NCBI RefSeq assembly: GCF_000236685.1
Contig: NC_016633.1
Span: 2,294,001-2,358,000 of the forward strand
Direction: 5' to 3'
Origin: Sphaerochaeta pleomorpha str. Grapes
Lineage (GTDB): Bacteria > Spirochaetota > Spirochaetia > Sphaerochaetales > Sphaerochaetaceae
DNA: 64,000 bases
In this document: positions 1 to 64,000 of the stretch, one piece after another
How positions within the stretch are numbered: position 1 is the first letter of the stretch
Layout of the letters: each line of letters begins with the position of its first letter
Program-made: the position numbers and the translations under genes
The notes under the pieces: generated by a model
Databases searched by the model: none
What the model was told of the DNA's origin: nothing
The model's input: the letters and a program-made list of their open reading frames with translations, nothing else

Positions 1-1
1 C

Positions 2-589
2 TATCTTGACGGCATGGCGGAACCCGAAATGTGTGTAACCAAAATGCGTAAAGAAGCCCAGAGCAAAATTGATGTTCTTCTAAGGACTATACCCATTGGT
101 GTCGTAATAGCCGATGACCAGCTTCGTATCGTAGACTGCAACAGCGGTTTTCTCAATCTTTTCGGGGATGTAGATTATCCTGTTGAAAAAGAAATCCTGG
201 ACCTTATCAGTGGGTTGCCCCTTGAGCGGTTTGTCCCTTTCATTGATAAGTTCCAAGAACAGTTTTCGAATGCGAAAACCGAGCAATACCGATTACATTA
301 CAAGGACAAATTTCTTCGGGTTACCTTTTTCTCCGTTGAGAAACAGAGGTTGGTAGGGGCTTTATTTGAAGATATCACCACGCCTACGGTCCGAAGGGAG
401 ACTGTCGTCAAAAAGGCTGAGGATGTTATCCAGAAGAGTCTGGAGACGGTCCAGCAGATTGCCTCTCTGCTGGGAGAGAACGCCGCCGATACGGAAATAA
501 TGCTCAATAGCCTCATTGATGCATTCAAAGTACCGGGTAACGGGGAGATTGATGGATTTACCCGCGATGACCAACAGGATTTTTCATGA
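2..589 (+). CDS. PAS-domain C-terminal part of a probable sensory [FeFe]-hydrogenase (5' end outside window)
   Basis: The reading frame is open to the left edge, so the gene is probably cut; the first ATG at 14 has no clear ribosome binding site. The visible 195 residues hold a PAS fold (about residues 25-125, with the core pattern GVVIADDQLRIVDCN) followed by a helical tail rich in charged residues (about 135-180). Sensory (group C) [FeFe]-hydrogenases end in exactly such a PAS domain and lie beside a PP2C/SpoIIE-type phosphatase and a second hydrogenase, as here. The hydrogenase domain itself is not visible, so the identity rests on context. If correct, the protein senses H2 or redox state and passes the signal to the phosphatase encoded next. 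It overlaps that gene by ATGA, which suggests coupled translation. Alternative: a stand-alone PAS regulator. Confidence 0.6.
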   Translation, partial: YLDGMAEPEMCVTKMRKEAQSKIDVLLRTIPIGVVIADDQLRIVDCNSGFLNLFGDVDYPVEKEILDLISGLPLERFVPFIDKFQEQFSNAKTEQYRLHYKDKFLRVTFFSVEKQRLVGALFEDITTPTVRRETVVKKAEDVIQKSLETVQQIASLLGENAADTEIMLNSLIDAFKVPGNGEIDGFTRDDQQDFS

Positions 590-1779
590 ATGATATTTTC
601 ATCGATGTAGACTATGCACAGATGTACAAGCATGGTCAGCAAATTGGAGGAGACGTATTTCTCTTGTCCCGTAATCCTGAGAGCGATCAGATTGTCTGTA
701 CGCTCAGTGATGGGTTGGGAAGTGGCGTAAAAGCCAATGTATTGGCCAGCCTGACAGCACATATGGCACATAAATTGAGCTTCAGTCCAATGGATCTTAC
801 ACACTCTGCGAAGATTATCATGAATACTCTTCCGGTCTGCAAGGAAAGGAAGATAAGCTACTCGACCTTTACCATTGCCGATATCCGTCACCTTTCCCTT
901 GACGATATTCGAGTGAACCTTGTTGAATATGACAACCCGCTTTCCCTGCATTTCAAGGGGAGTGAGTGTCTTTCCTGGAACCGTGAGAAGATTGACCTGA
1001 TGCGTGAGGGAGCCTTCAAGAAAGAAGAGCTGATCTGTTCCCATTTTAAACTTGAGGTCGGCGACCGTCTCATTATGTTCAGCGATGGGGTGACCCAGGC
1101 GGGTCTGGGCAAGGCATTGCCTTTGGGGTGGCGACTGGATGGAGTGAAGAAATATGCTGCACAGGTAATAGAGAAGAATCCGGGGATTTCGTCCCATGAT
1201 CTTTCTCTTGCCATCGTCCAGAAAGCAAATACCTTGGATGGATTATCTTCCAAGGATGATATTACTTGTGTGGCTGTGTATGTCAGGGCTCCGAGGAGAA
1301 CAGTCGTAGTGACTGGACCTCCGTTTACCAAAGACAAGGATGCCTTGCTTGGTGAAAAACTAAAGCAATTCGAAGGCAAGAAAATTGTTAGTGGCGGCAC
1401 TACTGCCTTGATCGTTTCCCGGCTGTTTGACAAAAAGCTTAAAGTTGACATGCATTGTTGGTCACCGGATGTCCCCCCTTCCTCCACCATGGAGGGTGTC
1501 GACTTGGTAACAGAGGGGATGCTTACCCTTAGCAAGGTAGCAAATGTTTTGGAGGCAAAGACTCCGACGAATAAGCTCCCCTGCGATGCCGTAAAGAAAT
1601 TTGTTGAGATTTTGCAGGATAGTGACCAAGTGCATTTCATTGTAGGAACTAAAATCAACGAGGCTCACCAGGACCCCAACATTCCTGTGGAAATCGGGAT
1701 CAGGCGGACCATTATCGGTAGGCTGCGGAAAGCCCTCGAAGATAATTATTTAAAAGAAACCTCGCAAGAATACTTGTAG
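586..1779 (+). CDS. SpoIIE/PP2C-family serine phosphatase
   Basis: The 397-residue protein carries the metal-binding signatures of the PP2C/SpoIIE phosphatase fold: GGDVF (Asp23), SDGLGSG (Asp42), MFSDGVTQAG and SSKDDITCVAV. These Asp residues bind the two metal ions used for phosphoserine or phosphothreonine hydrolysis. A further domain of about 130 residues follows the catalytic part (from about residue 265), which I do not recognise. No membrane segment is seen, so it is likely cytosolic. The start overlaps the stop of the PAS gene (ATGA). Phosphatases of this kind next to sensory hydrogenases are thought to be the output module of a hydrogen or redox signalling path; the target is not evident here, since no anti-sigma or anti-anti-sigma gene is in view. 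Confidence 0.85.
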   Translation: MNDIFIDVDYAQMYKHGQQIGGDVFLLSRNPESDQIVCTLSDGLGSGVKANVLASLTAHMAHKLSFSPMDLTHSAKIIMNTLPVCKERKISYSTFTIADIRHLSLDDIRVNLVEYDNPLSLHFKGSECLSWNREKIDLMREGAFKKEELICSHFKLEVGDRLIMFSDGVTQAGLGKALPLGWRLDGVKKYAAQVIEKNPGISSHDLSLAIVQKANTLDGLSSKDDITCVAVYVRAPRRTVVVTGPPFTKDKDALLGEKLKQFEGKKIVSGGTTALIVSRLFDKKLKVDMHCWSPDVPPSSTMEGVDLVTEGMLTLSKVANVLEAKTPTNKLPCDAVKKFVEILQDSDQVHFIVGTKINEAHQDPNIPVEIGIRRTIIGRLRKALEDNYLKETSQEYL

Positions 1780-1803
1780 GGGAAATGTAGAGAGGAGTTT
1801 TGT

Positions 1804-2082
1804 ATGGGCAAGAAAGAGAAAGTGATGGTGAGAATTTGTGTGGGTACGGCCTGTTTTGTGCAGGGCGGCGCCGATTTGCTGCTCTATAATGACTTTTTGG
1901 ATCCGGTTGTTCTTGCAAACTGTGATATTGAGGGGGTTTCCTGCCTCAATATGTGTAAGCAGGTTGCTACAGACTCCCCCCAGAATGCAAAACCCCCATT
2001 CGTCAAGATCAATGACAAAGTCTATGGCGATGTTTCCCAGGAGCGGTTCTGCAAATTATTAGCGGAGGCGGTTAATGCTTGA
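1804..2082 (+). CDS. Thioredoxin-like [2Fe-2S] ferredoxin (hydrogenase-associated)
   Basis: A 92-residue protein with the Cys pattern C12-x4-C17-x29-C47-x3-C51, typical of thioredoxin-fold [2Fe-2S] ferredoxins such as NuoE/HydC-type modules. It probably carries electrons to or from the hydrogenase encoded immediately downstream, whose start lies inside the last codons of this gene (8-base overlap). The ATG at 1804 is preceded by a GAGAGGAG ribosome binding site. It lacks the N-terminal helical region of full NuoE subunits, so it is a minimal version. An extra Cys40 is present. The redox partner is inferred from context only. Confidence 0.85.
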   Translation: MGKKEKVMVRICVGTACFVQGGADLLLYNDFLDPVVLANCDIEGVSCLNMCKQVATDSPQNAKPPFVKINDKVYGDVSQERFCKLLAEAVNA

Positions 2083-3553
2083 ACTGAATAATCAGTACAC
2101 ATTGATTAAGCGCAGGATACAAACAGAAGTTCTCAAGCAATTCTTCGATGATACATTGGAAAGGGATGCTGATAAAATTCCTTTTGTCATCATTCCGAAG
2201 GAACGTATTCCGAATCGTTGCTGCATCTATAAAGAAAGGGCTATGATCCGGTACCGGATCATGGCACTTTTGGGTATAAATATCGAACAGTACGATGATG
2301 AAATGAAGCCCTTGAGTGAATATGTGAAAGAGGTTCTCGCCAAGGATACGCCTCCGTTGCCTATTTTAACGACAATAAGCACGGCATGTTCCTCCTGCCC
2401 TCCTGATAGATATCTTATCAGCGATGCCTGCAGGGGCTGTTTTGCGCGGCCGTGCCTTGCCAACTGTCCGAAAGACTGTATTACGTTCATCAATGGACAG
2501 GCCCATATCCAGGAAGACCGCTGTATTCGTTGTGGTAAATGCAAAGAGGTGTGTCCCTTCCATGCCGTAGTCCATATTCCCGTTCCCTGTGAGGAGGCTT
2601 GCCCCGTCAATGCGATAAAGAAAAACGAGGCAGGGTATGTGGAGATTGACTATGCACATTGCATCAGTTGCGGACGCTGTGCTATGAGTTGCCCCTTCGG
2701 TGCAATAGTCGAACGCTCGGGTCTTATTCCTGTGGTCAAGATGATTAAGGCCGGTGTGGATGTGACTGCCATGATTGCACCCTCCATTGAAGGTCAATTT
2801 CCCGGGACCTTGGGCCAGATCAAGCAGGCTTTGCTTGTATCCGGGTTTACGCGGGTTATTGAAGTTTCCCAGGGTGCCGAGGTTACGAGCAACCATGAAG
2901 CCGAGGAATTGACACGGAAAAAAGAAAACGGTGAAGGGTATATGACTACCAGTTGTTGTCCTGCCTACATGGAGATGGTTGACAAGCAGTTGCCTTTCCT
3001 TGCAGGGAAACGTTCTAGCGCCAGGACGCCGATGGGGTATTCAGCCGAAATATGTAAACGGGATTTTCCTGAGACAAAGACTATTTTTATTGGTCCTTGC
3101 CTTGCCAAGAAGGTTGAAGGGGCTATGTCAACTGATGTGGATGGGGTTATCACATTCAGTGAGCTTGCTTCCCTGTTCATGGCCAAAGGGGTAGATGTCC
3201 GGGAGATGGAATCTGCAGACCTTGGCGATACAGCATCCTTTGAAGACTGCAGGGGGTTTGCCCTGACTACAGGGGTAGCCAGCTGTGTTGTCAGTCGCCT
3301 CAAAGAGGGCCTTGATGTGCAGACCATGCCTATTAATGGGGTCGATAAACGGATGTTCCGCATGATGAAAGTCTGGGAAAAACGTCCGCCAGAGGTGGAT
3401 CTGATTGAGGTGATGTGTTGTGAAGGCGGGTGTATCAACGGTCCGGGAACTATTGTCAAACCTTCGGTTGCCTTGAGACTTCGCGGGGGAAACAATGCAG
3501 CGACTCCGGTCAAATCCATGCGTGACCCACTGAAAATGATGGAAAAGAAATGA
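2075..3553 (+). CDS. [FeFe]-hydrogenase catalytic subunit (4Fe-4S plus H-cluster domain)
   Basis: The 492-residue protein has an unusual Cys-rich N-terminal part, then two 4Fe-4S ferredoxin repeats (Cys150-x2-Cys153-x2-Cys156-x3-Cys160 and Cys196-x2-Cys199-x2-Cys202-x3-Cys206) and a C-terminal H-cluster domain. The three H-cluster motifs are TTSCCPAY (291-298), GPCLAKKVE (340-348) and EVMCCEGGCINGPG (445-458). Ligands are predicted as Cys295, Cys342, Cys449 and Cys453, with Cys294 as proton relay. Motif 1 ends in Tyr rather than Trp, motif 2 has Gly in place of the usual Met before Pro-Cys, and motif 3 has GPG instead of GGG. It should interconvert protons and H2 with ferredoxin in the cytosol. 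The altered motifs fit a group B-like or modulating enzyme more than a standard group A one; this subgrouping is an inference. Confidence 0.9.
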   Translation: MLELNNQYTLIKRRIQTEVLKQFFDDTLERDADKIPFVIIPKERIPNRCCIYKERAMIRYRIMALLGINIEQYDDEMKPLSEYVKEVLAKDTPPLPILTTISTACSSCPPDRYLISDACRGCFARPCLANCPKDCITFINGQAHIQEDRCIRCGKCKEVCPFHAVVHIPVPCEEACPVNAIKKNEAGYVEIDYAHCISCGRCAMSCPFGAIVERSGLIPVVKMIKAGVDVTAMIAPSIEGQFPGTLGQIKQALLVSGFTRVIEVSQGAEVTSNHEAEELTRKKENGEGYMTTSCCPAYMEMVDKQLPFLAGKRSSARTPMGYSAEICKRDFPETKTIFIGPCLAKKVEGAMSTDVDGVITFSELASLFMAKGVDVREMESADLGDTASFEDCRGFALTTGVASCVVSRLKEGLDVQTMPINGVDKRMFRMMKVWEKRPPEVDLIEVMCCEGGCINGPGTIVKPSVALRLRGGNNAATPVKSMRDPLKMMEKK

Positions 3554-4041
3554 AAAGGGAAATGATGATGCAAGATGGTGCATTGCTTCTTTCTCAGGTC
3601 TCTTCCCTGACTGGGAGCTGGGAGGGCAGTATCGAGAGAAGGTACTGCCATCTTAGCAATGTTTCGGCACTGCTAAAAGACTATTTTCCAAATACCAATT
3701 GGACAGGTTTCTATATCCGCGAAAAGGATAGCGACCATTTGGTCCTGGGTCCGTTCCAGGGGAAAGTTGCTTGTACCGATATAGACTTCAAGCGGGGAGT
3801 GTGTGGCAAAGCCGCTAGTACTGGACAAAGTCAACTGGTAGCTGATGTGCATTGCTTTGAGGGGCATATTGCCTGCGATGGGGCTTCGCGCAGTGAATTG
3901 GTTGTTCCTATCTTTGCCTCTGATGGTCAGGTTGTTGCTGTGATTGACCTGGATAGTCCTTCTGTTGGCCGGTTTTCCAAGGAAGACCAGCTTGTCGTGG
4001 AGCGCATAGCAAGTTTGCTTTCCAAAAGACTTTGGGCTTGA
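3550..4041 (+). CDS. msrC: Free methionine-(R)-sulfoxide reductase (GAF-domain fRMsr)
   Basis: A 163-residue single GAF-domain protein with the fRMsr signatures NWTGFY, LGPFQGKVAC, GVCGKAA and DVHCFEGHIACD. Cys75, Cys85 and Cys109 have the same mutual spacing as the catalytic and resolving Cys84, Cys94 and Cys118 of the E. coli enzyme. The enzyme reduces free methionine-(R)-sulfoxide with thioredoxin. It starts inside the stop codon of the hydrogenase gene (ATGA overlap) with a GGAAAAG site before it; Met codons a few residues later (3562-3568) are possible alternative starts. Its place at the end of the hydrogenase genes suggests a role in repair of oxidative damage in an oxygen-sensitive metabolism, which is an inference. 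Confidence 0.93.
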   Translation: MKREMMMQDGALLLSQVSSLTGSWEGSIERRYCHLSNVSALLKDYFPNTNWTGFYIREKDSDHLVLGPFQGKVACTDIDFKRGVCGKAASTGQSQLVADVHCFEGHIACDGASRSELVVPIFASDGQVVAVIDLDSPSVGRFSKEDQLVVERIASLLSKRLWA

Positions 4042-4066
4042 CTAAATTACGTAATGTGCGCATTCT
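4038..4066 (+). promoter_or_regulatory. Possible promoter of the thrS T-box transcript
   Basis: TTGACT at 4038-4043 overlaps the msrC stop codon and is followed after 17 bases by CATTCT, a weak -10 match. A start near 4073 would place the first T-box helix directly at the 5' end of the RNA. The -35 element is good and the -10 element is poor, so this is a tentative call. Confidence 0.4.
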
Positions 4067-4069
4067 TAT

Positions 4070-4367
4070 GCATAAGGCGTTGAGAAAGACGAGTAAACGG
4101 AAGCGAGGCAACAGAGAGGATTCCCTTGGTTGAGAGGAATCTGGCAGGCGCCCTTTGAAAACCCCTTTTGAGCCGCATATCGAACGGGCAACCCAGTAGG
4201 TTATGCCGCATACCTGGCGATATAGGTACATGAAGCGTCTTCTCCGGCGAATAAGAGTCGGAAAGGAAGCAAGGTGGAACCGCGGAAACATGAGAACCTT
4301 CATGCTTTCGTCCTTGCCGTACTACGGAACATGCCGTAGCGGAGGGCGATGGCATGAAGGTTTTTTT
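4070..4367 (+). promoter_or_regulatory. T-box riboswitch (tRNA-Thr sensing) with transcription terminator
   Basis: The leader has the hallmark T-box core AAGGTGGAACCGCGG at 4271-4285. Stem I features are also present: GAGTAA (4091-4096), the AGAGAG bulge (4113-4118), and a distal hairpin with arms GATTCC (4119-4124) and GGAATC (4136-4141) around a GGTTG loop. A candidate Thr specifier ACC lies at 4161-4163, after GAAA. The terminator is formed by CCTTCATGC (4297-4305) and GCATGAAGG (4352-4360), then seven T (4361-4367). Uncharged tRNA-Thr should bind the specifier with its anticodon and the TGGA of the T-box core (4275-4278) with its 3' end, stabilising the antiterminator so that thrS is transcribed when threonine is short. 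The tRNA-Thr(GGU) gene at 35677-35749 has the matching anticodon and a U discriminator, as TGGA requires. Confidence 0.93.
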
Positions 4368-4411
4368 ATGCGACTGAGATCCACTGGTAAAAATGTGGAA
4401 AGGAGATAGAA

Positions 4412-6160
4412 ATGGCTAAACAGGAAGCGGGAGATGAAAAACTCGCGAAGATTCGCCACTCAATGGCCCATGTAATGGCTGAGGCTGTGCTTGAGATGTT
4501 CCCATCTGCACAGATTGCCATCGGGCCTTCGATTGAGAATGGCTTCTACTATGATTTCGATTTGCCAAGGGCACTGGTTAGCGATGATCTGGAAGAGATT
4601 TCAACCAGAATGAAAAACATCATCAGCGAAGACAAAAAATTTGTCCGTACGGTTGTTAGCCGCGAAGAGGCCAAGGCAGTCTTTGCTGGGCAGACATACA
4701 AGCTCGAATTGATAGATGCAATTCCCGAGGGTGATGAGGTTTCCTTATATAACCAAGGTGGTTTTACCGACCTGTGCAGGGGCCCCCATGTTGAATCTAC
4801 CAAGGAATTGCGTGGTGATTCCTTCAAACTTATGAGCATTGCCGGCGCCTATTGGAGGGGTAAGGAAACAAATCCTATGCTTACCCGCATCTATGGTACT
4901 GCCTGGGCCAATGCAAAAGATTTGCGTCTCTATCTTCAGCATCTTGAGGATGTCGAAAAGAGAGACCATCGTAAGCTTGGCAAGGAACTCGATTTGTTCA
5001 GCCTGCATGAAGAAGCGGGTCCCGGCCTTGTCTACTGGCATCCAATGGGGGCCAGGGTTCGTCTTGCCATCGAGGATTTCTGGCGCAAAGAGCACTATAC
5101 CAATGGGTATGAGATGGTATATACCCCGCATGTCGGAAAATCCTGGCTCTGGGAAACCAGTGGCCACTTGGATTTCTACAAGGAAGGCATGTACCCCAAG
5201 ATGGAGATGGACAAGAGTGATTATTATGTAAAACCCATGAACTGTCCGTTCCATATCATGATTTATAAGAATAGCAAGCGGTCCTATCGAGACCTTCCAT
5301 TCCGTTGGGCTGAACTCGGAACCGTATATCGATATGAAAAGGCCGGGGCGATGCACGGATTGATGCGAGTCCGTGGTTTTACCCAGGATGATGCACATTT
5401 GTTTGTCACTCCCGAGCAGATGGACGAGGAAATCAAGGAAGTGTTGCGCTTCTCTTTGCATATGCTTCATTCCTTTGGATTCCAAGAGATTAAGGCATAT
5501 CTGTCCACCCGGCCTGAAAAGGCAGTTGGGGATCCTTCCCGATGGGACGATGCAACCGAAGCCCTTCGTAAGGCTATTGTCGCCGAAGGCTTGAGCTATG
5601 AGGTGGACGAAGGCGGCGGAGCTTTCTACGGGCCAAAGATTGACTTGAAAATCAAAGACGCCATTGGTCGTGAATGGCAGCTTTCGACCGTACAGTTTGA
5701 CTTTAATCTCCCGGAACGTTTCCATATGACCTTTGTAGACCGCGATGGTGTCGAAAAACAACCTTATATGATTCATAGGGCTCTCTTGGGGTCCATCGAG
5801 AGGTTCTTCGGGGTTCTCGTCGAGCATTACGCAGGGGCTTTCCCCCCATGGTTGGCTCCTGAGCAGATCAGGGTAATCCCTGTCGGGGAAACGTTCTTTG
5901 ACTATGCTAAAAAGGTTGAGGCTCGTCTCCGTTCGGAGGGATTCCGGGTGAGCTGTGATCTGGGTGATGATAGGATGAATGCCAAGATTCGCTCAGCTCA
6001 GCAGATGAAGATTCCCTATATGATGATTATCGGTGAGCGGGAAGAGCAGAATGACCAGGTGTCTGTACGTTACCGTAACGGTAAGCAGGACAATGGTTTG
6101 GCTACAGAGGCTTTCATTGCCGCAGTGAAAGCGAAAGTTGCCAGCAGGGAACAGTTGTAA
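4412..6160 (+). CDS. thrS: Threonyl-tRNA synthetase without TGS domain
   Basis: A 582-residue class II synthetase that charges tRNA-Thr. The first recognisable element is the editing domain (RHSMAH with His16 and His20; CRGPHV with Cys122 and His126, the set used to clear Ser-tRNA-Thr). The catalytic core follows, with the zinc-binding Cys in MNCPFH, a His in the AHLF segment and the His in MIHRALLGS, and the class II arginine motif in MRVRGFTQDD. The C-terminal anticodon-binding domain begins near residue 490. The usual N-terminal TGS domain of about 60 residues is missing: only some 13 residues precede the editing domain. The GGAGA site at 4401-4405 fits the ATG at 4412. Expression is controlled by the T-box leader. 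Editing and catalytic residues are intact, so it should be functional. Confidence 0.96.
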   Translation: MAKQEAGDEKLAKIRHSMAHVMAEAVLEMFPSAQIAIGPSIENGFYYDFDLPRALVSDDLEEISTRMKNIISEDKKFVRTVVSREEAKAVFAGQTYKLELIDAIPEGDEVSLYNQGGFTDLCRGPHVESTKELRGDSFKLMSIAGAYWRGKETNPMLTRIYGTAWANAKDLRLYLQHLEDVEKRDHRKLGKELDLFSLHEEAGPGLVYWHPMGARVRLAIEDFWRKEHYTNGYEMVYTPHVGKSWLWETSGHLDFYKEGMYPKMEMDKSDYYVKPMNCPFHIMIYKNSKRSYRDLPFRWAELGTVYRYEKAGAMHGLMRVRGFTQDDAHLFVTPEQMDEEIKEVLRFSLHMLHSFGFQEIKAYLSTRPEKAVGDPSRWDDATEALRKAIVAEGLSYEVDEGGGAFYGPKIDLKIKDAIGREWQLSTVQFDFNLPERFHMTFVDRDGVEKQPYMIHRALLGSIERFFGVLVEHYAGAFPPWLAPEQIRVIPVGETFFDYAKKVEARLRSEGFRVSCDLGDDRMNAKIRSAQQMKIPYMMIIGEREEQNDQVSVRYRNGKQDNGLATEAFIAAVKAKVASREQL

Positions 6161-6202
6161 GTCAGGGTTTTTGCCTACGCTTGCAGATATTGAACTGTGA
6201 CA

Positions 6203-6238
6203 GGTAAAAGCCGGGAGTTTTCCGGCTTTTGCCTTTTT
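6203..6238 (+). terminator. Rho-independent terminator after thrS
   Basis: A 12-bp stem (6203-6214 with 6222-6233, one G-T pair) with a 7-base loop is followed by five T (6234-6238). The ribosome binding site of the next gene begins at the very next base. Confidence 0.85.
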
Positions 6239-6248
6239 GGAGGTTTCC

Positions 6249-7763
6249 ATGACAAAAAAACAAGCTATTGAAAAGCTTGAGGAGATGGACCGTCATTTGG
6301 TGATGCTTGAACATATTGAGTCTGTACTTTCCTGGGACCAGGAAATCGCCGCTTCAAAGAAAGGCCTTGACGAACGGGCGAGGCAGATGGGCTGGCTTTC
6401 CTCTGAATTCCATGAACTTGCCTGCGGCAATGAGATGGGTGACATCTTATCCCAACTTGGTGCTGATGCCGATCATCTGGAAGGGGATGGGCAAGATGAC
6501 TTTGAGAAAGCCTTGATACGGATCAGGTTCCGATTTTATGAGAAAGAACGGAATCTTCCGGTCTCTTTGGTCCGGAAACTCAGCGAGGCTACGTCCGTAG
6601 CCCATGAAAGCTGGGTTGAAGCAAGGAAGCAGGATGATTGGAACCTGTTCAAGCCCGAGCTCCAGACCTTGGTCGATTTAACCAGGGAAAAGGCTGCCTG
6701 CTTTGCCAAGGAGGGTTCCTCGCAATATGATGTGTTGCTGGATGACTATGAACAGGGTATGAAGACTGCAACGGTCAAGGCTCTTTTTGACAGCGTGAAG
6801 CCTTCTTTGGTTTCGCTGGTGAAAAAGCAAGCCGATCTCAATGTAGATAATTCATTCCTGTTTAAAGAGTATCCGATTGACAAGCAGGAAGGCTTTGCCT
6901 TCCAAGTGCTCTCTGATATGGGTTTTGATTTTACCAGGGGTAGCCGTGCTGTCTCTGTCCATCCGTTTACCTCGACACTGGGAAGCGATGATATTCGTAT
7001 CACGACAAGGTATACCGACCCTAGTGTCATGGATTCTTTCTATTCTTCTGTGCACGAAGGCGGGCATGCCCTCTATGAAATGGGAGCGTCGAAGGGCAGG
7101 CAGAAAGGAACGAGCATAGCCAATGGGGCCTCGATGGGAATGCATGAATCGCAAAGCCGGCTCTGGGAGAATATGATTGGCAGGAGCGAGGCTTTCTGGG
7201 TTCATTATTTCCCTCTTTTCAAAAAGACCTTCCCCTCCCAGCTTGAAGGAATTGGATTTGAGCATTTTGTGAAGGCAATCAACAGGGTTGCCCCCGGATA
7301 TATCCGGACAAATGCTGACGAAGTAAGCTATAGCTTGCATGTCATATTGCGGTTTGAGCTGGAACAGGCAATGTTGGATGGGTCACTTTCCTTGGACGAT
7401 GTCCCCCAAGCCTGGAACCGGAAATCGGAAGAATTGCTTGGGATAGTCCCCAAGACCTGTCGCGAAGGTGCTTTGCAAGATGTTCATTGGAGTGGCGCGG
7501 ATTTTGGTTATTTCCCTACCTATGCACTGGGAAATCTATATGGTGCACAGATCTGGGAGAAGTTGAATTCTGATCTGGATAGTGATGTATTGCTTAGAAA
7601 AGGTAATTTGAAGGAAATCGGAGCCTACCTGAATGGAGAGATTTATAAGAAAGGCTCTCTCTATAGGCCTGTTGATTTGTTGCATGGGGTCACAGGAAAA
7701 AGGCTTGACGCGATTCTGTTCACCAAGTACCTTGATAACAAATTCAGCCGTTTGTTCGGCTAA
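6249..7763 (+). CDS. Metallocarboxypeptidase, M32 (Taq) family
   Basis: The M32 family removes C-terminal amino acids from peptides in the cytosol, using one metal ion. The 504-residue protein has the active-site motif HEGGH (His269-His273; HExxH type, Glu270 catalytic), the family motif MHESQSRLWEN, which supplies the third metal ligand Glu, and TNADEVSYSLHVILRFELE further on. Length is standard for the family. I chose the ATG at 6249 over an in-frame ATG at 6237 because GGAGG (6239-6243) lies between them at the right distance. A terminator hairpin sits directly before this gene. The next gene, pgsA, starts 12 bases after the stop, so the two may be cotranscribed. Confidence 0.94.
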   Translation: MTKKQAIEKLEEMDRHLVMLEHIESVLSWDQEIAASKKGLDERARQMGWLSSEFHELACGNEMGDILSQLGADADHLEGDGQDDFEKALIRIRFRFYEKERNLPVSLVRKLSEATSVAHESWVEARKQDDWNLFKPELQTLVDLTREKAACFAKEGSSQYDVLLDDYEQGMKTATVKALFDSVKPSLVSLVKKQADLNVDNSFLFKEYPIDKQEGFAFQVLSDMGFDFTRGSRAVSVHPFTSTLGSDDIRITTRYTDPSVMDSFYSSVHEGGHALYEMGASKGRQKGTSIANGASMGMHESQSRLWENMIGRSEAFWVHYFPLFKKTFPSQLEGIGFEHFVKAINRVAPGYIRTNADEVSYSLHVILRFELEQAMLDGSLSLDDVPQAWNRKSEELLGIVPKTCREGALQDVHWSGADFGYFPTYALGNLYGAQIWEKLNSDLDSDVLLRKGNLKEIGAYLNGEIYKKGSLYRPVDLLHGVTGKRLDAILFTKYLDNKFSRLFG

Positions 7764-7775
7764 AAAAGGAAGTCC

Positions 7776-8372
7776 ATGAATATCCCGAATAAGCTTACCG
7801 TTTCTCGCCTGATTATGGCCCCCTTGTTTTTCCTTGCTTTTAGCCTTCCTCTGTGGTTCGGCCCAAGGTTTGGTACGTTGTCCTCTGTCCTTACTATTGT
7901 ATTGCTTGCAATGACTGAACTGACCGATTTGCTGGATGGCATAATTGCTCGTAAATATCATCTTGTAACCGACCTGGGAAAAGTGATGGATCCTTTTGCC
8001 GATACGTTTTCCCGACTGACCTATTTTGTCTGCCTGATGATGGTAGGGATCATGCCAGCCTGGGCTTTCATAGTCATTATGTGGCGTGAGTTCTCGATTA
8101 TCTTTGTCCGGATGTTGATGATGGGAAAAGGTAAGCCGGTCCCTGCTAATATCTGGGGCAAGAGCAAGGCTGTACTCTATGCGGTAAGTGGAGCGGCTGG
8201 AATACTGTACATTGCTTTCGATCGCTGGTTCTCTTCCCCCGATTGGCTTGGCCCCATCGGTGTTGTTCTTACCGTGTTGTTTTCCCTTGCAGCCCTTGCT
8301 TCCGTTGCATCATTCTTGACGTACATCAAAGCTATTTTGAGGGATGGAAGTCTCTCAACAATGACTAAATAG
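7776..8372 (+). CDS. pgsA: CDP-diacylglycerol-glycerol-3-phosphate 3-phosphatidyltransferase
   Basis: A 198-residue integral membrane protein of the CDP-alcohol phosphotransferase family. The full signature DG-x2-AR-x8-G-x3-D-x3-D is present as Asp54, Gly55, Ala58, Arg59, Gly68, Asp72 and Asp76. It makes phosphatidylglycerol phosphate from CDP-diacylglycerol and glycerol 3-phosphate, the first committed step to phosphatidylglycerol. Several hydrophobic segments are visible (residues about 7-28, 35-50, 82-105, 120-145 and 150-185). Other family members (for example phosphatidylserine synthase) share the motif; the size and sequence favour PgsA. The following phosphatase gene starts 8 bases after the stop. 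Confidence 0.88.
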   Translation: MNIPNKLTVSRLIMAPLFFLAFSLPLWFGPRFGTLSSVLTIVLLAMTELTDLLDGIIARKYHLVTDLGKVMDPFADTFSRLTYFVCLMMVGIMPAWAFIVIMWREFSIIFVRMLMMGKGKPVPANIWGKSKAVLYAVSGAAGILYIAFDRWFSSPDWLGPIGVVLTVLFSLAALASVASFLTYIKAILRDGSLSTMTK

Positions 8373-8380
8373 GATAAGGT

Positions 8381-9208
8381 ATGGATAATTCGGTTTTTTC
8401 TCAGGGTTCCGCTACGCTGCGGGACCTTTCTTTTCTTTCTCCCAGTGAAGTAGGGCCTTTGGAATATGTGCTTACTGATGTAGACGATACGATTACCACC
8501 AATGGTAAATTGAGGCCAGAGGCTCTGCAGGCGCTATATGATCTTAGTGAAAATGGGTTCAAGGTAATCTGTGTGACTGGTGGGTCTGCAGGGTGGGGTG
8601 ATACGTATCTCCGCCAATGGCCAATAGAAGCTGTGTTAAGCGAGAGCGGGGCAGTTTGTCTCTATCGTGAGCGGAAGGTTATCAAGCGATATGTACATCC
8701 TTCGATCGTTCAACAGGGGTATCAGGAACGTTGCAGGAAACTGATAGAAGCGGTGCTTGCAGAAGTTCCCGGGTCGAAACTCTCCAGTGACCAGTTTGCA
8801 AGGTTGTATGATATTGCCTTCGACCATGGCAGCGAGCCTCCGTATTTGGATAAAGACCAGATTGAGGCAGTGGTTGCTGTCTGTCGCAGGCATGGTGCTG
8901 CTACTGCGGTGAGTTCCATTCATGTAAATGCATGGTTTGGGCAGTATGATAAAAGAGAGGGGACGATTTCTTTTTTTAAGGATATCCTTGGTATCGATGC
9001 AGAAACTTTGAAAAAGGTCTGCTGTTATTGTGGTGATGCCCCCAATGATCAGGTTATGTTTTCATATATTCCCCTGTCTTTTGGGGTTGGGAATGTATTG
9101 GACCATAAAGCTGAAATTACCGAATTTCCTGTCTATGTGTCACATTATCATGGAGGTAAAGGGTTTAGTCAGATTGCAGCTGCCTTGATTGCTGCGAAAA
9201 ATGAATAA
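8381..9208 (+). CDS. HAD-superfamily (IIB-like) phosphatase
   Basis: A 275-residue soluble hydrolase. HAD motif I is DVDDT (nucleophile Asp33, acid/base Asp35), motif II is the Thr in VTGG, the Lys of motif III is probably in YDKREG, and motif IV is GDAPND, which holds Mg. A cap domain inserted between motifs II and III gives the IIB-type layout seen in sugar-phosphate phosphatases. The substrate cannot be told from sequence. The tight linkage to pgsA raises the possibility of a role in phospholipid head-group dephosphorylation, but known phosphatidylglycerophosphate phosphatases of HAD type belong to another subclass, so this is only a thought. Confidence 0.8.
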   Translation: MDNSVFSQGSATLRDLSFLSPSEVGPLEYVLTDVDDTITTNGKLRPEALQALYDLSENGFKVICVTGGSAGWGDTYLRQWPIEAVLSESGAVCLYRERKVIKRYVHPSIVQQGYQERCRKLIEAVLAEVPGSKLSSDQFARLYDIAFDHGSEPPYLDKDQIEAVVAVCRRHGAATAVSSIHVNAWFGQYDKREGTISFFKDILGIDAETLKKVCCYCGDAPNDQVMFSYIPLSFGVGNVLDHKAEITEFPVYVSHYHGGKGFSQIAAALIAAKNE

Positions 9209-9233
9209 ATGTCAATTTCTTTACAAAGTTCAC

Positions 9234-9263
9234 TTGACACTAGAGGGCCTATTTTGATATGTT
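9234..9263 (+). promoter_or_regulatory. Promoter of the first rRNA operon
   Basis: TTGACA (9234-9239) and TATGTT (9258-9263) are separated by 18 bases. The promoter of the second rRNA operon has the same -10 hexamer and the same spacing. Confidence 0.75.
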
Positions 9264-9528
9264 ATCGAAGCACGCTGAGCAACACAGTTTGTTCAGCAAG
9301 TAGATTTTTTACAGATATATGAGAGAAGAGAAGAGAAGATATACGCGAAGATGATTGCCGGTAACGGCTGTTGATCGAGCGTGAAAGCGAAAGCTTTCAT
9401 GGAAGCATTAGGGCTTCCTAGTCAATTCGAAATGATGAACAGTAGATGAAAGAAGCTACGTTCGTTTGCGAGAAAAGACAGGGCAGACTATCGAAGTAAT
9501 AGCTGCGGGGCTTCGGCCCCGTATTCCT
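9264..9528 (+). other. Leader of the first rRNA transcript
   Basis: About 265 bases of untranslated leader without an ORF. The last 110 bases or so (from about 9411) are nearly identical to the leader of the second operon and include a GC-rich hairpin with a TTCG loop just before the 16S gene. A boxA element was looked for and not found with certainty. Confidence 0.7.
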
Positions 9529-11072
<1,544 letters not shown>

Positions 11073-11205
11073 CAAAGAAAGGCAGGTCCGAGGCCCTCAC
11101 AGCCGCGGACCGCAATCCAAGGCCGTTGGCCAGCAGGTGAGAGTCCTGCAAACAAATTCCCTAATGTTTCCTAATCTCTTCTCTTCTCTGATATTTCTGT
11201 CAATC

Positions 11206-11279
11206 GGGACTGTAGCTCAGGTGGTTAGAGCGCGTGCCTGATAAGCACGAGGTCATAAGTTCAAGTCTTATCAGTCCCA
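11206..11279 (+). tRNA. tRNA-Ile (GAT) in the 16S-23S spacer
   Basis: A 74-base cloverleaf: acceptor arms GGGACTG and CAGTCCC, D arm with TAGCTCAG, anticodon stem CGTGC/GCACG around loop CTGATAA (anticodon GAT), T arm with TTCAAGT, discriminator A. The 3' CCA is not encoded. Confidence 0.96.
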
Positions 11280-11367
11280 ATTCAGTTGCAATGGCAACTG
11301 GTTTTTTTACAGTGTACAAGCTAGCAATAGTAAGTCGATATAAGCGTAGGGATTGGAAGAATGATAT

Positions 11368-14309
<2,942 letters not shown>

Positions 14310-14385
14310 ATCATCGTTCCAGTCCCCCGCGGGACCGCCAAGGCCGGTCGCCCGAGCTCCATGCTCAGGCTACCAGGCGTTGGCC

Positions 14386-14502
14386 GGCCCGGTGGCCATA
14401 GCAGAGTGGATATACCCGTTCCCATCCCGAACACGGAAGTCAAGCACTCTCACGCCGATGGTACTACGGTTCGTCCGTGGGAGAGTAGGTAGCCGCCGGG
14501 CC
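14386..14502 (+). rRNA. rrf: 5S ribosomal RNA, copy 1
   Basis: 117 bases with terminal helix GGCCCGGTGGC/GCCGCCGGGCC and the conserved core CCCATCCCGAACACGGAAGT. A hairpin (about 14342-14374) precedes it and recurs before the other two 5S genes, so it is probably a processing signal. Confidence 0.97.
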
Positions 14503-14550
14503 TTTTCTTTGCCCTTTTGCCCCCTGTGGGGTGAGGTTCATATATTGCAG

Positions 14551-14576
14551 GAGCGCACTTCGGTGCGCTTTTGTTG
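14551..14576 (+). terminator. Terminator of the first rRNA operon
   Basis: AGCGCAC, loop TTCG, GTGCGCT and then TTTTG. The identical hairpin with the same flanking bases ends the second operon at 21237-21258. Confidence 0.85.
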
Positions 14577-14628
14577 TTTCTGGGTAGTTTAAAAAAAGGT
14601 TGGAAAAAAGTCGGTATTGATTTTTACT

Positions 14629-14802
14629 TCACGATTTTTTTGTCTCAACCGACAACGTCTTCAGTTCACCCCAGGTACGGAAACAGTCCAAGAATTCAAT
14701 TCCAAGGGCCTTCTTATGTTTTGAAGGGTTCGGCAGTAAACGTCGAACTATGGTTTCATAGGCCTTTGCAAGGTTCTCTCGGATGCAGGTCGCAGAGTAT
14801 TT
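14629..14802 (-). pseudogene. Possible coding remnant (C-terminal piece of an unknown protein)
   Basis: On the minus strand an open frame of 57 codons ends at a TGA (14629-14631). Its translation looks protein-like (hydrophilic, with AKAYETIVRRLLPNPSKHKK and GIEFLDCFRTWGELKTLS), but it has no start codon and is closed upstream by a stop at 14803-14805. It may be the degraded end of a gene lost between the rRNA operons. I do not recognise the family. It could also be chance. Confidence 0.3.
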
Positions 14803-15730
14803 TCAATCTAAGCTGAACTGCATGTTTGGAAATGAAGCACACAAAAAAATGCACCCCTATCTGATTCCCTGCTTAGTTGGGGAAAATATATACGATAACA
14901 TCGTTTCTGAAAAAAGTTCTTAGTTTAAATTTAAATCTGGTATGAAACAAATATATGAACACGAACCTCCTGATACGTATAGGTGTCAGGGGGGAATACT
15001 GTATGATCCCTGTTATATTTGAGTTTTTCTCGTAGTGAAAGGCTTCTGTATTTCCATGGGACTTATTGCTATTCCTGCGACCATCAAGTATGTACATATT
15101 CTTGCTTTTGTTGCACAGAAAGAAAGCAATTCAAAACCGGATCTTGCTGCATTGCAGATGACCTGGAAGGAAACAAAGATATTAGCGACGAAAACGTATT
15201 ACTGCAATAATGTCTGACATTTTACAAGCCTTTAAGCCATTCTGGTTGTAAACCTGAAACCGTATTCTTTTTTAGATGCAAGAGAGAGAAAATTCCATAG
15301 CCTTTATAAAGCAGGCAAAAGGAAATTTCGATAGTCTGGTAACTAGGTGAAGACTCACTCAGTGGTTTTTCCCGAATTCCACTATATATATGCGGTAATG
15401 TTGCAGATGGATTGGATAGAGCTTCTTTTATCGATGTCTGTCCTTATGCTATCTGCGAATATCGAGGGTTTCAGCTTACTGATTTCCTGTATTGCTGTCT
15501 GCAAACTTTTCAAGCATAGATATTCATCTTCATGCAATCAGGGGTGTAGCCGATACTATTGGGGTAATGTGGAGGTTTGTTCCTTCTTTAAGGCTGAGTA
15601 GGTGGGAAAAGTAAAAATACGTGATTATTTTCACGAACCCTGTGGACAATAGTGAGCATGCCGTATATAGTGCCTTCTTGTGCGGTAGACGGAACGGTTG
15701 GAACACGGAAAAGAAAAAGCCTGGGAAGGC
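14803..15730. other. Region between the rRNA operons without an intact gene
   Basis: About 930 bases that are richer in A+T than the flanking rRNA. ORFs of 60-84 codons exist (for example 15035-15217 and 15347-15601 on the plus strand), but they have no good ribosome binding site and no recognisable product. Nothing here was recognised as a mobile element: I saw no terminal inverted repeats or transposase motif. Together with the fragment at 14629-14802 it looks like decayed spacer. Confidence 0.5.
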
Positions 15731-15760
15731 TTGACTGGGAAGTGAAAAATCTGGTATGTT
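15731..15760 (+). promoter_or_regulatory. Promoter of the second rRNA operon
   Basis: TTGACT (15731-15736), 18-base spacer, TATGTT (15755-15760). The spacing and the -10 hexamer are identical to those of the first rRNA promoter. The 238-base leader that follows has no ORF, and its last 110 bases or so match the first leader. Confidence 0.75.
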
Positions 15761-15998
15761 AACCGAGCGCCTCAGCGATGGGGCACAGCAAGAGGCACCG
15801 GTAAAGCCGGGCATGCTAACGATTTATGAAACAACGAGCGAAGGGAAGGAAACGAAGATAGAAGCGGAAGCACCACAAGTGGGCTTCCCAGTCAATTCGA
15901 AATGATGAACAGTAGATGAAAGAAGCTACGTTCGTTTGCGAGAAAAGACAGGGCAGACTATCGAAGTAATAGCTGCGGGGCTTCGGCCCCGTATTCCT

Positions 15999-17542
<1,544 letters not shown>

Positions 17543-17692
17543 CAAAGAAAGGCAGGTCCGAGGCCCTCACAGCCGCGGACCGCAATCCAAGGCCGTTGGC
17601 CAGCAGGCGAAAATCCTGCGAACAAGACGCCCATTTGGGTGCGCATGCCGAAATCTTCGAATCCTTCCCTCCCTCTTTTGTCCAAGTGCGTC

Positions 17693-17766
17693 GGGGGCAT
17701 AGCTCAGCTGGCTAGAGCATCGGCTTTGCAAGCCGAGGGTCAGGGGTTCGAATCCCCTTGCCTCCA
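17693..17766 (+). tRNA. tRNA-Ala (TGC) in the 16S-23S spacer
   Basis: A 74-base cloverleaf: acceptor arms GGGGGCA and TGCCTCC (one G-T pair), D arm TAGCTCAG, anticodon stem CGGCT/AGCCG around loop TTGCA-containing TTTGCAA (anticodon TGC), T loop TTCGAAT, discriminator A. CCA is not encoded. It replaces the tRNA-Ile of the first operon. Confidence 0.96.
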
Positions 17767-17821
17767 GAGAGTTTTACAGCGATTATTGACAGTTTGAGCG
17801 TAGGGATTGGAAGAATGATAT

Positions 17822-20763
<2,942 letters not shown>

Positions 20764-20839
20764 ATCATCGTTCCAGTCCCCCGCGGGACCGCCAAGGCCG
20801 GTCGCCCGAGCTCCATGCTCAGGCTACCAGGCGTTGGCC

Positions 20840-20956
20840 GGCCCGGTGGCCATAGCAGAGTGGATATACCCGTTCCCATCCCGAACACGGAAGTCAAGCA
20901 CTCTCACGCCGATGGTACTACGGTTCGTCCGTGGGAGAGTAGGTAGCCGCCGGGCC
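20840..20956 (+). rRNA. rrf: 5S ribosomal RNA, copy 2
   Basis: 117 bases, apparently identical to copy 1. It is followed by TTTTCTTT and then a GC-rich imperfect hairpin (about 20974-20996), and a third 5S gene 114 bases further on. Confidence 0.97.
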
Positions 20957-21070
20957 TTTTCTTTGCCCTTTTGCCGGGCGCGTTTGCGCCCCCGGCATAT
21001 GTCCCTTGTCCCTTTCGGACCGCCAAGGCCGGTCGCCCGAGCCCCCCGCTCAGGCTACCAGGCGTTGGCC

Positions 21071-21187
21071 GGCCCGGTGGCCATAGCAGAGTGGTTATAC
21101 CCGTTCCCATCCCGAACACGGAAGTCAAGCACTCTCACGCCGATGGTACTGCGGTTCGCCCGTGGGAGAGTAGGTAGCCGCCGGGCC
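21071..21187 (+). rRNA. rrf: 5S ribosomal RNA, copy 3 (extra copy in operon 2)
   Basis: 117 bases with the same ends as the other 5S genes. Differences are GTGGTTATAC for GTGGATATAC, and GCGG-TTCG-CCC for ACGG-TTCG-TCC in one hairpin. All lie where 5S rRNA tolerates change, so the gene should be functional. Confidence 0.95.
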
Positions 21188-21236
21188 TTTTTTTTGCCCT
21201 TTTCCCCCCTGTGGGGTGAGGTTCATATATTGCAGG

Positions 21237-21258
21237 AGCGCACTTCGGTGCGCTTTTG
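21237..21258 (+). terminator. Terminator of the second rRNA operon
   Basis: AGCGCAC, TTCG loop, GTGCGCT, then TTTTG; identical to the hairpin after the first operon. Confidence 0.85.
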
Positions 21259-21341
21259 TCGTTTCTGGGCAGTTTGCATGGAGGGCATCGGTTAAAAGTC
21301 GAGAGGATTGGATGCATTGGCTGTATTTTCTCCTTCTGCCC

Positions 21342-21370
21342 TTGTCCAAGTATTTCGTTTTTACTATGAT
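21342..21370 (+). promoter_or_regulatory. Promoter of metNIQ
   Basis: TTGTCC (21342-21347) and TATGAT (21365-21370) with a 17-base spacer, 30 bases before the metN start. No SAM riboswitch or S-box core was found in the short leader, so any methionine control must come from a protein. Confidence 0.6.
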
Positions 21371-21400
21371 GAGTACAATTAATTTGGAAAAGGAATAATT

Positions 21401-22417
21401 ATGCAGATTATATTGAAAAACTTGAAAAAAGCTTATGGCGATCTGCATGCTGTTGACGGTGTGAGCCTTGTAATTCCTTCCAATACAGTATTTGGAATCA
21501 TAGGTCGAAGCGGTGCAGGAAAATCGACACTGGTCAGACTGGTAAGTCTATTGGAATTCCCTGATGAAGGGGAAGTCTATTATGATGAAGTTCGAGTCGA
21601 TAACCTTAGCAAGGATGAATTGATAAAGCGCAGACGTCGTATCGGGATGATCTTTCAGAATTTTAATCTTTTCTCATCCAGGAATGCTGCAGAGAACGTA
21701 GCCTATCCGATGGAAATCAATGGAATGAGCAAGCCGGAGATAGACCTCCGGGTAAAAGAACTTATGGCCCTGGTTTCCCTTGAAGGAAAAGAGAATGCTC
21801 CGATAAGTACCCTTAGTGGGGGCCAGAAGCAGAGGGTCGCCATTGCAAGGGCACTAGCCTGCAAGCCTGATATTCTGTTTTGCGATGAAGCAACAAGTGC
21901 CCTTGACCCACAGACCACCCATTCAATTTTAGCCTTGATTAAAGAAATACAGAAGAAAATGGCTTTGACTGTTGTAATGATTACCCACCAGATGGAAGTT
22001 GTCAGGGATGCTTGTGAAAGAGTTGCCGTGATAAACGATGGCGAAGTTGTCGAACAAGGTAAGGTAACCGATATTTTTGCACATCCTTCGAGTGACGTAA
22101 CCAAAGACTTTCTGACTCATCTTGTAGGCGTGGATGAAGCTGAAGCGGTGGAGCAAGATAGATTGGTCCATTGGTCAAAGAAGAGAGGCGCTTATACCCT
22201 TCGATTCCGTGGTGGTTCAACCGATCAGCCTGTGCTTAGCAGGATTTCCAGAGACCTTGGTGTGGAATTCAATATTAGGGCCGGTGGGGTACAGAAAGTC
22301 GGAGACCTTGAAATAGGGACAATGGTGGTTGATATCAGTGGAGATGACACAGTCAAGCAAAAAGCCATTGAAGCGTTACGTGCACAGGATGTTGTCGTTG
22401 AGGAGGATCAGCAATGA
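21401..22417 (+). CDS. metN: Methionine ABC transporter ATP-binding protein MetN
   Basis: A 338-residue ABC ATPase that powers methionine uptake. Walker A is GRSGAGKST (35-43), the signature is LSGGQKQRVAIARAL and Walker B is ILFCDEATSALDP. After the nucleotide-binding domain a C-terminal NIL domain (from about residue 265) is present; in E. coli this domain binds methionine and inhibits transport when the cell is full. The next gene starts inside the stop codon (ATGA), and the permease and binding protein follow, the normal metNIQ order. Confidence 0.94.
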   Translation: MQIILKNLKKAYGDLHAVDGVSLVIPSNTVFGIIGRSGAGKSTLVRLVSLLEFPDEGEVYYDEVRVDNLSKDELIKRRRRIGMIFQNFNLFSSRNAAENVAYPMEINGMSKPEIDLRVKELMALVSLEGKENAPISTLSGGQKQRVAIARALACKPDILFCDEATSALDPQTTHSILALIKEIQKKMALTVVMITHQMEVVRDACERVAVINDGEVVEQGKVTDIFAHPSSDVTKDFLTHLVGVDEAEAVEQDRLVHWSKKRGAYTLRFRGGSTDQPVLSRISRDLGVEFNIRAGGVQKVGDLEIGTMVVDISGDDTVKQKAIEALRAQDVVVEEDQQ

Positions 22418-23076
22418 GTAAATTATGGATTCTTGTAGGACAATCGACTCTGCAAACCCTCAACATGGTTTTGTTTTCTACGCTTTTTTCGTTGCTTCTG
22501 GGCCTGCCACTTGGAATTTTGCTCTCTATTACCTGCGAGGAACAACAAGGTGGGATTATTCCCCATCCCGTTCTTAATAATATTCTCGGAAGGATTGTAA
22601 ATGTCCTTCGGTCATTTCCTTTTATCATCCTTATGATTTTGCTTTTTCCCCTTTCCCGGTTGTTGATTGGAACCAGTATCGGCACTGCCGCTACTATCGT
22701 CCCGCTGTCTATCGCGGCAGCACCATTTGTAGCAAGAGTAATCGAGTCTGCATTGAAGGAGGTGGATCCGGGGGTCGTTCAGGCCGCCCGTGCTATGGGA
22801 TCTACCAATTGGCAGATTGTACGGAAAGTCTTGCTCCCCGAGGCCATGCCTTCGCTTGTCAGTGGTATTACCCTGACAATTATAAACCTGATCGGATACT
22901 CGGCTATGGCTGGTGCCATAGGTGGAGGCGGATTAGGTGACCTTGCGATACGGTATGGGTACCAAAGGTTCCGGGGCGATGTTATGTTTGTTTCCGTTGT
23001 TGTCATCCTGGTCCTTGTAGAGATTATCCAGGTGATAGGAAACAAAATCAGTGCAAGGCTCATGTCGAAACGTTAG
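22414..23076 (+). CDS. metI: Methionine ABC transporter permease MetI
   Basis: A 220-residue inner-membrane permease with five or so hydrophobic segments. The cytoplasmic coupling loop has the ABC permease EAA-type motif ESALKEVDPGVVQAARAMGST, which contacts MetN. Length is typical of MetI. Translation is coupled to metN through a 4-base overlap. Two subunits would form the channel. Confidence 0.94.
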   Translation: MSKLWILVGQSTLQTLNMVLFSTLFSLLLGLPLGILLSITCEEQQGGIIPHPVLNNILGRIVNVLRSFPFIILMILLFPLSRLLIGTSIGTAATIVPLSIAAAPFVARVIESALKEVDPGVVQAARAMGSTNWQIVRKVLLPEAMPSLVSGITLTIINLIGYSAMAGAIGGGGLGDLAIRYGYQRFRGDVMFVSVVVILVLVEIIQVIGNKISARLMSKR

Positions 23077-23131
23077 ACTTCTTTGTTTTTCGGATGAGTA
23101 ACACAAAAAATATCTATGAAGGAGATATATT

Positions 23132-23941
23132 ATGAAAAAAGTTTCAGCTATTGTTTTAGTTCTTCTTGTTTCGATCACCGTTGCTTTTGCAGCTGGTGCA
23201 AAGGAACAGTCTTCTGCTAAAGTTCTGACTGTCGGGGCGACTCCGGAACCCCATGCCGCATTCCTCAGTTTGGTTGTAGAAGACCTTGCTGCGCAGGGTA
23301 TTACCCTCAAGGTCAAAGAATTTACCGACTATGTAACTCCCAATGAGGCATTGGAGTCAGGTGAGCTCGATGCAAATTTCTTCCAGCATGTTCCTTACTT
23401 GGAATCATTCAACAGAGAACGCGGTTATCATCTTGCAAATGCCGGTGGTATCCATGTGGAACCCTTCGCACTTTACTCAAACGAGTATAAAAGTGTTGCG
23501 GATCTTCCAAACGGTGCGACAATTGCAATACCTAACGACCCCACCAACGAGGGGCGTGCCCTTTTGTTATTGCAGAGTGCTGGGTTGCTGACCCTTGATG
23601 CTAATGCAGGTCTTGAAGCTACTCCTCTGGATATCGCCAAGAATCCCAAGGGTTTGAAGTTCCATGAGATTGAACCTGCTTCCCTTCCCCGGGTACTCCA
23701 GGATGTGGATGGGGCAATCATCAACGGTAACTATGCCATTCCTGCTGGATTGATTGCAACCCGTGACGGTTTGTTCGTAGAGGGTGCTGATAGCCCGTAC
23801 GTAAATGTAGTGGCGGTCAAAGAAGGCAACCAGAATGACGAACGGATCGTAGCTTTGGTGCAGGCCCTTCGTGGACAGAAGGTACGTGACTATGTAGCCT
23901 CACACTATCCCAATGGTGAAGTTGTTCTTGTATCCAAATAA
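23132..23941 (+). CDS. metQ: Methionine-binding protein MetQ (NlpA family)
   Basis: A 269-residue periplasmic substrate-binding protein of the NlpA/MetQ family: it shows GATPEPHAAFL near the start, VKEFTDYVTPNEAL, DANFFQHVPYLESFN and IPNDPTNEGRALLLLQ, all family hallmarks. It captures methionine and delivers it to MetNI. The N-terminus is a clear signal sequence (hydrophobic residues 5-20) ending in AFA-AGAKE. There is no Cys for lipid attachment, unlike most MetQ proteins, so it is likely cleaved by signal peptidase I and free in the periplasm, or held by an uncleaved anchor. A GAAGGAG site precedes the ATG. Confidence 0.92.
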   Translation: MKKVSAIVLVLLVSITVAFAAGAKEQSSAKVLTVGATPEPHAAFLSLVVEDLAAQGITLKVKEFTDYVTPNEALESGELDANFFQHVPYLESFNRERGYHLANAGGIHVEPFALYSNEYKSVADLPNGATIAIPNDPTNEGRALLLLQSAGLLTLDANAGLEATPLDIAKNPKGLKFHEIEPASLPRVLQDVDGAIINGNYAIPAGLIATRDGLFVEGADSPYVNVVAVKEGNQNDERIVALVQALRGQKVRDYVASHYPNGEVVLVSK

Positions 23942-23965
23942 CTGTGACTTCTCATATACTGTCTG

Positions 23966-24000
23966 CCTCTCTGGGATTTTTTCTCAGGGAGGTTTTTTTT
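23966..24000 (+). terminator. Terminator after metQ
   Basis: A 10-bp stem (CCTCTCTGGG with CTCAGGGAGG, two G-T pairs) is followed by eight T. Confidence 0.88.
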
Positions 24001-24029
24001 GAATCTATATACAAAAAAATTGTATTATA

Positions 24030-24074
24030 TGCATAAAATTGCAAAAAACTTGACAATTAATGCATATTTATTTA
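24030..24074. promoter_or_regulatory. Candidate ArgR (ARG box-like) operators before argF
   Basis: TGCATAAAATTGCA (24030-24043) fits the ArgR core TGAATwwwwATTCA at 11 of 14 positions and TGCATATTTATTTA (24061-24074) at 12 of 14. They flank a TTGACA at 24050-24055, 31 bases apart. A third ATGCAT occurs at 24090. The region is AT-rich, so chance matches are possible. Confidence 0.35.
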
Positions 24075-24108
24075 AAGTATAAAACACTTATGCATCACGG
24101 AGGAACAT

Positions 24109-25134
24109 ATGGAACCACAAGTAAGTCTCAAGGGCCGAAGTTTTCTTACCCTCAAGGATTACTCTCGCGAGGAGATTTTGTATCTGCTCGACCTTTCAAT
24201 GGAATTGAAAGCCAAGAAAAACAAACTTGGACATTCGAAAAAGGTCGATGGAAAATTGCTCGATGGTAAAAACATCGTTCTTATTTTTGACAAAACCTCG
24301 ACGCGTACCCGTTGTTCTTTTGAAGTGGCAGCTTTTGACGAAGGTGCACATGTTACCTTTCTGACCAATAGCCAGATGGGGAAAAAGGAATCGATCGAAG
24401 ATACTGCGAAGGTCTTGGGAAGAATGTATGACGGTATAGAATACCGTGGATTTTCCATGCAGCTTGTGCAGGACATTGCAACATATAGTGGTGTTCCCGT
24501 ATGGAATGGACTTACAGATGATGATCATCCTACCCAGGTCCTTGCAGATTTCCTTACTGCCATGGAACATACAGGAAAACCTCTGCATGAAATGAAAATG
24601 GCCTACATAGGGGATGGTAGGAACAATGTTTCCAATGCCCTGATGATAGGTGCCGCGAAAGTCGGTATGGATTACAGCGTGGGGACTCCCGAGGAACTTT
24701 CTCCTTCTGGGGAACTCCTAGCCACACTGCTTCCGATAGCCAAAGAAAACGGCAGTACGATATCAGTCACTACAGATCCGTATGAAGCTGTTAAAGGTGC
24801 CGATATCATCTATACGGATATCTGGGTATCAATGGGTGAGGAAGACCAGACGGAAAAGAGAATAGCTTTGCTCAAGGATTATCAGGTAACCATGGATCTT
24901 CTCAAGGCCTCCGGTAATGGAAAAGTTTTGTTTGAACATTGTCTGCCCTCGTTCCACGACCTCAATACTACTGTCGCCAAGCAGATTCATGAACAATATG
25001 GACTGAAAGAACTTGAGGTTACCGATGAGGTATTCAGAAGCGAACATTCAGTAGTGTTTGATGAAGCGGAAAACAGGATGCATACAATAAAGGCTGTCAT
25101 GGTTGCAACGATGAGCGATTTCCTTGAGGCTTAG
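24109..25134 (+). CDS. argF: Ornithine carbamoyltransferase
   Basis: The enzyme joins carbamoyl phosphate and ornithine to give citrulline (arginine synthesis), or runs in reverse in the arginine deiminase path. The 341 residues contain the carbamoyl-phosphate motif STRTR (64-68), HPTQ (140-143), the ornithine motif DIWVSMGE (237-244) and HCLP (277-280). The gene stands alone, so biosynthetic (ArgF) and catabolic (ArcB) roles cannot be separated by context; the ARG box-like sites upstream favour arginine-responsive control. An AGGAGG-like site (CGGAGGA) lies at the right distance from the ATG. Confidence 0.94.
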
Positions 25135-25157
25135 GGTTTTCAAGGCAAATGTCGGAT

Positions 25158-25189
25158 AGGGGAAGGTCACTCTTCCCTTATTTTTTTTT
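25158..25189 (+). terminator. Terminator after argF
   Basis: AGGGGAAG pairs with CTTCCCTT (8 bp, one G-T) and is followed by A and nine T. Confidence 0.88.
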
Positions 25190-25229
25190 GGGTATTTTTG
25201 ACCACAATCTTGGCAGTATTAGGGACAAT

Positions 25230-25297
25230 CGAGTCAAAATAACCCAACAAAACAATCTGGCGGTTAAAACAAGGGGGGTGCTTGACTCGTTTTTTTT
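25230..25297 (+). other. Inverted repeat with T8 tail between argF and hsp20
   Basis: CGAGTCAA (25230-25237) and TTGACTCG (25282-25289) form a perfect 8-bp repeat over a 44-base interior, followed directly by eight T. It looks like the 3' end of a transcript, either a second terminator or a small RNA, but no convincing promoter was seen for a separate RNA. Confidence 0.35.
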
Positions 25298-25358
25298 CGT
25301 TTCACGACTATGTTTTTAACATGCGCCAATACTGGTTGTTGTATGAAAATATTGTAAG

Positions 25359-25370
25359 ATATTGCAATAT
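25359..25370. promoter_or_regulatory. Palindrome upstream of the hsp20 promoter, possible activator site
   Basis: ATATTGCAATAT is a perfect 12-base palindrome about 38 bases upstream of the sigma-54 element, with a related half-site (AATATTG) just before it. Sigma-54 promoters need an upstream-bound activator, so this is a candidate site. AT-rich surroundings weaken the case. Confidence 0.35.
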
Positions 25371-25407
25371 AATAAAATAAAAAATATGGTTGCATAAATT
25401 CTGAAAA

Positions 25408-25424
25408 TTGGCACACCTTCTGCA
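25408..25424 (+). promoter_or_regulatory. Sigma-54 (RpoN) type promoter of hsp20
   Basis: TTGGCACACCTTCTGCA has the invariant GG (25410-25411) and GC (25422-25423) separated by exactly 10 bases, matching the TGGCAC-N5-TTGCA consensus except C for the first T. The start point would be near 25435, leaving a leader of about 55 bases before the gene. Confidence 0.75.
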
Positions 25425-25490
25425 TACCTATAGGTGTAGAGCCGAAAGGCTATTTGGCATAAAGCAAAATTATCAAATGGAGGTGTTAGT

Positions 25491-25928
25491 ATGAAATATC
25501 TTGTGAAAAAAGACCCCAACTATCCAATCGTTTCAAGTTTTAATTCTTTGTTTAATGATTTTTTCGGGGATTGGGGTATTTCCAATTCAAGGATTCCCCC
25601 AGTAGATATTACCGAAAATGATGATTCGTATATTCTTGAGGCGGAACTTCCTGGATATAAACAGGAAGATGTGAAAGTAAATGTAGAGAAGCATGTACTC
25701 CGCCTGAGTTCTACGAAGGAAACCTGTACAGAAGAAAAGGAAGGTAAAAAGACTTTGGTAAGGGAACGTTGTTTCCAGAGTTTCGAACGTTCTTTCAGTC
25801 TTCCAGAGGATGTCAACGAGAACCTTGTGGAGGGTGAATTTGTCGATGGTGTTCTGCGAGTGACCATGCCTAAACAGGAAGTTGCCAAACCAAAGAAAAT
25901 TGAAGTTAAAATCAAGAATACCCAATAG
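25491..25928 (+). CDS. Small heat-shock protein, Hsp20/alpha-crystallin family
   Basis: A 145-residue ATP-independent chaperone that holds unfolding proteins for refolding by ClpB and DnaK. The alpha-crystallin domain spans about residues 38-130 (PPVDITENDDSYILEAELPGY at its start, FERSFSLPEDV and GVLRVTMPK towards its end). A C-terminal I-x-V motif (KKIEVKIK) fits the groove of neighbouring subunits during oligomer assembly. Length is normal. An AAATGGAGGTG site precedes the ATG. Transcription appears to start from a sigma-54-type promoter; no CIRCE element was found. Single-gene unit. Confidence 0.95.
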   Translation: MKYLVKKDPNYPIVSSFNSLFNDFFGDWGISNSRIPPVDITENDDSYILEAELPGYKQEDVKVNVEKHVLRLSSTKETCTEEKEGKKTLVRERCFQSFERSFSLPEDVNENLVEGEFVDGVLRVTMPKQEVAKPKKIEVKIKNTQ

Positions 25929-25971
25929 GATTGGGTGTTCTGATGAAGGCAACCTAATCTTGTACAGCAAG

Positions 25972-25995
25972 GTGCCCTGCGAAACTGCAGGGCAC
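25972..25995 (+). terminator. Hairpin after hsp20, probable terminator
   Basis: GTGCCCTGC and GCAGGGCAC form a perfect 9-bp stem around a 6-base loop. The T tract after it is short (TTTGT), so termination may be partial. Between here and 26164 no gene is seen; there is a TCACTAGTGA palindrome (26042-26051) and a second weaker hairpin near 26100-26125. Confidence 0.6.
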
Positions 25996-26164
25996 TTTGT
26001 GCATACATGGGGGAACGGTACACCTTGATCGTACAGAGAAGTCACTAGTGATTACCATAGCAGTTTCTCTGATGGGTCTGCAGGTTGTTTTACACACAGG
26101 TCGCTGCCCAGCAAGCGGCTTTTCTTATGTTAATTTGCATTCTCACGTTTCCTGTTCGATGCTA

Positions 26165-27601
26165 TTACCAGTTTTTCATAAGTACTTTGAAAAATGAAAC
26201 AGCGGCGGAAATATTTTCCTTGCTCATCCGTTCATCAGGTCCATGCATTCGGGAAATTTCTGACTTATCCATCTGGGCCGGGGTAAAGCGGTAAATATAC
26301 TTCGCGAGATTCTGGTATTTCCTTGCATCGGTTGCCCCGAGCATCAAATAGGATGAGACAATTGCATCAGGGAAGCATTTTTTGATCGATACCTTCACAG
26401 CCTCATATGCTTTCCCCTCGACAGGGGATTCTTTGGAAGGCTTATCGTATCGCATTACCTTTACTGTGATATTCTTGTCCTTGACTGTATCCTGTATCCA
26501 TTTCACTGTGCTCTTTTCGTCATCTGAAGATAACAGCCTGGAATTGACTACAGCGGTTGCCTGCAATGCTATGACATTGTTTTTATCACTAGCCTGTATG
26601 ACCGTGGGTACGCTTGTTGTCCGTATTATTGCGTTAAGCGTAGGGTTTTTGGCAAAAGTGGCTTTCAATATGGGTTTTGTCAGCCAAAGGTTTAGAAACA
26701 GGAAAGCAAAGGGGAATGGGGCTTCTTTACCTATGTTTTCCAGCATTTTTATTACAGGCTGAGTGAATGTTGCTTTGTGTTTTGTCCTTTCGATTTTGAC
26801 AAGTGCCTCTGAGATTTTCCCTAGTGCGGTCGGGAATGTGGGGGTCGAAGAGTGCCCTGCTTCCTGACAGCAGGAAAGCTCTGCGTCGAGATAGCCCTTT
26901 TCTGCGACACCGACGACGGCTATCGGGCGGTTGATCCCACCGATATAACGCTCAGCTACAGCTCCCCCCTCGTCCATAATAAGTGAGAAGGTCAGTCCCA
27001 TTCGCTCGAATTGACGTGCTATGAGCGTTGCCCCGGCTTCTCCCCCATTTACTTCTTCGTCACAACCAAAGGCCGCATACCACGTCCTCTGTGGTTTTAT
27101 TCCAGAAGATACCATTTCTTCAAAGGCTTGGAGAATTGCAATCAATTGGAGTTTGCAATCAAAACTTCCTCGTCCCCAGATAAAACCCTCTGCCTCGTCT
27201 CCTTTGAAAGGATCATGCTTCCACTGCGAAGGCTGAGCGGAAACAACATCCTGATGAGCTGTGAGAAGTGCCGGTTCTGCCTCCACGTTGGTGCCAGGTA
27301 GACAGTAAATCAAGTTGTGGGGTGAATCGGAAGGAATCTGGAGTGTTTGTGTAGCGAGTGGGAAAGCTTGCTTCAAATATTCATGAAAACGTTCAAATTC
27401 GTTCCAGTCAACAAGGTTTGTATCAAGATTGCTGACAGTCTTGAAGGTAATTGCCGCCTGCAATTTTGTGATTGCCTCTTTGTTCTCTTCAATTCTAGTG
27501 CCGACAATTCTTTTTTTGTCAGTATTTTGAAGAATGAGAGTCCTTACTGTTGCAATGGTAACCGGAAAAAGAAGAACAATGAGGATTGAAAGCAAAACCA
27601 T
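26165..27601 (-). CDS. M20-family metallopeptidase, membrane-anchored (CPS1/PM20D1-like)
   Basis: A 478-residue dizinc peptidase. Visible family motifs are LLTAHQDVV (metal His and Asp), IWGRGSFDCK (bridging Asp), FGCDEEVNGG (catalytic Glu followed by metal Glu), MDEGG and MHGPDERM (last metal His). It resembles the carboxypeptidase S/PM20D1 branch. The N-terminal 25 residues are one hydrophobic segment, so the enzyme is likely anchored in the cytoplasmic membrane. I chose the ATG at 27601 rather than an in-frame ATG 49 codons earlier: the later one has a GGAGAGAGG site and the extension would run into the divergent regulator gene. It may act on N-acyl amino acids or peptides; the substrate is unknown. 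A perfect inverted repeat in the divergent promoter region suggests control by the TetR-type regulator. Confidence 0.88.
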   Translation of the reverse strand: MVLLSILIVLLFPVTIATVRTLILQNTDKKRIVGTRIEENKEAITKLQAAITFKTVSNLDTNLVDWNEFERFHEYLKQAFPLATQTLQIPSDSPHNLIYCLPGTNVEAEPALLTAHQDVVSAQPSQWKHDPFKGDEAEGFIWGRGSFDCKLQLIAILQAFEEMVSSGIKPQRTWYAAFGCDEEVNGGEAGATLIARQFERMGLTFSLIMDEGGAVAERYIGGINRPIAVVGVAEKGYLDAELSCCQEAGHSSTPTFPTALGKISEALVKIERTKHKATFTQPVIKMLENIGKEAPFPFAFLFLNLWLTKPILKATFAKNPTLNAIIRTTSVPTVIQASDKNNVIALQATAVVNSRLLSSDDEKSTVKWIQDTVKDKNITVKVMRYDKPSKESPVEGKAYEAVKVSIKKCFPDAIVSSYLMLGATDARKYQNLAKYIYRFTPAQMDKSEISRMHGPDERMSKENISAAVSFFKVLMKNW

Positions 27602-27648
27602 TATGAAAACCTCTCTCCAAATGTAGTGTTTTTTACAGTATAATGATA

Positions 27649-27666
27649 TATTGTAGCGGTACAATA
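27649..27666. promoter_or_regulatory. Candidate TetR-type operator between divergent genes
   Basis: TATTGTAgcggTACAATA is a perfect 7-4-7 inverted repeat in the 99-base gap between the peptidase and the regulator. Its size and place are typical of a site through which a TetR repressor controls itself and its divergent neighbour. Confidence 0.6.
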
Positions 27667-27700
27667 GTGTTTCTATGCTTAGGGAGGGAGATTCTATAGC

Positions 27701-28330
27701 ATGCCTAAAAAAATAGACCATGAGGAACGAAAGGAAAAAATTCTGCAAACCGCTTTGAAGGTATTTGCCCGAGAAGGTTACAGAGATTCAAACCTTTCCC
27801 TTATTGCCCAGGAGTGCGGAATTTCACGACCAACCATTTATCAGTATTTTAAGGATAAGGAAGAAATCTATTATTATGCTGTCAAGCTTGTAACTGGTCG
27901 CATGTTTTCCAAATTTGCCCGCTTTGCCTGGGATACACCTGAAAATTTCATAGACCGTATCAATATGATTTGTAACGATATAATGGATACTGCCTCTGCC
28001 CATGAAGGGGAACTGACTTCTCTTGTGGATGTCATGCTCCAGATGAAAAAAGAAGGGCGTGATTTCAATGCGATTGTTCTCAGGAGAACCGCCAAACTTA
28101 CTATCCTTTTCAAACGTTTGTTACGGGCTGGGGTCAAGGAAGGTGATATAATTTCTTGTGATATCAACAAAGTCGCAGACCATATATTGCTTTTGCTTGA
28201 ATCCTGTTGCTTTCAGGTGGCTTTTCTCGATACCTTCGATATGGTTCTTTCCAAGGAACTTATAAACAACTACCTGGAGTTTTTTAAGACCAATCCGAAT
28301 GGAAATCTGGTTATTCCCAGGTCAATCTAG
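27701..28330 (+). CDS. TetR/AcrR-family transcriptional regulator
   Basis: A 209-residue one-component repressor. The N-terminal 55 residues form the TetR DNA-binding domain (ILQTALKVFAREGY, then the helix-turn-helix LSLIAQECGISRPTIYQYFKDKEEI). The remaining helical domain should bind an unknown ligand and form the dimer. It is transcribed away from the M20 peptidase, and a perfect inverted repeat lies between them, so it probably regulates that gene and itself. The AGGGAGGGAG site before the ATG is strong. No further target is evident; the clpB gene downstream has its own leader. Confidence 0.92.
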   Translation: MPKKIDHEERKEKILQTALKVFAREGYRDSNLSLIAQECGISRPTIYQYFKDKEEIYYYAVKLVTGRMFSKFARFAWDTPENFIDRINMICNDIMDTASAHEGELTSLVDVMLQMKKEGRDFNAIVLRRTAKLTILFKRLLRAGVKEGDIISCDINKVADHILLLLESCCFQVAFLDTFDMVLSKELINNYLEFFKTNPNGNLVIPRSI

Positions 28331-28367
28331 CCTCCATAAAAAATTATTACTATATTATCTACTGTAC

Positions 28368-28418
28368 AAGTGAGGGGCCTTTTTAGGCTCCGTTGCCTCA
28401 TATCTACACTAAGTGAGG
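28368..28418 (+). promoter_or_regulatory. clpB leader with competing hairpins over the ribosome binding site
   Basis: The octamer AAGTGAGG occurs at 28368-28375 and again at 28411-28418, where it contains the Shine-Dalgarno sequence. CCTCA (28396-28400) lies between and can pair with either copy. A separate stable hairpin, GGGGCCT/AGGCTCC with a TTTT loop (28374-28391), overlaps the first copy. Pairing with the second copy would hide the ribosome binding site. This looks like a possible translational switch or RNA thermometer; it is read from sequence only. Confidence 0.4.
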
Positions 28419-28425
28419 ATTATCA

Positions 28426-31005
28426 ATGAATTTAGACAAAATGACAATTAAGCTGCGTCAGGCAATTCAAGATGCAGATGCGCTTGCCAATGAACATGGC
28501 AATGCGGAAATAACAACTGAGCATTTGCTCCTTTCCCTGCTTTCCCAGAAGGAAGGGTTGCTTTCCCCTTTGTTCGATAAACTGGGAATTCCTTCTAAGC
28601 AGGTTCACTCTAAGATCCAGGAACTTGTTGAACGTCTCCCAAAGGCATACGGGGCAACTGCCCAGCGTTCAATTTCTGGGCAACTCGGCAATGAACTGTA
28701 CGCAGCCGATAAAATCGCTGCAGATTTCAAGGATGAGTATCTCAGTGCCGAACATGTTTTACTGGCGATTCTGGAGGATGGGTCTACTGCAGGCAAAGCC
28801 TTGTTGAACCTTGGGATTACCAAGGATGGTGTTATGCAGGCTTTGCAGACAATCAGAGGGAATCAGACCATCAATACCGAGGATCCTGAAAGCAGATATC
28901 AATCCCTTGAAAAGTATTGCAAGGATATCACTGCCCTTGCCAGGCAGGGAAAACTTGATCCAGTTATTGGAAGAGATGAGGAAATTCGCAGGATTATGCA
29001 GGTATTATCAAGAAAAACCAAAAATAATCCTGTTTTAATCGGTGAGCCGGGTGTTGGAAAAACAGCAATCGTTGAAGGCCTTGCACTGAGAATCGGTAGT
29101 GGCGATGTCCCGGAATCCTTGAAAGACAAGAGGATTTTATCTTTGGATGTGGGCTCGCTTGTAGCCGGAGCCAAATTCAGGGGGGAATTTGAAGAACGCC
29201 TTAAAGCGGTAATCAAAGAAGTTTCAAGCAGGGCAGGGCAAGTTATCCTGTTTATTGATGAATTGCATACTATTGTAGGAGCTGGCGCAAGCGAGGGGTC
29301 TACCGATGCCTCGAACTTGATTAAACCGGCACTGGCAAGGGGTGAGTTGCATGCAATCGGGGCTACAACCCTTGATGAGTACCGCAAGTATATTGAACCT
29401 GACAAGGCCCTTGAGCGGCGTTTTCAACCTGTGTATACGAAAGAACCCTCGGTAGAGGATACGATTGCTATTCTCCGTGGCCTGAAAGAGCGCTATGAGG
29501 TTCACCATGGGGTCCGGATAAAGGATGAGGCACTGATTGCGGCTGCTACTTTCAGTGACCGGTACATTACCAACAGGTTCCTGCCGGACAAGGCAATCGA
29601 TTTGGTAGACGAGGCGGCAAGTCAACTGAAGATGGAAATTGAAAGCCAACCAGTCGAACTTGATCAGATTGAACGGAAAATTCTCCAGTTGAATATCGAG
29701 CAGCAGGCGCTGGGAAGAGAAACCGATACAGGAAGTTTGGCAAGACTTGAAAAGATCAGGCAAGAGCTGAGTGATCTTGGAACCAAACGTGATGCCATGC
29801 ATCTTCAATGGGGAACTGAACGCGATGCCATTGCAAAACTCAGGGAAAACAAGGCCCTGCTTGAGAAACTTAAAGGCGAAGAACAGCGTGCCGAACGTGA
29901 TGGCAACCTTGCTCAGGCTGCCCAGATTAAACATGGGTCAATCCCTGAACTGATGCGAGAGATTCAGAGGCAGAGCGAGAATCTAGCTGCAGTACAGACT
30001 AATGGGCGGCAACTTCTCCGGGAAGAAGTATCAGAGGATGATATTGCCAGGATTGTAAGTAATTGGACTGGCATTCCCGTTGCCAAGATGAAAGGCAGCG
30101 AGGTTCAGAAATATCTGCATCTCGAAGAAATCCTTGCTAAACAGGTAATTGGGCAGGACCATGCGATTAAGGCAGTATCCGATGCCATTCGTCGTAATAA
30201 AGCAGGTATCGGGGACGAGCACCGCCCTCTTGGGACCTTTCTCTTTGCAGGACCCACAGGAGTTGGAAAAACCTTGCTCGCGAAAGTCCTCGCAGAGTTT
30301 CTTTTCGACGATGAAAAAGCACTGACCCGTATCGATATGAGCGAATATATGGAGAAGTTTTCCGTAAGCCGGCTGATAGGTGCCCCTCCTGGATATGTAG
30401 GGTATGACCAGGGAGGTCAATTGACTGAAGTGGTCCGTAGACGTCCTTACTCGGTTATTCTATTTGATGAAATAGAAAAGGCGCATCCCGATGTTTTCAA
30501 TATTCTGTTACAGTTGTTGGATGATGGGAGGTTGACCGATGGACAGGGGAGAATAGTCGATTTTTCGAACACGGTTATCATTTTAACTAGCAATCTGGGG
30601 AGCCAGCAATTGTTGCAGGCGAAAAGCCATCAGGAAGGTTCTTCCGCCGTCCTTGCGATTATCCATGCTTCGTTCAAGCCAGAGTTTATCAACAGGCTTG
30701 ATGAAATCATCGTTTTTGAAAGCCTCGGGGAGGAACAGATTCGAAAGATCATCGTACTGCAACTGGGTCAACTTGCCTCACGGTTGTTGAAACGAGGCTA
30801 TACGCTTACCTGGGGACAGGAGGTGGTCGAAGATATTTACAAGAAGGGATTTGATATCGATTTCGGGGCAAGGCCCATAAAACGGGCTATCCAGCGGTTG
30901 GTCGAGAATCCTCTCTCAGTCCAATTGCTCTCAGGTGAATTCGCATCATCCTCGACTATCAGGTTGACGGTTCAAGGTGATGAGGTAGTTGCCTTGAAAG
31001 GGTGA
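28426..31005 (+). CDS. clpB: ATP-dependent protein disaggregase ClpB
   Basis: An 859-residue Hsp100 that threads aggregated proteins through its hexameric pore with DnaK help. Domains in order: N-terminal Clp repeats (residues about 1-145), first AAA+ module with Walker A GEPGVGKT (206-213), the coiled-coil middle domain (about 400-525; [15 protein letters not shown] and [23 protein letters not shown]) that marks ClpB rather than ClpA or ClpC, then the second AAA+ module with Walker A GPTGVGKT (609-616) and the C-terminal D2 domain. Length is standard. The stop overlaps the 3' end of the convergent nucleotidyltransferase gene by 34 bases. No CIRCE or sigma-54 element was found; the leader may control translation. 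Confidence 0.97.
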
Positions 31006-31586
31006 TTGGTTTTGGAATCTTTCAGCAAGAGTACCCTGTAAGCCTGTATCGTATCGATGTCGCTCACGTATGCTTCATCGTCAACGATACAGGTTTTTAC
31101 TGTATAGGCAGAGAGCATGTCTTTCATCCTGAAATCGGGGTTTTGTGAAAGGATAACCTCTTTGAGCCCTGATTTTAGTAAAACCGGATGACCTGGCTTT
31201 CCTTTGAAAACAGGTCGAAGGGCAGCTGCTTCCCCTATTTTCCCCAAAAGCCCTGTATAATGTGCTGCATTGATCAATGGCATATCGGCGAGGGAAATGA
31301 AAAAATCCTCTCCTTCTTTAAGGTGCTTTGCCCCGCAAATAGTCGAAGATCCCTGGCCAAATGCAAAATCAGGGTTGAATACAAGCTCAAGATTACTATC
31401 TGCAAAAACACCAAGGAGTCGTTCAACCTCGGTTCTTTTGAATCCTGTAACCACAATAGTATCCAGCTCTGCTTCAAGCGAGGCTCTTACGGCATGTTGC
31501 AAGACTGTTTCCCCCCTCCAGGGAAGAAATAGTTTTTCCCCTTTGCTTCGAGAGGCCAGACCTGCCGCTAGCAGTATGTTTTGCAT
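30972..31586 (-). CDS. MobA-like nucleotidyltransferase (molybdenum cofactor-type)
   Basis: A 204-residue protein of the NTP-transferase family that includes MobA (guanylyl) and MocA (cytidylyl) transferases for molybdenum cofactor. The nucleotide-binding N-terminus LLAAGLASRSKGEKL (5-19), the SLADMP metal-binding Asp motif and GKPGHPVLL are visible. Related proteins often serve molybdenum hydroxylases such as xanthine dehydrogenase; no such gene lies in the window, so the substrate stays open. The ATG at 31586 sits 48 bases from the divergent DUF554 gene, and the 3' end overlaps clpB. Confidence 0.82.
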   Translation of the reverse strand: MQNILLAAGLASRSKGEKLFLPWRGETVLQHAVRASLEAELDTIVVTGFKRTEVERLLGVFADSNLELVFNPDFAFGQGSSTICGAKHLKEGEDFFISLADMPLINAAHYTGLLGKIGEAAALRPVFKGKPGHPVLLKSGLKEVILSQNPDFRMKDMLSAYTVKTCIVDDEAYVSDIDTIQAYRVLLLKDSKTNHPFKATTSSP

Positions 31587-31595
31587 AAACGTTCC

Positions 31596-31624
31596 TTGAA
31601 TCCTTGGGTTTTTGGTATTATACT
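31596..31624 (+). promoter_or_regulatory. Promoter of the DUF554 gene
   Basis: TTGAAT (31596-31601) and TATACT (31619-31624) with an exact 17-base spacer. The expected start point is only a few bases before the ATG at 31635. Confidence 0.6.
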
Positions 31625-31634
31625 CCTATCCATT

Positions 31635-32366
31635 ATGTTTGCCACCTATTTCAATTGTCTGACAGTTATTATCGGGTCCCTGCTGGGATTGATGCTTAGA
31701 AACCGTATAAAACCGGCCTACCAAGAGGTTGTCTTTGCATCCTCTGGCTTGGTAACCCTGGTAATAGGCTTTTCGATGGCCTTGAAAACAGGGTCATACC
31801 TTATTCTGCTTTTTTCCATTGTCCTTGGAGGTTTTATTGGGTATGCACTTCGAATTGAGGAAGGGATTCTCTCTTTTGGTTCTTTTGCAGAGAAAAAGTG
31901 GGGAAAAGGCAAGCATACCGATACATCCTCGTCAAATTTTGCCTTGGGATTTCTCAATGCTTCGGTTTTGTTTTGCTCAGGGGCAATGGCTGTGGTGGGT
32001 TCTATTCAGGCCGGAACTGTCGGAGATTACCGGTTGCTGATGGTCAAATCGATCATGGATGGCTGCATGGCAATAATCCTCAGTGCCGCCTTCGGACCCG
32101 GTGTTATTGCAAGTGCTTTGGTTGTCCTTGTCTACCAAGGTTTTTTTACCCTGGCCGGAGGGGTTATTTCCCCCATTCTCAAAGAGAGTGGCATCAATGA
32201 GCTCTCTGCAGTTGGTGGGGTGTTGCTTCTTATGATCGGGTTTGGATTATTGGATATCAAGAAATTCAAGACTGGAAATTTTCTTCCAGCCATGGTCCTG
32301 GCTCCTCTTTTTTCCTTGGTTTCACCTGTTTTGAGCTCAACCCTCCATGGGCTTGGCCTCTGGTAG
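31635..32366 (+). CDS. DUF554-family integral membrane protein
   Basis: A 243-residue membrane protein with about seven hydrophobic segments. Family features are the N-terminal FNCLTVIIGSLLGL pattern, the glycine-rich loop FCSGAMAVVGSIQAG, and LLMIGFGLLDIKKF near the end. Function is unknown for the family; transport is suspected by some. I prefer the ATG at 31635 to the in-frame ATG at 31581, because homologues of the family begin at this point and the earlier start would overlap the start of the divergent gene and lie upstream of the promoter. No ribosome binding site precedes 31635, so translation may be near-leaderless. The gene converges on the XRE regulator with 5 bases between stops. 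Confidence 0.82.
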   Translation: MFATYFNCLTVIIGSLLGLMLRNRIKPAYQEVVFASSGLVTLVIGFSMALKTGSYLILLFSIVLGGFIGYALRIEEGILSFGSFAEKKWGKGKHTDTSSSNFALGFLNASVLFCSGAMAVVGSIQAGTVGDYRLLMVKSIMDGCMAIILSAAFGPGVIASALVVLVYQGFFTLAGGVISPILKESGINELSAVGGVLLLMIGFGLLDIKKFKTGNFLPAMVLAPLFSLVSPVLSSTLHGLGLW

Positions 32367-32371
32367 GAATT

Positions 32372-32743
32372 CTATCGCTGCGGGGTTGTCGAGGGGTGGT
32401 TCTTTAGATATTCAACGACAGTCCTGACAAATTCGAGCTGTTCTGTATCCAGGGTTTTTATGTTTTTCAAAACAAAGGCGAGCAAAGGTGAGGTTTCTTC
32501 TGCAACCTCATCCTCCTCCTCTTCATCGTCCTCGTCGCTGTAATCCCAGTCAAACCCGTTTTCGAGCTTGCTGAGGCTGACCCCTGTCAATTCCGATATT
32601 TTCATTGCAATAAGCATCGGAGGGCGTCTATCGTTATGAATCCAGCTGGATAGGGTGCTTCGGTTGACCCCAAGGCTTTTTGATAGTTCAACTACAGAGG
32701 GAGAATCTAATAAGGTGATAACACGATCCCAAAACTTTTGCAT
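32372..32743 (-). CDS. XRE-type helix-turn-helix regulator with acidic linker
   Basis: A 123-residue protein. Residues about 5-60 form a helix-turn-helix of the XRE/Cro class (SVVELSKSLGVNRSTLSSWIHNDRRPPMLIAMKISELTGVS in two parts). A stretch of about 20 Asp and Glu residues follows (near 68-85), then a C-terminal helix pair (LLAFVLKNIKTLDTEQLEFVRTVVEYL) that could mediate dimerisation. The acidic linker is unusual for such a small regulator. Its target is unknown; an inverted repeat 114 bases upstream is a candidate site. No partner gene such as a toxin lies beside it. Confidence 0.8.
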   Translation of the reverse strand: MQKFWDRVITLLDSPSVVELSKSLGVNRSTLSSWIHNDRRPPMLIAMKISELTGVSLSKLENGFDWDYSDEDDEEEEDEVAEETSPLLAFVLKNIKTLDTEQLEFVRTVVEYLKNHPSTTPQR

Positions 32744-32856
32744 GCTAGAAATATATCAGTCTTTACCCTTTGTTTGGTAGAAAAATGTCAGTTTCCCTCG
32801 CTAATTTTTAAATTATTCTTAAATTTATATTTTACAATGGGTTGAAATCCCAACTG

Positions 32857-32874
32857 TTGACGAATAAACGTCAA
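32857..32874. promoter_or_regulatory. Inverted repeat upstream of the XRE regulator
   Basis: TTGACGaataaaCGTCAA is a perfect 6-6-6 inverted repeat in the AT-rich gap between the regulator gene and glgP. It may be an operator, but nothing ties it to a particular protein. Confidence 0.3.
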
Positions 32875-32924
32875 AGTATACAAAAATATGATAAATGTAT
32901 GTCAACGAGTTAAGAGATCGGTCA

Positions 32925-32955
32925 TAAAAAAGGTCTCCCTGCCAAGGGAGGCCTT
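32925..32955 (-). terminator. Terminator after glgP
   Basis: On the minus strand AAGGCCTCCCT pairs with AGGGAGACCTT (one mismatch, 4-base loop TGGC) and is followed by a T tract. It separates glgP from the XRE gene. Confidence 0.85.
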
Positions 32956-32973
32956 TACTCTGTACGTACTGTT

Positions 32974-35487
32974 CTATTTTCTTTTTGCTGCATCCGCCAG
33001 GGCATTCTCATTTTCCAGGTCTTTTTGGACGGGACAAGGTTTGACATGCCAGATATCATTTGCATATTCGCTGATGGTTCTGTCACTCGAGAACTTTCCG
33101 CTTGCAGCAATATTGAGGATTGCCTTGCGATTCCAATCGTCTTTTTCTCCCGCATAGAGGTCTCTTGCCCGCTTATGGGTGTCTGCATACATGCGGAGGT
33201 CTGCAAAATGGAAATATTTGTCGCCATTATCAAAGAGGCTCTTTCTGAGCGGGTCAAAGATTCCCGGTTCATTCACATTGAAATATCCGCTGAGGAACAA
33301 GTCTACTGCCTTCTTGATTTCTGGATCCTTCATTATCCAGGCGTAGGGATTGTACGTATTTTTGAGGCCGGATATTTCTTCCTCTGTATGGCCGAATATG
33401 AACAGGTTCTCCTTACCTGCTTCCTGGGCAATCTCGATATTTGCTCCATCCATCGTCCCGATGGTCAAAGCGCCGTTACACATGAATTTCATGTTCCCTG
33501 TTCCTGAGGCTTCTGTTCCTGCTGTGGAAATCTGTTCGGACAGATTGGTGGCTGGAATGATTTTCTCTGCCATGGTCACACGGTAGTTTGGCATAAACTG
33601 GACAGAAAGAAGCTTGTTGACTTGGGTGTCTGCATTGATAACCTTTGCAAGGTTGTTGATGAACTTGATAATCAGTTTCGCATTCACATAGCCTGGGGCT
33701 GCCTTCCCTCCGAAGAGGAAGGTCATCGGAGCCATGTTCTTGGTAGCCTCGCCCCCGTTTTTAATGTCTGTGTAAATAAGGATAATATTCAAGGCATTCA
33801 AAAATTGTCTTTTATATTCATGGATGCGCTTTACCTGGACATCAAACATAGTGTCCGGATTGATATAGAGCCCACTGTCTTTTTTGAGAAAAGAAGCTGC
33901 TTCTATTTTGCATTGCCTTTTTATTTTGGCAAAGTCTTCGAGAAAAGCAGAATCCTTTGCAAAGGGAGCCAAGCGGGAAATCTGGCTATAGTCGGTAATC
34001 CATCCGTCCCCGATAGCTTCACTGATTTTTGCAGCCAAGGCAGGGTTTGCATCCAATAGCCAACGTCTTTGGGTAATACCATTTGTTTTATTGTTGAACT
34101 GGTTGGGATAAATTATGTTGAATTGCGGGAACATCGATGTTTTAAGTAGTTCCGAATGCAGTTCAGCAACTCCGTTTGTACTGTGGCTCCCGACTATTGC
34201 AAGATTAGCCATCCGTATCTGTTTGGGGTTGGCCTCTTCTATGATACTGACCTTGCCAAGCATTTCCGGCTGGAGGGGAAAAAATGACACCGCGGACTGA
34301 AGGAATCTATGGTTAATCTCAAAGATTATCTGCATATGCCGGGGAAGTATTTTCTGCATCATAGGCAACGACCATTTTTCCAAGGCTTCCGGCATCAACG
34401 TATGGTTCGTATATCCCATCATCTGATGGGTAATGTCCCAGGCTTCGTCCCAGCCTATATTCTCCTGATCGAGAAGGATTCTCATCATTTCCGGTACTGC
34501 GAGGGAAGGGTGCGTGTCATTCAGCTGGATAGCCGCGAAATCAGGGAAATGCTGCCAGGAAAGATTCTGCCGTTTGAACCTGCGAACAATATCTGCAAGT
34601 GAACAAGCTACAAAGAAATACTGTTGTTTGAGCCTGAGTTCTTTACCCATATAGAGGGTATCGTTTGGATAGAGTACTTGGCTGAGTGTCTCTGCGTTTA
34701 TTTTGGAACGCACGGATTCCGTGTAGTCACCATCATTGAATTCATGGAAATTGAATTCTTCCGGACTTTTTGCTGACCAGAGCCTGAGTGTGTTTACTGT
34801 TTTACATCCATACCCGATTATGGGGGTATCATAGGCTACACCGTTAACCAATTCAGAGCCGACCCATTTGAAATTGTCTCTCCCGTTTTCGTGTATGACC
34901 TGTACTTCGCCACCAAACTGTACAGGATATACAACATCAGGTCGGTGAATTTCCCAGGGGTTGCCATCCCTTAGCCAGTTGTCCGGTTGTTCGACTTGCC
35001 ATCCATTATTTATTTTTTGTCGGAAGATTCCGTAATTATAACGGATACCATACCCGTAGGCTGGAATTTCGAGCGTTGCCATGGAATCGAGGAAACAGGC
35101 GGCAAGCCTTCCGAGTCCTCCGTTTCCAAGTCCTGCATCCGGTTCCACATCGGCAAGTTCTTCCAGTGTATAGCCAAGACCTGCAAGAGCTTCCCTTACT
35201 TGCTTTTCAAGGCCTAGGTTAATGATATTGTTACTTGTTGCCCTGCCCATGAGGAATTCCAGGGAAAGGTAGTATACCCTTTTGACATTGTTTGCACGCT
35301 GGGTTTTTCTGCTCTTGTCCCATTGGTGGATGATTCTATCCCGTATGGTAAGTGCCAGTGCAGTATATCTACCTTCTTGGGTAGTATGATAAACATCAGC
35401 ATCTTCGCTATATTTTAAGTGTTCCGCGAAGTCCTGGGCAATGCTTTCAGCCGTATGTCCAAACCTGGTTCTTAATTCATTCTGCAT
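32974..35487 (-). CDS. glgP: Glycogen/maltodextrin phosphorylase
   Basis: An 837-residue GT35 enzyme that releases glucose 1-phosphate from alpha-1,4-glucans using phosphate and pyridoxal phosphate. The cofactor motif EASGTGNMKFMCNGALTIG contains the predicted Schiff-base Lys667. Other family blocks are GLGNGGLGRLAACFLDS (phosphate and glucan binding) and KTNGITQRRW. Length is typical. Whether it prefers glycogen or maltodextrin cannot be read from sequence. A GAGGAG site precedes the ATG and a good promoter lies 39 bases upstream; it is a single-gene unit with its own terminator. Confidence 0.96.
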   Translation of the reverse strand: MQNELRTRFGHTAESIAQDFAEHLKYSEDADVYHTTQEGRYTALALTIRDRIIHQWDKSRKTQRANNVKRVYYLSLEFLMGRATSNNIINLGLEKQVREALAGLGYTLEELADVEPDAGLGNGGLGRLAACFLDSMATLEIPAYGYGIRYNYGIFRQKINNGWQVEQPDNWLRDGNPWEIHRPDVVYPVQFGGEVQVIHENGRDNFKWVGSELVNGVAYDTPIIGYGCKTVNTLRLWSAKSPEEFNFHEFNDGDYTESVRSKINAETLSQVLYPNDTLYMGKELRLKQQYFFVACSLADIVRRFKRQNLSWQHFPDFAAIQLNDTHPSLAVPEMMRILLDQENIGWDEAWDITHQMMGYTNHTLMPEALEKWSLPMMQKILPRHMQIIFEINHRFLQSAVSFFPLQPEMLGKVSIIEEANPKQIRMANLAIVGSHSTNGVAELHSELLKTSMFPQFNIIYPNQFNNKTNGITQRRWLLDANPALAAKISEAIGDGWITDYSQISRLAPFAKDSAFLEDFAKIKRQCKIEAASFLKKDSGLYINPDTMFDVQVKRIHEYKRQFLNALNIILIYTDIKNGGEATKNMAPMTFLFGGKAAPGYVNAKLIIKFINNLAKVINADTQVNKLLSVQFMPNYRVTMAEKIIPATNLSEQISTAGTEASGTGNMKFMCNGALTIGTMDGANIEIAQEAGKENLFIFGHTEEEISGLKNTYNPYAWIMKDPEIKKAVDLFLSGYFNVNEPGIFDPLRKSLFDNGDKYFHFADLRMYADTHKRARDLYAGEKDDWNRKAILNIAASGKFSSDRTISEYANDIWHVKPCPVQKDLENENALADAAKRK

Positions 35488-35525
35488 GACTGGCTCCTCA
35501 AAGAAAGGTTATTTAAGCACTTAAA

Positions 35526-35554
35526 ACTATATACGATAGGATGGGTATGGGCAA
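35526..35554 (-). promoter_or_regulatory. Promoter of glgP
   Basis: On the minus strand TTGCCC and TATAGT are separated by 17 bases. A TTTAAG-CA-CTTAAA inverted repeat (35512-35525) follows immediately after the -10 element, where a bound repressor would block transcription. Confidence 0.6.
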
Positions 35555-35591
35555 TAAGTTGAAGTAATACTAAGAAAATACCCAACATATA

Positions 35592-35620
35592 TTGACAAAA
35601 AAGTCAGGCTCTGGTAAGTT
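35592..35620 (+). promoter_or_regulatory. Promoter of the tRNA-Thr-rpmG-tRNA-Trp-secE-nusG unit
   Basis: TTGACA (35592-35597), 17-base spacer, TAAGTT (35615-35620). It lies back to back with the glgP promoter and is probably the main entry into the long gene-expression cluster. Confidence 0.7.
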
Positions 35621-35676
35621 TGCTTCTGCATGTTACAGGGAACTGGCTGAGGCTTGTTTGATGTATTTTTGCAATT

Positions 35677-35749
35677 GCCCTTGTAGCTCAGTCGGTAGAG
35701 CACCACCATGGTAAGGTGGGGGTCAACGGTTCAAATCCGTTCGAGGGCT
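35677..35749 (+). tRNA. tRNA-Thr (GGT)
   Basis: A 73-base cloverleaf: acceptor arms GCCCTTG and CGAGGGC, anticodon stem CCACC/GGTGG around ATGGTAA (anticodon GGT, read as GGU, decoding ACC), T loop TTCAAAT, discriminator T. CCA is not encoded. The anticodon and U discriminator match the specifier and T-box core of the thrS leader at 4070-4367. Confidence 0.97.
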
Positions 35750-35811
35750 CTTTTTTTTTCTACGTCGCTTAGCGAATGAAGATACGGTGATTACTCATCG
35801 GGGAGCATGTA

Positions 35812-35991
35812 ATGGGTGAAGCAAAAAAGAAAGGTCCAGTAGAGAAGATTGCTCTGCAGTGTACCGAATGTAAGCAGAAGAACTATACTACAGAGAAAAA
35901 CCGCCGCAACACGCAAGGTAAGCTTGAACTGATGAAATTTTGTCCGTTCGAACGAAAACACACGTTGCATCGCGAAACAAAGATTAAATAA
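35812..35991 (+). CDS. rpmG: 50S ribosomal protein L33
   Basis: A 59-residue basic protein with the L33 pattern: [27 protein letters not shown] and [11 protein letters not shown]. One CxxC pair is kept (Cys17, Cys20), and only a single Cys (44) in the second half, so a full four-Cys zinc site is not present. It lies between two tRNA genes ahead of secE, as in many bacteria. A GGGGAG site precedes the ATG. Confidence 0.95.
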
Positions 35992-36024
35992 GTCCGCAAG
36001 GACTGTTTTTATCGAGAAGCAAAT

Positions 36025-36097
36025 AGGCCAGTAGCTCCAATGGTAGAGCGCTGGTCTCCAAAACCGGATGTTGAGGGTTCGAGTCCTTCCTGGCCTG
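36025..36097 (+). tRNA. tRNA-Trp (CCA)
   Basis: A 73-base cloverleaf: acceptor arms AGGCCAG and CTGGCCT, anticodon stem CTGGT/ACCGG around CTCCAAA (anticodon CCA), T loop TTCGAGT, discriminator G as required by tryptophanyl-tRNA synthetase. It lies between rpmG and secE. Confidence 0.97.
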
Positions 36098-36133
36098 TCT
36101 GCTTCTTGATTTTTTTTCCAAAGGAGACTTTAC

Positions 36134-36313
36134 ATGAAGAAACTTGTCAAGTATATCAAGGAATCGCGTCTAGAACTGAAAAAGGTTGTCTGGCCTTCCC
36201 GTGAGTCTGTAATCTCTTCCACTAAGGTCGTATTGGTTTCTACCGCTCTTGTGGCCGTTTTTCTTTGGCTGGTTGACTTTATCCTTCTTAAAGGTATATT
36301 ATTGATTTTCTAG
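36134..36313 (+). CDS. secE: Preprotein translocase subunit SecE
   Basis: A 59-residue protein with the short bacterial SecE form: an amphipathic N-terminal helix with the conserved ELKKVVWPSR motif, then one membrane helix (about residues 30-55, VVLVSTALVAVFLWLVDFILL). It clamps the two halves of SecY, which is encoded at 58833. AAGGAG precedes the ATG by 8 bases. nusG follows after 9 bases. Confidence 0.96.
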   Translation: MKKLVKYIKESRLELKKVVWPSRESVISSTKVVLVSTALVAVFLWLVDFILLKGILLIF

Positions 36314-36322
36314 GATGGTGTC

Positions 36323-36883
36323 ATGGCAAAGGGCTGGTACGTAGTACACACATATTCCGGTTACGAACAGAAAATTGAACGCATCATTAATAAGATGCGC
36401 GAGACCGATACAGATTTCAGTATGGTTTGTACCGATGTTAAAGTTCCGTTCGAAACGGTAGTTGAGGTCAAGGATGGAGTCAAACGCGATGTAAAGCGGA
36501 AGATCCTCCCTGGCTATATTCTTGTCGAACTCGACCTGCCGGAAAACAGTTGGAAAACCTGGTGTTCGCAGATTAAGAGAATTCAGGGCGTTACAGGTTT
36601 TGTAACTCCCACGGACGGCATTATGCCACAAGCTCTTTCTTCTTATGAAGTAAAGGGTATTTTTCAGAAAACGGGCGATTTGCCTGCTGAAAAGGTTTTC
36701 AAACCAAAACAGACTTTCTCCGTCGGGGAACAAGTTCGTATTATTGAAGGCCCCTTCGATTCCTTTACCGGTGTTATTGAGGAAGTGAATCTCGAAAAGG
36801 CGCGCATGAGAGTGAGCGTTGGGATTTTCGGACGTTCCACTCCGGTTGAAGTTGATTTTCTTCAGGTAGAAAAAATTATCTAA
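36323..36883 (+). CDS. nusG: Transcription elongation/antitermination factor NusG
   Basis: A 186-residue protein with an N-terminal NGN domain that binds RNA polymerase (WYVVHTYSGYEQKIERII; PGYILVEL) and a C-terminal KOW domain (VGEQVRIIEGPFDSFTGVIEEV) that links to ribosome protein S10 or Rho. The start at 36323 was preferred to the ATG at 36314 (in a different sense of spacing, GTG TCA follows it) because it begins the conserved MAKGWYVVHTYSG. It is slightly longer than the average bacterial NusG. secE-nusG-rplK is the standard order. Confidence 0.97.
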   Translation: MAKGWYVVHTYSGYEQKIERIINKMRETDTDFSMVCTDVKVPFETVVEVKDGVKRDVKRKILPGYILVELDLPENSWKTWCSQIKRIQGVTGFVTPTDGIMPQALSSYEVKGIFQKTGDLPAEKVFKPKQTFSVGEQVRIIEGPFDSFTGVIEEVNLEKARMRVSVGIFGRSTPVEVDFLQVEKII

Positions 36884-37064
36884 CGTTGTATGTGATGAAG
36901 CATGTTAGGTTGTAGTTTGTTTTTTTACATTTCGTCTCATTTTGTACGTGCATTACTCCCTCAGAAATGAGGTGGGAGCCTGATCGTATGACAGGCGTTA
37001 TAACCAGCGCGAACCCGGAATATCAGCCATCTCAGGCAGGGTCCTCGCGTCTAAGGAGAGAAAC
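36884..37064 (+). promoter_or_regulatory. Structured leader of the rplK operon
   Basis: This 181-base gap has no ORF but three hairpins: CCTCA/TGAGG with a GAAA tetraloop (36959-36972) inside a larger CTCCC/GGGAG stem; GCCTG/CAGGC (36978-36996); and a long one with CGCGA near 37012 pairing TCGCG just before the ribosome binding site. In many bacteria L1 represses this operon by binding the leader, so this is a plausible regulatory RNA; the L1 site itself was not identified. Confidence 0.45.
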
Positions 37065-37496
37065 ATGGCAAAGAAAAAGGTAACTGCAGTAGTTAAGTTG
37101 CAGTGTCCTGCACAGAAGGCTACGCCGGCACCACCTATTGGTCCCGCACTTGGCCCTCATGGTGTTAGTGCCCCTAAGTTTGTCCAAGAGTTCAACGAGA
37201 AGACAAAAAGTTATGAACCAGGACTTATTTTACCAGTAATCATCACCGTTTATGCGGACAAGAGCTTCACATTTATTTTGAAGACTCCCCCTGCCTCAGT
37301 CTTGATCAAAAAGGCTTTGGGCATTAAGACCGCAAGCGGCACTCCCAACAAAACCAAGGCTGGCAAGATTACTCAGGCTCAGCTTACCGAAATAGCAACG
37401 ATCAAATTGGAAGATCTCAATGCAAATGACATTGAAGCTGCCAAGAAAATCATTGCCGGCACAGCCCGCAGCATGGGCGTAGAGGTGGAGCAATAA
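37065..37496 (+). CDS. rplK: 50S ribosomal protein L11
   Basis: A 143-residue protein of the ribosome stalk base. The N-terminal domain has the proline-rich [14 protein letters not shown] switch region and the C-terminal domain (from about residue 75) binds the GTPase-associated centre of 23S rRNA ([16 protein letters not shown]). Full length. rplA starts one base after the stop, so L11 and L1 are translated together. Confidence 0.98.
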
Positions 37497-37497
37497 G

Positions 37498-38187
37498 ATG
37501 AAACACGGAAAGAATTATCGCGATTGTATTAAAAAGATTGACCGTGAGAAGTCCTACAGCTTCAATGAAGCGGCTGCCCTTGTTAAGGAAGTTGCCTTTG
37601 CAAAGTTTGACGAAACCGTCGAACTCTCTGTAAAGCTCTCCCTCAAGAAAAGCCAGAGTGTCCGTGACACTGTAGTTCTTCCCAACCAGTTCTCTGCCTT
37701 GAAGCGCGTACTCGTATTCGCCAAGGGTGAGAAAGCTCAGGAAGCCCGAGATAATGGTGCAGCCTTTGTTGGTGATGATGACCTCATCGAAAAAATCCGT
37801 GGTGGCTGGCTCGACTTTGATGTCGCCGTTGCTACCCCTGATATGATGAAGGACGTAGGTCGATTGGGTCCGATTCTTGGACGTAAAGGTTTGATGCCGA
37901 ACCCCAAGACCCAGACAGTTACTTTTGACCTGAAGGGAGCACTCGCCGAATTGACAAAGGGTCGTGTAGAGTTCCGCTCTGACAAGACTAACGTCGTTCA
38001 CCTTCCCATAGGTAAAGTTTCCATGGATGCAGCCAAGGTTTCAGAGAATGCCGTGGCAGTAGTCAAGGAAATCATCCGCAAAAAGCCTGCTGATGCAAAA
38101 GCTGACTTTATCGTAAGCGTAGCACTTTCCTCAACCATGGGTCCTGGTATCATGGTTTCAGTGAAAGATATGCTGGCTTCGGTATAA
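37498..38187 (+). CDS. rplA: 50S ribosomal protein L1
   Basis: A 229-residue protein of the mobile L1 stalk, which helps release deacylated tRNA. Conserved blocks: FDETVELSVKL, LPNQF (usually LPHG, so slightly altered), GPILGRKGLMPNPK and GRVEFRSDKTNVVHLPIGK. It usually also represses its own operon through the rplK leader. Confidence 0.98.
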   Translation: MKHGKNYRDCIKKIDREKSYSFNEAAALVKEVAFAKFDETVELSVKLSLKKSQSVRDTVVLPNQFSALKRVLVFAKGEKAQEARDNGAAFVGDDDLIEKIRGGWLDFDVAVATPDMMKDVGRLGPILGRKGLMPNPKTQTVTFDLKGALAELTKGRVEFRSDKTNVVHLPIGKVSMDAAKVSENAVAVVKEIIRKKPADAKADFIVSVALSSTMGPGIMVSVKDMLASV

Positions 38188-38202
38188 TAGGAGAAGTACA
38201 CC

Positions 38203-38736
38203 ATGGATTATAAGACTCATATTACACCCGCCAAGGAAGAAGCAGTAAAGGCTCTTAAGGATGAATTCACCCAGTACTCAGGGTATATCTTCACCGATTA
38301 CCGTGGAATGACTGTTGAGCAGATTACGACTTTGCGCAGAAACCTCCTTAAAAAGGACGCTGCTTACCGTGTAGTCAAGAATCGTTTTGCTAAAATTGCC
38401 CTTAGGCAGCTTGATAGCGAAGCCGATGACCAGCTTGTAGGACCTACTGCAATTGCTTTGGTCAAAGGTGATGCAGCCAATTTGGTCGCCAAGGATTTGT
38501 TCCAGGCTTCCAAGGATGGTTCCCCGATTCAGATCAAGGGTGCATTGATTGATGGAAAGTTTTTGAATCCTACCGAAGTAGAGGCTTTCAGTAAGCTTCC
38601 TACCAAGTTGGAATTGATTGCTTCCTTGATGGGAACCATGAAGGCTCCCGTGCAGAAGCTTGCAGCAACCATGCTTGCATTTATTGAAAAGAACGGTGGT
38701 GCAGTTGAAGCTGCCGCCCCCGCAGAAGAAAATTAA
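38203..38736 (+). CDS. rplJ: 50S ribosomal protein L10
   Basis: A 177-residue stalk protein: an rRNA-binding N-terminal half (YIFTDYRGMTVEQITTLRRNL; YRVVKNRFAKIAL) and a helical C-terminus that holds the L12 dimers. The tail ends in an Ala-rich acidic stretch. It starts 15 bases after rplA. A hairpin with arms CACAGTC (38738-38744) and GACTGTG (38770-38776) directly follows the stop and separates it from rplL. Confidence 0.98.
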   Translation: MDYKTHITPAKEEAVKALKDEFTQYSGYIFTDYRGMTVEQITTLRRNLLKKDAAYRVVKNRFAKIALRQLDSEADDQLVGPTAIALVKGDAANLVAKDLFQASKDGSPIQIKGALIDGKFLNPTEVEAFSKLPTKLELIASLMGTMKAPVQKLAATMLAFIEKNGGAVEAAAPAEEN

Positions 38737-38737
38737 A

Positions 38738-38776
38738 CACAGTCCTAGTCTTCACTCGTAACCTGCTATGACTGTG
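38738..38776 (+). promoter_or_regulatory. Hairpin between rplJ and rplL
   Basis: A perfect 7-bp stem (CACAGTC/GACTGTG) encloses 25 bases and lacks a T tract. It may be a processing or stability element that lets L12 be made in excess over L10, as ribosomes need four or more L12 per L10; this function is inferred. Confidence 0.45.
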
Positions 38777-38808
38777 CTGATAATATCTTTATATAAGGAG
38801 AAGATAAT

Positions 38809-39189
38809 ATGGCTACTAAAGAAGAAATTTTGGAATCTATCGCTCAAATGTCCGTCATGGAAGTCGCTGATTTGATCAAAATGATGGAGGCGAAGTTTGG
38901 TGTTACAGCTGCTGCTGCCGCTGTTGCCGCTGGTCCTGTTGAGGCTGCTGCCGTTGTTGAAGAGCCCACCGAATTCAACGTCATCCTCAAGGCTTGTGAT
39001 CCTACCAAAAAGATTGCAGCTATTAAGGAAGTTCGCGCTATCACCGGTCTTGGCTTGAAAGAAGCCAAAGAGTTGGTTGAAGCCGGCGACAAAGTGATCA
39101 AGGAAAGTGTAAGTAAGGCTGACGCTGCTTCCCTCAAGGAAAAGCTCGAGGCTGCAAGTTGCACCGTTGAGATTAAGCCTGTTGACTAG
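38809..39189 (+). CDS. rplL: 50S ribosomal protein L7/L12
   Basis: A 126-residue protein: N-terminal dimerisation helices (1-32), an Ala/Val-rich hinge ([20 protein letters not shown], about 35-55) and the C-terminal domain with [24 protein letters not shown] that recruits GTPase factors. A TAAGGAGAAG site precedes the ATG. Confidence 0.98.
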
Positions 39190-39270
39190 GCTATTGAAAG
39201 GGGATTGGCCCTTCAAGGGTCTTTCCCCTGCACTTGTTTTTTGCAAGCGGGTGTAAGCCCGACTGACTGA

Positions 39271-39293
39271 GCCACCGGATAGACGCCGGTGGC
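39271..39293 (+). promoter_or_regulatory. Hairpin in the rplL-rpoB gap (possible attenuator or processing site)
   Basis: GCCACCGG and CCGGTGGC form a strong 8-bp stem with a 7-base loop and TGTTGTGTC after it. A second stem, AGGGGA/TCCCCT, lies near 39197-39230. In E. coli an attenuator at this place reduces rpoBC transcription relative to the stalk genes; the position here is equivalent, but the T tract is poor. Confidence 0.5.
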
Positions 39294-39366
39294 CTGTTGT
39301 GTCTTTCGTTTCCTCCTGTCGATGGAGGATTCTGTCTGTTTCTCAAATGACTCTGGAGGGTACACG

Positions 39367-42300
39367 ATGGTTGCCAAAGGCAAATCCATAACACGCACGT
39401 ACATCGGTTCTGATTTCCAAGAAGTCTGTGAACTGCCCAACCTCATCGGGATCCAGCTTGATTCCTATGAGAGATTCCTACAACTTGAACGTTTCAAGAA
39501 GAATCTTGAACCCGATGCTTCGTTTGGCTTGGAGGAAGTGTTCCAGTCAACGTTTCCAATTGATAGTCCTAATGGTGAGATGCGTCTTGCATACAAAGGC
39601 TATACGATTGACTTTAACAATATCAAGTTTTCGGAAACCGAATGTAAAAAGAAGGGCCGCTCCTACAGTGTGCCAATCAAGGTTACCATTAGTCTCGAAT
39701 TCTCTAATGGAGAAATGAGGGAAAAGGAAATCTTCTTTGGGGATATTCCCCTGATGACCGACCGTGGAACCTTTATCATCAATGGCGCAGAACGCGTTGT
39801 TGTCAGCCAGATTCACCGTTCGCCCGGTGTTATTTTCTCAAACGAAAAGGGTGTGTATTCTTCCAGGATCATTCCTTATCGTGGTTCTTGGCTGGAATTT
39901 GAAATTGATGATAAAAAACATCTTATTTTCACAAAAATCGATAGAAAGAAACGAATCCTTGGAACTTTGTTCCTTCGTGCTATCGGTCTTGATTCCCGTG
40001 AAAAGATCGTAGAACATTTCTATAAGAGTGAAACGATTGAACTCGCTGATGACAGCGATTTGAAGTCGAGTCTCGAAAACAGATATATCTACAAGGACGT
40101 CTATGCTGTTGTTGAGGGGGAGAATAAAAAAGTACTCCGCTCCGGTGACAAGCTTCATGCCCATGAAATCGATGAGCTTCTTGGTTTGAAAATCACTTCT
40201 CTGGAACTTATCAATATGAAGGGTGAATCTTCCCTGCATAGCGATATTATCCTGAACTGTTTTGAAATCGAGGATGCAAAATATACCCGTGAGGGTTTTG
40301 ATGAACCGACTAAAGAAGATGTGCTCAGTCCCATCTTCAGCGTCCTCATGCCCGGTGAGATGATTGCAATTGAACGCGCAGAGAGAGATCTGCCTGATAT
40401 GTTCTTCTCAAGCCGTCGCTATGACCTCGGTTCTGTTGGTCGTTATAAATTCAATAAGAAGTTTGGTTCAGGGACCGAAGAGGAAGAAGAGAATGCTTCA
40501 ACCGATTTGACCGTCCTGACCCCAAGCGACATAGTCAATACTATGGGTTTCCTTATCAAGGTATTCATCCGTGAGGAGAATGTCGATGATATCGACCATT
40601 TGGGTAACCGACGTGTTCGTTCTGTCGGGGAACTGTTGCAGAATGCACTTAAGAGTGCCTTTGCCAGAATGGAACGTATTGCCAAGGAAAGGATGAATCT
40701 CGAGACTGGTAGCGTAAAACCCCAGGATTTGATTTCCATCAAACCGATTGTAGCCGCTGTGAAGGAATTTTTTGGCAGTAGCCAACTTTCCCAGTTCATG
40801 GACCAGGTCAATCCTTTGGCTGAACTCACCCATAAAAGACGTTTGAATGCTTTGGGACCTGGTGGTCTTTCCCGAGACCGTGCCGGCTTTGAAGTGCGTG
40901 ACGTTCACTATACCCACTATGGACGTATTTGCCCTATCGAGACCCCTGAAGGACCGAACATCGGTTTGATCGTGTCTTTGGCAAACTACACCCGGGTAAA
41001 CCAGCATGGATTTCTTGAGACTCCTTACCGTAAAGTAATAAACGGCGTAGTTTCAAAACAGTACAGGTTCCTTGATGCCAACGATGAAGAGAAATATTTT
41101 ATCGCACAGGCTTCGGCCAGGCTGGATGCCGATGGTAATTTCCGTGAGAAAGAGGTTCCTGTAAGGAGAAGTGGTGACTATTCCACAAAACCCCCTACGG
41201 ATATCCGCTACATGGACGTTTCCCCAAAACAGGTTATCAGTGTCGCGGCTTCCTTGATTCCATTTCTCGAACACGATGACGCCAACCGTGCCCTCATGGG
41301 TTCAAACATGCAGCGCCAGGCAGTACCTTTGGTATTCCCTGAAACCCCGCGTGTAGGTACCGGTATGGAAGAAAAGACAGCGTATGATAGCGGTGTTTTG
41401 ATTAAGGCAAAACGCGCAGGTACTATCGAGTATGTATCTTCCGACAGGGTAATTATCAAGCCTGATCACAGTGAGATCGAAGGTGAGGTTGATTTCTACG
41501 ATGTGCAGAAGTTCCAGCGGACCAACCAGGATACCTGTTTCAACCAGAAGCCTCTGGTTAGTTATGGCCAGCATGTTGAAGAAGGCCAGGTTTTGGTTGA
41601 TGGACCTGCAACGCAGGATGCCGAACTTGCTCTCGGACGAAATATCTTGGTAGGATTCGTTCCTTGGAACGGATACAACTACGAAGATGCTGTCCTTATC
41701 AGTGAAAGGGTTGTAAGGGACGATATCTTTACCTCCATCCATATCAAGGAATTCTCTACGGATATCCGTGAGACTAAACTTGGACCGGAGAAATTGACCA
41801 GGGATATTCCCAATACCAGTGAAAAGATGCTTGAGCAGCTTGATGAAGATGGTATTGTGAGAATCGGGACAATGGTCCGCCCAGGCTCAATTCTTGTCGG
41901 AAAGGTAACCCCGAAGAGCGAAAGTGATACGACCCCTGAATTCAAGTTGTTGAACTCAATCTTCGGTGAAAAGGCCAAGGAAGTTCGTGATACCTCCCTG
42001 AAGGTTCCCCATGGAACGGAAGGTACGGTTATCGATATCCAGAGGCTTAAAAGAAGTAACAATGACGAGTTGCCACCCGGAGTCGAGGAAACTGTCAAGG
42101 TTCTTATTGCCACCAAACGTAAGTTGCGTCAAGGTGACAAGATGGCCGGTCGCCATGGTAACAAGGGTGTTGTAAGCCGGATTCTTCCAGAGGAAGATAT
42201 GCCTTACATGGAAGATGGTACCCCGCTTGATGTCTGTTTGAATCCGTTGGGCGTTCCTTCACGAATGAACATCGGTCAGTTGATGGAAACCCAGCTTGGT

Positions 42301-42885
42301 TGGGCAGCTGTCAAACTTGACCAATGGTATTCAACTCCGGTATTCCAGAGTGCGACTATGGCTCAGATTGAAGCAAAGATGGTTGAAGCAGGGCTTCCCG
42401 AGAACTCCAAGACGACGTTATATAACGGTCATACCGGTGTTCCTTTTGTAAATCCTGTATTCTGTGGGTATATTTATTACCTCAAGCTACACCACCTTGT
42501 CGACGATAAGATGCATGCTCGTTCTACCGGTCCTTATTCCCTGGTTACCCAGCAGCCTCTTGGCGGTAAGGCCCAGTTTGGCGGACAGAGACTCGGAGAA
42601 ATGGAAGTATGGGCCCTCGAGGCATATGGTGCTGCCAATACCTTGCAGGAATTGCTTACTATCAAGAGCGATGACATGAATGGCCGTGTTAAGATTTATG
42701 AAAGTATCGTCAAGGGAGAACCCGCAACCACTGCTGGAATGCCAGAGGCATTCAACGTATTGGTCCAGGAAATCCGTGGCCTTGCTTTGGATATGGCTGT
42801 GTACGATTCCAAGGGCAAGCAGGTTCCTTTGACGGAACGAGATGAAGAGTTGATCGCCAAGCAGTCGAAAGGCTCCCTCAACTAA
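39367..42885 (+). CDS. rpoB: RNA polymerase beta subunit
   Basis: An 1172-residue catalytic subunit. I chose the ATG at 39367 (after CTGGAGGG) over an in-frame ATG at 39289, whose 26 extra residues look non-conserved and would cover the hairpin at 39271. The rifampicin region reads [17 protein letters not shown] then [13 protein letters not shown]: residue Asn494 (codon 40846-40848) corresponds to E. coli Ser531, and Val replaces Asn518. Asn at 531 is the natural resistance residue of spirochaetes. Other catalytic blocks, such as [10 protein letters not shown] with its active-site Lys and [24 protein letters not shown] near the C-terminus, are intact. Confidence 0.98.
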
Positions 42886-42900
42886 CCAGGAGAAGTACGG

Positions 42901-45900
42901 ATGAAGGAAATTCAGGATTTCGATAGCATTATGATAAAGCTGGCTTCGCCGGAGCAGATCAAGGATTGGTCGTACGGCGAGGTGAAGAAGCCCGAGACGA
43001 TTAATTACCGCACGCTTCGGCCCGAGAGGGATGGCTTGTTTTGTGAGAAGATTTTCGGAACTACCAAGGAATGGGAATGCTATTGCGGAAAGTTTAAATC
43101 TATCCGCTATAAGGGTGTCATTTGTGACCGGTGTGGTGTTGAAGTAACGAACACCAAGGTCAGACGTGAACGCATGGGACATATTACCCTTGCAGCCCCT
43201 GTTTCCCATATTTGGTATTACCGTTCTGTACCCTCGCGGATGAGCATGTTGCTGGATATTTCCCGCAACTCGTTGCAGAGCATTCTTTATTATGAGAAAT
43301 ATGTAGTTATCAATGCAGGCGATACCAATCTTAAGCTAAAGCAGCTCCTCAGTGAAGAGGAGTACTGGCTTGCACGCGATCAGTATGGTGATTCGTTTGA
43401 AGCAGGGATGGGTGCCGAGGCGGTTCGCAAACTTTTGACGAACCTTGACCTTGAGGAACTTTCCCGTGAGCTTCGCGAGCAGATGCGCCAGAAAGAAGAT
43501 AAGGCAGACAAGCGTTTGCTTAAGAGAATTGAGGTTTGTGAGAACTTCCGTGATAGCGGCAACCGCCCTGAATGGATGATCCTTACCGTAATTCCGGTCA
43601 TCCCACCGGATTTGCGGCCAATGGTTCAGCTAGATGGCGGACGTTTCGCAACCAGTGACCTCAATGACTTGTACCGAAGGGTCATCAACAGGAACAACAG
43701 GCTTGATCGTTTGGTCAAGCTCAATGCCCCTGACATCATCATCCGTAATGAAAAAAGGATGTTGCAGGAAGCTGTTGACGCATTGTTTGATAACTCAAAG
43801 AGAAAACGTGTGGTCAAGGGTGCTTCAAACAGGCCTCTGAAGAGTCTTTCCGATATGCTTAAAGGTAAGCAAGGCCGTTTCAGGCAGAACTTGCTTGGAA
43901 AGCGTGTCGACTATTCAGGGCGTTCCGTTATTGTTGTTGGTCCTGAATTGAGAATGCATCAGTGTGGTCTTCCTTCAAAGATGGCTTTGGAACTCTATAA
44001 GCCTTTCATTATGAAGAAGCTCGTACAAGATGGCGTTGTATATAACATCAAAAAGGCAAAGAGCCTTGTTGAAGAAGAGACCGATGCCGTATGGTCTATC
44101 CTTGATGATGTAGTTAAGGAGCACCCTGTTCTGCTGAACCGTGCGCCTACGTTGCACCGCCTTGGAATCCAGGCTTTCGATCCGGTTCTCGTTGACGGGA
44201 AGGCTATCAAATTGCATCCCCTCGTATGTCATGCCTACAATGCTGACTTCGACGGTGACCAGATGGCTGTTCACGTACCGCTAACCCATGCGGCCCAGCT
44301 GGAATGCTGGACCTTGATGCTCTCTGTAACGAACCTTCTCGACCCTGCTAACGGTAAACCGATTGTGTATCCTTCCCAGGACATGGTTCTTGGTATCAAC
44401 TACCTGACCAGGGAAATGAAGGGTGCTAAAGGTACCGGGCGTTTCTATGACAGTATTGGAGAGCTTGAAATGGCTATTGAGGCCGATGCTCTCTCGTATA
44501 ATGCCTTGATTCGTTATCGGTTCGCCGATGGCACAAAGGTTGAGACTACTCCCGGACGAGTAATCTTTAACTCTGTTCTTCCTGAAGGTGTTCCTTTCCA
44601 AAACGCCTGCCTTGGAGACAAAGAGCTTAAGAAGCTGATCGGGGATACGTTGAAAACAAGGGAAAACTCCCTTGCTGTCGAGATGCTCGATTCAATCAAG
44701 GATATTGGCTATAAATATGCTACCATCTTTGGTGCTACCATCGGTTTGTCCGACATGATTGTCCCTGATGCAAAGAAGGGCATGGTTGACAAAGCCAATG
44801 TCGAGCAGCAAAAGATTCTTGATCAGTATCGTCAGGGGCATATTACCCAGGATGAACGTTATAACCGTGTTATCGAGGTTTGGACCCAGACGAACGATGA
44901 GCTCACCGATGAGTTGATGAATGAACTGAAGAAGAGCCAGAACGGCTTCAATCCATTGTTCCTCATGGCTGACTCCGGTGCCCGTGGATCGAAGACACAG
45001 ATCAGGCAGCTTGGTGGTATGCGTGGATTGATGGCAAAGCCATCAGGCGACGTCATCGAGTTCCCTATCAAGTCCAACTTTAAGGAAGGACTTTCGATTA
45101 TCGAGTTCTTCATTTCCACGAACGGTGCCCGTAAGGGTCTTTCCGATACTGCTTTGAAGACCGCTGAGGCTGGTTACCTGACCCGTCGTTTGGTTGATAT
45201 CAGCCAGGACGTTGTCGTCAATGAAGAGGATTGTCATACTATCAATGGTATCTGGCGTTCCGCTATCAAGGACGGTGATGAAATTGTTGAGTCCCTTGCA
45301 GACCGTATTGTTGGTCGTTGCCCGGTAGAGGATGTCTTGCATCCGTTTACCCATGAGGTAATTGCCGAAGCGAATATTGAGATTTCTGAACCTGTGGCAA
45401 AACTTATTGAAGACGCTGGTGTTGAGAAGATCCTGCTCAGGACTGTATTGACCTGTGAGGCAAAACATGGTGTTTGTCAGAAATGTTATGGTCGAAACCT
45501 TGCCACCAATAGTTCTGTGGTTATCGGAGAGGCTGTCGGTATCATCGCCGCCCAGTCAATCGGTCAGCCCGGAACTCAGCTTACGATGCGTACGTTCCAC
45601 GTTGGTGGTACTGCTTCGACGAGTTCCGAGGAAAGCAAGCTGACGTTCAACTATCCGGTTGTTATCGGTTCGATTTCAGGAACTAGGGTTGTTCGTGTTT
45701 CTGACGGCTTGGATGTATTCACCCGTAAGGGGCATATCGAATATTTCCGTGTCAATGCAGAAATTATAAAAGGATCCTATGATGAACTGCTCGTTTCTGA
45801 CGGCTCGGTAGTGGGAAAAGGTACTCCTATCTATAAAAAAGATGGCGAGACCATCCTCTCCCTTGAAAATGGTTCTGTAAAGTTCCTTGACGGCAGACTG

Positions 45901-47184
45901 CTTCTGGTTGGTCACTCTACCTCGCAGGTTGTTAAGACTGGTTCAGAACTCCTGGTGAAATCAGGTCAGTTTGTTGACACCCAGACTCCCATTGTAACCT
46001 TTGACCCCTTCAGTGAGCCTGTTATTGCTGAAGAAGGTGGTTATACGAATTTCGTCGATATCAAATTGGGGACTACATTGATTGAAGAGGTCAATGAGGA
46101 AACCGGTAATATCGAGAAGAAGATTACTGAGCATAGCCTTGAATCTCTCCAGCCCCGCATTGAGATCACCTCACAGGAGCATGGAAAGGGTAGCACCCTT
46201 GCCGTGTATCTGTTACCTGGTGCTTCCTACTTGCAGGTTGAGGATAACGTTAAGGTTGAAAAGGGACATATCCTGGCAAAGCTTTTGAAAGAAGGTGTTA
46301 AAACCAAGGATATTACCGGTGGTCTTCCCCGAGTCGGGGAGTTGTTCGAGGCCCGTAGGCCCAGAAACAATACCATTTTGGCCCAAGTATCAGGTGTTGT
46401 CAGTTTTGGTCCAGTCGTAAAGGCAAAGCGCTCGGTTATCGTAAGGGATGCCTTCGGTCATGAGTACAAACACATGGTACCGATGGGGAAAAACCTTCTG
46501 GTTCGTGACGGAGACCCCGTTGAAGCGGCTGAACCCTTGTGTGACGGAGCGATTGATCCACATGATATCCTTGATATACTCGGTGAAAACGCATTGCAGT
46601 CATTCTTGGTCGATGAAGTCCAGGAAGTCTACCGGATGCAGGGTGTAGATATTAATGATAAGCACCTCGGTGTTATTGTCAGGCAGATGTTGCGTAAGGT
46701 TGAGATTGTCCATGTAGGCGATACCAATCTTATCCACGGGCAGCAGGTAGATAAGTTCCGTTTCTTTGAAGAAAACGAACGTGTTGTAACCGAAGGTGGT
46801 GAACCCGCTGTAGCCCGTCCTCTCCTGCTTGGTATTACCCGTGCCTCGTTGAGTATCGACTCCTTTATCTCGGCAGCCTCCTTCCAGGAGACTACCAAGG
46901 TCTTGACAAATGCGGCAATAGCTGGTAGTAAAGATGAGTTACGTGGTTTGAAAGAAAACGTAATTATTGGTCATCTGATCCCTGCTGGTACTGGTATGAA
47001 GAAGTACAGGGATGTAAAATTGAAGGACGAAGAGCTTCTTGCATTGCAACAAAAGGTTGATGCAGTGAAAGAATCAAGGCGTCAGGAAATGATTGATGAC
47101 GATGATTTTGACGTTGAAGAACTTGGTGATATGAAATCCGTAGGTGATGCGGTGGATGTGGACGATTCGTATGACGGAGAATAG
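42901..47184 (+). CDS. rpoC: RNA polymerase beta' subunit
   Basis: A 1427-residue subunit that carries the catalytic Mg: NADFDGD at residues 447-453 gives the three Asp ligands. The N-terminal zinc ribbon is [20 protein letters not shown], and the second zinc site is formed by Cys in the segment [17 protein letters not shown] with an upstream Cys. The bridge helix and trigger loop region ([21 protein letters not shown]) is conserved. It follows rpoB after 15 bases with an AGGAGAA site. The acidic C-terminal tail ([13 protein letters not shown] and after) is rich in Asp and Glu. Confidence 0.98.
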
Positions 47185-47188
47185 GTGT

Positions 47189-47295
47189 TTGCGCCTGTTG
47201 GCGCAACCTGTTTCGTTTGCATTCGTTGTATAACACGCCATTGCGTCCATGCTGGGTGCGGATTTTGAATAGATGTGCTGTCCGTTGGACGGCAC
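47189..47295 (+). other. Gap between rpoC and rpsL with two hairpins
   Basis: TTGCGCC/GGCGCAA with a TGTT loop (47189-47206) and GTGCTGTCC/GGACGGCAC with a GTT loop (47275-47295, one T-G pair) lie in the 171-base gap. Neither is followed by a T tract, so they are more likely processing or regulatory structures than terminators. No ORF is credible here. Confidence 0.45.
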
Positions 47296-47355
47296 AGGCC
47301 CCTGCTTTAGTGAGAAGTGGTGGACCAGACAATAAAAAGGGAGTGTGTCGATAAG

Positions 47356-47730
47356 ATGCCTACTATTAATCAGCTGATCAGAAAGGGAAGGAAGACTGTC
47401 GCTAATAAGACAAAATCCCCAGCCCTTGGCGGTTGTCCCCAGAAGCGCGGTGTTTGCACTAGGGTCATGACCGTTACCCCGAAGAAGCCTAACTCTGCTC
47501 TGAGAAAAGTCGCACGTGTGCGTCTTTCCAATGGAATTGAAGTAACAGCTTATATCCCCGGAATCGGACATAACCTCCAGGAACACTCAGTTGTGTTGTT
47601 GCGTGGTGGAAGGGTCAAGGACCTTCCCGGTGTTCGTTACCACATAGTCCGTGGTGCGAAAGATACCCTGGGTGTTGCCGATCGTAAGAGAAGCCGTTCC
47701 AAATACGGTGCCAAAAAGCCAAAAGCTTGA
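47356..47730 (+). CDS. rpsL: 30S ribosomal protein S12
   Basis: A 124-residue decoding-centre protein. The start at 47356 begins the conserved [13 protein letters not shown]; an in-frame ATG at 47317 would add 13 unconserved residues. The segments [26 protein letters not shown] and [14 protein letters not shown] carry the residues that contact 16S rRNA helices 18 and 44. The Lys positions linked to streptomycin response are unchanged. The GGGAG site is 12 bases from the ATG, a bit far. Confidence 0.98.
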
Positions 47731-47741
47731 TAAGGGAGTAA

Positions 47742-48215
<474 letters not shown>

Positions 48216-48235
48216 GCCATTTGGTATTAAAAATG

Positions 48236-48266
48236 CCGGTTATCACCATACGATAACCGGTTTTTT
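48236..48266 (+). terminator. Terminator after rpsG
   Basis: CCGGTTATC and GATAACCGG form a perfect 9-bp stem with a short loop, followed by six T. It closes the rpsL-rpsG unit before the tuf promoter. Confidence 0.88.
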
Positions 48267-48296
48267 CTTTATCTTTATAGAATTACTGTGTATCGC

Positions 48297-48326
48297 TTGA
48301 CATGAAATCCCCTTTTCGCATATATT
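48297..48326 (+). promoter_or_regulatory. Promoter of the tuf-S10-spc-alpha transcript
   Basis: TTGACA (48297-48302), 18-base spacer, TATATT (48321-48326). It is the only strong promoter seen ahead of the ribosomal protein genes from rpsJ to rplQ. Confidence 0.75.
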
Positions 48327-48332
48327 GCAAAA

Positions 48333-48605
48333 GGTGTCCGCTATAGGCATGCCTATGCGGAACTATGTAGAGCCAAACCGATTATTGCTGGTGCAATGAT
48401 AAGGTGGTTTCAGGCAGTAAGAAGTTTTTTTTAAACTTATACTAAGTCGACAAGATGGTATGTACCATGCTTGCCGACCTCTGGAATCTCTTTTAACATT
48501 AGTATCCTCATATAATTAGTTTGTCTCATTAGAAATGGTAAAGGCTTTGTGCCTTTATGAGCACATATTAATTTTTTGATTGTGACAATTATAAAAAAGT
48601 CACAA
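48333..48605 (+). promoter_or_regulatory. Long structured leader of tuf
   Basis: About 280 bases without an ORF. Hairpins seen: CCGC-ATAGGC/GCCTAT-GCGG near 48338-48361; AAACC/GGTTT near 48375-48411 with a T8 run about 13 bases later (near 48425-48433); AAAGGC/GCCTTT near 48540-48556; and TTGTGAC/GTCACAA (48580-48605), whose 3' arm abuts the AGGAGG ribosome binding site. Such a leader could sense a ribosomal protein or EF-Tu level, but no known motif was recognised. Confidence 0.45.
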
Positions 48606-48615
48606 GGAGGAAATG

Positions 48616-49806
48616 ATGGCAAAAGAGAAATTTCAGAGGACGAAGCCGCACGTTAACGTAGGCACCATCGGCCACGTCGACCATGGTAAGACAACGCTTA
48701 CTGCTGCTATTACCATGCATTGTGCAAAGTTGTTCGGCGACAAAGCCCTTGCTTATGATGCGATCGACAACGCTCCGGAAGAGAAAGCACGTGGTATCAC
48801 GATTAATACCCGACACGTTGAGTACCAGTCCGTTAACAGGCACTATGCCCACGTTGACTGCCCGGGACATGCTGACTACATCAAGAACATGATCACTGGT
48901 GCTGCACAGATGGACGGAGCAATTATTGTTGTTGCTGCTACCGACGGTGCAATGGCCCAGACCAAAGAGCATTTGTTGCTCGCTCGCCAGGTTGGTGTTC
49001 CCTGTGTAATCGTATTTATCAATAAGTGTGACCAGGTAGACGATCCTGAACTGATCGACCTTGTTGAAGAAGAGATGCGCGACCTCTTGACCGAATATGG
49101 TTTTGACGGTGCAAATGCTCCTATCATCCGTGGTTCCGCTTATGAAGCCATGACCAATCCTGATGATCCTGAAAGCGTAAAATGTATCGACGAATTGCTC
49201 GATGCGATGGATAATTATATCCCACTTCCTGAGCGTGCCGTTGACTTGCCCTTCTTGATGCCAATCGAAGACATTTTCTCCATCTCCGGTCGTGGTACCG
49301 TTGTTACTGGACGTATCGAACGCGGTATTGTTCATATCAACGATCCAGTATCCATCATCGGTATTAAGGACACAAGAGATTCTGTTTGTACTGGTATCGA
49401 AATGTTTAACAAGCTCCTTGACGAAGGTCAGGCTGGTGATAACATTGGTGCTCTTCTCCGCGGTGTTGACAAGAAAGACGTTGTGCGTGGCCAGGTTCTG
49501 GCTAAGCCAAAGTCCATCAACCCCCACCAGAAGTTCATTGGTACTGTATATGTACTGAGCAAGGACGAAGGTGGCCGTCACTCACCGTTCTTCAGTGGCT
49601 ATCGCCCACAGTTCTATTTCAGAACTACAGACATTACTGGTACCGTAACGTTGCCCGAAGGCAAGCAGATGATTCTGCCTGGGGACCACACTACTATCAA
49701 TGTCGAGCTGATTCACCCTGTTGCAATGGACAAAGGACTCCGCTTCGCTATTCGTGAAGGTGGTAGGACTGTTGCTTCCGGCCAGGTAACTGAAATCGCC
49801 GAATAA
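48616..49806 (+). CDS. tuf: Elongation factor Tu
   Basis: A 396-residue GTPase that brings aminoacyl-tRNA to the ribosome. G1 is GHVDHGKT, G2 is GITIN, G3 is DCPGHADY and G4 is NKCD. Domains II and III follow at normal length. The segment [12 protein letters not shown] differs from the more common ATDGPMPQTREH. ATG codons at 48613 and 48616 are adjacent; the second has the better distance to AGGAGG and gives the usual MAKEKF. It is the first gene of the S10 cluster here, with rpsJ 65 bases downstream. Confidence 0.98.
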
Positions 49807-49871
49807 TTCTGTTGACGAATGTCTTGCCAACATCTGTTGGATGCTGGCAAGGCCCGTTTTTTGGAGGAATA

Positions 49872-50180
49872 ATGGCTAAAGAAAGAATTCGGGTTAGGTT
49901 GAGAGGTTTTGATATTGAGCTTGTTGAACAGAGCTCAAAAGCAATCGTAGATACTGTTGTCAGGGCCGGCGCTACTGTCTCTGGTCCTGTACCTCTCCCG
50001 ACTCGTGTCAATAAGTACACTGTCCTGAGATCGCCCTTTGTCAATAAAAAGTCTCGTGAACAGTTCGAGATGAGAACCCACAAAAGGTTGATTGACATTT
50101 TGGATCCTACATCGAAAGTCATGGATGCCCTCATGAAGCTTGAGCTCCCTGCTGGTGTGGATGTAGAGATTAAACAGTAA
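49872..50180 (+). CDS. rpsJ: 30S ribosomal protein S10
   Basis: A 102-residue protein of the 30S head, also the NusG/NusB partner in antitermination. The start at 49872 (after TTGGAGGAAT) gives the conserved [20 protein letters not shown]; an in-frame ATG at 49812 lies within the tuf-rpsJ gap. The extended loop ([42 protein letters not shown] in parts) is normal. It heads the S10 set. Confidence 0.98.
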
Positions 50181-50197
50181 GAGAGTTGAGGTAAGAG

Positions 50198-50818
50198 ATG
50201 TTAGGGCTTATCGGCAAAAAAGTTGGAATGACACAGGTGTTTGATGCGCAAGGCAGACTTACACCCGTGACGGTTATAAGAATTGAGGGCAATGTTGTTG
50301 TCGCAGACCGAACTGAAGAGAAGAATGGCTACAAAGCCGCAGTACTCGGTTCCGTTGACAAGAAAAAAAGCACTGTCACCAAGCCGTATGCTGGCCAGTT
50401 CGAAGGAATTTGCGAACCGAAGCAGCATGTAATAGAGTTCCGTAACTATGAAAAAGAAGTTACGGTCGGCGAAGTGTTGGGCGTGGATATATTTAAGGAC
50501 ATCTCATTTGTAGATGTCACTGGGACTTCTAAAGGTAAAGGTTTCGCCGGTGGTATGAAGCGTCACAACTTCTCTGGTGGACGTGCAACCCACGGTTCTA
50601 AGTTCCACCGTGACATCGGTGGTACTGCAATGTCATCTACTCCTGGTCGTACATTTAAAGGCCACAATATGGCTGGCCGTATGGGTACTGAGAAGACGAC
50701 AATTCAGAACCTGAAAGTCGTCAGGGTCGATGAAGAGATGCAGGTCCTTATGGTAAGGGGAGCAATCCCTGGTCCCTCCCAGAGTGTCGTCATCGTCAAG
50801 AAAGCGATAAAGAAGTAG
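50198..50818 (+). CDS. rplC: 50S ribosomal protein L3
   Basis: A 206-residue early assembly protein near the peptidyl transferase centre. [16 protein letters not shown] at the start and the long loop [20 protein letters not shown], with [16 protein letters not shown] after it, are hallmarks. Gap to rpsJ is 17 bases. Confidence 0.98.
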
Positions 50819-50829
50819 GGGCGAGAGAT

Positions 50830-51459
50830 ATGGAAACCAAAGTCTTTTCTATCGAAGGCAAAGAAGTTAGAACGATTGAGTTGAATGACCTGGTATTTAA
50901 CAGGGAAGTCAGCGATGGGTCTATCTACTATGCCGTAAATAATGAGCTTGCAAACCGCCGCGTCGGTACTGCATGCACGAAGGGTCGCGCTGAAGTCAAT
51001 TACAGCAATACCAAGCCTTACAAACAGAAAGGCACAGGTAATGCTCGTGCTGGTGACAAGAAGTCCCCTGTTTGGGTCGGTGGTGGTACCGTATTTGGAC
51101 CAAAACCGCGTGACTATAGTTACGTCCTTCCCAAGAAGGTGAAACGTCTTGCGATGAAGAGCCTTCTTTCCCTGGGAATCCAGGAAGAGCGCCTTGTGGT
51201 TGTTGAAGATTTCTCACCGGAATCTGGCAAAACAAGGGATCTTGCTTCTATCGTTGAGAACTTTGTCAAGGATAGGACCAGAACGATTCTCATCCTCAAG
51301 GATGACGATGTAATGATGCGCCGTGCTGCGAAAAATATTCCGTACCTGCACGTCCTTTCTTACAATAGGCTTTCCGCAAAGGAACTCCTGTATGGAAGAA
51401 AGGTCTTGGTTCTGGAAACCGCCGCAAAGAATCTTAACGATTTCTACGGCGACAAATAA
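50830..51459 (+). CDS. rplD: 50S ribosomal protein L4
   Basis: A 209-residue protein lining the exit tunnel. The loop [35 protein letters not shown] is conserved (given as a run of its parts: [25 protein letters not shown]). In E. coli L4 represses the S10 operon; no equivalent leader hairpin is seen directly before rpsJ, though the tuf leader could serve. Confidence 0.98.
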
Positions 51460-51470
51460 GGGGACCGGAT

Positions 51471-51773
51471 ATGAGAGCAGACCAAGTAATCATTGAACCC
51501 GTCTTGAGTGAGAAATCAAATATCGCTCGCGAAGGGGAAACAAAGAAATACACGTTCAAAGTTCACAAGGATAGTAATAAATTCCAGATTATGGCAGCTA
51601 TTAAAGAGCTGTTCCAGGTTGAACCTGTGAAGTGTAATGTTATGATCGTAAAAGGCAAGCCAAAATATTCACGCGGAAAGGGTGGCAACATCCTTGGCAA
51701 TACCGGTGATTGGAAGAAGGCTGTCGTAACCCTGGCCAAGGGTGATACCATCCAGGCCATCGAAGGCGTATAA
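51471..51773 (+). CDS. rplW: 50S ribosomal protein L23
   Basis: A 100-residue protein at the tunnel exit, where trigger factor and SRP dock. Motifs: [26 protein letters not shown] and [14 protein letters not shown]. It starts 11 bases after rplD. Confidence 0.97.
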
Positions 51774-51787
51774 GGAGAAGTTGGAAA

Positions 51788-52612
51788 ATGGCTCTTAAAT
51801 CTTACAAGCCAAATACTCCCGGCCTTCGCCAGAAGACCACATTGGTCTTCAGCGAGCTGACTGCCAGCAAGCCTGAGAAGTCACTTACTACCGGTCTGAG
51901 CAAAAAGGCTGGACGTGATACCTTTGGGCGCATCAGCGTTCGCCGTAGAGGCGGTGGCCACAAACGTGCTTATCGAGTAATCGATTTCAAGCGTGACAAA
52001 TATGGTATTCCAGGTGTCGTCAAGACTATCGAATACGATCCGAACCGCAGTGCTAACATTGCATTGGTATTTTATGCCGATGGTGAAAAGCGCTACATGA
52101 TTGCCCCTAAAGGCATGACTGTCGGTACCTCGGTTATTTCCGGACCGACTGCCCCTCTTTCCAGCGGAAATGCTCTTCCTTTGAAGAACATTCCCCTTGG
52201 GTTGATGGTTCACAATGTTGAGCTTACTCTTGGCAGAGGCGGACAGCTTGTTCGTTCAGCTGGTTTGGGTGCAACTGTAGTGGCCAAGGAAGGTGACTAT
52301 GTCACACTCCGCCTCCCCTCAGGTGAAATGCGCATGGTGTTCGGTGAGTGCTACGCTACCCTTGGGCAGCTTGGTAATGAAGATCACATGAATGTTAGCC
52401 TTGGTAAAGCCGGTGCAAGCCGTCACTTGGGAAGAAGGCCTAAGGTTCGTGGTGTCGCTATGAACCCTGTCGATCACCCCCATGGTGGTGGTGAAGGTAA
52501 GACTGCAGCTGGACGGAACCCGGTAACCCCATGGGGCAAGCCGACCAAGGGTGGAAAAACCCGTTCCAAGAAAAAACCTTCCGGTGCATTCATCCTTAAG
52601 AAGCGGAAGTAG
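51788..52612 (+). CDS. rplB: 50S ribosomal protein L2
   Basis: A 274-residue protein needed for subunit joining and peptidyl transfer. The C-terminal [18 protein letters not shown] holds the conserved His near the catalytic centre, and [23 protein letters not shown] near the N-terminus binds rRNA. Ends in the typical basic tail. Confidence 0.98.
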
Positions 52613-52621
52613 GAGTAGAAA

Positions 52622-52897
52622 GTGGCAAGATCAATCAAAAAAGGTCCTTTTATTGAGAAGAAACTTTATAAAAGGATTCAGGAGTCTCTTAAGACTAATC
52701 AGAAGCAGATGATCAAGACTTATTCCCGCTGTTCTACGATCATCCCTGAAATGGTAGGATTCACGATTTCCGTTTATAACGGGAAAACCTGGATTCCAGT
52801 GTTCGTGACTGAGAATCTGGTCGGACATAAACTCGGCGAGTTTTCACCCACCAGAATTTTCCGCGGTCACTCAGTTTCCGACAAGAAGGTTGGTTAA
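52622..52897 (+). CDS. rpsS: 30S ribosomal protein S19
   Basis: A 91-residue head protein with [13 protein letters not shown] at the start and [17 protein letters not shown] near the end. The start codon is GTG, 10 bases after an AGGAG site inside the rplB end. Confidence 0.97.
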
Positions 52898-52902
52898 TCG
52901 AG

Positions 52903-53277
52903 ATGGGTAGAATGATGGAAGAAAAAAAAGGTTATTCAGCAACTGCAAAGTATCTGATGATTGCTCCTTCAAAGGTTAGGCCTGTAGCTAATCTTGTTAG
53001 GAATAAGTCATATGCCCAGGCTGTTGCTATCCTTGAGGCGATGCCCCAGAAAGGGTCTCACCTGATTCTCAAGGTTTTACAGTCAGCTTGTGCCAATGCA
53101 CTTGATCAGAACAAGAAGCTTGATGAAGAGAACCTTGTGGTCAAGGAATTGCAGGTTAACGAGGGCCCGAGACTCAAGAGAGTTTGGCCGAGATCCCATG
53201 GGAGACGTGATATTCTCCTCAGGAGGATGTCACACATTACCGTCGTTGTTGACGAAAAAGCAAGCGTGAGGGAATAA
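52903..53277 (+). CDS. rplV: 50S ribosomal protein L22
   Basis: A 124-residue tunnel protein; ATAKYLMIAPSKVRPVANLVR and the beta-hairpin GPRLKRVWPRSHGRRDILLRR are conserved. Three ATG codons are close together (52903, 52912, 52915); the first is given, but either later one would leave a complete protein. No strong ribosome binding site precedes any of them. Confidence 0.96.
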   Translation: MGRMMEEKKGYSATAKYLMIAPSKVRPVANLVRNKSYAQAVAILEAMPQKGSHLILKVLQSACANALDQNKKLDEENLVVKELQVNEGPRLKRVWPRSHGRRDILLRRMSHITVVVDEKASVRE

Positions 53278-53985
53278 ATGGGCCAGAAAGTAAATCCGAT
53301 TGGACTCCGCCTTGGAATCAACAAGACCTGGAAGTCCAAATGGTATGTAGATCCCCGGGAATATGCAGATACTCTGCACGAAGACCTTAAGCTGCGCAAG
53401 GCTTTGCTTGGGTGCCCAGAGGTTCAGGGTGCTGAGATTTCAGATGTTGAATTCATCCGTAAACCACAGCGCATTACTATCGTGATCACCACTAGTCGCC
53501 CTGGTATCATTATTGGTAGCAAGGGAGCTAATGTCGAAAAGCTTGGAGCAAGACTCCAGAAGCTTTCAGACAAGAAAGTGCAGATCAAGATTAAAGAAAT
53601 CAAGAAACCTGAGGCTGATGCCCAGTTGATTGCTTCTAATGTTGCAAAACAGCTTGTTGCTCGTGGTTCTTTCCGCAGAGCAATGAAGATGGCAGTAACA
53701 AAAGCAATGCAGAGCGGTGCCCAGGGTGTCAAGATCAGATGCTCAGGTCGTATCGGCGGTGCTGAAATAGCTCGCTCCGAATGGATGAAGGAAGGACGTG
53801 TTCCTCTTCATACTCTCAGAAGCGACATTGATTATGGATTTGTAACTGCACACACATCCTTTGGTGCCATTGGCGTTAAAGTATGGGTTTTCAACGGTGA
53901 AATCTATGAGCATGCAATCAAAGAAGACGCTGGTGGGCTCGTTAGAAAGCCTTCAAAGACCGAAGGCGTTGAGGCAAGGAGTTAG
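53278..53985 (+). CDS. rpsC: 30S ribosomal protein S3
   Basis: A 235-residue protein at the mRNA entry with helicase function. The N-terminal KH domain has TSRPGIIIGSKGANVEKL; the C-terminal domain has RCSGRIGGAEIARSEWMKEGRVPLHTLR. Its ATG follows the rplV stop without any gap. Confidence 0.98.
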   Translation: MGQKVNPIGLRLGINKTWKSKWYVDPREYADTLHEDLKLRKALLGCPEVQGAEISDVEFIRKPQRITIVITTSRPGIIIGSKGANVEKLGARLQKLSDKKVQIKIKEIKKPEADAQLIASNVAKQLVARGSFRRAMKMAVTKAMQSGAQGVKIRCSGRIGGAEIARSEWMKEGRVPLHTLRSDIDYGFVTAHTSFGAIGVKVWVFNGEIYEHAIKEDAGGLVRKPSKTEGVEARS

Positions 53986-53991
53986 TAGGCC

Positions 53992-54408
53992 ATGCTTAGT
54001 CCAAAAAGAGTAAAATACAGAAAAAAGCAGCGTGGTACCACTGATGGTGTTGCCCACCGTGGTAATACGATCGCATTTGGTGAATTTGCCTTGATGGCAC
54101 TTGAACCCAAGTGGATTACCAACCGCCAGATTGAAGCTGCCCGTATTGCAATGACCCGTCACATTAAGCGTGGTGGTAAGGTATGGATCAGGATTTTCCC
54201 TGATATGCCGTATACCAAGAAACCCGCTGAAACCAGACAGGGTAATGGTAAGGGTGCCCCTGAAGGCTGGGTAGCTGTGGTCAAGACTGGAGCTGTCATG
54301 TTTGAAATGGGCGGCGTCAGTGAAGATTTGGCTCGTGAGGCACTTGCCCTCGCAGCGTCAAAACTTCCGATCAAGACGAGATTTGTCGTCAGAAGGGATG
54401 TGGAGTAA
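53992..54408 (+). CDS. rplP: 50S ribosomal protein L16
   Basis: A 138-residue protein beside the A-site tRNA elbow: [64 protein letters not shown] (in pieces) and the GVAV-like [14 protein letters not shown] are conserved. rpsC ends 6 bases earlier. Confidence 0.98.
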
Positions 54409-54411
54409 ATT

Positions 54412-54618
54412 ATGAAGAATTCATATAAAGATTTAACCCTTGACGAACTGGTTGAGAAGAAAGAACAACTCCATAAGGAGTATCTCAACCTTCGGATGGG
54501 AAGAGTTCTCGGGCATGTCGAAAATCCGCTTGCTGTTCGTACAACAAAGAGGAATATCGCTCGCGTGAACACCCTCATCCACGAATATGCCCTCGGAATT
54601 CGGAAAGCAGCTAACTAA
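54412..54618 (+). CDS. rpmC: 50S ribosomal protein L29
   Basis: A 68-residue helical hairpin at the tunnel exit, with the family pattern [21 protein letters not shown] and the C-terminal [14 protein letters not shown]. Confidence 0.96.
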
Positions 54619-54632
54619 GGGAGCGCGATTAG

Positions 54633-54884
54633 ATGGAAACGAATAAAAAGAGTTTTACTGGACAGGTGGTCAGTGATAAGATGGAAAAGACCATTGTTGT
54701 CGCCATCTCCTCAAGAAGGCTGCACCCCCTGTACAAGAAGTATGTGACTTCCACCAAAAAGGTGAAGGCGCATGATGAGAAAAACGAGGCCAATATCGGT
54801 GACACTGTTCGTGTTGTTGAATGCCGCCACATCAGCAAAGACAAGTGCTGGCGTCTCGTTCAGATTGTCGAGCGTGCTCGGTAA
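54633..54884 (+). CDS. rpsQ: 30S ribosomal protein S17
   Basis: An 83-residue OB-fold protein: FTGQVVSDKMEKTIVVAISSR, HPLYKKYV and GDTVRVVECRHISKDKCWRL match the family. Confidence 0.97.
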   Translation: METNKKSFTGQVVSDKMEKTIVVAISSRRLHPLYKKYVTSTKKVKAHDEKNEANIGDTVRVVECRHISKDKCWRLVQIVERAR

Positions 54885-54899
54885 ACCAGGAGAGACGTT

Positions 54900-55265
54900 A
54901 TGGTACAGATGCAAAGTTATTTGAATGTAGCGGACAACAGTGGAGCCAAAAAGGTCCAGTGCATTAAGGTTCTCGGTGGAAGCCATCGTTATGTTGCCAG
55001 TGTTGGTGATATTATCGTGGTAGCTGTAAAGAACGCACTGCCTAATGGCGCCATTAAGAAAGGCGATGTCATGAAGGCCGTCATTGTTCGTACAAAGAAG
55101 GAATACCGCAGACCTGACGGTACCTATATCAGGTTCGATGATAACGCATGCGTTATTATTGATGCCAACAATAACCCGCGCGGTAAGCGTATCTTCGGAC
55201 CAGTAGCCCGAGAACTCAGAGATGGCTACATGAAGATCGTTTCGCTAGCGCCGGAAGTGTTGTAG
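54900..55265 (+). CDS. rplN: 50S ribosomal protein L14
   Basis: A 121-residue protein; [27 protein letters not shown] at its start and [25 protein letters not shown] at its end are nearly invariant family segments. It begins the spc group with rplX and rplE. Confidence 0.98.
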
Positions 55266-55275
55266 GAGTGTGCAC

Positions 55276-55581
55276 ATGAAGCTTAAGAAGAACGACACCG
55301 TAAAGATTCTTGCTGGAAAAGACAAAGGTAAGACTGGCAGGATCGTAAAGGTAGACCTAGAGAAAGAAAGGGTCGTCGTCCAGGGTGCCAACATGGTCAA
55401 AAAGACCATGAAGAAGAAGAATCCGCAAGACAAAGGCGGCATCATGGAAATTGAGGCTCCGATCCATGTATCCAATGTTGCGTTTATGACCAGCAATGGC
55501 GACGCGACCAGGATCGGTTACAAGTTTGATGAGAGCGGAAAAAAAGTCCGTTTCGCTAAGAAAACCGGGGAAGTGATCTAA
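55276..55581 (+). CDS. rplX: 50S ribosomal protein L24
   Basis: A 101-residue assembly initiator with a KOW motif ([22 protein letters not shown]). I chose the ATG at 55276 over GTG at 55270 because of its better distance to TAGGAG. Its stop overlaps the rplE start by one base (TAATG). Confidence 0.97.
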
Positions 55582-56132
55582 TGGAAAAGTTCATACCAAA
55601 CTTCAAGACTAAGTATCTTGAGACTGTAGCTCCGGCACTCTTTACTGAACGTGGCTACTCCTCAAAAATGCAGGTTCCTACCCTGGAAAAGATTGTCGTC
55701 AGTGTAGGTGTCGGTGAGGCTATCTCAAACAAGAAGCTTCTCGATGCTGCCGTCAAAGAACTTGAACAAATTACTGGCCAGCATGTGTTGAAGACCAAAG
55801 CCCGGAAGTCCATCGCAAACTTTAAAGTTCGTGAAGGGCAGGAAATCGGTGCAATGGTAACTCTGCGTGGCGATAACATGTGGTTCTTTCTGGAAAGATT
55901 GATTAGTATTGCTCTTCCCCGTGTCAAAGACTTCAAAGGTGTTAAAGCTAATGCGTTTGATGGCCATGGAAACTATTCTCTTGGTATTACCGAGCAGATT
56001 ATTTTCCCTGAAATTGACTTCGATAAGATTGAGCGTGTCAGCGGGCTGAACGTCGCCATTGTGACGACTGCGAAGACCGATGAGGAAGGCTATGCCCTGT
56101 TACAGAAGCTTGGCATGCCTTTCAGCAAATAA
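55581..56132 (+). CDS. rplE: 50S ribosomal protein L5
   Basis: A 183-residue binder of 5S rRNA in the central protuberance. [24 protein letters not shown] and the [21 protein letters not shown] block are typical. Translation is coupled to rplX by the overlap. Confidence 0.98.
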
Positions 56133-56144
56133 GGGTGGAGACAA

Positions 56145-56330
56145 ATGGCAAAAAAATCGTTGATCGTTAAGGCCAATCGGGAGCCCAAGTTCAGTACCAG
56201 AAAAGTCAACCGCTGCAGAATATGTGGCAGACCCCGTGGCTATATGCGCCAGTTCGACATGTGCAGGATCTGCTTCCGCAAGTTGGCAAGTGAAGGCCAG
56301 ATTCCTGGTGTTACCAAATCCAGTTGGTAG
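56145..56330 (+). CDS. rpsZ: 30S ribosomal protein S14, zinc-binding type
   Basis: A 61-residue short S14 with two CxxC pairs ([20 protein letters not shown]), the zinc-ribbon form, rather than the long Cys-free form used under zinc shortage. The location between rplE and rpsH is standard. Confidence 0.97.
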
Positions 56331-56339
56331 GAGAGAAAA

Positions 56340-56738
56340 ATGGCTGTAAGTGATCCAGTTGCTGATATGCTGACCAAAATTAGAAATGCTAGTATGGCTA
56401 AGCATGAAAAAGTAGATATTTCCACTTCAAAGATGAAACTTCAGATTGTGAAGATTCTCAAAAATGAAGGGTACGTCAAGAACTTCAAGAAAGTAACAAA
56501 AGATGGGATTTCCTTTATCCGCGTTTTCTTGAAGTATGATGAGAAGCAGAGTCCAGTACTCCATGGGATTCAACGCGTTTCCACTCCAGGACGCCGCGTA
56601 TATACCGGCTACCGGGATATGCCTCGCGTTTATAATGGTCATGGTGTCGTGGTAGTCTCCACTTCTACTGGTGTAATTACCGGTAAGAAGGCTACAGAGA
56701 ATAAGGTCGGTGGCGAACTGATCTGCACGATTTGGTAA
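56340..56738 (+). CDS. rpsH: 30S ribosomal protein S8
   Basis: A 132-residue protein that binds the central 16S domain and, in E. coli, represses the spc operon at the rplE start. [23 protein letters not shown] and [17 protein letters not shown] are the family signatures. Confidence 0.98.
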
Positions 56739-56749
56739 GGTGGTAAAGA

Positions 56750-57295
56750 ATGTCCAGAATTGGAAAATTGCCAATCGCAGTACCCTCTGGGGTTAAGGTT
56801 TCCGTTGCCGATGGTATTGTCAATGTTGAAGGCCCTAAGGGCAAACTTAATTGCGCATACCGTCCTGAAGTCATTATTGACATCAAGGGCGATGTAATTC
56901 AGGTTACAAACAGAGACGAATCCAAGGCAAGCAATAGTTTTCATGGGTTGTATCGCCAGTTGATCAGCAACATGGTTGTCGGGGTTTCCAAAGGTTATTC
57001 CCGCTCCCTTCTGATCAACGGTGTTGGCTATCGTGCCGAGCTCAAAGGGAACTTGCTGACCTTGAACCTTGGGTATTCCGTATTGGTCGAGTTTGTTCTT
57101 CCTAAGGGGATTACAGCTACTTGTGAGAACCCGAATAAGGTTACCATCAGTGGCATCGACAAGCAGCTTGTGGGCCAGACTTGTGCTGAAATCCGCTCCC
57201 TCCGCGGTCCTGAACCGTATAAGGGTAAGGGAATTAGGTACGAGGATGAGATCATCCGTCGTAAGGCCGGCAAGTCCGCTGCTGCAAAGAAATGA
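56750..57295 (+). CDS. rplF: 50S ribosomal protein L6
   Basis: A 181-residue protein at the GTPase centre, built of two similar domains. SRIGKLPIAVPSGVKV begins it and the C-terminal GPEPYKGKGIRYEDEIIRRKAGKS binds the sarcin-ricin loop. Confidence 0.98.
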   Translation: MSRIGKLPIAVPSGVKVSVADGIVNVEGPKGKLNCAYRPEVIIDIKGDVIQVTNRDESKASNSFHGLYRQLISNMVVGVSKGYSRSLLINGVGYRAELKGNLLTLNLGYSVLVEFVLPKGITATCENPNKVTISGIDKQLVGQTCAEIRSLRGPEPYKGKGIRYEDEIIRRKAGKSAAAKK

Positions 57296-57310
57296 TGGTA
57301 GGGAAAAGAG

Positions 57311-57670
57311 ATGAACAGAGTAATCGATAAGAGAAGAAAGCTTGCACGTCGTAAGCACCATATTCGAAAGAGTATCTCCGGTACTGCTAGCAGACCGAGA
57401 ATGACTGTTTTCCGCAGCAACTCCCACATGTATATTCAAGTCATCGATGATGTTGCAGGTGCAACCCTGGTTGCTGCAAGCAGCCTTGAAGCTGATTTGA
57501 AGGGCTTGAAGAATACTGTTGAAGATGCAGCAAAGCTTGGTGAAATCCTTGGAAAGAGAATGCTTGAGAAGAATATCGACACTTGTGTATTCGACCGTAA
57601 TGGCTATCTCTTCCACGGAATTGTCAAGAGCATCGCAGATGGCGCCCGCAAAGCCGGCGTTAGGTTCTAG
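57311..57670 (+). CDS. rplR: 50S ribosomal protein L18
   Basis: A 119-residue 5S rRNA binder with RKLARRKHHIRKSISGTASRPRMTVFRSNSHMYIQVIDD (in pieces) and the terminal GYLFHGIVKSIADGARKAGVRF. Confidence 0.98.
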   Translation: MNRVIDKRRKLARRKHHIRKSISGTASRPRMTVFRSNSHMYIQVIDDVAGATLVAASSLEADLKGLKNTVEDAAKLGEILGKRMLEKNIDTCVFDRNGYLFHGIVKSIADGARKAGVRF

Positions 57671-57679
57671 GGGGAAACT

Positions 57680-58192
57680 GTGGAAAGATCTAGAGAAAGG
57701 GATAAAGACAAAAACGATGGATACGTCGAAAAGCTGATCAAGCTGAATCGCGTTGCCAAGGTAGTCAAGGGTGGTCGGAGATTTTCCTTCTCAGCTTTGG
57801 TTGTTGTAGGCGATCAGAAAGGCAAGGTCGGATATGGTTTTGGTAAAGCCAATGATGTCACCGAAGCAATTCGGAAGGCTGTTGACCGTGCCAAGACAAA
57901 TATGATCGTAGTTCCTGTGAAGAAGACCTCCATTCCTCACGAAATCATTGGAAATTACAAGAGCGCAAGCGTCCTTCTTCGTCCTGCAGTACCAGGTACT
58001 GGCGTAATCGCCGGTGGTGCTGTCCGTGCGATTTGTGATGCCTGCGGTATCAATGACATCCTGAGCAAGTCCCTCGGTTCCAAGAATTCGATCAACACCG
58101 TTAAGGCCGCTTTTGATGCACTCGAGCATCTTTTTGATGCAAAGAGTATGGCAAAGAACAGGGGTAAATCCCTGAGCGAGATGTGGGGTTAA
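57680..58192 (+). CDS. rpsE: 30S ribosomal protein S5
   Basis: A 170-residue accuracy protein at the mRNA entry. The double-stranded-RNA-like N-terminal domain has [20 protein letters not shown] and [11 protein letters not shown]; the C-terminal half has [19 protein letters not shown]. The start codon is GTG behind a GGGGGAAA site. Confidence 0.97.
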
Positions 58193-58196
58193 TCCG

Positions 58197-58385
58197 ATGG
58201 CTGATGCAAAGAAGATCAAAATTACCTTGGTCCGTAGTGTTGCCGGGACCCTTCCTGCACAGCGTAAAACTGTGAAGGCGCTTGGGCTTGGCAAGATTGA
58301 TAGCTCGGTTGTTCATGAATACAATCCCTCAACGCTTGGGATGGTTCGTGTAGTAGCACACCTTGTGAAAGTCGAGGAGATGTAA
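58197..58385 (+). CDS. rpmD: 50S ribosomal protein L30
   Basis: A 62-residue protein: KIKITLVRSVAGTLPAQRKTVKALGLGKI is the family core. It sits 4 bases after rpsE and one base before rplO. Confidence 0.96.
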   Translation: MADAKKIKITLVRSVAGTLPAQRKTVKALGLGKIDSSVVHEYNPSTLGMVRVVAHLVKVEEM

Positions 58386-58386
58386 G

Positions 58387-58818
58387 ATGGGACAGATTCA
58401 TGCACCCTATGGTGCGAATACAAAAAAGACTATCGTAGGTCGCGGCGCTTCCTCAAAGGGCCGTACTTGCGGTAGGGGCCATGATGGACAGAATCAGCGT
58501 TCTGGTGGTGGTGTCCGTCTTGGCTTTGAAGGTGGACAGATGCCTTTGTATCGCCGTGTTGCGCGCAGAGGCTTTTCTAATGCAAAGTTCACGCAGGAAT
58601 ACCAGATTGTATCCCTCGATGTTCTTTCCGCCAACTTTGAAGACGGTGACGTGATTACCCTTGATGTCCTGAAGGACGCTGGGTTGGTGAAAGGGTTCAA
58701 TGTTCAGGTCAAAATCTTGAGCAATGGCGAACTTTCAAAGAAGGTAATCATTGATGGGCTAAAGGTTTCCGCAAGCGCAATCGAAAAGATTACTGCTGCG
58801 GGTGGCGAAATCAGATAA
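58387..58818 (+). CDS. rplO: 50S ribosomal protein L15
   Basis: A 143-residue assembly protein. The Gly/Arg-rich N-terminal arm (GRGASSKGRTCGRGHDGQ), GFEGGQMPLYRRVARRGF and a compact C-terminal domain are all present. secY follows after 14 bases. Confidence 0.97.
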   Translation: MGQIHAPYGANTKKTIVGRGASSKGRTCGRGHDGQNQRSGGGVRLGFEGGQMPLYRRVARRGFSNAKFTQEYQIVSLDVLSANFEDGDVITLDVLKDAGLVKGFNVQVKILSNGELSKKVIIDGLKVSASAIEKITAAGGEIR

Positions 58819-58832
58819 CAAAGAAGGGCTTT

Positions 58833-60149
58833 ATGGCAAACTCCTTAGTTGAGATGTATAGAATGAAGGATCTTCGCAAGAAGATTTTCATAACCCTAGG
58901 CCTGCTGATTGTCAGCAGGTTGGGGGCAGTGATTCCTATTCCCGGTGTCGATCCCGAAGTTCTAAAACTGTATTTTCTTTCACAGAGCACTAGTTCCAAT
59001 GTAGGTCTTACCGAATATTTGAATTTTTTCTCTGGTGGTGCATTTGCGAACTTCTCTCTCTTCATGCTTGGCGTAATGCCATACATCAGTACCCAGATTA
59101 TTCTCCAGTTGCTGATGCTTGTTGTACCTACATTGAAGAAACTGGCAGAAGATCCGTCTGGACAGAAGAAGATTCAGCAGTACACCAGATATGGTACGAT
59201 TGTCGTTTGTCTGATTCAGTCTTATGTGGTCACAATTTATGCCAAGTCAATTCCTGGCGTACTGACCATGGGGATCGTACCCTTTACGTTAATTGCAATG
59301 CTCACCGTTACAGCCGGTGCCATGCTCCTTGTATGGCTCGGTAACAAGATCACACAGTTTGGTATCGGTAACGGTATCAGCCTTCTGATTTTCGCCGGTA
59401 TTGTTGCAAGAATTCCTGCAGCGATGGTGACTTTGTTCAAGAGTGTCTCCGCGGGCACTTTGAATCCCATTGTCGTTGTAGTAGTCTTTATTATGTTCAT
59501 TGTGGTCGTCGCTCTCGTCGTGTATGAGGAGCAAGGTGTTCGCAAGATTCCCGTAAACTACGCAAAACGCGTTGTAGGCCGAAAAATGTATGGTGCCCAG
59601 AGTACTTACATTCCAATAAAGCTGAACCCGTCAAACGTAATTCCGGTAATCTTTGCATCCGCATTGCTTTCCTTCCCATTACAGATTGCGACTACTTTGG
59701 GACCAGAGGTGAAGTGGCTTGCCACATTCTCCAATTGGCTTAGTCCTCAGGGTGCCCCCTATCTGATCATCTACGCCCTGTTGATTATAGCGTTTGCTTT
59801 TTTCTATACACAGGTGACTATGAATCCGGTCGAGATGGCCAAGCAGATTCGTGAGAACGGTGGATCCGTACCAGGCGTACGTTCCGAAAAACTGGAAGAG
59901 TACCTTTCAAAGGTCCTTAACCGTGTTGTTCTCCCTGGATCAATATTTTTGGCTTTCATTGCCTTGATTCCCACACTGGTACAGAAATTATTTAGCTTTC
60001 CTTCTTCTGTTGCTATGTTGTTCGGTGGAACGTCGTTGATTATTCTCGTCGGCGTAGACCTTGATACCATGAGGCAGATTGAAGGGGTTATGAAAATGCA
60101 CCACTACGATGGGTTCAATGTGGGTAGCAAAAAGTCGAAACACATTTAG
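58833..60149 (+). CDS. secY: Preprotein translocase channel subunit SecY
   Basis: A 438-residue membrane protein with ten predicted helices; it forms the channel for secreted proteins and pairs with SecE (36134). Landmarks: the RLGAVIPIPGVD segment after helix 1, SGGAFANFSLFMLGVMPYISTQII (plug and helix 2, in parts), the GNGISLLIFAGI helix 4 region, and the cytosolic loops rich in basic residues that bind SecA and the ribosome. adk, map and infA, which often follow secY, are absent here. Confidence 0.98.
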   Translation: MANSLVEMYRMKDLRKKIFITLGLLIVSRLGAVIPIPGVDPEVLKLYFLSQSTSSNVGLTEYLNFFSGGAFANFSLFMLGVMPYISTQIILQLLMLVVPTLKKLAEDPSGQKKIQQYTRYGTIVVCLIQSYVVTIYAKSIPGVLTMGIVPFTLIAMLTVTAGAMLLVWLGNKITQFGIGNGISLLIFAGIVARIPAAMVTLFKSVSAGTLNPIVVVVVFIMFIVVVALVVYEEQGVRKIPVNYAKRVVGRKMYGAQSTYIPIKLNPSNVIPVIFASALLSFPLQIATTLGPEVKWLATFSNWLSPQGAPYLIIYALLIIAFAFFYTQVTMNPVEMAKQIRENGGSVPGVRSEKLEEYLSKVLNRVVLPGSIFLAFIALIPTLVQKLFSFPSSVAMLFGGTSLIILVGVDLDTMRQIEGVMKMHHYDGFNVGSKKSKHI

Positions 60150-60166
60150 GCTTTAGGAGCTAGAAC

Positions 60167-60280
60167 ATGAAAGTAAGAGCAAGTGTCAAACCGATTTGTG
60201 ACAAGTGCAAAGTAGTCAGACGGGCTGGGGTTGTCCGAATCATCTGTGAGAATCCCAAGCACAAGCAGAGACAGAGATAA
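60167..60280 (+). CDS. rpmJ: 50S ribosomal protein L36, zinc-binding type
   Basis: A 37-residue protein ([19 protein letters not shown] at the start) with Cys11, Cys14, Cys27 and His32 as a zinc site. It is the last-assembled small L36, with a TTAGGAG site before the ATG. Confidence 0.97.
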
Positions 60281-60333
60281 CAGGGTTCGGCGGAAGCCTT
60301 CCTACTCTATAAGAGAAATTCAGGAGGCCATGA

Positions 60334-60699
60334 ATGGCGAGAATTGCAGGTGTAGATTTGCCGAACAAGGCAGTAAAGATAGCCTTAACGTATATTTACG
60401 GAATCGGCAGGGTTTCGGCCGTTGATATTTGTGAAAAGACAAAGATCAATCCCGATACAAGTATCAACACCCTTTCCAACGACGACCTAGCGTCACTTCG
60501 TAAAGTCATCGAGGAAGAGTACAAAGTCGAGGGACGTCTTCGCACAGAAGTCGCCCTGAATATTAAGCGCCTTATGGACATTGGTTGCTACCGCGGCCTT
60601 CGTCATCGTAAGGGTCTTCCAGTACGCGGTCAGAGGACTAAAACCAATGCCCGTACTCGCAAGGGTAAGAAGAAGACCGTTGCGTCTAAGAAGAAATAA
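60334..60699 (+). CDS. rpsM: 30S ribosomal protein S13
   Basis: A 121-residue head protein that contacts P-site tRNA with its basic tail ([20 protein letters not shown]). [24 protein letters not shown] is the family start. It opens the alpha group. Confidence 0.98.
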
Positions 60700-60713
60700 G
60701 GAGCAGGTAATAA

Positions 60714-61091
60714 ATGGCTAATACAAAGCGCAAAGTGAAGAAGACGGTATATGAAGGGAATGTCTATATTCAGGCTACCTTCAACAATACCATTGTCACC
60801 GTTACCGATCTTAACGGTAATGCTGTTTCCTGGGCCAGCGCAGGCGGACTCGGGTTTCGTGGTGCCAAAAAGTCCACTCCTTATGCAGCACAGACCACCG
60901 CAGAGAAAGCAGTTAAAGCAGCTATGGACTCTGGCCTTCAGGAAGTAAATGTTTTCGTGAAGGGTCCTGGTGTTGGACGTGAGAGTGCAATTCGTACCTT
61001 GGGCGTGCTTGGGTTGAAAGTCCGGTCTATCCGCGACGTTACCCCCATCCCGCACAATGGATGCAGACCTCGTAAGAGCAGACGAGTCTGA
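60714..61091 (+). CDS. rpsK: 30S ribosomal protein S11
   Basis: A 125-residue platform protein; [35 protein letters not shown] and the C-terminal [18 protein letters not shown] are nearly invariant. Confidence 0.98.
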
Positions 61092-61108
61092 TTAGGAGCT
61101 AGAAATTT

Positions 61109-61750
61109 ATGGCAAGATATACAGGACCGAAATGCAGATACTGCAGAGCCGAGAGGACCAAATTGTTCCTTAAGGGTGAAAGATGCCATTCCGGCAAATG
61201 TCCGATGAATGATCTCAAATCAGCCGGCCTCCCTGGAAAAGACCCTAGGGCACGTTCCAAGAAGCCGACCGACTACGGTCTTCAGCTTCGTGAGAAGCAG
61301 AAGCTGAAAAGAACCTATTGCATGCTTGAGAAGCAGTTCAAACTGACTTTCGATGAAGCAGCAAGGGTTCCCGGAAAGACTGGTGAAAATTTGATCATGT
61401 TGCTTGAATGCAGACTTGACAACGTTGTCTATCGTTTGCACTTTGCAAGCAGCAGGAGTGAATCCGCTCAGTTGATTAACCATGGACATATCCAGGTTAA
61501 CGGCAAGCGCGTTACCATTCCTTCCTACCGCCTCAAGCCCGGTGACGTTGTCTCCGTTGGCCCACGTGGACAGAAAATGATTTCAATTAAAGAAAACTTG
61601 AAGGAATACTCCAAGTCTGGTGTTTGCCAGTGGCTGACATTGGATGCAGATGCAATGAAGGGTACCTTTGTTGCTGTTCCTAGAAGAAGTGAAGTCACCG
61701 AGCTCGAAAAGATTAACGAGCAGTTGATCGTCGAGTTGTATTCCAGATAA
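61109..61750 (+). CDS. rpsD: 30S ribosomal protein S4, zinc-binding type
   Basis: A 213-residue primary assembly protein with an N-terminal zinc knuckle (Cys9, Cys12, Cys26, Cys31) and an S4 RNA-binding domain (LECRLDNVVYRLHFASSRSESAQLINHGHIQVNGKRV in pieces). A few residues longer than the usual 200-208. In other bacteria it represses the alpha operon at the rpsM start. Confidence 0.98.
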   Translation: MARYTGPKCRYCRAERTKLFLKGERCHSGKCPMNDLKSAGLPGKDPRARSKKPTDYGLQLREKQKLKRTYCMLEKQFKLTFDEAARVPGKTGENLIMLLECRLDNVVYRLHFASSRSESAQLINHGHIQVNGKRVTIPSYRLKPGDVVSVGPRGQKMISIKENLKEYSKSGVCQWLTLDADAMKGTFVAVPRRSEVTELEKINEQLIVELYSR

Positions 61751-61759
61751 GGAGTAACC

Positions 61760-62812
61760 ATGGCACGCAAAAACCTTCTGAAGGGCTTCAAGAAGCCCAA
61801 GGGGATAACCTTCGAACACAGCGCTATTGAATCTAATTTTGGAAAATTTATTGCCTATCCGTTTGAGAGAGGCTTTGGAACCACAATTGGCAACACGCTT
61901 AGGAGGGTTCTTCTCTCATCTATCCAGGGGTATGCCGTCACTGCCGTGAAGTTCACTAGCTTCAATGAAGATGGTGTACCGCACTTGATTTCAAGTGAAT
62001 TCGAGCAGCTACCCGGTGTCCGTGAGGACATTGCGGATATTATTGCTGCTCTGAAGAAACTTCAGATCAGGATGCCCGAGGACTCAGAAGGAACAAATCT
62101 CCTGATAGAGTGTAAGGGTCCCGGCGTAATTACCGGTGCAAACTTCGAGCGTGACCAGGTTGAAATCACCAACAAGGATTTGGTCCTCTTTACAATGATG
62201 GATGATGCCAACATTGAGATGGAAGTCCAGATTGACCTTGGTAGGGGCTATGTCCCGTCTGAAATCAACGAGAAATATGTGGAAGAGATTGGTACTATTC
62301 CTATCGACGCCACTTTTTCACCGGTTACCCGCGTAAAGTATTCGATTGAACCTACCCGTGTTGGCTATCGTAGTGATTACGACAAGTTGACATTGGAGAT
62401 TTACACCGATGGTACGATTGCTCCGCAGAATGCCTTGGCCGAAGCAGCGAAGATCGCGAAGGAATACTTCCAGATTTTCATTAACTTTGACGAGACATTA
62501 ATTAGTAACAATGACGAGGTTGACGAAGAGGAAGAACGGGTTCGTAAGATTCTCGGTACTTCCGTTGAGGAACTTGAATTGACTGTAAGGTCTAGCAATT
62601 GTCTCAAGAACGCCAACATCAGAACGATTGGTGACTTGACCAAGAAGACTGAGGAAGAGATTGCAAAGACGAGGAACTTCGGTAAGAAGAGCCTCTCTGA
62701 GATTAAAGACAAACTCAAAGAATGGAATCTCAGCCTCGGGATGACGGACTACAGTGTTTTGAAAACTGCAGTTAAAGTACCAGGGAACAAGGAAGAAGAG
62801 AATGAAGCATAG
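61760..62812 (+). CDS. rpoA: RNA polymerase alpha subunit
   Basis: A 350-residue subunit. The N-terminal domain ([21 protein letters not shown]) dimerises and holds beta and beta'; a linker rich in Glu and Asp (about 245-258) joins it to the C-terminal domain ([23 protein letters not shown]), which touches upstream DNA and activators. Complete and of typical length. The rplQ start lies inside its last codons (11-base overlap). Confidence 0.98.
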
Positions 62813-63305
62813 GATTGGATTCAATGCGCTAAGTAGGAATTCCGCCCAGCGGACAGCTTTAAAGCGCAACATGGTGACCTCCCTGTTCAGATACGAGAGG
62901 ATTGAGACCACCAAGGCAAAGGCTCTTGAAGTTCGTAGAATGGCTGAAAAAATGATCACCCGTGCCAAGGTTGATAACGTACATAATCGTCGTACTGTTG
63001 GCAAGGATCTTTTTGATGAAGGCATTCTGGCGAAGCTTTTCACAGAGATCGCTCCTTTGTTTGTTGAGCGGAAGGGCGGTTATACCCGCATCCTGAAGAC
63101 CGGCAATCGTCTCGGTGACGCAGCTGAGATGGTCATCCTTGAACTGGTTGAGAAAACCGTCAAGGTTGATAAGAATGCTGAAAAAAAGGCAGAGAAGAAA
63201 GCTGATAAGAAAGTAGCTGATACCTCCGCTGCAAAACCTGCAAAAGCCAAGGCTGAAAAAGCCAAAGCCAAAGCAGAAGAGAAGAGTGCAGAAGAGGTCA
63301 AATAA
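62802..63305 (+). CDS. rplQ: 50S ribosomal protein L17 with Lys/Ala-rich C-terminal extension
   Basis: Residues 1-120 form a complete L17 ([64 protein letters not shown]). The remaining 45 or so residues are a low-complexity tail of Lys, Ala and Glu repeats ([25 protein letters not shown]) absent from the standard protein of 116-130 residues. Such basic tails may touch rRNA on the ribosome surface. The gene overlaps rpoA by 11 bases and ends the cluster. Confidence 0.97.
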
Positions 63306-63351
63306 GCCCCTTTATAGCATCTTCGAAGACTGACTGACCCGTAAGGGTGAA

Positions 63352-63381
63352 GCCGCTGTTGTTCTAACGGCGGTTTTTTTT
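63352..63381 (+). terminator. Terminator after rplQ
   Basis: GCCGCTGTT pairs with AACGGCGGT (9 bp with two G-T pairs, loop GTTCT), followed by a run of eight T. It ends the tuf-to-rplQ transcript. Confidence 0.9.
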
Positions 63382-63477
63382 ATTTCAAGAGGCTGTTGGA
63401 CTGGATTTCAGAGAAAATAGTTTGACAGATTGTTTATAAAACAATACCCACAGCCAAACTTTGAGTATAAGTTAGCC

Positions 63478-63506
63478 TTGACAAGTAACTATCCGGTTCG
63501 TATGAT
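63478..63506 (+). promoter_or_regulatory. Promoter of rny
   Basis: TTGACA (63478-63483), 17-base spacer, TATGAT (63501-63506), 26 bases before the ATG with AGGGGG as ribosome binding site. Confidence 0.75.
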
Positions 63507-63532
63507 TGAAACATTACAATAGGGGGTAGTAT

Positions 63533-64000
63533 ATGAATGTTATACTAATTATCCTCCTTAGTTGTTTATTTGGTATCGTCTTAGGTTGGTTATGCCGTTG
63601 GCTGTATGCGAAATTTAAGCTTACCTCGGTCGAACAGAGAGCTGTCAGACTGAACAAGGAAGCAATAAAGGAAGCGGAAGCAAAGAGCAAGGAGCTTTTG
63701 CTTGAGACTCGGGATCAGTTGTTGAAAGAGCAACAACAGCAAGAACGAGAGGCTAGGGAAAGACGGATTGAATTGCAGCGTTCCGAGAGGAGACTTCTTC
63801 AGAAAGAAGAGAATCTGGAACATAAGCAAACTGAATTAGATGTTATCAGAAAGCAACTAGGAGATAGAGACGCAAGTCTTTTAAAGAAGGAACAGGAAAT
63901 TTCCTCTAAAGAGGGAAGCCTGATAACTGAATTGGAACGTATCGCAGGCATGACTTCGGAAGAGGCCAAGACCAATATCATTGAGGCTATGCAAAATGAT
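63533..64000 (+). CDS. rny: Ribonuclease Y, N-terminal part (cut by window end)
   Basis: The visible 156 residues are the anchor and coiled-coil part of RNase Y: one N-terminal membrane helix (about residues 2-22), then a long charged coiled coil (about 35-145, rich in Glu, Gln, Arg and Lys) and the family segment ERIAGMTSEEAKTNII at the end. The KH and HD nuclease domains lie beyond the window. RNase Y starts mRNA decay at the membrane. It has its own promoter and follows the alpha operon terminator. Confidence 0.9.
   Translation, partial: MNVILIILLSCLFGIVLGWLCRWLYAKFKLTSVEQRAVRLNKEAIKEAEAKSKELLLETRDQLLKEQQQQEREARERRIELQRSERRLLQKEENLEHKQTELDVIRKQLGDRDASLLKKEQEISSKEGSLITELERIAGMTSEEAKTNIIEAMQND

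Follow-up and report, generated by a model that had tools for sequence, protein, structure and literature searches.

A canonical T-box riboswitch of thrS in Sphaerochaeta pleomorpha, probably old in the class Spirochaetia

T-boxes are usually regarded as a Gram-positive device, and a leader with all parts of a T-box in front of thrS in Sphaerochaeta pleomorpha raises the question of how a spirochaete came by it. The stretch that we analyzed, hereafter the window, comprises 64,000 nucleotides of this genome (NC_016633.1, positions 2,294,001 to 2,358,000). A first-pass annotation, made from its letters alone, had described a complete thrS T-box in a probable spirochaete and had offered two explanations: lateral transfer of the regulated gene from a clostridial source, or a wider natural range of T-boxes. 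T-boxes have been reported in Firmicutes, Actinobacteria, Chloroflexi, Deinococcus, and a few Proteobacteria, and the same survey of 2008 counted zero among six spirochaete genomes (PMC2494555). The openly accessible papers that we searched yielded no report of T-boxes in Spirochaetota, and as far as this literature shows the element is new to the phylum.

Scanning with the Rfam T-box model RF00230 (cmscan), as the first-pass annotation had suggested, returned a match over the full length of the model (1-219 of 219) with an E-value of 1.8e-19, but the score of 86.8 bits lies 6 bits under the gathering score of 93 bits, a curators' convention, so that Rfam at its default settings shows no T-box in the window. 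A score under this threshold could also be expected of a decayed T-box that has become unresponsive to tRNA; we consider such decay highly improbable, as all functional elements are intact and conserved in the genus with compensatory changes, and as orthologues at the same locus in the genus reach 96.5 and 93.4 bits and thus exceed the gathering score. The leader folds with a minimum free energy of −113.7 kcal/mol (z −4.95; 0 of 100 shuffles equally stable), and in an alignment of 19 leaders of the genus 24 of 65 predicted pairs have changed on both sides with retention of pairing. Taken together, E-value, fold, and compensatory changes exclude a chance match. Within the genome of 3,590,853 bases, this T-box is the sole one detected.

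Stem I with its motifs, the ACC specifier, the core, and the terminator, which the earlier reading had listed, are all found (Table 1). The core and CGUCCUUGC are invariant across the genus alignment, and the terminator helix is kept in the genus with compensatory changes. Two helices of six pairs each make up the antiterminator: A1 joins 4269-4274 to 4312-4317, A2 joins 4282-4287 to 4306-4311. Antiterminator and terminator each require nucleotides 4306-4317 and are therefore mutually exclusive. The specifier is followed by a C, whereas a purine stands at this position in the Rfam consensus. Directly upstream of the leader, the TTGACT/CATTCT pair may serve as its promoter: It agrees with the consensus at 8 of 12 positions, which is under the threshold of the promoter scan, and TTGACT followed by CATTCT or CATGCT is found repeatedly in the genus. 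The downstream gene product matches TIGR00418 with 726 bits against a curated cut-off of 384 and is a short-form ThrS, which lacks the N-terminal TGS domain and contains only the Pfam domains tRNA_SAD, tRNA-synt_2b, and HGTP_anticodon. Its best named matches belong to Spirochaetia, which agrees, as far as tested, with a spirochaete as host.

Table 1. Features of the thrS leader, thrS, and the cognate tRNA gene in coordinates of the window.
Feature	Position	Strand	Basis or remark
Promoter-like pair TTGACT / 17 nt / CATTCT	4038-4043 / 4061-4066	+	directly upstream of leader
T-box leader RNA of thrS	4071-4367	+	RF00230 match 4071-4318, terminator through 4367
Stem I	about 4076-4174	+	RF00230 alignment; consensus fold, with compensatory changes, of 19 leaders of the genus
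Stem I motif AGUA	4092-4095	+	RF00230 alignment
Stem I motif AGAGAG	4113-4118	+	RF00230 alignment
Specifier codon ACC (Thr) in GAA-A-ACC-C	4161-4163	+	RF00230 alignment
Antiterminator	4269-4317	+	pairs read from sequence
T-box core AAGGUGGAACCGCGG	4271-4285	+	sequence
T-box bulge UGGA, complementary to tRNA 3′ end U73-CCA	4275-4278	+	
Intrinsic terminator hairpin, 30 bp, −43.5 kcal/mol	4295-4362	+	
Terminator U-run, seven U	4361-4367	+	sequence
Shine-Dalgarno AAGGAG	4400-4405	+	downstream of terminator
thrS, threonine--tRNA ligase, 582 aa	4412-6160	+	
tRNA-Thr(GGU)	35677-35749	+	ARAGORN and Rfam

The leader thus unites a full-length model match, a Stem I whose specifier fits the gene, a UGGNACC bulge between A1 and A2 whose N fits the discriminator, and an antiterminator in competition with a terminator. 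T-boxes act by a transcriptional mechanism or belong to a translational class that is found mostly in Actinobacteria (PMC7583486). The translational ileS T-boxes of Actinobacteria, which we used for comparison only with regard to the terminator-less UGGU relatives discussed below, differ from the leader in the window: A translational T-box has no terminator and hides its Shine-Dalgarno sequence when off, whereas here the terminator is strong and the Shine-Dalgarno sequence is predicted to be free in both states (98% unpaired in the off state). By analogy with what is established for other T-boxes, the leader would bind the tRNA, sense its charging, and control readthrough as follows. The ACC specifier of Stem I would read the GGU anticodon of tRNA-Thr. 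In an uncharged tRNA, the UCCA end would be free to pair with the UGGA bulge and hold the antiterminator, and RNA polymerase would continue into thrS. If the tRNA is charged with threonine, the antiterminator would not be held, the terminator would form, and transcription would stop.

This arrangement closely resembles the transcriptional thrS T-box of Firmicutes (RF00230; for example Bacillus subtilis thrS), with which it shares Stem I, the ACC specifier, UGGA, the antiterminator/terminator pair, and the target gene. It differs in its spirochaete host, in a ThrS without TGS domain, and in being the only T-box of its genome; moreover, it is single, whereas thrS of Bacillota often carries tandem T-boxes (PMC12452182). 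In the Hydrogenispora class of Bacillota we observed cores about 490-810 nt before thrS (L356-L375), far beyond the usual distance.

The assignment of the specifier can be assessed by comparison: Of 83 spirochaete thrS T-boxes, 80 have a loop of the form GAA-N-ACC-[A/C]-C, with slight variation permitted in the first triplet and N being A, C, G, or T, and ACC is also visible in the remaining three (83/83 in total). The constancy of this triplet beside a variable preceding base is good evidence for ACC as the specifier. The tRNA-Thr(GGU) encoded in the window fits both ends of the leader, as the first-pass annotation had noticed: Its anticodon (35710-35712) matches ACC, and its discriminator U73 (T at 35749; CCA is not encoded) pairs with UGGA. 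The presence of the cognate tRNA in the same window, to which that annotation had drawn attention, nevertheless reflects no special linkage but ordinary gene order, since the gene lies 31 kb from thrS, adjoins tRNA-Trp, and recurs in this arrangement in most relatives read. Between the two loci, at 9529-21186, are two tandem rRNA operons whose spacer tRNAs differ: The first operon contains tRNA-Ile, the second tRNA-Ala, and two 5S genes follow the second.

Of the two explanations offered, the wider natural range is borne out by the distribution of T-boxes among spirochaetes. Of the 26 genomes in the genus, 24 contain an RF00230 match; one of the two others, G004, is an incomplete assembly that is also without a ThrS match. 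Across the phylum, 72 of 393 sampled genomes and 41 of 168 genera have a T-box, counts that are lower bounds because the strict filters drop weak matches. All but one of the 72 genomes belong to the class of the window, in 62 the T-box precedes thrS, and only 25 exceed the Rfam cut-off, which makes spirochaete T-boxes easy to overlook. The sole match outside the class (L091 in genome G055) is about 190 nt long with a much shortened Stem I. Other amino acids appear to be represented as well: Four T-boxes of family f9 (L025, L027, L028, L029), whose specifier seems to be that of Tyr (TAC-A), precede a sodium/solute symporter and a tyrosine phenol-lyase/tryptophanase-like gene. Those of family f1 (L033, L073, L089, L093) seem to specify Ile (ATC-A) or Val (GTC-G) and lie, two per genome in two genomes, upstream of a gene that fuses helix-turn-helix, cupin, and acyl-CoA synthetase parts.

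The first explanation, a recent joint transfer of thrS and its T-box from a clostridium to Sphaerochaeta-like bacteria, can be judged by the phylogeny of ThrS. In a tree of 101 proteins (IQ-TREE, LG+C20 PMSF, no outgroup), all 59 sampled Spirochaetia ThrS form one clade, with or without a T-box (SH-aLRT 99), while those of Clostridia and the Hydrogenispora class are placed elsewhere. Constraining the family of the window to group with Clostridia worsens the log-likelihood by 186.6 units (AU p 4.3e-10), and a transfer of thrS from Clostridia is rejected by this tree and test. In a coarser FastTree run the spirochaete ThrS had fallen into two groups, likewise away from Clostridia and near Chloroflexota; the two, one of which is on a long branch, were joined only under the better model. 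The thrS T-boxes of Clostridia do carry an identical UGGA bulge, but the ThrS proteins of Clostridia are full-length with 46-60% identity (mostly below 51%), whereas spirochaete ThrS is of the short form, and T-box-bearing ThrS is distributed over at least 14 spirochaete families. We thus regard a recent clostridial transfer as extremely improbable; a literature search on gene transfer between Sphaerochaeta and clostridia produced nothing useful. The ThrS clade, the AU test, and the T-box distribution instead argue for a wider range with old vertical inheritance, and thrS and its T-box appear to have been passed on together across many spirochaete families. A vertically inherited ThrS and T-boxes common in the phylum, the outcome that the first-pass annotation had named as speaking against transfer, are largely what was found. 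Its description of the locus, comprising a complete thrS T-box, the specifier/tRNA match, and the wider range, stands without the clostridial part. Overall, we hold it to be very probable that the leader is a canonical transcription-attenuating thrS T-box that is old in the class Spirochaetia, where ThrS has descended vertically.

How the class obtained this T-box is a separate matter. It was probably already present in the ancestor of Spirochaetia; since several lineages within the clade are without it (among those sampled, most of family f3 and all of f5), its history must comprise either several losses or both gains and losses, the counts of which are not separated by the ThrS tree alone. 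An older transfer of T-box and short-form ThrS into this ancestor, from a Chloroflexota-like or unsampled lineage, is conceivable, although we give it somewhat less than even chances. ThrS differs in some other classes of the phylum (f38, f46), and the nearest named non-spirochaete ThrS is that of an Anaerolineae genome (Chloroflexota): It is 64% identical and, as in the window, of the short form and preceded at about 100 nt by a T-box with UGGA. In locus L107, an example of these Anaerolineae thrS T-boxes, the core reads GGTGGAACCACG, unlike that of the window, and such genomes hold 4-6 T-boxes. Against this older transfer, the direction is unfixed in a tree without outgroup, and the ThrS of Lentisphaerae and Elusimicrobiota, which also lie near the spirochaete proteins, are without a T-box. 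T-box cores were further seen 145-198 nt upstream of thrS in L130 (Paceibacterota) and L142 (Wolfebacteria); these T-boxes, in genomes labelled Patescibacteria, may be real or may stem from misbinned contigs.

The bulge of the window conforms to the T-box database paper, according to which bulge base and discriminator usually pair (PMC7778990), and UGGA was found in every thrS T-box that we read from Bacillota and Chloroflexota. Among spirochaetes the tRNA side is fixed, with U73 in tRNA-Thr(GGU) of 54 of 54 genomes tested, and the bulge is not: Among 47 T-boxes, 17 have UGGA (pairing), 4 have UGGG (wobble), 25 have UGGU, and 1 has UGGC. As UGGU opposes U73 with a U-U mismatch, bulge and discriminator do not match in many relatives, and the covariation between them that we sought across spirochaetes as proof of function was not found. 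As an explanation of the mismatch, a second tRNA-Thr with A73 was rejected in one complete UGGU genome: The tRNA set read there comprises 46 distinct genes with a single tRNA-Thr(GGU), and its three tRNA-Thr all have U73. UGGU or UGGC despite U73 was observed in families f8 (L037, L043, L052, L078, L081, L083), f4 (L066, L085, L092, L095-L097), and f18 (L045, L057); in many of these loci a clear terminator is missing and the start site bears GGAGGTAC or GGAGTACC.

These relatives suggest that in a part of Spirochaetia, outside the genus of the window, the thrS T-box, its terminator being weak or absent, might be translational, with the bulge base N set by pairing with the Shine-Dalgarno sequence and not by the tRNA. 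A clear terminator is missing in 19 of 31 UGGU T-boxes as opposed to 5 of 52 others (Fisher, raw p 8.5e-7), and GUAC, complementary to the core GGUACC, occurs in or beside the Shine-Dalgarno sequence (GGAGGUAC or GGAGUACC) in 19 of 31 versus 0 of 52 (raw p 5.5e-11). Such a start site is not simply the usual one in those genomes, as GGAGGTAC-ATG accounts for only 0.7-3.7% of GGAGG-N4-8-ATG sites in eight relatives. The independent contrasts number only 4-5, of which 2-3 agree, with none opposing for GUAC, and are not significant; constrained folding predicts an opening of the Shine-Dalgarno sequence in few loci only (L037, L043, L077, L085), and the duplex energies between core and Shine-Dalgarno sequence are not unusual against a GC-rich background. 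For these reasons the translational variant is a lead only, and we judge it rather unlikely.

For the canonical thrS T-box of the window, the broader meaning lies in its setting: T-boxes that are widespread in Spirochaetia, bound to one gene, and vertically inherited bear on the age of T-box control. Furthermore, with tRNA and specifier fixed while bulge base and expression platform vary, the spirochaete leaders form a natural series in which the rule of bulge/discriminator matching becomes testable.
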